NCBI GenBank assembly: GCA_005889075.1
Contig: VBDQ01000029.1
Span: 1 to 34,519 of the forward strand
Origin: Chloroflexota bacterium
GTDB taxonomy: Bacteria > Chloroflexota > Limnocylindria > P2-11E
Reading direction: 5' to 3'
Length of the DNA stretch: 34,519 nucleotides
Both the position numbers and the translations under genes were made by a program. This document shows positions 1 through 34,519 of the stretch, one piece after another (within the stretch, counting starts at the first letter, position 1; each line of letters opens with the position of its first letter). The notes beneath the pieces are model-generated. The model was given only the letters and a program-made list of their open reading frames with translations, did no database searches and was not told the DNA's origin.

Positions 1-872
<872 letters not shown>

Positions 873-877
873 GACAG

Positions 878-1186
<309 letters not shown>

Positions 1187-1198
1187 GGCCTGAGGAAG

Positions 1199-1873
1199 AT
1201 GACTGACGAGACGAAAGTCGAAGACCAGGACGGCGCGAAGACAGCGCCCGCCATCGCCAAACCGGTGCTGATCGGCCGGAAGGTCGGCATGCTCCAGCAC
1301 TTCAAGGAGGACGGCTCGGTCGTCGCGGCGACCGTGATCGCCGCCGAGTCGAACGTCATCACGCAGGTGCGCACGCGGGAGCGTGACGGGTATACGGCCA
1401 TCCAGCTCGGGTTCGGCCGCGCAAAGAAAAAGGAGCAGCTGTCTGGCGGTGAGCGCGGTCACCTCAAGGATCTGCCGCCGCTGCACGTGCTCCGCGAGGT
1501 CCGGGTCGACGACGTCGCCGGCTTCGCGACGGGGCAGGAGATCGGCGTCGACCGGTTCAACGCCGGCGACAAGGTGCACGTGAGCGGGGTCTCGAAGGGA
1601 AAAGGCTTCCAGGGTCCGGTGCACCTGCACCACTTCACTCGGGGCCCGAAGTCGCACGGGTCCGACCACCTGCGCCGGCAGGGCTCGGTCGGCTCGGGAA
1701 CGACTCCCGGCCGTGTGCTTCGCGGTCTCCGGATGGCGGCGCACCAGGGCGCCGATCGCGTGACCGTCCGCAACCTCGAGATCCTGCGGTCCGATCCCGC
1801 GCGCGCGCTGCTCGTCGTGGCCGGGGCCGTGCCTGGTGCTCGCAACGGGATCGTGATGGTGAGAAAGGCCTGA
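1199..1873 (+). CDS. rplC: 50S ribosomal protein L3, with short N-terminal extension
   Basis: L3 is an early-assembly 50S protein that contacts the peptidyl transferase region. The core starts at about residue 23 with VLIGRKVGMLQHF and includes the conserved loop segment SHGSDHLRRQGSVGSG and TPGRVLRGLRM. Most family members begin directly at the LIGRKVGM segment. Here about 22 acidic/polar residues (MTDETKVEDQDGAK...) precede it. The ATG at 1199 is preceded by a GAGGAAG ribosome-binding sequence, whereas the alternative GTG near 1265 has none, so I keep the longer form. The stop overlaps the rplD start by one base (TGATG). Confidence 0.96.
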   Translation: MTDETKVEDQDGAKTAPAIAKPVLIGRKVGMLQHFKEDGSVVAATVIAAESNVITQVRTRERDGYTAIQLGFGRAKKKEQLSGGERGHLKDLPPLHVLREVRVDDVAGFATGQEIGVDRFNAGDKVHVSGVSKGKGFQGPVHLHHFTRGPKSHGSDHLRRQGSVGSGTTPGRVLRGLRMAAHQGADRVTVRNLEILRSDPARALLVVAGAVPGARNGIVMVRKA

Positions 1874-2829
1874 TGGCGGACAAAGAGAAGGACACCAAGA
1901 AGAAGGCAATCGCGAGCGCGCGCGAGAGGCGCACCGCCACGACATCGGCGGCGAGAGCGCCGACGAAGGGGAAGGCGACCGCGCCAGCGACCGCGAAGGC
2001 CAAGGTCGCGCCGAAGCGCGCGCCCAGGCCGAAGACTCCGGCCCGGCGCGCCGTCGCACGCCCGGCGACGCGAGTCGTGCGTCCGCGCGCGGCGGAGGCG
2101 CCACGCCCTCGGGAAGAGGAAAAGCGTGCAGAGCCGCGCCCGAAGATCGCGCCGCAGCCGCTGCCGACGGCGCCATCCGGGCACGCTCCGCTTATCGGAC
2201 CCGACGGCAAGGCGAGCGGATCGGTGGAGCTCCCCGCAGCGCTCGCGACGGCCGCGCCCCGGCGGGGCGTGCTGTTCCAGGCGTTGATCGCGTCGCTCGC
2301 CAACGCGCGCCAGGCGACGAGCGCGACGAAGAACCGCTCTCGTGTGGCGGGCGGCGGCGCGAAACCGTGGCGCCAGAAGGGCACCGGGCGCGCGCGCCAG
2401 GGATCGACCCGATCGCCCCAGTGGCGCCACGGCGGGGTGGTGTTTGGCCCGAACGGCCGCCGGTACGAGCAGCGCATGCCGGCGAAGATGCGCCGCGCCG
2501 CGTTCGCCGAGGCGATCGCGGGTCACGCCGCGAACGGCCGGATCCTCGTGATCGACGATCTCCGCTTCGACGGTGTCGAGGGGGACCGTCCACGCACGCG
2601 CGACATCGCCGGCTGGCTCGCGCGGGTGGGGGACACCGGACGAGCGGTGCTCGTGACGGCCGAGCGCGAGGAGCGCGTGGGTATCGCGGCCGCGAACCTC
2701 AAACGGGTCGACCTGCGCACGGCGGGGACCTTGCGGCTTGCCGACGTGCTGCGCGCCGAGACGATGCTCGTCCACCGCCCGGCCCTCGAGGTGCTCGCGG
2801 CGCGCGCGACGGTGGGAGCTCAGTCGTGA
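1873..2829 (+). CDS. rplD: 50S ribosomal protein L4 with a ~100-residue basic N-terminal extension
   Basis: L4 binds 23S rRNA early in assembly and reaches into the exit tunnel; in E. coli it also autoregulates the S10 operon. The product is 318 residues against a usual ~205. The L4 core starts at about residue 107 and shows the tunnel-loop segment KPWRQKGTGRARQGS followed by SPQWRHGGVVFGP. The first ~105 residues are a low-complexity Lys/Ala/Arg/Pro tract that resembles a histone-H1-like tail and is presumably disordered. The start codon is coupled to the rplC stop (TGATG), and the tract is open throughout, so the extension looks genuinely translated. Its function is unknown. The stop overlaps rplW by four bases (GTGA). 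Confidence 0.95.
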   Translation: MADKEKDTKKKAIASARERRTATTSAARAPTKGKATAPATAKAKVAPKRAPRPKTPARRAVARPATRVVRPRAAEAPRPREEEKRAEPRPKIAPQPLPTAPSGHAPLIGPDGKASGSVELPAALATAAPRRGVLFQALIASLANARQATSATKNRSRVAGGGAKPWRQKGTGRARQGSTRSPQWRHGGVVFGPNGRRYEQRMPAKMRRAAFAEAIAGHAANGRILVIDDLRFDGVEGDRPRTRDIAGWLARVGDTGRAVLVTAEREERVGIAAANLKRVDLRTAGTLRLADVLRAETMLVHRPALEVLAARATVGAQS

Positions 2830-3122
2830 CGATCAAAGGGAGCGCGGTGCTTCTGCGGCCGGTCATCACGGAGCGCTCGATGAGCGAAACGAACGGCGGC
2901 CGCTACACCTTCGCCGTCGCGAAGGACGCCACCAAGCGTGACATCGCCGACGCGATCTCGCAGTCGTTCAAGGTCGACGTCATCGCGGTGAACGTCATCC
3001 ACGTCCCGGGCAAGACGCGGCGTCTTGGGCGCCGCACCGGCACGAAGCCCGACTGGAAGAAGGCGATCGTCACCCTCGCCGAAGGCCAGCGGATCGAGAA
3101 GTACTTCGTGGAGGGCGTATAA
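2826..3122 (+). CDS. rplW: 50S ribosomal protein L23
   Basis: L23 sits at the polypeptide exit tunnel, where it helps dock trigger factor and SRP. The 98-residue product, of normal length, starts [19 protein letters not shown] and contains [16 protein letters not shown] and the basic loop [19 protein letters not shown], as expected. The ORF track extends the frame upstream to 2367, but that part lies inside rplD. The GTG at 2826, overlapping the rplD stop as GTGA, is the natural start. It is followed by a 61-nt gap with two hairpins, an unusually long gap for this operon. Confidence 0.96.
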
Positions 3123-3153
3123 GAATGGCCACTCGTTTCACTCGTGGCCATTC
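3123..3153 (+). promoter_or_regulatory. Intercistronic 10-bp hairpin directly after the rplW stop
   Basis: GAATGGCCAC (3123-3132) is perfectly complementary to GTGGCCATTC (3144-3153), with an 11-base loop. The hairpin starts on the base after the rplW TAA. No T-run follows, so it is not a standard intrinsic terminator. It could be an RNA-processing, attenuation or protein-binding site. The base pairing is seen directly; the role is inferred. Confidence 0.6.
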
Positions 3154-3159
3154 ATACGT

Positions 3160-3179
3160 GCACCTCCTTGCGGAGCTGC
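3160..3179 (+). promoter_or_regulatory. Hairpin that encloses the rplB ribosome-binding site
   Basis: GCACCTCC (3160-3167) pairs with GGAGCTGC (3172-3179) around a TTGC loop, with one C-C mismatch. The right arm contains GGAG, which lies eight bases before the rplB ATG and is the only evident Shine-Dalgarno sequence. The left arm contains CACCTCCTT, the same string as the usual 3' end of 16S rRNA. The hairpin would hide the rplB start until it is opened by ribosomes, a protein or an RNA change. The regulatory role is inferred. Confidence 0.55.
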
Positions 3180-3183
3180 TGTA

Positions 3184-4023
3184 ATGCCGCTGAAGCAGTA
3201 CAAAGCGACATCGCCGGTTCGGCGCTTCCGGCAGTCGGCCTCGTTCGAGGAGCTGACCCGCGGCAAGCGGCGCGAGCGCGGGCTCAGCGAGCGGAAGGTG
3301 CGCCACGCCGGACGCAATGCGCAGGGCCGCGTGACCACGCGGCACCGCGGCGGAGGCGAGAAGCGCTCGTACCGGCTCGTCGACTTCAAGCGGAACAAAG
3401 ACGGGATCCCGGCACGCGTGGTGGCGATCGAGTACGACCCCAATCGCTCGGCGCGCCTGGCCCTCGTGGTGTATCGCGACGGCGAGAAGCGCTACATCAT
3501 CGCGCCGAACGACCTGCGTGTTGGCGACACCGTGCTCTCCGGAGCCGATGCGGAGGCGCGCGTCGGCAACAATCTGCCGCTCGAGCACATCCCGACCGGC
3601 ACGCAGATCCACGGCATCGAATTGCAGCCGGGACGCGGCGCCCAGCTCGTTCGCGCAGCGGGGACATCGGCGCAGCTCGTCGCGAAAGAGGGCCAGTACG
3701 CACAGATCCGCCTGCCGTCGGGCGGGATCCGCGTCGTCCACGTGCGCTGCCGCGCGACCGTCGGACAGATCGGCAACGTCGAGCACGAGAACCGCAAGGT
3801 CGGCGGCGCGGGCCACAAACGTCACATGGGCTGGCGTCCAGCGGTCCGTGGCGTGGTCATGTCGCCGCGCGACCACCCGCACGGCGGCGGTGAGGCGAAA
3901 TCGCCGGTGGGCGGCATGGCGCAGACGCCCTGGGGCAAGCCGGCCATGGGACTCAAGACACGCAAGAACCCGCGGACGGATCGCTTCGTGACGGAGCGGC
4001 CGAGGAAGAGGAAGTCCAAATGA
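3184..4023 (+). CDS. rplB: 50S ribosomal protein L2
   Basis: L2 is a core 50S protein needed for subunit association and peptidyl transferase activity. The product has 279 residues, the normal length. It begins [15 protein letters not shown] and contains [18 protein letters not shown], the OB/SH3-like RNA-binding domains and the C-terminal signature DHPHGGGE with its conserved His. I chose ATG 3184; the track start at 3025 lies inside rplW, and typical L2 proteins begin at this motif. A GGAG element lies eight bases upstream, inside a hairpin (see 3160-3179). The stop overlaps the rpsS start as ATGA. Confidence 0.97.
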
Positions 4024-4385
4024 GCCGCTCGGTCAAGAAGGGCCCGTTCGTCCAGCAGTCCCTCAAGGAAAAGATCGACATCCTGAACTCGCGCAACGAG
4101 AAGAAGGTCGTCAAGACCTGGTCGCGCCCGTCGGTGATCCTCCCCACGATGGTCGGCCACACCATCGGCGTCCACGATGGCCGCCGTCACGTGCCGGTGT
4201 TCATCACCGAGAACATGGTCGGTCACCGGCTCGGCGAGTTCGCGCCGACGCGGACGTTCCGCGGCCACGGGCGCGCGATCGCCGCCGCCGAGGCCGCCGC
4301 CGCGGCTGTCACACCCGCGGCCGCAGCGCCCGCGGCGGGCGCGGGCGCGCCCGAGCGCTCGACGAACGTGCGGGCGGGTGCTTGA
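4020..4385 (+). CDS. rpsS: 30S ribosomal protein S19 with Ala-rich C-terminal tail
   Basis: S19 is a 30S head protein that forms a pair with S13 near the subunit bridge. The core [19 protein letters not shown] to [14 protein letters not shown] matches the usual ~92-residue protein. About 30 extra residues follow, mostly Ala with Pro and Gly ([20 protein letters not shown]), ending STNVRAGA. The tail is probably disordered and is one of several low-complexity additions in this cluster. The start overlaps the rplB stop (ATGA), and the stop is one base before the chosen rplV GTG. Confidence 0.96.
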
Positions 4386-4386
4386 G

Positions 4387-4725
4387 GTGGAAGTGAAGGC
4401 GAGCGCCCGCTTCCAACGGCTCTCGCCGCGGAAAGCGCGGCTCGTGACAGACCTGATCACCGGCAAGAGCGCCGAGGAGGCGATCGCCATCCTCGAGCAT
4501 CTCCCGAAGGCGACCGCGCTGCCGCTCGGTCGGGTGGTCCGCTCGGCGATCGCGAACGCCGAAAATAACTTCAACCTCACGCTCGAGAACCTTTACGTGA
4601 AGCGCGCGATCGCCAACGAGGGGCCGCGTATGAAGCGCGCGTGGTTCCGGGGCCGCGGTCGCCGCGATCTCAAGCTCCATCGCCTCGCGCATCTCGAAGT
4701 CGTCTTGGACAGCAAGGAGAGCTAG
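4387..4725 (+). CDS. rplV: 50S ribosomal protein L22
   Basis: L22 lines the exit tunnel with L4 and binds several 23S rRNA domains. The 112-residue product from GTG 4387 reads [20 protein letters not shown], matching the family start (MEVKA.AR...SPRKARLV), and ends near [18 protein letters not shown]. The ORF track carries the frame back to 4177, inside rpsS, in a different frame from S19. GTG 4378 and GTG 4393 are also possible starts; I preferred 4387 by family alignment. The stop overlaps the rpsC GTG as TAGTG. Confidence 0.93.
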
Positions 4726-5237
4726 TGGGACAGAAGACGCACCCTGTCGGTTTCCGCCTCGGGGCGAAGCCCGGCGTGGTCATCGGCAAGGGCGGGGCGA
4801 AGGTCGAGGAGCTGCGCCAGGTACTCGGGAAGATGACCGCCAAGAACGTGAAGGTGAACATCTTCGAGATCCGCTACCCAGAGCTCGATGCCAATCTCAT
4901 CGCCGAGAACGTCGCTCAGCAGCTCGAGCGGCGGGTCAGCTTTCGGAAGGTCCTGAAGCAGACGGTGCAGCGATCGATGAAGGCCGGCGCGCGCGGCGTC
5001 CGGGTCGCGGTCGCCGGCCGTCTCGGTGGCGCCGAGATGAGCCGGCGTGAATGGGAGCGCGAGGGCCGCGTTCCCCTGCACACCCTGCGCGCGGACATCG
5101 AGTTCGGGCGCGCGATCGCGAAGACAACCTTCGGAACGATCGGCGTGAAGGCGTGGGTCTACAAGGGCGACGTGGAGCCTACGCCGCGTCAGGTCACCCA
5201 GCCCTCGACGCCCGCGCAGCGGGCGGCAGCAATCTGA
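4725..5237 (+). CDS. rpsC: 30S ribosomal protein S3 lacking most of its N-terminal domain
   Basis: S3 lies at the mRNA entry site and contributes to mRNA unwinding. This product is 170 residues; the family is usually 210-230. It opens with the canonical [13 protein letters not shown] and then jumps straight to [17 protein letters not shown], which in E. coli begins near residue 71. About 57 residues are missing: the N-terminal helices and the first strands of the type II KH domain. The GxxG loop (GKGG), the second domain ([23 protein letters not shown]) and the basic helicase-region residues (FRKVLK) remain. The frame is intact at the join, near bases 4761-4772, and the missing part is not in another frame. 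This could be a real deletion or an assembly error. Junctions are TAGTG upstream and TGATG downstream. Confidence 0.93.
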
Positions 5238-5680
5238 TGCTGCAACCGAAGCGGCTCAAGCACCGCAAGTTCCAGCGCGGGCGCATGAAGGGCGCGGCGC
5301 AGTCGGGGAACAAAATCACCAAGGGGGACTACGCCCTGCAGGCGCAGGAGCCCTGCTGGATGACCGCGCGCCAGATCGAGGCCGCGCGCCGCGCAGTGAC
5401 GCACCACTTCAAGCGAGGCGGCAAGGTCTGGATCAACGTCTTCCCCGACAAGCCGGTCACCAAGAAGCCGGCCGAAGTTCGAATGGGCTCGGGCAAGGGC
5501 GCACCGGACCATTGGGTCGCGGTCGTCAGGCCGGGCCGCGTGATCCTCGAAGTGGGCGGCGTCGACCGCGCGCTCGCGAAGGAAGCGCTGCGGCTGGCGG
5601 CCCACAAGCTCCCGATCAGGACGCGATTCATGGCGAGAGAGGAGGCGGTGGCGGATGAAGGACATGCGGCGGCTGTCTGA
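5237..5680 (+). CDS. rplP: 50S ribosomal protein L16
   Basis: L16 is a late-assembly 50S protein near the A-site tRNA elbow. The 147-residue product from ATG 5237 starts [19 protein letters not shown], as expected, and contains [20 protein letters not shown] and the segment [10 protein letters not shown]. The frame extends back to 5051 in the track, but that part overlaps rpsC; the start at TGATG fits the family. The gene overlaps rpmC by 26 bases. The final ~10 residues ([10 protein letters not shown]) are a short variable tail. Confidence 0.96.
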
Positions 5681-5768
5681 CCAGGAGCTCGCGGATCAGC
5701 TGCGCTCGGCGGAGGAAGAGCTGATGGACGCGAAGTTCAAGCTCGCCACGCGCCAGCTCAAGAACTAA
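5655..5768 (+). CDS. rpmC: 50S ribosomal protein L29, truncated to 37 residues
   Basis: This gene is too short for the ORF track. From ATG 5655 it reads [16 protein letters not shown] and then [12 protein letters not shown] before TAA 5766. This matches the first helix and the LATGQL-like turn of L29. L29 is usually 60-70 residues, a two-helix hairpin at the tunnel exit next to L23. Here the second helix (the family's R.I...IARI.T segment) is absent in all frames downstream. The gene lies in its normal place between rplP and rpsQ and overlaps rplP by 26 bases. It may be a natural short form, a truncation, or a sign of a local sequence error that also affected the rpsQ start. Confidence 0.8.
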
Positions 5769-5862
5769 GACCGAGAAGAAGACGCCGGCGAGGGCCGGTC
5801 GCGCCACGAAGGCGCCGCCGAAGGTCGCCGCGCGCGCGATCAAGGCCCCGGCCAAGGCCGCA

Positions 5863-6345
5863 GTGGCGGCTCGACCGATCGGACGGCGCACGGTGGCAAG
5901 GAAGCGCACCGCCGTTCCTGCCGCGGGCGCGCCCGAGGCCTTCACCTGGCGACGGCTGCGACGCAAGACCAAGGTCGGCGTGGTGGTCTCGGCGAAGATG
6001 GCGAAGACCGTCATCGTCGAGGTCGGCCGGCTTCGCGAGCACCCTCTGTACAAGAAGGTGATCCGCACCCGCAAGCGCTTCGCCGCGCACGACGCGAACG
6101 CCGAGGCGAAAGCCGGAGACCTCATCCGCATCCAGGAGAGCCGCCCGTTCAGCGCGACGAAGCGTTGGCGGGTGGTCGAAGTGATCTCGCGGGCGGGCGA
6201 GGCAGGCGCAGCTGCGCCGCGCGTGGCCGACGTCGAGAAGATGCTCGAGGCCGCGGAAGGCTCGGGCGAGCTCCTCGTGCGCGAGCGTGAGGAGCCGTTG
6301 GGGGGCGCTGCCCCCCAAGCCCCCGAGGAGCCCGAAGAGAAGTGA
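5863..6345 (+). CDS. rpsQ: 30S ribosomal protein S17 with N- and C-terminal extensions
   Basis: S17 is a primary 16S-rRNA-binding protein of OB fold. The core starts at about residue 37 ([18 protein letters not shown]) and includes [18 protein letters not shown] and [18 protein letters not shown]. The usual length is ~85; this form is 160. The start is uncertain. GTG 5863 is the first standard start codon, but the frame is open back to 5725 and encodes a Lys/Ala/Pro tract ([15 protein letters not shown]...) like the L4 tail. The sequence TAAGACCGAG at the rpmC stop would give TAATG ACC GAG if one T were added. The C-terminus includes a GC palindrome shared with truA. The stop overlaps rplN (GTGA). 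Confidence 0.9.
6298..6324 (+). repeat. GC palindrome, copy 1 (3' end of rpsQ)
   Basis: TTGGGGGGC and GCCCCCCAA form a perfect 9-bp stem with a GCT loop, followed by GCCCCC. The core TGGGGGGCGCTGCCCCCCAA is identical to copy 2 in truA at 17380, and after one variable base both continue with CCCCC. In both genes it is read in the same frame, as LGGAAPQ(A/T)P, close to the C-terminus. Confidence 0.85.
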
Positions 6346-6710
6346 TCCGGCCATACACCCGTGTGCGCTGCGCGGACAACTCGGGAGCGCGGGAGCTCTC
6401 GGTGATCCGCGTGCTCCATTCGTCGTCCGGTACGACGGCCGAGATCGGCGACGTCTTCGTCGCCGCGGTGAAGAACGCGATCCCGAACTCGGGCGTGAAA
6501 AAGGGCGAGGTCGTGCGCGCGGTCGTGGTGCGCCAGACCAAGGAGTACCGGCGCAACGACGGCTCGTTCATCCGCTTCGACGACAACGCGGCCGTGCTCC
6601 TGAATCCGCAGGGACAGCCGCGCGGGACGCGCATCTTCGGGCCGGTCGCGCGCGAGCTCCGTGAGCGCAACTTCATGAAGATCGTTTCGCTCGCGCCGGA
6701 GGTGCTTTGA
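6342..6710 (+). CDS. rplN: 50S ribosomal protein L14
   Basis: L14 lies at the subunit interface, where it contacts 16S rRNA in an intersubunit bridge and binds the silencing factor RsfS. The product has 122 residues, exactly the usual length. It reads [24 protein letters not shown], with [16 protein letters not shown] and the end segment [24 protein letters not shown]. The GTG start overlaps the rpsQ stop (GTGA), and the stop shares a base with rplX (TGATG). There are no oddities. Confidence 0.98.
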
Positions 6711-7051
6711 TGCCTGCTGGCCTTCGGCTGCGCAAGGGCGACGAGGTCGTGGTGATCACAGGAAAGGACCGCGGCAAGCGCGGTCGCGTGCAGGAAGTGC
6801 GGCCGGGTGACCTGACCGTGATCGTGGCCGGGGTGAACATCGCGAAGCGCCACACCAAACCGAACCCCTCAAAGAATCAGAAGGGCGGCATCATCGAGCA
6901 GCCCATGCCGCTCGGTCTCGGCAAGGTCATGGTCGTCTGCCCGCACTGCGGGAAGCCCACCCGTGTCGCGCATCGCGTGGACGAGGACGGCACCAAAGAG
7001 CGCGTGTGCAAGCAATGCGGCGAGGCGATCGTCGTGCAGGAGCCCAGCTGA
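6710..7051 (+). CDS. rplX: 50S ribosomal protein L24 with zinc-ribbon-like C-terminus
   Basis: L24 is an assembly-initiating 50S protein with a KOW domain. The product reads [25 protein letters not shown], with the KOW motif in residues ~7-35 and [12 protein letters not shown] after it. The C-terminal half has [13 protein letters not shown] and VCKQCGE, two CxxC pairs that can hold one zinc. I chose ATG 6710 rather than TTG 6707 of the track, because ATG forms the TGATG junction with rplN and matches family starts. The stop overlaps rplE the same way. Confidence 0.97.
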
Positions 7052-7599
7052 TGCCGGCAGCCTTGAAGGAGCGCTACGACAAGAGCGTTCGGGAGGAGCT
7101 GCGCAAGCAGTTCAGCTATCCAAACGTGATGCAGATCCCGAAGGTCGAGAAGATCATCCTGAACATCGGCATGGGCGAGGCGATCGGGAACGCCAAGGCC
7201 ATGGACGCCGCGGCGGGCGACGTCGCGACGATCACTGGTCAACGCCCGATCGTCACCAAGTCGCGCCGGGCCATCTCGAACTTCCGTCTGCGCGTTGGTA
7301 TGCCGATCGGCCTCAAGGTCACGCTCCGCGGCGAGCGCATGTGGCATTTCCTCGAGAAGCTCGTGACGGTCGCGCTCCCGCGGATCCGCGACTTCCAGGG
7401 CGTTCCCGAGAAGAGCTTCGACGGCCGCGGCAACTTCTCGCTCGGCCTGAAGGAGCAGCTTGTGTTCCCAGAGATCGAGTACGACAAGATCGATCGTCTT
7501 CGGGGCATGGAGATCACGATCGTCACGACCGCCCGAACGGACGAAGAGGGTCGCGCGCTGTTGCGCGGGCTCGGGATGCCGTTCCGAGCCGCATCGTGA
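7051..7599 (+). CDS. rplE: 50S ribosomal protein L5
   Basis: L5 binds 5S rRNA in the central protuberance and contacts P-site tRNA. The 182-residue product from ATG 7051 starts [19 protein letters not shown] and contains the signature [33 protein letters not shown] and [17 protein letters not shown]. The track start at 7006 lies in rplX; the TGATG junction supports 7051. It ends 10 bases before rpsN. Length and motifs are typical. Confidence 0.97.
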
Positions 7600-7609
7600 G
7601 AGGTTGAAG

Positions 7610-7795
7610 GTGGCAAAGAAGAGCCTCATCCTGAAGTCACAGCGCCCGCCGAAGTTCAAGGTGCAGACCCACCATCGTTGTCAGGTCTGCGGCCGACCGC
7701 GCGGCTTCATGCGGAAGTTCGGCCTCTGCCGGATCTGCTTCCGCGAGCGCGCGCTCATCGGCGAGCTTCCGGGCGTGACGAAGTCCAGCTGGTGA
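7610..7795 (+). CDS. rpsN: 30S ribosomal protein S14, zinc-binding type Z
   Basis: S14 is a late-assembly protein of the 30S head and contacts S3 and S10. From GTG 7610 the product is 61 residues, the short zinc form, with [20 protein letters not shown] providing four Cys ligands and the normal end LPGVTKSSW. The track begins at 7460, inside rplE, in another frame. S14 itself appears normal although its usual neighbour S3 lacks the N-terminal domain. It is followed 16 bases later by rpsH, which has an AAGGGGA ribosome-binding sequence. Confidence 0.97.
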
Positions 7796-7811
7796 TCGAG
7801 AAGGGGAGCGA

Positions 7812-8312
7812 GTGGTGACCGAAGACATGCAGGTGGCAACCATGGAGCCAGCCACGGAGGGCGCACCCAAACCGGAGCGCGCCGCGCGCAAGCCCGCGCC
7901 GCCGAAGAAAGCGCGGCCGAAGACCGTCGGCATGCCGAACGACCCGGTCGCGGACCTGCTTACTCGGGTGCGCAACGCGGCAGGCGCACGACACGAGACA
8001 GTGAGCGTGCCCGCCAGCCGGATGAAGGCCGAGGTCGCTCGAATCCTCCGTGACGAGGGATTCATCGCTGGTTACGAGACCGGCGAACGCGATCTCGTGC
8101 TCAAGATGAAGTACGCGGGCAAGCTCCCCGCGGTGTCGGGTCTTCGGCGGATCAGCAAGCCCGGTCTACGGGTCTACGCGCGCAAGAGCGAGATGCCGCG
8201 GGTCCTCGGGGGGCTTGGCGTGGTCATCGTCTCAACCTCGTCGGGCCTCATGACCGGACGCGAGGCGGAGCGCAAGGGCCTCGGCGGAGAGGTCCTCGCG
8301 TATGTCTGGTAA
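7812..8312 (+). CDS. rpsH: 30S ribosomal protein S8 with ~40-residue N-terminal extension
   Basis: S8 is a central 16S-binding protein and, in E. coli, the repressor of the spc operon. The core starts at about residue 41 with [20 protein letters not shown] and ends with [18 protein letters not shown]. The extension ([20 protein letters not shown]...) is Lys/Pro/Ala-rich. An AAGGGGAGCGAG sequence stands just before GTG 7812, while the Met at 7932, where usual S8 proteins begin, has no ribosome-binding site. That favours translation of the extension. The adjacent GTG at 7815 is an equal alternative start. Confidence 0.95.
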
Positions 8313-8318
8313 CGAGCA

Positions 8319-8879
8319 ATGAGCCGGATTGGACGACTCCCGGTGGCGATCCCGAGCGGCGTCGATGTCAAGGTCGAGGGCCGCACCCTGACGGTCAAGG
8401 GGCCCAAGGGGCAGCTCGCGCGGACGTTCCATGACGACATCACCTTGGCTCGCGAAGACGGAAGAATCGCCGTCACGCGCGCGGACGACAGCAAGGAGAG
8501 CCGCGCGCTGCATGGCCTCACGCGGACGCTCGTCGCGAACATGGTGACGGGCGTCACGACGGGCTTCGCGAAGGATCTCGAGATCAGCGGCACCGGCTAT
8601 CGCGCGGTGCTCCAAGGAAAGAAGCTGCAGCTTTCGCTCGGATTCTCGCATCCGGTCGAGATCGATCCGCCGGCTGGCGTCACATTCACCGTGGAGACGC
8701 CGCAGAAGCTCAAGGTGTCGGGGATCGACAAGGAGGTCGTGGGCGAGATGGCCGCCAAGATCCGCAGACTGCGCGTCCCCGACCCGTACAAGGCGAAGGG
8801 CATCAAGTACGCGGGCGAGTACATCCGGCGCAAGGCCGGCAAGGCCGGCAAGGTCGGCGCTGCAGCGGGGAAGGCGTAA
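8319..8879 (+). CDS. rplF: 50S ribosomal protein L6
   Basis: L6 lies at the base of the L7/L12 stalk near the factor-binding site. The product has 186 residues, slightly above the usual ~178. It starts [19 protein letters not shown] and contains the duplicated fold, with [11 protein letters not shown] in the first half and the signature [19 protein letters not shown] in the second. The last ~12 residues ([14 protein letters not shown]) are a short basic tail. The stop overlaps the rplR start (TAATG). Confidence 0.98.
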
Positions 8880-9232
8880 TGGCACGCGAGTCGAGGCGCG
8901 AGGGGCGCGGGCGGCGCCACGAGCGCGTCCGCGAGAAGATCCGCGGCAGCGCGAGTCGTCCACGGCTCGCCGTCTTCCGATCGCTCGTGCACATCTATGC
9001 GCAGCTCATCGACGACGATGCCGGCGCGACGCTCGTCACCGCCTCCAGCGTCAATGCCAAGGAGATCAAAGCGAGCAAGAGCGAGCGCGCCAAGGCGGTC
9101 GGCACGACGCTGGGAGAGCGGGCAAAGGCGAAAGGCATCGGCGTGGCCGTGTTCGACCGCGGTGGCTACCGCTACCACGGGCGCGTCAAGGCTCTGGCCG
9201 ACGCGGCCCGCGCCGCCGGGCTCAAGTTCTAG
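8879..9232 (+). CDS. rplR: 50S ribosomal protein L18
   Basis: L18 binds 5S rRNA with L5 in the central protuberance. The 117-residue product, of normal length, begins with a basic tail ([18 protein letters not shown]) and contains [20 protein letters not shown] and the family ending [20 protein letters not shown] followed by AAGLKF. The start is coupled to the rplF stop. It ends 14 bases before rpsE. Confidence 0.98.
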
Positions 9233-9246
9233 GAATAGGGAGCGAG

Positions 9247-9753
9247 ATGGCCAAGATCGACGCCAGCCGATTGGAGCTGACCGAGCGGGTCGTCCAGATC
9301 AACCGCGTGTCCAAGGTCGTGAAGGGTGGACGGCGGTTCTCGTTCTCGGCGATCGTCGTCGTCGGAGACGGGCGCGGTCACGTCGGTGCGGGACTTGGGA
9401 AGGCCGATGAGGTCCCGGGCGCGATCACCAAGGGCCGCGAGGACGCCAAGAAGCACGTCATCGAGGTTCCCCTCGTGGACCGTACGATTCCGCACCGCGT
9501 GGTCGCCGACTTCGGCGCGGCACGGGTGATCCTTCGTCCCGCGTCGAAGGGCACGGGCGTCATCGCCGGCGGATCGGTGCGGGCGGTCGTGGAATCGGCG
9601 GGGATCAGCGACATCCTCTCAAAGTCGCTCGGCAGCAGCAATCCGGTGAACGTCGTGATGGCGACGATGAAGGCGCTCGGCGAGCTGCGTTCGGCGCAGA
9701 CGGTCCGCCAGATGCGCGGCATCGCGCGCCGCGAGCCAGAGGCGGCGACGTGA
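9247..9753 (+). CDS. rpsE: 30S ribosomal protein S5
   Basis: S5 supports decoding accuracy and lies near the mRNA entry site with S3 and S4. The product has 168 residues. It contains [20 protein letters not shown] in the double-stranded-RNA-like domain, the glycine-rich [19 protein letters not shown], and the C-terminal [15 protein letters not shown] segment. ATG 9247 fits the family start, and a GGGAGCGAG sequence precedes it. The stop overlaps rpmD (GTGA). Confidence 0.98.
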
Positions 9754-9932
9754 CCCGTGTCGAGATCCGCCAGCGGCGGAGCGCGATCGGGGAGAAGGTG
9801 AGCGCCCGGCGGACCCTGGGCGCGCTCGGCCTGCGGCGGACCGGTCAGATCGTGTCGCACGACGACACGCCGGCGTTACGCGGCAAGCTCCGCCGTGTCG
9901 CGCATCTCGTCGAGATAAAGGAGTCGCGCTGA
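9750..9932 (+). CDS. rpmD: 50S ribosomal protein L30
   Basis: L30 is a small peripheral 50S protein. The product has 60 residues, the normal bacterial length, and reads [20 protein letters not shown] with the family signature [20 protein letters not shown] and an ending in the LV.V-like strand [10 protein letters not shown]. The GTG start overlaps rpsE by four bases, and the stop shares one base with rplO (TGATG). No anomalies. Confidence 0.97.
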
Positions 9933-10381
9933 TGCGCCAGCACGACGTTCGTCCTCAGCGCGGAGCGCGCAAGCCGCGCCGGCGTCTCGGGCGGGGCACC
10001 GCCCAGGGACAGGGCAAGACCGCGGGTCGCGGAACGAAGGGTCAGCTCGCACGCACCGGACCGGGCCTTCCGGGCTGGTTCGAGGGTGGACAGACGCCGC
10101 TCCACATGCGCGTGCCCAAGCTTCGCGGTTTCAAGAACCGTTTTCGCGAGCACTTCGTCGCGGTGAACGTCGGGCGGCTCGCGGACTACGCGGCGGAAGG
10201 CCGCGTCTCACCCGACACGCTCGCCGCGAAAGGCCTCGTCGGCAAGGATGCGCGCATCAAGGTCCTGGGCGAGGGTGAGCTCCAGGCCAAGCTCGAGGTA
10301 CACGCGCATGCGGTGTCAGCGACGGCGCGGCAAAAGATCGAGTCGGCCGGCGGCTCCATCGTGATCATTCGCCCCGAATAG
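9932..10381 (+). CDS. rplO: 50S ribosomal protein L15
   Basis: L15 is a 50S protein with a long basic N-terminal extension threading 23S rRNA. The 149-residue product shows the Arg/Gly-rich start (RKPRRRLGRGTAQGQGKTAG RG type), the signature GWFEGGQTPLHMRVPKLRGF, and the C-terminal globular part ending AGGSIVIIRPE. Its start is coupled to rpmD. It ends four bases before secY, the standard spc-operon order. Confidence 0.97.
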   Translation: MRQHDVRPQRGARKPRRRLGRGTAQGQGKTAGRGTKGQLARTGPGLPGWFEGGQTPLHMRVPKLRGFKNRFREHFVAVNVGRLADYAAEGRVSPDTLAAKGLVGKDARIKVLGEGELQAKLEVHAHAVSATARQKIESAGGSIVIIRPE

Positions 10382-10385
10382 CGAC

Positions 10386-11669
10386 ATGGGCATGTTCCAG
10401 GCGCTCATCGACTCGATCCGGACGCCGGATCTGCGCAACAAGATCCTCTTCACGGTGGGGATGATCATCGTCTTCCGGTTCCTTGCCCACGTGCCGCTTC
10501 CCGGCGTAAACGAGGCACAGCTCCAGACGCTGCTGCAGAACAACCAGCTGCTGAACCTGCTCGATCTCTTCTCCGGCGGCGGGCTCGCCCGGTTCTCGGT
10601 CGTGGCGCTCGGCGTGAATCCGTACATCAACGCCTCGATCATCATGACGCTGCTCAACCAGACGATCCCGGCGCTCGAGCGGCTCTCCAAAGAAGGCGAG
10701 TACGGCCGCAACCGCATCAACCAGTACACCCGCATCCTCACTGTCCCGCTCGCGCTCCTTCAGGGCATCGGCGTGGCGGTCTTCATGCAGCGCCAGGGTG
10801 TGTTGAACGCGTTCGGCCCGTCCGACCTCGGGCTGACGCTCTCGATCCTCGCCTCGCTCACCGCCGGAACGATCATCCTCATGTGGCTCGGTGAGCTCAT
10901 CAGCGAGCGCGGGATCGGCAACGGGATCAGCTTCATCATCTTCGCGGGCATCGTCGGGCGGCTGCCAAACACCGTGCAGCAGACCCTCGAGGTCCAGCAG
11001 AACTACCTCGCCCTCGGGGCGATCGCGGTCATCGCCATCGCCGTGATCGCGGCGATCATCTTCATCCAGGAAGGCCAGCGCCGCATTCCGGTCCAGTATG
11101 CGAAGCGCGTTCGGGGCACGCGGATGTATTCGGGCGGAAGCACCCACATCCCGCTCCGTGTGAACAGCGCGGGAGTCATCCCGATCATCTTCGCGATCTC
11201 GATCCTCCTGCTGCCCAGCCAGGTGGCGCAGTACTTCACGACGAGCGAGACGGAGTGGATCCGCAACCTCGCGACGGGAACGGTCGGGTTCTTCCAGAAT
11301 CCGATCTTCTATAACCTCGTGTACTTCATCCTCGTCGTGGCGTTCACGTTCTTCTACACCGCGTTCACGTTCATCCCGAACGACGTCGCCGACAACATCA
11401 AGCGCTACGGCGGGTTCATCCCCGGGATCCGACCCGGCCGCCCGACGGCCGAGTTCCTCGGGCGCGTGGTGACGCGCATCACCATCGCGGGCGCGCTGTT
11501 CCTCGGGATCGTCGCCGTCATGCCGACGCTGATCGGCGACATCACTCAGGTCCAGACGCTTCGGCTCGGCGGCACGAGCATCCTCATCGTGGTCGGCGTC
11601 GTCGTGGAGACGATGAAGCAGCTCGAGGCCCAGCTGCTGCAGCGCTCTTACGAGGGGTTCATCCGCTAA
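10386..11669 (+). CDS. secY: Protein translocase channel subunit SecY
   Basis: SecY is the ten-helix channel of the Sec translocon in the cytoplasmic membrane. The 427-residue product starts MGMFQALIDSIRTPDLRNKI and its first membrane helix is ILFTVGMIIVFRFLAHVPLP. The plug region GLARFSVVALGVNPYINAS, the helix-5 region ISERGIGNGISFIIFAGIV and the cytosolic loop segment IKRYGGFIPGIRPGRPT are all recognisable. Length and order are normal. It follows rplO by four bases and precedes adk by two. Confidence 0.98.
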   Translation: MGMFQALIDSIRTPDLRNKILFTVGMIIVFRFLAHVPLPGVNEAQLQTLLQNNQLLNLLDLFSGGGLARFSVVALGVNPYINASIIMTLLNQTIPALERLSKEGEYGRNRINQYTRILTVPLALLQGIGVAVFMQRQGVLNAFGPSDLGLTLSILASLTAGTIILMWLGELISERGIGNGISFIIFAGIVGRLPNTVQQTLEVQQNYLALGAIAVIAIAVIAAIIFIQEGQRRIPVQYAKRVRGTRMYSGGSTHIPLRVNSAGVIPIIFAISILLLPSQVAQYFTTSETEWIRNLATGTVGFFQNPIFYNLVYFILVVAFTFFYTAFTFIPNDVADNIKRYGGFIPGIRPGRPTAEFLGRVVTRITIAGALFLGIVAVMPTLIGDITQVQTLRLGGTSILIVVGVVVETMKQLEAQLLQRSYEGFIR

Positions 11670-11671
11670 CC

Positions 11672-12256
11672 GTGGGTGGCGATCTCATCCTCATGGGCCC
11701 ACCCGGAGTGGGGAAGGGCACGCAAGCGAAGGCACTCGCGCGGGCGAACGGTTGGCTCCATCTTTCGACTGGAGATCTCTTTCGCGATCACATCCGCCGA
11801 CAGACCGACGTCGGCCGTCGTGTGAAGGGCATCCTCGACGCGGGCGCATACGTACCCGACGATCTGACGGTCGACATGGTCCGCGACCGTCTGGCGACGA
11901 CTCCCGCCGATCAGCGGATCGTCTTCGACGGTTTCCCGCGGACCGCCGCGCAAGCCGACGCGCTCGATGACCTTCTTGCCGAGCGGGGCCGCCGCGTCGA
12001 GGCGGTCCTCCTTCTCGAGGCGCCCCGCGAGGAGCTGCGCGCCCGTCTCGAGGGCCGCGCGAAAGCGGAAGGCCGGACCGACGATACCCCGGAGGTGATC
12101 GCGAATCGCCTCGACGTCTACGAGCGAGAGACGCGACCGCTCGTCGCCCACTACGAAGCGAAGGGGCTCACGCGCCGGATCGATGGCGTCGGCCCGGTCG
12201 AGGCGGTCACCGAGCGGTTGCGCGACGCGGCCGATCGTCACGAGGTGCGCAGTTGA
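11672..12256 (+). CDS. adk: Adenylate kinase (short-LID form)
   Basis: Adenylate kinase interconverts ATP + AMP and 2 ADP in the cytosol. The 194-residue product has the P-loop GPPGVGKGTQAKALA, the AMP-binding STGDLFRDHI, and GFPRTAAQADALD. The LID region (RAKAEGRTDDTPEVIANRL) is short and lacks Cys ligands, so this is the short non-zinc form. It starts at GTG 11672, two bases after secY, and its stop overlaps the TTG start of map (TTGA). secY-adk-map-infA is the common Gram-positive-type order. Confidence 0.97.
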   Translation: MGGDLILMGPPGVGKGTQAKALARANGWLHLSTGDLFRDHIRRQTDVGRRVKGILDAGAYVPDDLTVDMVRDRLATTPADQRIVFDGFPRTAAQADALDDLLAERGRRVEAVLLLEAPREELRARLEGRAKAEGRTDDTPEVIANRLDVYERETRPLVAHYEAKGLTRRIDGVGPVEAVTERLRDAADRHEVRS

Positions 12257-13029
12257 TCACGCTCAAGACGCCCGACCAGACCGCGAAGATGCGCGAGGCC
12301 GGGCAGGTCGTCGCGACGATGCTCGACGCGTGCCGCGCCGCCGTTCGACCGGGTGTGACGACCGCAGAGCTCGATCGCATCGCGGCGGAGATCCTGCGCA
12401 AGGCCGGTGCGACCAGCTCGTTCCTTGGCTACTACGGCTACCCGGCGACGATCTGCACCTCGGTCAACGACGAGATCGTCCACGGCATCCCGTCGCCAAA
12501 GCGCAAGCTTCGCGAGGGCGACATCATCGGCATCGACGCCGGAGCGATCATCGATGGCTGGCACGCCGACGCAGCGATCACCGTCCCGGTCGGGGGCGTC
12601 TCCTCGCAGGCGGCGAAGCTGCTCCGCGTGACCGAGGAGGCTCTGCGCGCAGGGATCGCCAGGGCGGTCGTCGGCAACCGGATCGGCGACATCGGCGCCG
12701 CGGTCCAGGAGGTAGCCGAGCGGCACGGCTACAGCGTCGTGCGCAACTACGTAGGCCACGGGATCGGACGCGCGATGCACGAGGAGCCGCAGGTCCCGAA
12801 CTACCGACCGGTGCGTGGACAGCCCAATCCGCCGATCACCGAGGGTCTGTGCCTCGCCATCGAGCCGATGATCAACATCGGCGGGCCCGAAACCCGGACG
12901 CTCGCCGACCGGTGGACCGTGGTGACCGCCGACAAGAGCCTGTCGGCCCACTTCGAGCACACCCTCGCCTGCACGGCAGGCGGTCCAGTCGTGCTGACGG
13001 CCGCAGTCGGCGCGGCGGTGGCCGCCTGA
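12253..13029 (+). CDS. map: Methionine aminopeptidase, type I
   Basis: This enzyme removes the initiator Met from new proteins using two metal ions. The 258-residue product has DIIGIDAGAIIDGWHADAA (metal-binding Asp residues), NYVGHGIGRAMHEEPQVPNY (His), LAIEPMINIGG (Glu) and FEHTLACT near the end (Glu of the last ligand region). The start is TTG 12253, rare in this window, and is fixed by the TTGA overlap with adk and by the family start ITLKTPDQTAKMREAG. A 99-nt gap with a possible promoter follows. Confidence 0.96.
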   Translation: MITLKTPDQTAKMREAGQVVATMLDACRAAVRPGVTTAELDRIAAEILRKAGATSSFLGYYGYPATICTSVNDEIVHGIPSPKRKLREGDIIGIDAGAIIDGWHADAAITVPVGGVSSQAAKLLRVTEEALRAGIARAVVGNRIGDIGAAVQEVAERHGYSVVRNYVGHGIGRAMHEEPQVPNYRPVRGQPNPPITEGLCLAIEPMINIGGPETRTLADRWTVVTADKSLSAHFEHTLACTAGGPVVLTAAVGAAVAA

Positions 13030-13050
13030 TGCGTATTTCGACGCAGAACG

Positions 13051-13080
13051 TTGCTGTGCGATGGGCGCTCTTGGTACACT
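13051..13080 (+). promoter_or_regulatory. Possible sigma-70-type promoter for infA and the alpha operon
   Basis: TTGCTG (13051-13056) and TACACT (13075-13080) are separated by 18 bases and lie about 50 bases before the infA ATG, in one of the few real gaps of the superoperon. The match is partial (three of six and four of six to TTGACA/TATAAT). A short hairpin, AGACG/CGTCT with a four-base loop at 13108-13121, lies between it and the infA ribosome-binding site GGAGA. Promoter function is inferred. Confidence 0.45.
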
Positions 13081-13128
13081 TTTGGTTCCCGTTGGCGAAT
13101 GCCGCGGAGACGCGTGCGTCTGGAGACC

Positions 13129-13365
13129 ATGGCAAGTAAGCCACCGAGCAAAAAAGAAGTGCTCGAGATGGAAGGGACCGTGACCGAGGCCCTTCCGAAC
13201 GCGATGTTCAAGGTCGAGCTCCAGCAAGGGCACGCGGTGCTGGCACACATCAGCGGCAAGATGCGGATGAACTTCATCCGGGTCGTGCCGGGCGACAGGG
13301 TCCTCGTCGAGCTGTCGCCATACGACTTAAAGAGGGGACGAATCACGCGAAGGGTGCGGTACTAG
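13129..13365 (+). CDS. infA: Translation initiation factor IF-1
   Basis: IF-1 is the small OB-fold factor that blocks the A site during initiation. From ATG 13129 the product has 78 residues and reads [20 protein letters not shown], with [30 protein letters not shown] and the end [14 protein letters not shown]. The track start at 13051 adds 26 residues with no family similarity and would overlap the possible promoter, so I reject it. GGAGA just upstream is the ribosome-binding site. The stop directly abuts rpmJ. Confidence 0.97.
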
Positions 13366-13479
13366 GTGAAGGTCAGGGCGTCAGTAAAGAAGCGCTGCGA
13401 CAAGTGCAAGATCATCCGGCGCGAGCGGCAGATTCTCGTGATCTGCTCCGAGCCGAAGCACAAGCAGCGGCAAGGTTAG
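13366..13479 (+). CDS. rpmJ: 50S ribosomal protein L36, zinc-binding form
   Basis: This gene is too short for the ORF track. From GTG 13366, immediately after the infA TAG, it encodes the 37-residue protein [19 protein letters not shown]...[11 protein letters not shown]. Cys11, Cys14, Cys27 and His32 are the zinc ligands of the classic C+ form. Length and sequence match the family almost position by position. It is followed by a 72-nt gap with a stem-loop before rpsM. Confidence 0.97.
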
Positions 13480-13491
13480 GTGGTCATGCCG

Positions 13492-13544
13492 TACTCCGTC
13501 CGGCCTGACCGTCCTGCTGCGCCCTGCTACGCAGGGACGGAGTA
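13492..13544 (+). promoter_or_regulatory. Long stem-loop in the rpsM leader
   Basis: TACTCCGTCC (13492-13501) and GGACGGAGTA (13535-13544) are a perfect 10-bp inverted repeat around 33 bases, inside which CTGCG and CGCAG can form a second stem. The right arm includes GGAG, nine bases before the rpsM ATG. In E. coli, S4 represses the alpha operon by binding a structured leader just before rpsM; this is the same position, but homology is not shown. Confidence 0.6.
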
Positions 13545-13551
13545 GGTAGGC

Positions 13552-13935
13552 ATGGCTCGTATCGCCGGTGTTGACATTCCACGCGAGAAGCGGGTGGATG
13601 TTTCGCTGCGTTACATCTTCGGCATCGGGCCGACGACGGCGCGCGAGGTCCTCGGGCAGGCGCGCGTCGACGCGGGCATCCGCGTTCGCGACCTGACCGA
13701 GCCCCAGGTGGCGAAGATCCGCGAGGTCATCGACCGCGGCTTCACCGTCGAGGGCGACCTGCGTCGCGAGATCGCGCTCAACATCAAGCGACTTCAGGAG
13801 ATCGGCAGCTACCGCGGTCTTCGCCACCGCCGGAACCTGCCCGTCCGCGGGCAGCGCACACGCACGAATGCGCGCACGCGCCGCGGCACGCGCAAGACAG
13901 TGGCCGGGAGGAAGAAGGCGGTGGCAAAGACCTAG
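13552..13935 (+). CDS. rpsM: 30S ribosomal protein S13
   Basis: S13 is a 30S head protein that makes bridges to the 50S and contacts P-site tRNA. The product has 127 residues: [20 protein letters not shown], the helix-two-turn-helix segment with [14 protein letters not shown], and the basic tail with [20 protein letters not shown] and [10 protein letters not shown]. The ATG follows a stem-loop leader. The stop overlaps the rpsK GTG as TAGTG. Length and motifs are typical. Confidence 0.98.
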
Positions 13936-14423
13936 TGGCAGAGCAGAAGCAGGAGAACGAAAAACCGGCGCGACCGCCACGTGGCGAGCCACCGGTGAAG
14001 CAGGCCGAGAAGCCCGAGGCCGAGGCGCAGGGCGCGGAGCCGAAAGCCGCGCCGCGTCGCCGCCGTGAGAAGCGCGTGGTCCCGCGTGGCGCCGCGCACG
14101 TCAAGGCCTCGTTCAACAACACGATCATCTCGCTTAGCGATCCGGCGGGGAACGTCATCGCATGGTCGTCCGCGGGCGCGGCCGGCTGGAAAGGCTCACG
14201 AAAGAGCACGCCTTACGCCGCGCAGGTCGCCGCCGAGAACGCCGCACGCAAAGCGCTCGACCTCGGGCTGAAGAGTGTCGAGGTCTTCGTGCGCGGCCCC
14301 GGCGCCGGACGCGAGGCGGCGATTCGCGCGCTCGAGGCGACGGGCCTCGAGGTCACCGCGATCACCGACGTCACGCCGATTCCGCACAACGGCTGCCGTC
14401 CACCGAAGCGGAGGCGCGTCTAG
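13935..14423 (+). CDS. rpsK: 30S ribosomal protein S11 with N-terminal extension
   Basis: S11 forms part of the 30S platform and the mRNA exit channel. The core begins at about residue 45 ([20 protein letters not shown]) and includes [36 protein letters not shown] and the ending [20 protein letters not shown]. The usual length is ~130; this form is 162. The extra ~35 residues are Glu/Lys/Pro/Ala-rich ([20 protein letters not shown]). The start is coupled to rpsM (TAGTG), which supports the long form. The stop directly abuts rpsD. Confidence 0.96.
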
Positions 14424-15047
14424 ATGGCGAGATACACCGGCCCCGTCTGCCGGATCTGCCGCCGCGAGGGCGTGAAGCTCTTCCTTAAGGGCGAGAAGTG
14501 CCTGACCAAGTGCACGCTCGAGAAGCGGAACTCGCCTCCGGGCATGCACCAGCAGCGCCGTCGCAAGGTCTCCGACTTCGCTCTCCAGCTTCGGGAGAAG
14601 CAGAAGGCCCGTCGCATGTACGGCGTCCTCGAGCGCCAGATGAAGAACACGTTCGATCGTGCTTCCGAGGTCACTGGTGCCACGGGCGAGACGCTCCTCA
14701 TCAACCTCGAGTGCCGCCTCGACAACGCCGTTTACCGCGCGGGGTTTGCCAAGTCGCGGCCCCAGGCGCGTCAGCTGGTCGCGCACGGACACATCACCGT
14801 GAACGGCCGGGTCTCGAAGGCGCCGAGCCACGAGGTCCAGCAGGGTGACCAGGTCGCTGTGAAGGAATCGAGCCGCGCCTTGACCTATTTCAAGGAGGTC
14901 GCCGGCTGGGCGAAGACCCAGACGCGGCCAGGCTGGCTCGAGGTCGATCCCGAGGCATACATCGCGCGGGTGCTCGCGAGGCCGACCCGCGATCAGATCG
15001 AAGCACAGGTGAACACCCAGCTCGTCGTCGAGCACTACTCCCGTTAG
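14424..15047 (+). CDS. rpsD: 30S ribosomal protein S4, zinc-binding form
   Basis: S4 starts 30S assembly and, in E. coli, represses the alpha operon. The 207-residue product begins MARYTGPVCRICRREGVKLF with Cys9, Cys12, Cys26 and Cys30 as a likely zinc site. It then shows the S4 RNA-binding segment with LECRLDNAVYRAGFAKSR, VAHGHITVNGRVSKAPS and the C-terminal acidic/helical end. It abuts rpsK and precedes rpoA by 24 bases, where AGGAAGG serves as the rpoA ribosome-binding site. Confidence 0.98.
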   Translation: MARYTGPVCRICRREGVKLFLKGEKCLTKCTLEKRNSPPGMHQQRRRKVSDFALQLREKQKARRMYGVLERQMKNTFDRASEVTGATGETLLINLECRLDNAVYRAGFAKSRPQARQLVAHGHITVNGRVSKAPSHEVQQGDQVAVKESSRALTYFKEVAGWAKTQTRPGWLEVDPEAYIARVLARPTRDQIEAQVNTQLVVEHYSR

Positions 15048-15071
15048 CGCGAAGCAGGAAGGAAACCACCC

Positions 15072-16100
15072 ATGACCCTAGTCGAGCTCGAGTACCCGAA
15101 GATCGAGCGTCTCGAAGGCGACGACCGCTACGCGAAGTTCGCGTGCGAGCCGCTGCCGCCCGGATACGGCACAACTCTCGGGAATTCACTCCGCCGCGTG
15201 TTGCTGTCCTCGCTCGAAGGCGCCGCGATCACCTCCGCACGCGTGCGCGGCGTCGCCCACGAGTTCTCGACCATCCCCGGCGTCAAAGAGGACGTGGTCC
15301 AGATGGTTCTGAACCTCAAGCAGATCCGTCTGCGATCGTTCGCGACCGAGCCGGTGACGCTGACGCTCGAAAAGACCGGACCGGGCGAGGCGACCGCCGC
15401 GGACATCATGACTACGAGCGAGATCGAGCTCGTGAACCCTGAGGCACACATCGCGACGCTCGAGCCTGAGGCATCGCTCTGGCTCGAGCTCACCGTCGAG
15501 AAGGGCCGCGGCTTCCATTCGGGCGATCGCCGCGAAGGGCTGCCCATCGGTGTCATTCCGATCGATGCGCTGTACAGCCCGGTGCGAAAGGTGAACTTCA
15601 GCGTCGAGAGCACGCGCGTCGGACAGGTCACGAACTACGATCGACTGATCCTCGAGGTCTGGACTGACGGGACCATGACGCCTGACGACGCCGTCGCGCA
15701 GGGCTCGGGGATCCTGGTCCAGCAGTTCACGCTCTTCGCGGGTCTGACGCGCTCGCAGGCCGCGCTCGCCCAGCCAGAGCGCACCAACGGCTCTTCGCTT
15801 CCGTCGGCCATCGCTGACATGCCGATCGAGGATCTCGATCTGCCTCAGCGCGCCTTCAACTCACTCAAGCGACACGGGATCACGAAGGTCGGCCAGCTGC
15901 TGCAGACCCCCGACGATGAGCTGCTCCGGATGCGCAACTTCGGTCGCAAGTCGCTTGACGAGATCAAAGAGCGGCTCGCCGCGCGTGGCCTCATCGAGCC
16001 ACCGGTCCGCGATGAGTCGGCGACCGAAGAGCCTCCCGTCGCGGAAGCGGAAGCGGAAGAGGAAGAGACGAGCGTGAGCGAGGGCGAGGAGACTACTTAG
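15072..16100 (+). CDS. rpoA: RNA polymerase alpha subunit
   Basis: Alpha dimerises to start RNA polymerase assembly and its C-terminal domain contacts promoter UP elements and activators. The 342-residue product has the N-terminal domain signature GYGTTLGNSLRRVLLSSLEG and DVVQMVLNLKQIRLR. The C-terminal domain lies around residues 250-315 with LPQRAFNSLKRHGITKVGQL and RNFGRKSLDEIKERLAARGL. About 25 acidic residues (TEEPPVAEAEAEEEETSVSE) form the tail. The stop overlaps the rplQ GTG (TAGTG). Confidence 0.98.
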   Translation: MTLVELEYPKIERLEGDDRYAKFACEPLPPGYGTTLGNSLRRVLLSSLEGAAITSARVRGVAHEFSTIPGVKEDVVQMVLNLKQIRLRSFATEPVTLTLEKTGPGEATAADIMTTSEIELVNPEAHIATLEPEASLWLELTVEKGRGFHSGDRREGLPIGVIPIDALYSPVRKVNFSVESTRVGQVTNYDRLILEVWTDGTMTPDDAVAQGSGILVQQFTLFAGLTRSQAALAQPERTNGSSLPSAIADMPIEDLDLPQRAFNSLKRHGITKVGQLLQTPDDELLRMRNFGRKSLDEIKERLAARGLIEPPVRDESATEEPPVAEAEAEEEETSVSEGEETT

Positions 16101-16654
16101 TGCCGCATCAGGTCCACGAGCGCAAGTTCGGCCGTCTCCGGGGTCACCGCCGGTCGATGCTGCGAAACCTATCGCTCTCCGTGCTCCGGTACGAGCGCGT
16201 CAAGACGACCGAAGCGAAGGCGAAGAACGTGCGGACGTTCGTCGACCAGATGATCAATCTCGGCAAGGATGGGACGCTCGTCGCGCGGCGCCGGGCGCTC
16301 GCCTGGCTTCCCGAGCCGGTGATCGTGGACAAAGTTTTCACCGATCTCTCGCTGCGCTGGCCCGACCGCCGATCGGGTTATGCGAGGATCACGCGGCTCC
16401 CGCGACGCGTCGGCGATGGCGCCAAGCAGATGCTGATCGAGCTCCTGCCCGGGGCGGAAAAGTCACAGGATGGCGCCAAGGCCGCCGCGGCCGGGACCGA
16501 GGAGAAGCCCCGCCGCCGTCTTTCGCTGCGCCGCGGGCCCGCCGAGAAGAAGCCCGAGCCAAAGGCCGAAGCAAAGGCGGAGACGAGGAAGAAAGCACCG
16601 ACGAAACGCACGACGACGAAGACGACGAAGAAGACGAAGGGAGCCGCGACCTAA
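16100..16654 (+). CDS. rplQ: 50S ribosomal protein L17 with Lys-rich C-terminal tail
   Basis: L17 lies near the tunnel exit on the solvent side of the 50S. The core MPHQVHERKFGRLRGHRRSM to RRVGDGAKQMLIELLPG covers the usual ~118 residues. About 65 more residues follow, dominated by Lys, Ala, Pro, Thr and Arg, ending KRTTTKTTKKTKGAAT. The tail is probably disordered and able to bind RNA. It is the third strongly basic low-complexity addition in this operon, with L4 and S17. The gene is coupled to rpoA. Confidence 0.96.
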   Translation: MPHQVHERKFGRLRGHRRSMLRNLSLSVLRYERVKTTEAKAKNVRTFVDQMINLGKDGTLVARRRALAWLPEPVIVDKVFTDLSLRWPDRRSGYARITRLPRRVGDGAKQMLIELLPGAEKSQDGAKAAAAGTEEKPRRRLSLRRGPAEKKPEPKAEAKAETRKKAPTKRTTTKTTKKTKGAAT

Positions 16655-16676
16655 CACGCCGCACTGGAAGGCGCGC

Positions 16677-17438
16677 GTGGCGTATGACGGAACCAGATAC
16701 GCCGGATTTCAGATCCAGACCAACGCGCCGACGGTGCAGGCGGAGCTCGAGAAGGCGCTCGGCAGGATCTGCGGCGAACCGCTCCGGATCACCGGTGCCG
16801 GCCGCACCGACGCCGGAGTGCACGCGAGCGGACAGGTCGTCGACTTCCGCACGAAGAGTCCGCTGAACGCAGCGGACCTGGGGCGAGGGGTGAACGCCCT
16901 TCTCCCCGAGGACATCGCGGTCTCGGCGCTCGAGCCGGCGGAGGAGAGCTTCCACGCCCGGTTCTCGGCGACGGGACGGACATACGAATATCGGATCCGC
17001 AACGCGGGAGAGCGCGATCCGCTCGAGCGGCGGCGCGAACACTGGCTCGCACCGACGCTCGATCTTGCGGCGATGGCCGAGGCGAGCGAGGTGCTCGTCG
17101 GGCGGCACGATTTCTCGGCGTTCGCGGCGGGCCCGGGCGGAATCCGCACGATCCGAAAGGCGGCATGGTGCAGGGACGCTGCACTGCTGCGTTTCGAGAT
17201 CAGCGCGGACGCATTCCTCCGCGGCATGGTCCGCGCGATCGTGGGGACGCTGATCTGGGTCGGGCGCGGAAAGATCGACCGGGCGGCGTTCGCCGAGATC
17301 GTCGCGTCGCGCGACCGCGCGCGCGCGGGTCCGAGCGCGCCGGCGAACGGGCTCTGCCTGATCGCCGTCGACTACGCGCTGGGGGGCGCTGCCCCCCAAA
17401 CCCCCGCACCAAGCGAATTGAACGAGGCGGATGAATAG
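16677..17438 (+). CDS. truA: tRNA pseudouridine(38-40) synthase
   Basis: TruA converts uridines 38-40 in the anticodon stem to pseudouridine. The product shows VAYDGTRYAGFQ, the catalytic GAGRTDAGVHASGQV with its Asp, a TGRTYEYRIRN segment, HDFSAF, and AFLRGMVRAIVGTL. The track start at 16470 lies in rplQ. GTG 16677 has a good GGAAGG sequence five bases upstream, giving 253 residues, a normal length, though the four to five residues that usually precede this motif are then lost. A GC palindrome shared with rpsQ encodes the segment LGGAAPQTP near the C-terminus. The order rplQ-truA-rplM-rpsI is common in Gram-positive-type genomes. Confidence 0.94.
   Translation: MAYDGTRYAGFQIQTNAPTVQAELEKALGRICGEPLRITGAGRTDAGVHASGQVVDFRTKSPLNAADLGRGVNALLPEDIAVSALEPAEESFHARFSATGRTYEYRIRNAGERDPLERRREHWLAPTLDLAAMAEASEVLVGRHDFSAFAAGPGGIRTIRKAAWCRDAALLRFEISADAFLRGMVRAIVGTLIWVGRGKIDRAAFAEIVASRDRARAGPSAPANGLCLIAVDYALGGAAPQTPAPSELNEADE
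17380..17405 (+). repeat. GC palindrome, copy 2 (3' end of truA)
   Basis: TGGGGGGC and GCCCCCCA form an 8-bp stem with a GCT loop, followed by AACCCCC. It is identical over 20 bases to copy 1 in rpsQ (6298-6324), again followed after one variable base by CCCCC, and is read in the same frame (LGGAAPQTP). Two same-frame copies near C-termini suggest a dispersed element that has extended or replaced gene ends. Confidence 0.85.
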
Positions 17439-17444
17439 GAGCAG

Positions 17445-17885
17445 ATGAAGACCTACACGACGAAGGCGACGGATATCACGCGCAGCTGGCAGGTCGTCGA
17501 CGCCGATGGCGCGACGCTTGGCCGGCTGGCGACAGAAGTTGCCGCACTCCTGCGCGGGAAGCACAAGGCCACGTTCTCGCCGCATCTCGACACCGGCGAT
17601 CCGGTGATCGTCGTGAACGCGGCGAAGGTGCGCGTGACCGGCAACAAATTACAGGCGAAGCGCTACGTTCGTCACTCCGGGTACCCGGGCGGGCTGCGAT
17701 CGGAGACGCTCGAGGCGTTGCTGTCGCGGCGACCCGAGGAAGTCGTCCGCCGCGCGGTGCGCGGGATGCTTCCGCAAAACCGCCTCGGGGAGCAGATGGC
17801 GCGAAAGCTCCACGTGTATGCCGGCGGCGACCATCCACACGCCGCGCAAAAGCCGCAACCGCGCAAGAGGGAGTCCGCCACATGA
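17445..17885 (+). CDS. rplM: 50S ribosomal protein L13
   Basis: L13 is an early 50S assembly protein. The 146-residue product has [38 protein letters not shown] and [18 protein letters not shown]-type segments, plus [20 protein letters not shown] near the end and HPHAAQKPQ. It starts six bases after truA with GGAGC just before, and its stop overlaps the rpsI start (ATGA). The length is typical. Confidence 0.98.
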
Positions 17886-18277
17886 AGGCAGCGCCGTACT
17901 TCCAGGGCACCGGTCGGCGTAAGACGTCTATCGCGCGGGTCCGGCTCGTTCCCGGCGAGGGCGCGGTCGTCGTGAACGGCAAGCCGCTCGATGACTACTT
18001 CGCACGGGATGGCGCCACCGAGCAAGCCCTCCTCCCGTTCTCGGTCACCAATACGGCGCGTCGATTCAACGCGATGATCAAGGTCACCGGCGGCGGTGTG
18101 ACGGGTCAGATCGGAGCCATCGCGCACGGGATCTCACGTGCGCTCCTTCAGGTCGACCGGGAGCACCTGCAAGCGCTCCGGCGCGCCGGGCTCCTCACAC
18201 GCGACCCGCGGGCGAAGGAGCGGAAGAAACCTGGTCTCAAACGCGCTCGGAAGGCGCCGCAGTTCACCAAACGCTAG
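17882..18277 (+). CDS. rpsI: 30S ribosomal protein S9
   Basis: S9 is a 30S head protein whose C-terminal tail touches P-site tRNA. The 131-residue product has [20 protein letters not shown], the middle segment [20 protein letters not shown], and the invariant tail RKAPQFTKR with terminal Lys-Arg. It is coupled to rplM, the universal pairing. It is the last ribosomal gene of the block; 33 bases separate it from a TPR protein, with no clear terminator. Confidence 0.98.
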
Positions 18278-18310
18278 CCCTGGGACACGCCGCGAGCGCA
18301 CACTACGGCC

Positions 18311-19492
18311 GTGTCACCGGGTACTAACTACAACTACCAGGTCGCGCTCAACGAGGGCCTCCAGTACTTGAAACAAGGCCGCTTGCGTCAGGCGGAGCAG
18401 AGCTTCAAGTATCTGGTCGATAAGTTCCCCGGAGCCGAGGGCGGTTACCGCGGGCTCGCAAAAGTGCACTTCGAGCAGGAGGACCGCGCGAGCGCGCTGC
18501 GCGTTCTGCGCGACGGCGCGGCAGCCCTCACAAAGTCAGGCGAGCGCCCGCAGGCCATCGGTCTCCTGCGCGAAGCCATCACGCTCGAGCCGCGCGATCT
18601 GGCGACGCACCGCCGGCTCGCCGCCGCGCTCGCGCTCGCCGGCGACACCGATGCCGCGATCGGCGAGTACGCCCGGTTCATCCGCGACCTGCGCGATGCC
18701 GGCAATGCCGAACGGGCGTCGCTCGAGACCGCCTACGCTCTCGGACAGCTCAGGCACATTCCTGGGTCGGCGATGCTGAAAGAGATCGCGAACGGCGAGG
18801 CACCGCCGCCGACTGAAACCACCGAGGAGAGCGAGCCCGAGCCGCCTGCACGCGCGACCGAGACGACCACGCTCCGTCCACAATCTCTGGCAGCCGATCC
18901 GTGGGAGGCCGCGGCGAAGCCGCCGGCGTACGGCGCCGTCGATCCGTGGGCACCACGATCCACCACCTCGGAGCCGACGACCGCAACGACGCGTCCCGCC
19001 GCCGCGCCGACCGCTCCCGCGCCAAAGCCACCGCCGGCCCCGTCCGCGCCGACAACCGTGTGGGCCGAGTCCCCCGCCGAACGGGCCGCGAAAACGCCGG
19101 CCGACGTGTGGTCGACGCCGAGCGCGGCCGCGCCTGCCCCCCAGACGCCGGCCGAGACCACCGCGGCGGCGCAAGCCGATGACGTCGAAGTCGAGGCCGC
19201 CGCCGCCCGCTATCTCGCGACGCGAGATCCGCGTGCCGCGGAGCTCGCCCTCGAGGCCGCGCGACGCTATTTGAAGGACGGTCGCACCGACGCGGCGTCG
19301 GACCTGCTCCTCCAGCTCATCGCCGCCGGTGTCGCGGATCACGATGCGCAGCGGCTGCTCGTCGAGGTCGCGCGTACGCTCGGAAAGCGCGAAGTCGCCC
19401 GTGCGAAGTGCCAGCTCCTCGTGCAGGCCCTGCTGCTCGACGGGCGCAACGACCTTGCCGCGGAGGTCGAGGCGCTGGCGCGGGCCGATTAA
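18311..19492 (+). CDS. TPR-repeat protein with a long Pro/Ala/Thr linker, function unknown
   Basis: I do not recognise a named family. The 393-residue product has no signal peptide or membrane helix. Residues ~5-135 read as tetratricopeptide-like helices (YNYQVALNEGLQYLKQGRLR; AEQSFKYLVDKFPGAEGGYR; AIGLLREAITLEPRDLATHR). Residues ~155-290 are a Pro/Ala/Thr/Glu linker with repeated short DPW/VW elements (DPWEAA, DPWAPR, DVWSTP). Residues ~290-393 return to helical repeats (ARRYLKDGRTDAASDLLLQL). It is probably a cytosolic scaffold. It abuts cdaA with no gap (TAA then GTG), so it is likely co-translated with the c-di-AMP cyclase. Start GTG 18311 is the track start and opens the first TPR; an upstream ribosome-binding site is weak. 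Confidence 0.75.
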   Translation: MSPGTNYNYQVALNEGLQYLKQGRLRQAEQSFKYLVDKFPGAEGGYRGLAKVHFEQEDRASALRVLRDGAAALTKSGERPQAIGLLREAITLEPRDLATHRRLAAALALAGDTDAAIGEYARFIRDLRDAGNAERASLETAYALGQLRHIPGSAMLKEIANGEAPPPTETTEESEPEPPARATETTTLRPQSLAADPWEAAAKPPAYGAVDPWAPRSTTSEPTTATTRPAAAPTAPAPKPPPAPSAPTTVWAESPAERAAKTPADVWSTPSAAAPAPQTPAETTAAAQADDVEVEAAAARYLATRDPRAAELALEAARRYLKDGRTDAASDLLLQLIAAGVADHDAQRLLVEVARTLGKREVARAKCQLLVQALLLDGRNDLAAEVEALARAD

Positions 19493-20326
19493 GTGGACCG
19501 CATCGTCCAGCAGCTCAACGACCTCCTGCACGGGCAGATCTTCAAATGGAACAACGCACTCGACGTCCTGATCGTGGCGATCTTCATCTACTACGTCCTC
19601 GTCCTGATCCGCGGTACCCGGGCGGTCCAGCTGCTCATCGGTGTCCTGGTCCTCGTCCTCATCTACTGGATCGCGACCTATCTCCAGCTGACCCTCACGG
19701 TGCTGCTCCTGCAAGGCCTGTTTGCCGTGGCCGTCGTCGCGCTGGTCGTCGTGTTCCAGCCGGAGCTGCGGCGCGCCCTGGGCCAGCTTGGACAGCTCGG
19801 CCCCCTCAACCGCCTGCTCGCGCCGGGCACCGAGGAGGAGGTGGAGGGCATCGTCGACGAGCTCGTCCGAGCCGCTCTTCTCATCAGTGAGGCGAAGCAC
19901 GGCGCGCTGATCGTGCTCGAGCGCGCGACGGGGCTTCAGGACTACAGCGAGACCGGCGTTCCGGTGAACGGCAAGCTGACCGCGGAGCTCCTCGCCTCGA
20001 TCTTCATGACGCGCTCGCCCCTGCACGACGGAGCGGTGATTGTGAGGGGCAATGAGATCATCGCGGCGGCCTGCCTCCTCCCGCTCGAGGAGACGGCGCA
20101 AGGTGCGGCAGCGCACCGCTACGGGATGCGCCACCGAGCGGCCCTGTCGATCAGCGCGCAGACCGACGCCATCGTCATCGTTGTCTCTGAGGAGACTCAG
20201 TCGATCTCGATCGCGTCGGGCGGCCGCATGATCGGCGCCCTGGACGAGGAGCGGCTGCGCCGCGTGCTGTCGTCGCTGATCCGGAGCCGCATCCAGCCGC
20301 TCCCCTTCCGCAGCAAGGCTTCCTGA
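19493..20326 (+). CDS. cdaA: Membrane diadenylate cyclase CdaA
   Basis: CdaA makes cyclic di-AMP from two ATP at the membrane and so affects potassium/osmotic control and cell-wall homeostasis. The 277-residue product has three hydrophobic segments in residues ~20-85 (ALDVLIVAIFIYYVLVLI; LLIGVLVLVLIYWIATYL; VLLLQGLFAVAVVALVVV), then the DAC domain. The catalytic motif is SPLHDGAVIV (Asp179-Gly-Ala), and the second motif is RYGMRHRAAL (Arg213-His-Arg). It abuts the TPR gene and is followed one base later by cdaR and then glmM, the conserved CdaA-CdaR-GlmM module known from Firmicutes. Confidence 0.96.
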   Translation: MDRIVQQLNDLLHGQIFKWNNALDVLIVAIFIYYVLVLIRGTRAVQLLIGVLVLVLIYWIATYLQLTLTVLLLQGLFAVAVVALVVVFQPELRRALGQLGQLGPLNRLLAPGTEEEVEGIVDELVRAALLISEAKHGALIVLERATGLQDYSETGVPVNGKLTAELLASIFMTRSPLHDGAVIVRGNEIIAAACLLPLEETAQGAAAHRYGMRHRAALSISAQTDAIVIVVSEETQSISIASGGRMIGALDEERLRRVLSSLIRSRIQPLPFRSKAS

Positions 20327-20327
20327 C

Positions 20328-21596
20328 ATGCAGGGCGTGCCCGCGAGGCGTCAGATCATGCCCCGGGGGCGGATCGATCTCCGTCGCGCGTTCGTTTCGG
20401 ACCTGCCCCTCAAGCTCACCGCCGTGCTGGTCGCCATGATCTTCTGGGCCGTCTCGCTCCTGAATCAGGCGCCCGCGGAGGTGACGCAGCCCTTCGCGGG
20501 AAGGATCGCCGTCGAGCGACCGGACGTTCCGACGGGATACGTGCTCGAGGGCTCGCTTGGCGACGTCGGAGTGAGACTCCGCGGTCCGGAGGGCGCCGTC
20601 GGTGGAATCGTCGCGTCGGATCTCCACGCGACACTCGACATCGGGTCGGCCGACCTCCACCGCAGCGATCCGCAGGACGTCACGGTCAACGTCACCGTCG
20701 CGAACCCGAACGTCCACGTCGTGGACGTCTCGCCGTCGGCCGTGAGTGTGCGGATCGAGCCGATCACGACACGGCCCGTCGCCGTGCAAGTCCGTTTCGC
20801 GAACAATCCGCCCGTCGGCAATCAGCCCGGCGATGCGGCGCTCAATCCGAGCGAGGTCCGAGTGAGCGGCGCGACGAGCCAGGTCGCGCGGATCGCCGCC
20901 GTTTACGCGACCGTCCTGTTCGGCGACGCGGCGACCGATCTCGTACAAAGCGTGCAGCCGAGCGCGGTCGATGCCGCGGGAGTGCCGATCGACGGACTGA
21001 CGACGGATCCGGCTGTCGTCCAGGTGACCGTTCCGGTACTGCCGACCGCGACCACCCGCACGGTCCCGGTCGTCTGGAGCATCCGCGGCGCCGTGGCGGC
21101 CGGCTACCAGATCACTCGGATCACGGTCGACCCTCCCGCGGTGACCATTCGCGGCGAGCCCGACGCGATCTCGCCGATCGATCACATCGATACGGGAGCT
21201 GCCGACGTCAGCGGCCTCACCGGGGACAAGTCCTTCAACGTCGCCCTGCTGCTCCCGGCAGGGACCTCGCTCTTTCGCCAGACCGGCTCGACAGTGACGG
21301 TCTCGGTCGCGCCCTACGTGGGCACCCGGCCGTTCCCGCTCGTAGCCGTGACTGCAGTCAATCTCGGTAGCAACCTGCTGGCCGACACCGACCCGCAGAC
21401 CGTCGCGGTGGTGCTCGCTGGGCCGGTGGCGACGCTGCAGGGCCTGGCGCCGGGACAGGTCGTCGCGATCGTCGACGCGTCCGGCCGTGGAGCCAGCAGC
21501 GCACCAGCGGATGTCAGCGTTCGCGTTCCCGCGGGTGTCACGGTACAGACCGTGCAACCGACCCGGGTCACACTCACCATACGAACGAGAAGTTAG
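20328..21596 (+). CDS. cdaR: YbbR-domain protein, CdaA regulator CdaR
   Basis: CdaR proteins are membrane-anchored and modulate CdaA activity. The 422-residue product has a short basic N-terminus, one membrane helix at residues ~25-45 (PLKLTAVLVAMIFWAVSLL), and then an extracytoplasmic part built of repeated beta-rich YbbR units. Signs of repetition include VTVNVTVANPNVHVVDVSPS and ITRITVDPPAVTIRGEPDAI, with a recurrent V.P..V.V.G pattern. I count about four units. It follows cdaA by one base, and its stop overlaps glmM (TAGTG). The ATG at 20328 is preferred to the later ATG at 20358. Confidence 0.9.
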   Translation: MQGVPARRQIMPRGRIDLRRAFVSDLPLKLTAVLVAMIFWAVSLLNQAPAEVTQPFAGRIAVERPDVPTGYVLEGSLGDVGVRLRGPEGAVGGIVASDLHATLDIGSADLHRSDPQDVTVNVTVANPNVHVVDVSPSAVSVRIEPITTRPVAVQVRFANNPPVGNQPGDAALNPSEVRVSGATSQVARIAAVYATVLFGDAATDLVQSVQPSAVDAAGVPIDGLTTDPAVVQVTVPVLPTATTRTVPVVWSIRGAVAAGYQITRITVDPPAVTIRGEPDAISPIDHIDTGAADVSGLTGDKSFNVALLLPAGTSLFRQTGSTVTVSVAPYVGTRPFPLVAVTAVNLGSNLLADTDPQTVAVVLAGPVATLQGLAPGQVVAIVDASGRGASSAPADVSVRVPAGVTVQTVQPTRVTLTIRTRS

Positions 21597-22924
21597 TGGC
21601 CAGGCTGTTCGGTACCGATGGCGTTCGCGGTGTGGCGAATCTCGACCTCACGCCGGAGCTCGCGCTCCGGCTCGGTCGCGCGGCGGGGCACGTCCTCGGG
21701 GGCGGCGGCCACGCGGTCGTCGTCGGCCGGGACACTCGACGAAGCGGGCGGATGCTCGAAAGCGCGCTCGCCGCGGGTCTGTGCTCGGTCGGCATGGAGG
21801 TGCGGCTTGTCGGCCACATCCCGACCCCCGGCCTCGCGTACCTCGCCAAACGAGGTGAGTTCGTCGCGGGGGCGGTCATCAGCGCGTCGCATAACCCGGC
21901 GCCGGACAACGGCATCAAGTTCTTCGACCACCGCGCGCAGAAGCTCGCCGACGTAACGGAGGAAGAGATCGAGCGCCGGATGACCGATGAGGACATGCTT
22001 CCGCGTCCGACCGAGGGCGGGATCGGCCTGGTCGGCGATGCACGTGGCCTGGTGCGGGAGTACGAGGACTTCCTTCTCTCGATGGCCCCGAAGCTGGATG
22101 GCATGCGGATCGCTCTTGATTGCGCGAACGGCTCGACGTACCGCGTCGCGCCCGCCGTGTTCGCACATTCCGGCGCGGAGGTTCTCGCTTTTTTTGACGC
22201 ACCCGACGGCCAGAACATCAACGATGGCTGCGGAGCAACCGCGCCGGGGGCGCTTCAGCGGCTGGTGGTCGATCGAAAAGCCGACGTTGGCTTCGCATTC
22301 GACGGTGACGGCGACCGTGTGATCGTCGTCGACGAAAAGGGCCGAGCGCACAACGGCGACTTCGTTCTCGCGCTCGCGGCGCGGCACTTCGCGCGTCACG
22401 GCCAGCTCGAGCCGAAGATCGTGATCGGCACGGTCATGACCAACGGTGGGCTTGAGTCAATGCTCGCGCGCGAAGGCATCCGTCTCGAGCGGACCCAGGT
22501 CGGGGACCGCTATGTGTGGGAAGCCATGGAGCGCCTCGGGGCACAGTTCGGCGGAGAGTCGTCGGGTCACGTGATCTTTCGCGAGTACGCGACGACCGGC
22601 GACGGCATACTCACCGCGCTCGAGGTCCTCCACCTGATGAAGGCTGAGGGCCGGTCGGTCGCCGAGCTCGCCGACCAGATGCAGTTCTGGCCGCAGGTGA
22701 CCATGAACGTGAAGGCTGCGCGGCGCCGCGAGTGGGAAGCGAACGACGCGTTCGTGGCCGCCTATGAGGGCGCGAAGTCGACGCTCGGCTCGAGCGGCCG
22801 GCTCCTCGTGCGGCCGTCAGGGACCGAGCCTGTGCTGCGGATAACGGTCGAAGCGCAAAGCTCGACGATCGCGTCGAGCACCGCGCAGATGCTCGCTCGC
22901 GTCGCCGAGAAGGAGCTGGTCTAG
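21596..22924 (+). CDS. glmM: Phosphoglucosamine mutase GlmM
   Basis: GlmM converts glucosamine-6-phosphate to glucosamine-1-phosphate for UDP-GlcNAc. The 442-residue product starts VARLFGTDGVRGVANLDLTP, has the active-site serine loop ISASHNPAPDNGIKFF (Ser98), the magnesium loop FDGDGDRVIVVDEKG (around residue 236), the sugar-binding GGESSGHVIF, and the phosphate loop RPSGTEPVLRITVEA. It is the normal length and coupled to cdaR. In other bacteria GlmM binds and inhibits CdaA, which explains the gene order. A seven-T run lies at 22189-22195, but the frame is intact. Confidence 0.98.
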   Translation: MARLFGTDGVRGVANLDLTPELALRLGRAAGHVLGGGGHAVVVGRDTRRSGRMLESALAAGLCSVGMEVRLVGHIPTPGLAYLAKRGEFVAGAVISASHNPAPDNGIKFFDHRAQKLADVTEEEIERRMTDEDMLPRPTEGGIGLVGDARGLVREYEDFLLSMAPKLDGMRIALDCANGSTYRVAPAVFAHSGAEVLAFFDAPDGQNINDGCGATAPGALQRLVVDRKADVGFAFDGDGDRVIVVDEKGRAHNGDFVLALAARHFARHGQLEPKIVIGTVMTNGGLESMLAREGIRLERTQVGDRYVWEAMERLGAQFGGESSGHVIFREYATTGDGILTALEVLHLMKAEGRSVAELADQMQFWPQVTMNVKAARRREWEANDAFVAAYEGAKSTLGSSGRLLVRPSGTEPVLRITVEAQSSTIASSTAQMLARVAEKELV

Positions 22925-22926
22925 CC

Positions 22927-24771
22927 ATGTGCGGCATCGTCGGCTACGTCGGTCCGCGGGAGGCGCTCCCGCTCCTGATGAATGGGCTGCGCCGGCTCGA
23001 GTACCGCGGCTACGACTCGGCGGGCGTCGCGGTGCAGCAGAACGGCGCTCTCGAGGTCATGCGCGCGGAGGGCAAGCTCGACAACCTCGCCACGATCGTC
23101 GCGACCCACCCGACGCAAGGGCACACCGGAATCGGCCACACACGATGGGCTACCCATGGACGGCCCAACGAGCAGAACGCCCATCCGCATGTCGACTGCG
23201 GTGGAGTGACCGCCGTCATCCACAACGGGATCATCGAGAACTTCGAGTCACTGAAAGCGCCGCTCCTCGCGAGGGGACACCGTTTCACGAGCGAGACGGA
23301 CACCGAGGTCGCGGTCCACCTGCTCGAGGAGGAGCTGGAAAAGCGCCAGAGCCTCGAGGATGCGGCCCTCGCCGTCCTGCCACGGCTCGAGGGCGCCGCG
23401 GCGCTCGCGTTCATCTCCGTCCGCGACCCGGGGAAGATCGTGGCCGCGCGGATCTCCAACGCCGGCGGCGTCATCGTGGGGTATGGCAACGGCGAGAATT
23501 TCCTGGCGTCGGATGCGCCTGCTCTTCTCGAGCACACACGCCGCGTGAGCTTCCTCGACCACGGCGAGATCGCGGTCGTGACCCAGGACGCGGTGAGCTT
23601 CCGGAAGCTCACGGGCGAGCGGATCGACAAGAAGATCGAAGAGATCTCGTGGGATCCGATCGCCGCGGCGAAATCCGGATACAAGCACTTTCTCCTGAAG
23701 GAGATCCACGAGCAACCGCGCGCGATCTCGGACACGCTCCTCGGGCGCGTGGAGCGATCGACCGGCCGAGTCGTCTTCGATGACAACGTGAAGATGGACG
23801 ACGCCTTCGTTCGCGCCATCCCGCGGATCAGCTTTGTCGCCTGCGGGACCGCGTCTTACGCGGGCCTCGTCGGCAAGTACCTGATCGAGCGGCTGGCGCG
23901 CATCCCTTGCGATGTCGAGATCGCGAGCGAATACCGCTACCGCGAGCCCGTCGTCTCGCCGGGGCAGCTGGTCGTCTCGGTGACACAGTCAGGCGAGACC
24001 GTAGACACGCTCGCCGCGATGGAAGAGGCGAAGCGTCAGGGCGCGCGGCTGCTCACCTTCGTCAACGTCGTCGGCAGCCAGGCGAGCCGCGTGGCCGACG
24101 ACGTCGTGTATCTCCACGCCGGTCCCGAGATCAGCGTCGCGTCGACGAAAGCTTACGCCGCGATGCTGGTCGATCTGTACCTCTTCGCGATCTACCTCGC
24201 GCAGCGCCGCGGGGTCATCGATCCGGAACGTTCGCGCAAGCTGCTTGCGGAGGCATTCCATCTGCCTACCCTCGTCGACGCCGTCCTGCAGGAGGAGCCG
24301 AAGGTCAAGGCGCTCGCCTATCGCTACTACAGCGCGCACAACTTCCTCTTCCTCGGGCGCGGCGTGAACTACCCGACCGCGCTCGAGGGCGCGCTCAAGC
24401 TCAAGGAGCTCTCGTACATCCACGCCGAAGGCACGGCATCGGGAGAGATGAAGCACGGCACGAACGCGCTCATCAACGAGGAGCTGCCGGTCGTTGCGAT
24501 CGCGCTCCGCGACTCGGTCTACAAGAAGATCCGCTCCAACATGGAGGAAGTGCGCGCACGTGCTGGCGTGCTCATCGCTCTCGCGAACGACGATGACGAT
24601 GAGATCAACGGCAAAGCCGACGACATCATCCGCATTCCGCGAACAGAAGAGCTGCTTTCACCGGTTCTCGCGGTGGTCCCGCTGCAGCTACTCGCTTATC
24701 ACATCGCGGACCGCCGAGGGAACGATGTCGACCAACCGCGCAACTTGGCGAAGGCCGTGACTGTCGAGTGA
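22927..24771 (+). CDS. glmS: Glutamine-fructose-6-phosphate aminotransferase GlmS
   Basis: GlmS makes glucosamine-6-phosphate from fructose-6-phosphate and glutamine, the first step to UDP-GlcNAc. The 614-residue product begins MCGIVGYVG, with Cys2 as the glutaminase nucleophile, then LEYRGYDSAG and GHTRWATHGRP. The two SIS sugar domains follow, with FVACGTASYAG, SVTQSGETVDTLAAM and the C-terminal NVDQPRNLAKAVTVE-like end (DVDQPRNLAKAVTVE). It sits two bases after glmM. I see no glmS-ribozyme upstream: there is no room. Confidence 0.98.
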   Translation: MCGIVGYVGPREALPLLMNGLRRLEYRGYDSAGVAVQQNGALEVMRAEGKLDNLATIVATHPTQGHTGIGHTRWATHGRPNEQNAHPHVDCGGVTAVIHNGIIENFESLKAPLLARGHRFTSETDTEVAVHLLEEELEKRQSLEDAALAVLPRLEGAAALAFISVRDPGKIVAARISNAGGVIVGYGNGENFLASDAPALLEHTRRVSFLDHGEIAVVTQDAVSFRKLTGERIDKKIEEISWDPIAAAKSGYKHFLLKEIHEQPRAISDTLLGRVERSTGRVVFDDNVKMDDAFVRAIPRISFVACGTASYAGLVGKYLIERLARIPCDVEIASEYRYREPVVSPGQLVVSVTQSGETVDTLAAMEEAKRQGARLLTFVNVVGSQASRVADDVVYLHAGPEISVASTKAYAAMLVDLYLFAIYLAQRRGVIDPERSRKLLAEAFHLPTLVDAVLQEEPKVKALAYRYYSAHNFLFLGRGVNYPTALEGALKLKELSYIHAEGTASGEMKHGTNALINEELPVVAIALRDSVYKKIRSNMEEVRARAGVLIALANDDDDEINGKADDIIRIPRTEELLSPVLAVVPLQLLAYHIADRRGNDVDQPRNLAKAVTVE

Positions 24772-24801
24772 CTTTCGCGCTGGCGCGACGGGTCCTGTCC
24801 C

Positions 24802-24903
24802 GGGGTCGGGGGTGCGCCCTCGCCTACCGGCTCGCTCCGCTTCGTTGCACTCCACCGTTCTGCGACGCGGCCGGTCGACGGCTCGTACGCACCCCCCTCC
24901 CCC
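24802..24903 (+). repeat. GC-rich inverted repeat element between glmS and acpS
   Basis: The glmS-acpS gap (24772-24979) has no gene. GGGGTCGGGGGTGCG (24802-24816) is complementary to 24889-24903 (CGCACCCCCCTCCCC) at 13 of 15 positions, including a perfect 9-bp end. Nested ACCGGC (24826-24831) and GCCGGT (24870-24875) can pair inside. Phrases such as GGCTCGCTCCGCTTCG recur in altered form (GTCGCTCCGCTCGCTGCG) just downstream. No T-run follows, so it is not a plain terminator. It may be a miniature dispersed repeat or an RNA structure. Confidence 0.55.
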
Positions 24904-24979
24904 GTGCCACCCGTCGCTCCGCTCGCTGCGCCGCCACTCAGCGTTCGCCCCTCGCCGATGCTCTGCGGTTGGTCCTTGT

Positions 24980-25348
24980 GTGAGCTCCGAAGTGGGCATC
25001 GACATCATCGAGACCGCACGCATCCGCAACGTGCTCGAGAAGCACCCGCGACGCTTTCTCGATCGCGTGTATACGGAGTGGGAGCAGATGTACTGCCGGA
25101 CGAACATCCTGCATCTCTCGGGTCGCTGGGCGGCGAAGGAAGCCGTGTCGAAAGTGCTCGGCCTCGGGGTGCGCGGCGTCGGCTGGAAAGAGATCGAGAT
25201 CCGGCGAACGCGAGCCGGTCAGCCGATCGTGGAATTGCATGGCCGCGCCGAGGCTCGTCGTGAAGCGCTCGGTCTCAGGCGACCGCTCTCGGTGTCGATT
25301 TCGCACATCCGCGACCTCGCGGTCGCCGTCGCCGTCGGGCTGCGCTAA
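24980..25348 (+). CDS. acpS: Holo-[acyl-carrier-protein] synthase
   Basis: AcpS attaches 4'-phosphopantetheine to acyl carrier protein. From GTG 24980 the product has 122 residues: SSEVGIDIIETARIRNVLEK with the metal-binding Asp, SGRWAAKEAVSKVLGLGVRG with the conserved Glu-Lys, and the ending SISHIRDLAVAVAVG. The track's 56 extra N-terminal residues come from the intergenic repeat region and have no family similarity. GTG 24992 is a close alternative. The TAA at 25346 is in frame with the next gene, and acpS followed by a YjeF/Nnr-type gene is a common pairing. Confidence 0.93.
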   Translation: MSSEVGIDIIETARIRNVLEKHPRRFLDRVYTEWEQMYCRTNILHLSGRWAAKEAVSKVLGLGVRGVGWKEIEIRRTRAGQPIVELHGRAEARREALGLRRPLSVSISHIRDLAVAVAVGLR

Positions 25349-25414
25349 ACGCGCAGTCGCCTCGCGCCGACCGAGACGTCGGCGAACCCGCTCACCGCGC
25401 AGGTCGTTCGTGCC

Positions 25415-26260
25415 GTGCTCAAGCCGCTCCCGAAGGACGCGGGCAAGGATCAGCGCGGGCGCGTTCTCATCGTCGGGGGGTCGCTTCGATACCCCGGCGC
25501 GATGCTGCTCGCCGCGCGGGCGGCGCTTCGCTGCGGCGCGGGCATCGTCACCGTCGGCGCGGGCAGATCCGTCGTGGACGCGCTCGGCGGACAGGATCCG
25601 AACGTCACCTTCTTCCCGCTCGCGGAAGCGCAGCCGGGCGTGGTCGCCACTGGCGCGGCTGCGCAGCTGCAGGCCGCGATCGGAGAGAAGGCGCGGGCGA
25701 TGCTGATCGGTCCGGGCCTCGCACATGCGCCCGGCACCGATGATTTCGTCGCGGCCGCGCTGCGCAACGCTCGATCGATCCCGACGGTCATCGACGCTGA
25801 CGGCCTGAACGCGCTCGCGCGGACCGAGTCTTGGAAAGCGCTCCTGCCGGCGAAGACGATCCTCACCCCGCACGACGGCGAGGCCGCGCGTCTTGCTGGC
25901 CGGGTCGTGCCGGCGGGAGGCGCGAGGGTCGCGTTCGCGGAGCGGCACGCGCGCGATTGGGGCGCGGTCGTCGTGTTGAAAGGGCCGGTGACGGTGGTCA
26001 GCGATGGTCGCAAGACGTACGTCCACGACCTGCCGAACCCGACGCTTGGCGTGGGCGGGTCGGGCGACGTCTTAGGCGGAGCCGTCGCCGCGTTCCTGGC
26101 CCGCGGGCTACCGCCGCTCGCGGCCGCCGCGACGGCGGTCTGGGTGCATGGCCGCGCCGGCGGGCTCCTCGCCGGCGAGATCGGCGAATCCGGCGCCCTG
26201 GCGACCGAGATCGCCGATGCGCTTCCGCGGGCGCTCCGTGAAATAGTCGAGACCGGATGA
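25415..26260 (+). CDS. nnrD: ADP/ATP-dependent NAD(P)H-hydrate dehydratase, single-domain
   Basis: The enzyme repairs hydrated NAD(P)H. The product shows RGRVLIVGGSLRYPGAMLLA, GAGIVTV, IGPGLA, VIDADGLNAL, ILTPHDGEAARL, VVLKGPVTVV and the nucleotide-binding NPTLGVGGSGDVLGG. The epimerase (YjeF_N) domain often fused to it is absent. The start is unclear: GTG 25415 is the first standard start, but upstream codons in the same frame (NPLTAQVVRA) already look like the family's LT...VR.LL start. That frame runs without a start codon back to the acpS TAA. Either an unusual start or a small change near 25349-25400 is possible. The stop overlaps alr (ATGA). Confidence 0.92.
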   Translation: MLKPLPKDAGKDQRGRVLIVGGSLRYPGAMLLAARAALRCGAGIVTVGAGRSVVDALGGQDPNVTFFPLAEAQPGVVATGAAAQLQAAIGEKARAMLIGPGLAHAPGTDDFVAAALRNARSIPTVIDADGLNALARTESWKALLPAKTILTPHDGEAARLAGRVVPAGGARVAFAERHARDWGAVVVLKGPVTVVSDGRKTYVHDLPNPTLGVGGSGDVLGGAVAAFLARGLPPLAAAATAVWVHGRAGGLLAGEIGESGALATEIADALPRALREIVETG

Positions 26261-27429
26261 CCATTCCAGAGGCCGTCCGCTCGACCGTGGCGGACGTCGA
26301 TCTCGACGCGATCGGAGCGAACCTCGCGGCCGTGCGCGCCCATGCGAACGCCGACGTCATCGCCGTGGTCAAAGCGGATGCCTACGGTCACGGCGCCGAG
26401 GCGGTCGCCGAGGCTTGCTTCGAAGCTGGAGCGGTGATGCTCGCGGTCGCGACGGTCGAGGAGGGGCTCGCCCTACGCGAGGGTGGCGTCAACGGTCCGA
26501 TTCTCGTGCTCTTCGGGCCGACCGACGCCTCCGAGGTCGGCCACGCCGTCGCGCAGGATCTAATCCTCACCGTCTGGGACCTGACACGTGCCCGCGCGGT
26601 GAGCGAGGCGGCGAGCGCCCTGAGGCGGACCACGCGGGTGCACTTCAAGGTCGACACCGGGCTCACGCGCCTCGGCGCCCCGATGTCCGAGGCGCCGACG
26701 AGGTACCGGGCGATCCGTGCGCTGCCGCACCTAGAGATCGATGGGATCTTCACGCATTTCGCAACGGCGGACGAGCCGGAGACCTCCAACGACCGAGCGC
26801 AGCTCGCCCGCTTCCGCGAGGTGGTCGGCACGCTCTCGGACCGCCCCCGGCTGGTTCATGCGGCCGCGAGCGCCGGCGTCGCCGCGTTCGGGCCGATCGA
26901 CGGGGTCAACGCGGTGCGGCCCGGGCTCGCGATCTACGGGCTTCATGCCGCTCCGCATCTGGCGAACGCGCTCCATCTGCGCCCCGCGCTCGCCTGGCGA
27001 TCGCGCATCCATCGCCTTGCCGACGTCGCCAAAGGGACGGGCGTCTCGTACGGGCACGAGTACCGGCTTCCGCGCGACGGCCGCATAGCGACGGTCCCGG
27101 TCGGCTACGGGGACGGACTCCCACGGGTTGCGGGAAAGCAGGGCCGCGTTCTCGTCCGCGGGCACCCCGTCGGTTTCGCCGGGCGCGTGTGCATGGATCT
27201 CGTCATGCTCGATGTGACCGAGATCGCTGACGTCCGGGAGGGCGACGACGTGTCGCTCATCGGCACGCAGGGCGGCATCACGCAGAGCGCAGACGATCTC
27301 GCCGCGGTCTGCGGCACCATCAGCTACGAGATCCTCACCGGGATCCGACGGCGGGTTCCTCGCCGGTATTTCCGCGGCGGCAAGCTCGTGGCCACACGCA
27401 CGCTCGCCGAGGGATACCACGCGCGGTGA
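26257..27429 (+). CDS. alr: Alanine racemase
   Basis: Alr is the PLP enzyme that makes D-alanine for peptidoglycan. The 390-residue product has VVKADAYGHGAEAVAEA with the PLP lysine Lys39, HFKVDTGLTRLG, IDGIFTHFATADEP, and GVSYGHEYRLPRDGRIATVP with Tyr265, which matches the classic catalytic tyrosine number. VPVGYGDGLPR and GRVCMDLVMLDVTE follow, and the end is CGTISYEILTGIRRRVPRRY. It starts by ATGA overlap with nnrD and its stop overlaps the next gene (GTGA). Confidence 0.97.
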   Translation: MTIPEAVRSTVADVDLDAIGANLAAVRAHANADVIAVVKADAYGHGAEAVAEACFEAGAVMLAVATVEEGLALREGGVNGPILVLFGPTDASEVGHAVAQDLILTVWDLTRARAVSEAASALRRTTRVHFKVDTGLTRLGAPMSEAPTRYRAIRALPHLEIDGIFTHFATADEPETSNDRAQLARFREVVGTLSDRPRLVHAAASAGVAAFGPIDGVNAVRPGLAIYGLHAAPHLANALHLRPALAWRSRIHRLADVAKGTGVSYGHEYRLPRDGRIATVPVGYGDGLPRVAGKQGRVLVRGHPVGFAGRVCMDLVMLDVTEIADVREGDDVSLIGTQGGITQSADDLAAVCGTISYEILTGIRRRVPRRYFRGGKLVATRTLAEGYHAR

Positions 27430-29354
27430 GGCGCTTCGCGCTGTTCATCGCGCTCGCGCTGGCGGCCGCCGCTTGCGTCCCGCCGGCAGCGAACCCGTCC
27501 GCGAGCTCCCCAGTCCCGTCGGCATCGACAAGCGGCAGCGGCGGGCCGCTGCCCTCCGCCGCGCTCGCCCTCGACATGAGCTCGATCCTGCTGTCGAAGC
27601 CGCTCCCATACGCCGACGGTTTCGCCCTCACCCGCACGGTGAGAGGGCGCGACGGCGTTCCCGCGAGGCCATTCGAGCCGGTCCGGACCACGCCGCCGAT
27701 CGAAGATGTCGGAACTGTCCACGACTTCTGGACCTACGACTTCGCGGCGAAAAAGAACGTCAAGACCACCGCGACCTTGCGGATCATCACCGAACACGCG
27801 AAGTGGTGGGTCGGCAACGACGCGGGAGTGGATCTGAACGGCCTACGCACGACCGCGACAACGTTCGAGACCAAGCTCTATCCGATCGATCGCAAGCTCT
27901 ACGGCGAGGAGTGGAACCCCGGCATCGACGCCGACCCGCGCATCAATGTGGTGATGGCGAGGATTCCCGGTGCGGCCGCGGGTTACTTCAGCGGGACGGA
28001 CGAGGAGCCTCTCTGGGTGAACGAGTTCTCCGCCGAGCGGGAGATGATCTACATCAATTCGCTCTCAGCTCGGCCCGGGACCTCGCAGCTCGATCAGGTG
28101 ATCGCTCATGAGTTCTGTCACATGATCCAGTTCAACACCCGGAAGCGGTCGGCGGTGTGGTTCAACGAGGGTCAGGCGCAGCTCTGCGAGGAAGCGAACA
28201 ACTACACGGTCGGGACGGCGCAGACCTATCTTCGTGTTCCGGACACGCAGCTCAACGATTGGTCCGACATCGAGGCGGCCGCCGCTCACTACGGCGAGGC
28301 CTACACGTTCCTCGAGTACCTGCGCCAGCAAGCCGGCGGTGAAGATCTCATCCGGGCGATGATGGCCAAGGGCATCGACACGCCGGCAGACATCGACGCT
28401 GTGCTGAAGCAGCGTGGCCAGCCGGGCCTCGAGGAGATCTTCGCAGGCTTCGTCGCCGCCAACGCGTTCATCGGCACGACCTCTGACAAGCCCTTCACCT
28501 ACCCGTCAGGTGCGCCGGCGCGGAGTCCCGCGACCGCCGCCGACGCCGATCACGCGACCACCGGCGCTCCTTTCAAGAGCACGGTGCATCAGTACGCCGC
28601 GCGATACGTCGAGCTTCCGAAGACCGCGATCCGCCTGCGTTTCGACGGCGCGACAAGCACGCGCCTCATCCCGACCGATCCGCACTCCGGCCGATCGTTC
28701 TGGTGGTCGGACAAGGGCGATGGGATGGACAGCACGCTCACGCGTGACCTCGATCTCACCTCGGCGGCGGCGCCCAAGGTGTCGTTTTGGACGTGGTTCG
28801 AGATCGAGCCTGACTATGACTACGGCTACGTGGAGGTCTCCTCCGACGGCGGGACCCACTGGACGCCGCTGCGGACCGACGCCGCGAGCACCACCGATCC
28901 CAACGGTCAGAACCTCGGCAACGGGCTCACCGGCGACTCGGGCGGCACGACCACACCGGTCTGGGAGCGACTCACGGCGGACCTTTCTGCGTACGCGGGC
29001 AAGCAGGTGAAGCTCCGGTTCGAGTACGTCACCGACGGCAACCTGAACCTCGGCGGACTCGCGATCGACGACATCGAGATCACCGGGCTTCCCGCCGACG
29101 ACGCCGAGTCCGACAACGGGTGGATCGCGTCGGGCTTCGTGCGCTCGACGAACATCGTGTCGCAGCGTTTCATCGTCCAGGTGCTGCGATTCGGCGACCG
29201 CACGACGGTCGAGCGGCACTTCGTCGACAACGGTCAGCTCACCCTCGACCTCGATTCGAGCGGTGACCGGCGTCCACCGCTGCTCGCCGTGACCGGGCTC
29301 GCCGTCCGGACCACCCAGCCGGCCCCCTTCACGGTCATCGTGGAGCAGCGATGA
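27426..29354 (+). CDS. Secreted zinc-metallopeptidase lipoprotein (immune-inhibitor-A-like)
   Basis: The 642-residue product starts with a lipoprotein-type signal: MRRF, a hydrophobic stretch, and a lipobox-like LAAAAC with Cys17, then a Ser/Pro/Ala linker. The metallopeptidase motif is HEFCHMIQF at residues 228-236, with WFNEGQAQLCEE downstream; Glu248 is a likely third zinc ligand (gluzincin-like). The C-terminal half has KVSFWTWFEIEPDYDYGYVE, SSDGGTHWTPL, LSAYAGKQVKLRFEYVTDG and GGLAIDDIEI, the beta-sandwich seen in M6/immune-inhibitor-A-type proteases. It is probably exported and anchored outside the membrane. It is coupled to alr (GTGA) and galU (ATGA), an unusual operon place for a protease. 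The substrate is unknown. Confidence 0.82.
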   Translation: MRRFALFIALALAAAACVPPAANPSASSPVPSASTSGSGGPLPSAALALDMSSILLSKPLPYADGFALTRTVRGRDGVPARPFEPVRTTPPIEDVGTVHDFWTYDFAAKKNVKTTATLRIITEHAKWWVGNDAGVDLNGLRTTATTFETKLYPIDRKLYGEEWNPGIDADPRINVVMARIPGAAAGYFSGTDEEPLWVNEFSAEREMIYINSLSARPGTSQLDQVIAHEFCHMIQFNTRKRSAVWFNEGQAQLCEEANNYTVGTAQTYLRVPDTQLNDWSDIEAAAAHYGEAYTFLEYLRQQAGGEDLIRAMMAKGIDTPADIDAVLKQRGQPGLEEIFAGFVAANAFIGTTSDKPFTYPSGAPARSPATAADADHATTGAPFKSTVHQYAARYVELPKTAIRLRFDGATSTRLIPTDPHSGRSFWWSDKGDGMDSTLTRDLDLTSAAAPKVSFWTWFEIEPDYDYGYVEVSSDGGTHWTPLRTDAASTTDPNGQNLGNGLTGDSGGTTTPVWERLTADLSAYAGKQVKLRFEYVTDGNLNLGGLAIDDIEITGLPADDAESDNGWIASGFVRSTNIVSQRFIVQVLRFGDRTTVERHFVDNGQLTLDLDSSGDRRPPLLAVTGLAVRTTQPAPFTVIVEQR

Positions 29355-30262
29355 GCGTCGCGGCGGACGGCGTGCGCCCGGTCCACTACGGCGTGATCCC
29401 AGCTGGCGGGTTGGGGACACGCTTCCTGCCGATCAGCCGGACGATCCCGAAAGAGCTCCTGCCGGTGATCGACACGCCGGTCATCGAGCTCGTCGTATCG
29501 GAGATGGCGGCCGCTGGCATCGGGCGCGTCGTCATCGTCAGCGCCCCGGGCAAGGAGAGCCTCGACGCGTACTTCCGTCCGAACGAACGCCTCGAGCGAC
29601 GCCTGGCGGTGGAGTTCCGTCAAAAGGACATCGAGCTCCTGAAGCGGCCGGAGAAGCTCGCGACCGTTCGCGTCGTCGTGCAGCAGGAAGCCAAAGGCAA
29701 CGGTCATGCGGTGTTGCAAGCGCGACCGCTGATCGGCAACGAGCCGTTCGCGATGCTCTGGGGCGACGACATCGTGCTCGGCGACACTCCGGCCGTCGCC
29801 CAGCTGATCGAGGCACGGCAACGGCTCGGCGGAGGCAGCGTCGTCGGGTGCGTGCGGATCCCGAAGGAGAAGTCCGGCGCGTACGGCGTGATCGCGGGCA
29901 CGCCGGTGGATGAGCGCACACAGCGCGTGCTTGCGATCGTCGAGAAGCCCAAGCCAGAAGACGCCCCGAGCGATCTCGCCGCGGTCCACGGCTACGTTCT
30001 CGAGCCGGAGATCTTCGAGGTTCTCGAGCGGTTAAAACCGGGGCGGGGCGGCGAGATCTGGCTGACGGATGCGGTCACTCAGATGGCACGCGAGGGTGCC
30101 CCGGTCTGGGCGGTCGAGCTCAGTGGGGTTCGTTACGACACTGGCGACCGCCTGGGCTATGTCACCGCTTTCGTCGACGCGGCCCTAGGCCGTGAGGATC
30201 TCGCGCCAGCGCTGCGGGCCCATCTACGCCAGCGTGGCTGGCGGCCGCCGGGTGACCGCTAA
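29351..30262 (+). CDS. galU: UTP-glucose-1-phosphate uridylyltransferase (GalU type)
   Basis: The enzyme makes UDP-glucose for glycolipids, teichoic or exopolysaccharides. The 303-residue product has the nucleotide motif VIPAGGLGTRFLPISRTIPK, ELLPVIDTPVIELVV, the middle segment FAMLWGDDIVLGDTP, IVEKPKPEDAPSDLAAVHGY and GGEIWLTDAV, with VRYDTGDRLGYVTAFVDAAL near the end. Length and motifs match GalU. The ATG overlaps the protease stop. It is the last gene of the nnrD-to-galU overlap chain, before a 135-nt gap. Confidence 0.95.
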   Translation: MSVAADGVRPVHYGVIPAGGLGTRFLPISRTIPKELLPVIDTPVIELVVSEMAAAGIGRVVIVSAPGKESLDAYFRPNERLERRLAVEFRQKDIELLKRPEKLATVRVVVQQEAKGNGHAVLQARPLIGNEPFAMLWGDDIVLGDTPAVAQLIEARQRLGGGSVVGCVRIPKEKSGAYGVIAGTPVDERTQRVLAIVEKPKPEDAPSDLAAVHGYVLEPEIFEVLERLKPGRGGEIWLTDAVTQMAREGAPVWAVELSGVRYDTGDRLGYVTAFVDAALGREDLAPALRAHLRQRGWRPPGDR

Positions 30263-30314
30263 TCGTCCATAGCAGCCAAAACAGGGCTCGCTCGGTCGTC
30301 GCTAGACTCAACGG

Positions 30315-30366
30315 CGCCCCCAGTCCGTACACATGGCGTCGCCATGCTTCCTTGCCGGTGGGGGCG
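30315..30366 (+). promoter_or_regulatory. Structured leader upstream of the Rpf/SLT-like gene
   Basis: In the 135-nt gap after galU, CGCCCCC (30315-30321) pairs with GGGGGCG (30360-30366) and encloses CATGGC/GCCATG (30332-30337 with 30341-30346), a perfect 6-bp hairpin with a GTC loop. TAGACT at 30303-30308 could be a -10 element, though I see no good -35. The gene start follows 31 bases later. c-di-AMP riboswitches often precede such wall-enzyme genes, but I do not see their conserved core here. Confidence 0.45.
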
Positions 30367-30397
30367 GGGAGGTCCAAGGATCGACAGGACATCGTTG

Positions 30398-31417
30398 ATG
30401 CGTGCCGCTTTGCGCCTTGGGCGCCTGGCGCTCGTGACCTGCCTCGTGGCGGGCGGCACGTTCGGCGCGCTCGCCGCGACCTCGGCGCCGACCGCCGCGG
30501 CTGCTCCCAGCCGGGCGGCCCCTGCCGCTCGCGGCCAGTCGCCGCTGGCTCAGGCACACGTCGTTCGAGTGTCCGTCGACGGCCTTACGGCGAGGTTCTC
30601 TGCGTCGGGGACGGTAGACGCTCTGCTCGCCGATCTCGGGCTGCCGCCTCGGGGCTCCGATCGGACGTCGGCGCCGCTTGACTCATTCCTACTGGCCGGC
30701 GAGCACCTCGCCTTCGACCGAGGCGTGCCGGTCACGCTCGTGGACGGCGGAACACCGACGGCCGTCCGTTCGCCCCGAGGGACCGTCGCGGAGCTCCTCG
30801 GCACGGCGCAGGTGATGCTTGGTCCCGAGGACTTCGTCGAACCCGGGCTCGACCAGATACTCGCCGCCGGGGCGACCGTCCGCGTGACCAGAGTCGCCGA
30901 TCGCGAGGAGACCCTTCGTGAGCCCTCGCCGTACACCATCCGGCTCATCACGGACGCGAGTCTCGACCGCGGCCATGAGATTGTCGTCACTCCCGGCCAA
31001 CCGGGAGAGCTGGCGAACACGTACCACGTCCGGATCATCGACGGGCGTGAGGTCGAACGGACCCTCCTCGCTTCCGAGGTGCTCGCGGCGGCGGTCGACG
31101 AGATTCGTCGGGTCGGCACCCGGCCACCGGCCGCACCCGCGGACATCGAGGCCATCATCCGGCAGGCCGCCGCGGCGAACGGCGCCGACCCCGACCAGCT
31201 ATTGCGCGTGGCGTGGTGCGAGAGCCACTACAACCCGAGCGCGTACAACGCCACGTCCGGGGCATCGGGACTCTTCCAGTTCGTACCGTCGACCTGGTCG
31301 GTGAACAGCGCGCGGGCCGGGTACGCCGGCGCGAGCCCGTTCGACCCGGTCGCCTCAGCGAATGTCGCGGCGTGGATGTTCGCGCGCGGATCGGCCAATC
31401 AGTGGACCTGCAAATAA
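30398..31417 (+). CDS. Secreted DUF348-G5-lysozyme-fold cell-wall protein (Rpf/SLT-like)
   Basis: The 339-residue product begins with a Sec signal (MRAALRLGRLALVTCLVAGG ... ALAATSAPTAAAAP). Residues ~50-165 hold two DUF348-like units (VVRVSVDGLTARFSASGTVD and VTLVDGGTPTAVRSPRGTVA). A G5-like domain follows (DRGHEIVVTPGQPGELANTY, REVERTLLASEVL). Residues ~250-339 are a lysozyme-like fold with VAWCESHYNPSAYN (Glu275 as likely catalytic acid), GASGLFQFVPSTW and a terminal Cys (QWTCK) that may pair with Cys274. This resembles YabE/RpfB proteins that cleave peptidoglycan. ATG 30398 is chosen over the track's 30344 because it opens a clean signal peptide. Confidence 0.9.
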   Translation: MRAALRLGRLALVTCLVAGGTFGALAATSAPTAAAAPSRAAPAARGQSPLAQAHVVRVSVDGLTARFSASGTVDALLADLGLPPRGSDRTSAPLDSFLLAGEHLAFDRGVPVTLVDGGTPTAVRSPRGTVAELLGTAQVMLGPEDFVEPGLDQILAAGATVRVTRVADREETLREPSPYTIRLITDASLDRGHEIVVTPGQPGELANTYHVRIIDGREVERTLLASEVLAAAVDEIRRVGTRPPAAPADIEAIIRQAAAANGADPDQLLRVAWCESHYNPSAYNATSGASGLFQFVPSTWSVNSARAGYAGASPFDPVASANVAAWMFARGSANQWTCK

Positions 31418-31439
31418 GGTGAACGACTAGCCTGACGGC

Positions 31440-32291
31440 GTGGACCTCGCCGACCCGCACGAGCTGCGCGCGACCCTTCGCCGGCACAAGATTCGCCCCG
31501 CCCGATCTCTTGGCCAGCGCTTCCTCGTGGACCGAAGTGTCCTCAGCGCGATCCTCGATGCGGCGGAGCTGCAGGCGGATGACGACGTCCTCGAGGTGGG
31601 ACCTGGGCCGGGGGTCCTGACCGCGGCGCTGGGCGAACGGGCCCGATCGGTGACCGCTGTGGAGATCGACGCCCGGATGGTCGCTCTGCTCGAGGACGAG
31701 CTCGCGGGCCGGCCGAACGTCGGAATCATCCGAGCCAATGCGCTGACGGTCGACCTGTATAGCCTCGGTCCCCGGCGACCGACTCGCATCGTGGCGAACC
31801 TGCCGTACCAGATCACGACGCCGTTGCTCGAGCGCTTCCTCGCAGATCCGCGCCGCGCGCCGCTCGTCGTGGTACTAGTACAGCGGGAGGTCGCACGACG
31901 TATCTGCGCGACGCCGCGCGACGGACGCGAGCGCGGCTACCTCTCGGTCTTTGTGCAGTCGTTCGCCGAAGCGCGGATCGTCCGCCGCGTGCCGGCCAGA
32001 GCTTTCCGGCCGTCTCCACGCGTCGAGTCGGCGGTCGTCGCCCTGCGGACGCGGGCGCGTCCCGCTTTCGCGCCCCTCGGGCAGGAGCCGTTCCTGAAGC
32101 TCGTGAGCGACGCGTTCCGGCACCGGCGCAAGCAGCTCCGTTCGGCGCTGGGACACGAGGCCGGCCTCGACCGGGAGCGCGCGGAAGCGGCCCTGCGCGA
32201 GGCGGGTATCGCCCCCGAGCGCAGGCCGGAAGAGCTCGAGCTCGACGAATGGATCGCGCTCGCACGTGCGGCCGGCACGCCCGAGGGATGA
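31440..32291 (+). CDS. rsmA: 16S rRNA (adenine-1518/1519-N6)-dimethyltransferase
   Basis: RsmA (KsgA) dimethylates two adjacent adenines in helix 45 of 16S rRNA. The 283-residue product has RPARSLGQRFLVDRSVLSAI, the SAM motif VLEVGPGPGVLTAAL, the acidic VTAVEIDARM and the catalytic NLPYQITTPLLERFL (NLPY, with Gln in the position that is often Asn/Tyr). The C-terminal part includes FRPSPRVESAVVAL and FRHRRKQLRSAL. It starts at GTG 31440, 22 bases after the wall-protein gene, and overlaps ispE (ATGA), a widespread pairing. Confidence 0.97.
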   Translation: MDLADPHELRATLRRHKIRPARSLGQRFLVDRSVLSAILDAAELQADDDVLEVGPGPGVLTAALGERARSVTAVEIDARMVALLEDELAGRPNVGIIRANALTVDLYSLGPRRPTRIVANLPYQITTPLLERFLADPRRAPLVVVLVQREVARRICATPRDGRERGYLSVFVQSFAEARIVRRVPARAFRPSPRVESAVVALRTRARPAFAPLGQEPFLKLVSDAFRHRRKQLRSALGHEAGLDRERAEAALREAGIAPERRPEELELDEWIALARAAGTPEG

Positions 32292-33148
32292 GCCGCGCGA
32301 TCGTCCTCGCGGCTCCGGCGAAGATCAATCTCACGCTCGAGGTGACCGGCCGACGAGCGGACGGTTATCACGACCTCGCGAGCGTCTTCGCGACGATCGG
32401 CCTTTGTGATCGCGTGCGTGTCGCGAAGGCACGGAGCCTCGACGTGCGGCTATCGCCGCCGCTCGCGCTCGCGCCGGGTGACGACCTCGCCAGCCGCGCT
32501 GTCCGCGCGCTTGCGGCCGCGAGCGGCCGAGACCCGGCCGCGCGCGTGCGGATCCGCAAACGCATTCCGATCGCGTCGGGGTTGGGTGGTGGCTCGAGCG
32601 ATGCCGGGGCGATCCTTCGCGCGATCAGAGTCCTTTGGCGGCTCGATGCCATCGATCTCGAGAAGATCGCCGCGACGATCGGTTCGGACGTTCCGTTCTT
32701 CGCGCGAGGCGCACCCTTCGCTCTCGTTCGCGGACGCGGCGAGAAGGTCGAGGCACTCGATGCCCCGCGCGATCAGCTGTGGGTCGTCCTCGTGCGCGTC
32801 GCCGCACGCGTCGCGACCGCTGATGTCTTCGCCGCCCATCAGGGACGTCCCTCGGACGGCTCGCGATCGGCGGCCGTCGCCAACGCGTTCCAGCGAGGTG
32901 TCGCCACGCCCGCGTTCATTCGCGCGCACCTTGTGAACGAGCTTCTCGATACGACCGAGCGGATGGTCCCCGCGATCACGCTCGCGCGTGCCTGCGCCCG
33001 CGAGCGCGGTATCGAGCTCGCCATGTCGGGAAGCGGCCCCTCGCTGTTCACCCTTGCGGACGACCGCAGGGATGCGTTGAGAAAGGCTCGGATCCTACGG
33101 CGCGCCGGGCTTCGCGCTCGTGCGGTCGTGCTCGGTGTCATTTCATGA
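32288..33148 (+). CDS. ispE: 4-diphosphocytidyl-2-C-methyl-D-erythritol kinase
   Basis: IspE phosphorylates CDP-methylerythritol in the MEP isoprenoid pathway. From ATG 32288 the 286-residue product has LAAPAKINLTLEVTGRRADG, YHDLASVF, the GHMP ATP loop IPIASGLGGGSSDAGA, IGSDVPFFARG and the third motif AMSGSGPSLFTL. The track start at 32249 lies in rsmA; the ATGA overlap and the PAKINL start support 32288. It implies isoprenoid supply by the MEP rather than the mevalonate route. Confidence 0.97.
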   Translation: MSRAIVLAAPAKINLTLEVTGRRADGYHDLASVFATIGLCDRVRVAKARSLDVRLSPPLALAPGDDLASRAVRALAAASGRDPAARVRIRKRIPIASGLGGGSSDAGAILRAIRVLWRLDAIDLEKIAATIGSDVPFFARGAPFALVRGRGEKVEALDAPRDQLWVVLVRVAARVATADVFAAHQGRPSDGSRSAAVANAFQRGVATPAFIRAHLVNELLDTTERMVPAITLARACARERGIELAMSGSGPSLFTLADDRRDALRKARILRRAGLRARAVVLGVIS

Positions 33149-33187
33149 TGGACAAGCGACCGAGGGCTGTCCCCCTACGTTTGACGT

Positions 33188-33526
33188 GTGGAATCAAAGG
33201 GCGAGCTCACGGTCCGACAGGCTGGTCAGCGCGGGGGGACGTCGACCGCGGGCAAGCATGGATCGTCTTTCTATCGTGAGATCGGACGGCGTGGCGGCCA
33301 GGCGCGAAAGGGCCAGCTCGGGCCTGAGGGATACGCGAAGCTCGGTCGCAAGGGCGGGGAAGCGCGCAAGACGCAGCTCGGCTCGCGGGGCTACGCGGAG
33401 CTTGGTCGCAAAGGCGGCGAGGCGCGTAAGTCTCAGCTCGGTAGCGAGGGCTACGCGCAGCTTGGGCGCAAGGGCGGGCGTCGCGTCGCCGAATTGATCA
33501 AGCGGGGCAAGCAGCCCGCCAAATAG
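33188..33526 (+). CDS. KGG / LEA-group-1-like hydrophilic stress protein
   Basis: The 112-residue product is very hydrophilic, rich in Gly, Arg, Lys, Gln and Glu, with no Cys and no hydrophobic segment. Residues 10-33 hold a KGG-type unit ([16 protein letters not shown]). Residues 34-93 hold three exact 20-residue repeats of the form [20 protein letters not shown], then a fourth start (RKGG). This is the motif of plant Em (LEA group 1) and of bacterial GsiB-like stress proteins, which protect against drying or osmotic stress. Role by homology of pattern only. GTG 33188 has no clear ribosome-binding site, and the gene lies 39 bases after ispE. Confidence 0.9.
33287..33466 (+). repeat. Three 60-bp in-frame tandem repeats in the KGG/LEA-like gene
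   Basis: Three consecutive 60-base units encode the 20-residue motifs. Each contains a variant of CAGCTCGG...GGCTACGCG...CTTGG.CGCAA.GGCGG. They are diverged at third positions and kept at protein level, so they are protein repeats, not CRISPR or a recent DNA duplication. Confidence 0.9.
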
Positions 33527-33580
33527 CCCTCGCCGCCGGGACCGAAGCGCCGCCCTCCTATCCTTTTGAGCCGTGTCCTA

Positions 33581-33651
33581 TGGGGCGTGGCCAAGTGGTA
33601 AGGCGGCGGACTTTGGATCCGCTATCCCAGGTTCGAATCCTGGCGCCCCAG
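33581..33651 (+). tRNA. trnQ: tRNA-Gln (anticodon TTG)
   Basis: The 71-nt cloverleaf has acceptor arms TGGGGCG/CGCCCCA with discriminator G, a D arm GCCAAGTGGTAAGGC, the anticodon stem GCGGA/TCCGC with loop CTTTGGA (anticodon TTG at 33613-33615), and the T arm CCAGGTTCGAATCCTGG. The 3' CCA is not encoded (CCT follows). It stands alone, 14 bases before glmU. TATCCT at about 33558 could be a -10 element. Confidence 0.97.
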
Positions 33652-33665
33652 CCTGACCGATCCGC

Positions 33666-34519
33666 ATGAGCGACGCGCCGCTGGCCATTGTGCTCGCGGC
33701 GGGCCTTTCGACACGGATGAGATCGAAAACCCCAAAGGTCCTTCATCCGATCGCGGGACGCCCGCTGCTCGCCTATGTCCTCGAGACGCTGCGGTCGGTG
33801 AGGGCACGTCCGCTTGTCGTGCTCGCGAAAGAGAGCGAGGCCGCACGTGACCTCCTGGACGGGCAGGCCCGCGTCGTCATCCAGGACCCGCCGCGTGGCA
33901 CCGGCGACGCGGTGCGCGTCGCGCTCGCCAAAGCGAATGGCGACGAGGGCCTCGCGTACATCGTGTACGGCGATACGCCGCTGCTGCGCGCGGAGACGCT
34001 CGCAGGGCTCGGGGCGCTCGTCAGAGATGGCGCGACGCTCGCGATCCTTGCGGGCGAGGTCGGAACGGACAACGCGTACGGGCGAATCGTCCGCGACGCT
34101 CGTGGCGACGCGGCGCGCGTCGTCGAGGCCCGCCTCGCGTCGCCGGCCGAGCGCAGCCTCCCCGAATCGATCCTCGGGGCATACGCGGCGGATCTGGGGT
34201 GGTTGCGGAGCGCGGTGGCGCGTCTGCGCCCCAACGAGACCGGCGAGATCTTCCTCACGGACCTCGTCGCCGAAGCCGCCCGTGACGGAAGCCGCGTCGC
34301 CGTGTATCGCACCGACGATCCGGAGGAAGGCATGGGCGTGAACAATCGCGTGGAGCTCGCCGCGGCGGAGGCGGCGGTCCGCCGCCGGATCATCGAACGC
34401 CACATGGTCGCGGGCGTGACCTTCCGCGATGCGGGTTCATGTCAGGTCGACGCCGACGTGCAGATCGCGCCGGACGTGCTCGTCGAGCAGGGAACGATCC
34501 TCGAGGGCAAGACGCGGAT
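33666..34519 (+). CDS. glmU: Bifunctional UDP-GlcNAc pyrophosphorylase/GlcN-1-P acetyltransferase, 5' part
   Basis: The frame starts at ATG 33666 and stays open to the window end (284 codons), so it is absent from the ORF track. GlmU acetylates glucosamine-1-phosphate and makes UDP-GlcNAc. Seen are IVLAAGLSTRMRSKTPKVLH (usual consensus AAG.GTRM; here Ser in the Gly position), the QDPPRGTGDAVR segment, YIVYGDTPLL, NETGEIFLTDLV, GVNNRVELAAAE, and the beginning of the left-handed beta-helix (VDADVQIAPDVLVEQGTIL). It completes the GlmS-GlmM-GlmU route found in the same window. Confidence 0.96.
   Translation, partial: MSDAPLAIVLAAGLSTRMRSKTPKVLHPIAGRPLLAYVLETLRSVRARPLVVLAKESEAARDLLDGQARVVIQDPPRGTGDAVRVALAKANGDEGLAYIVYGDTPLLRAETLAGLGALVRDGATLAILAGEVGTDNAYGRIVRDARGDAARVVEARLASPAERSLPESILGAYAADLGWLRSAVARLRPNETGEIFLTDLVAEAARDGSRVAVYRTDDPEEGMGVNNRVELAAAEAAVRRRIIERHMVAGVTFRDAGSCQVDADVQIAPDVLVEQGTILEGKTR

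Follow-up and report, generated by a model that had tools for sequence, protein, structure and literature searches.

Local errors in metagenome assemblies have a defining test, read support, and IDBA-UD in particular is suspected of producing them readily (Chen et al. 2020, PMC7111523). The locus described here, judged from assembled sequence, resembles such errors in that it carries a short, sharp and private loss without obvious repeats at its edges, and in that several such losses fall in one draft and break essential genes. The other described system that bears on it is the ordinary bacterial ribosomal protein uS3. The S3 encoded in our window (a whole contig of 34,519 nucleotides from a Chloroflexota draft genome) is ordinary in its position between rplV and rplP, its N-terminal tail, its KH-domain loop and its full C-terminal domain, but as assembled it is without 57 residues (14-70), which relatives keep. 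We conclude that this short S3 very probably results from a local assembly error in a genome put together from short metagenomic reads, a reading to which we give a probability of about 0.96 on the strength of sequence comparison.

The draft (G000) measures 2.83 Mb in 144 contigs and is 87% complete. Colinear counterparts of the window contig exist in ten genomes of the same genus and in other family members, and the order of the S10-operon genes around rpsC (rplV, rpsC, rplP) is ordinary. Over rpsC we aligned 17 relatives, 10 of them in the same genus, and comparisons were made segment by segment in pairwise and multiple alignments. Sharp private losses were scanned for across the 34.5-kb region in the draft and its relatives, leaving aside the large gaps of G018, which are an effect of trimming where its alignable sequence ends. 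The features of the window are collected in the table.

Table. Features around the two joins in the window (positions in the 34,519-nucleotide stretch).
Feature	Coordinates	Strand	Description
rpsC (S3) frame	4725..5237	+	GTG start at 4725, stop ending at 5237; 170 aa as assembled; normal residues 1-13 and 71 onward
Blunt join in rpsC	4762..4763	+	171 bp missing, equal to 57 codons (residues 14-70 of the normal protein); present in 16/17 relatives
rpmC (L29) region	5656..5770	+	Shortened frame of 37 codons, matching positions 1-36 of the 57 in Pfam L29; C-terminal half absent
Second sharp join	5766..5767	+	About 90 bp missing (84-114 in relatives): end of rpmC and start codon of rpsQ
rpsQ (S17)	5863..6345	+	Core domain intact; the second join has removed the start region that relatives use (ATG/GTG-GCTGAGAAG)

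The initial annotation had described an S3 missing some 57 residues of its N-terminal domain, in frame, and this description is borne out. Residues 13 and 71 are joined in frame, and the extra segment of the relatives is exactly 171 bp long, follows window base 4762 and encodes FTKTWNAKWY...NQVTVTIQT. The one exception among the 17 relatives, G005, keeps the first part of this segment and then has a frameshifting gap of its own (95 bp). Another genus member, G006, has about 75 scaffold Ns beginning some 60 bp downstream of the join site. In fact, 3 of the 11 assemblies of the genus are broken close together in rpsC. By its match range L071 had seemed a candidate for a relative with the same short S3, and it proved intact.

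What remains of the protein is in good order, as had been claimed. The C-terminal domain (PF00189) is full in a profile match (positions 1-83 of 83, E 1.2e-31), while the N-terminal KH domain (KH_2, PF07650) covers only positions 34-78 of 78, against 2-78 in the S3 of a genus relative; an intact relative's S3 also aligns with solved S3 chains over residues 1-218. Against the relatives (G006 excluded for its Ns), the remaining S3 has a dN of 0.03-0.09 and a dS of 0.54-0.89, giving a dN/dS of about 0.04-0.17, and only 2 of 138 residues carry private substitutions. These figures indicate strong purifying selection and no compensatory change, and they show neither decay of the protein nor its adaptation to having half a domain missing. 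The initial annotation had also held that the missing part is not present in other frames, and in the rest of the draft no copy was found of the missing residues or of the matching DNA of the relatives. It had further proposed a search for a second rpsC; a Ribosomal_S3_C profile search of the whole draft gave a single match, that of the short gene itself.

The rpsC join does not stand alone. About 1 kb downstream on the same contig, a second loss, absent from the initial annotation, removes a segment whose length varies among relatives and that spans the boundary of rpmC and rpsQ. The rplW-rplB spacer (window 3123-3185) is about 46-62 bp longer in the window contig than in relatives.

A different locus on another contig of the draft, rpoC (L160, on G000:C67), was chosen as a further test. 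Here exactly 127 bp are missing at 1334/1335, a segment present in 6/6 aligned relatives. The loss shifts the frame and takes away an invariant, highly conserved segment that belongs to the core of RNA polymerase. The open frame in the draft runs for 567 codons from the contig edge and then stops, as compared to about 1,300-1,440 codons in relatives. Neither another copy of rpoC nor the lost core segment was found elsewhere in the draft. A cell with this broken rpoC as its only copy could not live, and joins of this kind in the draft thus cannot be trusted at face value.

Similar losses are found in the sibling drafts, at other sites. Private sharp losses occur in rplB (105 bp in G004, 120 bp in G010), rplE (104 bp in G005, in addition to its 95 bp in rpsC), rplF (73 bp in G010) and secY (88 bp in G002), and in other genes of G010 (93 and 90 bp) and G003 (104 bp), besides less clear cases; the loci concerned are L032 and L142 (G004), L033 and L145 (G010), L159 (G005), L151 (G002) and L148 (G003). 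Among the 11 sharpest losses, counting those of the siblings, the 171 bp of S3 and the 127 bp of rpoC, the frame is kept in 5 and lost in 6. This proportion is compatible with the one-in-three expectation for in-frame losses, and thus the frame is not being protected. Outside the genus, sharp losses of 234 bp (G013) and 69 bp (G016) are both in frame and may be natural.

Where could such losses come from? The loci of all ten genus-mates trace to Chloroflexi MAGs bearing the CF_ labels and sample names of the Angelo grassland soil study (BioProject PRJNA449266), which used IDBA-UD (k 30-200) and reported its scaffolding errors as corrected (PMC6784897), and our draft is likely to be one more of these IDBA-UD assemblies. 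An earlier paper that used this assembler describes how reads near zero-coverage joins were collected and locally reassembled (PMC5079060). We propose that the contigs on the two sides of a short stretch of rpsC that had failed to assemble were fused end to end with no Ns between them, which would have removed 171 real bases from the record; the exact assembler step is one that we infer. The same blunt joining would have occurred at rpmC/rpsQ and in rpoC. Two other routes to the losses were considered and rejected. For repeat-mediated loss, no direct repeat was obvious by eye at either edge of the joins in the relatives' sequences. The idea that the assembly broke where relatives living together have long identical sequence in common is not supported either, as the identical runs at the deletion sites (20-113 bp) do not exceed the background in length (median 65 bp).

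Should the short S3 nevertheless be taken as a product of evolution? An in-frame deletion fixed in the lineage would give a viable S3 without residues 14-70, the first half of the KH domain, and it has in its favor that the frame is kept, that the rest of rpsC is conserved and that the draft holds no second rpsC. The kept frame is also a point that speaks against an assembly error, as a loss of arbitrary length keeps the frame with a chance of 1 in 3. Yet this deletion is common to no relative, it would leave a KH domain minus its first 33 profile positions with no sign of compensating substitutions, and it would have to coexist with the equally sharp losses at rpmC/rpsQ and in the frameshifted rpoC, which cannot all be tolerated. 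We consider it highly improbable. Equally improbable is a deletion that is real but confined to a minor variant, or to dead or relic DNA of the population, and that was taken up by the assembler. Soil drafts mix strains, and rare broken variants are compatible with the data, but several unrelated broken genes (rpsC, rpmC/rpsQ and rpoC) would then have entered one consensus, and the same pattern recurs in the siblings at other sites.

We therefore favor an assembly error, because the rpsC loss is absent from the relatives and because the same draft carries like losses, one of which would be lethal if real. Two marks of local assembly errors are seen: the rpsC join is private to one assembly and absent in relatives, and like losses occur in the same assembly with no regard for the frame (rpmC/rpsQ, and the 127-bp frameshift of rpoC). 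The initial annotation had thought a viable deletion remarkable, its chief alternative being an error in the assembly; it is this alternative that gains support, and the viable deletion loses it to the frameshifted sole rpoC of the same draft. Bases restored by a relative's genome had been named as what would speak against the deletion, and the alignment of rpsC from relatives restores 171 of them at the join.

The short S3 is thus very probably not a real biological feature: it stands in the record, whereas the organism itself in all likelihood has an ordinary S3 of about 226 residues. In fact, publicly deposited drafts of this genus show sharp losses, about 70-170 bp long, in essential genes present as single copies, among them markers used in phylogeny such as S3, L2, L5, L6 and rpoC. 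When such assembly losses fall in frame, they mimic the genuine shortening of a protein. A loss seen in a single draft should be compared with relatives and set beside any frameshifting losses elsewhere in that draft.

Follow-up and report, generated by a model that had tools for sequence, protein, structure and literature searches.

A gene for a TPR protein directly adjoins the diadenylate cyclase gene cdaA in the window (the whole analyzed stretch of DNA, 34,519 nt), and the same adjacency occurs in 21 Chloroflexota genomes from 12 families. This is far beyond chance, because the TPR gene is found there in every same-order relative with upstream DNA and in distant families as well. In our best reading, the TPR protein belongs to a Chloroflexota family of cytosolic TPR adaptors that often serve membrane signaling proteins, including CdaA. 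We assign a probability of about 0.45 to the proposal that the protein is a two-bundle cytosolic adaptor that is made together with CdaA, docks on the cyclase and tunes or places it. An earlier note on this DNA would have abandoned the association if the adjacency were found in this genome only. Its conservation over the phylum goes beyond what that note expected.

The genes of interest lie on the plus strand in the order rplQ-truA-rplM-rpsI-TPR-cdaA-cdaR-glmM-glmS (Table 1). The TAA stop codon of the TPR gene, which ends at 19492, is followed at 19493 by the GTG start codon of cdaA with a gap of 0 nt, and both genes are read in the same frame. The cdaA product is an ordinary one that scores 221 bits against the cut-off of 189 for TIGR00159 CdaA (NCBIfam), contains the DAC domain (Pfam; E 4e-40) in addition to the N-terminal membrane domain CdaA_N, and displays the DGA and RHR motifs. 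With CdaA_N and DAC in one protein, followed by cdaR and then glmM, the locus has all the hallmarks of a CdaA-type cyclase operon. A simple scan from rpsI to cdaR (17400-21700) detected no promoter- or terminator-like site, which only shows that an obvious separator is absent between these genes.

Table 1. Positions of the genes, protein regions and motifs discussed in the text. Positions refer to the window except for the two receptor-paralogue pairs, which are numbered within their own loci.
Feature	Position	Strand	Description
rpsI (ribosomal protein uS9)	17882..18277	+	ORF; ends 33 nt before the TPR gene
TPR gene	18311..19492	+	393 aa; GTG start, TAA stop
N-terminal helical TPR bundle (predicted)	18317..18790	+	residues 3-160; 9 helices; pLDDT mostly 93-98
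Disordered Ala/Pro-rich linker (predicted)	18797..19147	+	residues ~163-279; pLDDT mostly <50; no secondary structure
DPW motif 1	18896..18904	+	residues 196-198
DPW motif 2	18941..18949	+	residues 211-213
VW motif	19058..19063	+	residues 250-251
VW motif	19106..19111	+	residues 266-267
C-terminal helical module (predicted)	19148..19486	+	residues 280-392; 6 helices; pLDDT ~80-90
cdaA, membrane diadenylate cyclase	19493..20326	+	277 aa; GTG start; TIGR00159, DAC, CdaA_N
cdaR (YbbR repeats)	20328..21596	+	PF07949, E 6.3e-27, 4 stretches; directly downstream of cdaA
glmM	21596..22924	+	TIGR01455, 527 bits, above cut-off; next after cdaR
glmS	22927..24771	+	SIS + GATase domains
Receptor + paralogue pair	L002 1489-4239, G000:C136	-	dCache-HAMP receptor, then TPR paralogue
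Receptor + paralogue pair	L112 1341-3856		dCache-HAMP receptor, then TPR paralogue

The Firmicutes operon consists of cdaA, cdaR and glmM, arranged as in the window. The window differs from this described three-gene set in its extra TPR gene directly 5' of cdaA (PMC8573169, PMC8316131). The earlier note placed a TPR partner outside the described set, and our search agrees with it: the open-access literature that we searched contains no description of a TPR partner of a diadenylate cyclase, including CdaA, and a paper on the DacA interactome of Streptococcus mutans makes no mention of TPR (PMC13289029).

What kind of protein is encoded next to the cyclase? An AlphaFold2 prediction with an 18-row alignment as input yields two helical bundles that are connected by a disordered linker, and the length of the linker varies strongly across relatives. 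The protein passes the curated cut-off of the Pfam TPR_19 model (37 bits against 25; E 3.9e-9; residues 20-72), and its predicted helical repeat fold retrieves TPR-repeat proteins as the top matches in a fold search. Neither a signal peptide nor a membrane segment is evident when the sequence is inspected by eye. MamA, PilF/PilW and YrrB have the TPR fold in common with the window protein but are distinguished from it by its two bundles and long disordered linker, and the scores for MamA (27 bits against a cut-off of 200) and PilW (28 against 154) are far below the NCBIfam thresholds. The C-terminal module shows a weak likeness to the C-terminal TPR domain of FimV (E 0.044; 4mal, E 0.19). However, the protein reaches only 13.8 bits against the FimV/HubP cut-off of 30.65, and no LysM or membrane segment is seen in it.

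In the same family and order, the TPR gene is located directly 5' of cdaA in every relative whose sequence covers the upstream DNA. In the same-order relatives, it resides between rpsI (where the sequence reaches it) and cdaA, and tblastn recovers the order rplQ-truA-rplM-rpsI-TPR-cdaA. Nearly all of these family and order relatives have a gap of -8 to +4 nt between the TPR gene and cdaA, with L021 as the exception. The TPR gene of L021 (818-2032) matches in two frames, an apparent frameshift that is either true or an assembly error. These near-zero gaps suggest translational coupling and raise an alternative in which the TPR gene merely sets the CdaA level through such coupling, while its protein has another job. 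The in-frame TAA-GTG junction of the window fits this alternative, but tight intergenic gaps are common in compact operons, and distant families keep the pair at gaps of ~0 to 130 nt. We consider a role in expression alone to be unlikely.

Beyond the order, another family of the same class (f3) encodes a TPR-linker-helical protein of 312-437 aa in the same slot 5' of cdaA. This protein is too diverged for BLAST, and its C-terminal module matches that of the window's relatives in a profile comparison (hhalign A2-A3, E 1.9e-9). A phylum survey with one cdaA locus per family identified larger TPR proteins of 716-1272 aa directly 5' of cdaA in families f13, f14, f21, f29, f31, f33 and f34, and these distant proteins contain an 85-residue module that the window protein also has at its C-terminus. 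Profile A1, which was built from the C-terminal modules of seven distant cdaA-upstream proteins and contains no sequence of the window's class, finds its best match in the 2.83-Mb genome at 19235-19471 (E 8.8e-8; next match, 3.8e-5). In hhalign comparisons, the distant modules match the f1 module with E 1.7e-7 (A1-A3) and the f3 module with E 1.6e-13, whereas a control with the N-terminal TPRs (A6-A3) is weak (E 0.0015). Judged from these profile comparisons, the C-terminal modules of the window protein and the distant cdaA-upstream proteins are homologous. The N-terminal TPR region is not specifically like that of the distant members, and in a search of its genome with profile A6, the window protein takes only the tenth place (E 0.009). 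Furthermore, a reverse search with a module profile from f1 only recovers just two of the seven distant proteins. Given that the N-terminal profile does not single out the window protein and that the reverse search is incomplete, orthology with the distant proteins is likely but not proven, and at the sequence level the link to the distant families hangs on the C-terminal module. The Bacillota cdaA loci L024-L028 contain no relative of the TPR protein.

Is conserved gene order sufficient to identify a partner of CdaA? The argF gene is about as conserved at the cdaA locus as the TPR gene and is found there in a similar number of families. It is positioned 5' of cdaA, either immediately or separated from it by the TPR gene, in most of the remaining families sampled (L048-L099), and in some genomes rpsI, argF and cdaA lie close together in that order. 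In f4 and in one f17 genome, cdaA comes straight after rpsI without a TPR gene. The whole stretch may be an ancient cluster that has lost argF or the TPR gene on repeated occasions. In a quick CdaA tree, the adjacency is scattered across both halves and requires ~10 changes. Because argF is equally conserved and the adjacency is scattered, conserved order alone is no proof of partnership.

The distribution of the family was followed with a combined module profile in 121 Chloroflexota genomes, with a family call at E < 1e-11. The TPR family is present in 52 of the 121 genomes, and 39 of these also have cdaA; another 52 genomes have cdaA without the TPR family. The presence of the TPR family and that of cdaA are uncorrelated (odds ratio 0.98; Fisher p=1). 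Of the 39 genomes with both, 21 have the two genes side by side, and in one further genome, G139, they are two or three genes apart. The combined profile holds rows from cdaA-adjacent copies and may favor such copies; it also detected the TPR-cdaA pairs of f2, f35 and one f23 genus, which had contributed no rows to it. Other members of the family are retained elsewhere than at cdaA: in f8 and f39 (L107, L108 and L117), the gene comes after polA rather than before cdaA, and in one f23 genus it likewise lies apart from cdaA. Thirteen genomes (f11, f19 and f36) have the TPR family and no detectable cdaA, and the DAC model found no DAC domain in any of the ~10 TPR-family genomes without cdaA that were checked. 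Since the family is kept where a diadenylate cyclase is absent, it must also work without c-di-AMP. The TPR-family proteins of L100, L101, L102, L103, L105, L113 and L116, from genomes without cdaA or DAC, have lengths of 966-1391 aa, and no neighbor gene common to these loci was noticed. A second, divergent DAC-domain match occurs in one genome (L123, G130:C1:3264832-3265170; 40 bits, E 1.2e-9).

These observations give weight to an alternative in which the window protein is a neighbor without being a partner, namely a general cytosolic TPR protein that was inherited within an old, slow-changing cluster of ribosomal genes, argF and cdaA-cdaR-glmM. The conserved proximity of argF to cdaA, whether or not the TPR gene intervenes, the f4 and f17 loci, the family members away from cdaA or in genomes without DAC, and the missing association in presence are all in line with it. 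On the other side, nearly all same-order genomes have no more than a few bases, if any, between the two genes, and 12 families keep the pair while other neighbors change between rpsI and argF. We regard this alternative as quite possible, though we do not favor it. The earlier note described the TPR protein as directly coupled to the cyclase. The conserved adjacency, from the same genus to distant families, upholds part of that description, but a direct or exclusive coupling is unsupported, given the equal conservation of argF, the uncorrelated presence and the retention of the family without DAC. The family has no fixed tie to c-di-AMP, and coupling to the cyclase is only a candidate function.

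The linker contains all four Trp residues of the TPR protein, in two DPW and two VW motifs, and accounts for 43 of the 44 Trp residues across 18 relatives. The [DN]PW pattern was observed 19 times in the 18 relatives versus a mean of 0.6 and a maximum of 5 in 5000 linker shuffles, an enrichment of ~30x in which the 18 rows, as kin to each other, do not count as 18 independent tests. The motifs are missing from L011, L016, L019 and L023, which have short linkers and in which the TPR gene still adjoins cdaA. Therefore, the motifs cannot be a general docking element, and the DPW/VW motif is a lineage feature rather than a requirement for the TPR-cdaA pair. The suggestion of the earlier note that the W-containing motifs are binding elements is strengthened by their non-random occurrence and weakened by their absence from these cdaA-adjacent members. 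The near confinement of Trp to the linker and the [DN]PW enrichment would also agree with a self-inhibited or oligomerizing scaffold, in which the DPW and VW motifs dock into the TPR grooves of the protein itself or onto a shared partner and the link to CdaA is secondary. We find such a scaffold very improbable, since the short-linker members without the motif still adjoin cdaA.

In the window's order, a paralogue that carries the same C-terminal module (L002 1489-2988, minus strand) starts 3 nt after the gene for a dCache-HAMP receptor, and this receptor stops after its HAMP domain without an output domain. Such receptor-paralogue pairs occur across families f1 and f2. A module-bearing frame is found just 3' of the receptor in 17 of 24 receptor loci, with some weak scores, and several of the remaining loci end at contig ends. 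Because the paralogue is paired with a membrane receptor that lacks an output domain, we infer that the proteins with this module act as cytosolic adaptors for membrane signaling proteins. Apparent fusions were evaluated separately. A TPR-receptor fusion in L137, L140 and L141 was rejected because the receptor is read in a different frame from the long open one. Long open frames that run into cdaA in high-GC genomes (for example, 660 aa in G026) were not accepted as TPR-CdaA fusions; the TPR protein of L056 has an ORF of its own, which ends ~95 nt before cdaA.

How would a TPR adaptor contribute to c-di-AMP synthesis? We propose that the window protein, as two helical bundles joined by a flexible linker, is most likely translated from the same transcript as CdaA and attaches to the membrane cyclase at its cytosolic face. 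One bundle would grip CdaA, and the other bundle, or possibly the Trp motifs of the linker, would grip a second protein. By this means, the TPR protein would tune or place CdaA, by analogy with GlmM in Firmicutes. Cyclase regulators are commonly operon neighbors, given that CdaA is regulated by its operon neighbors CdaR and GlmM in Firmicutes, and DisA by RadA (PMC8573169). Like the TPR protein, GlmM and RadA are cytosolic and encoded beside a cyclase gene. Unlike them, the TPR protein has a TPR fold without an enzyme or helicase domain, and its binding to CdaA is only a candidate property. This precedent, the retention of the pair in 12 families, the C-terminal modules that match in both sequence tests and the pairing of a paralogue with a membrane receptor argue for a CdaA partner. 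The equal conservation of argF, the lack of a presence correlation, the tenth rank in the N-terminal profile search and the 2/7 recovery in the reverse search argue against it. A broader version of this proposal, in which the protein is a phylum-wide, hitherto undescribed accessory subunit of CdaA that connects a second signaling input with the cyclase, and in which the family also serves dCache-HAMP receptors and has been partly freed from c-di-AMP work where the cyclase was lost, seems rather doubtful to us.

The finding is informative in either case. If the TPR protein is not a partner of CdaA, it provides a useful warning that the conserved gene order at the cdaA locus includes argF too. 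The described operon-encoded partners of CdaA are CdaR and GlmM, and the conserved TPR neighbor makes a specific candidate for a third one in Chloroflexota.
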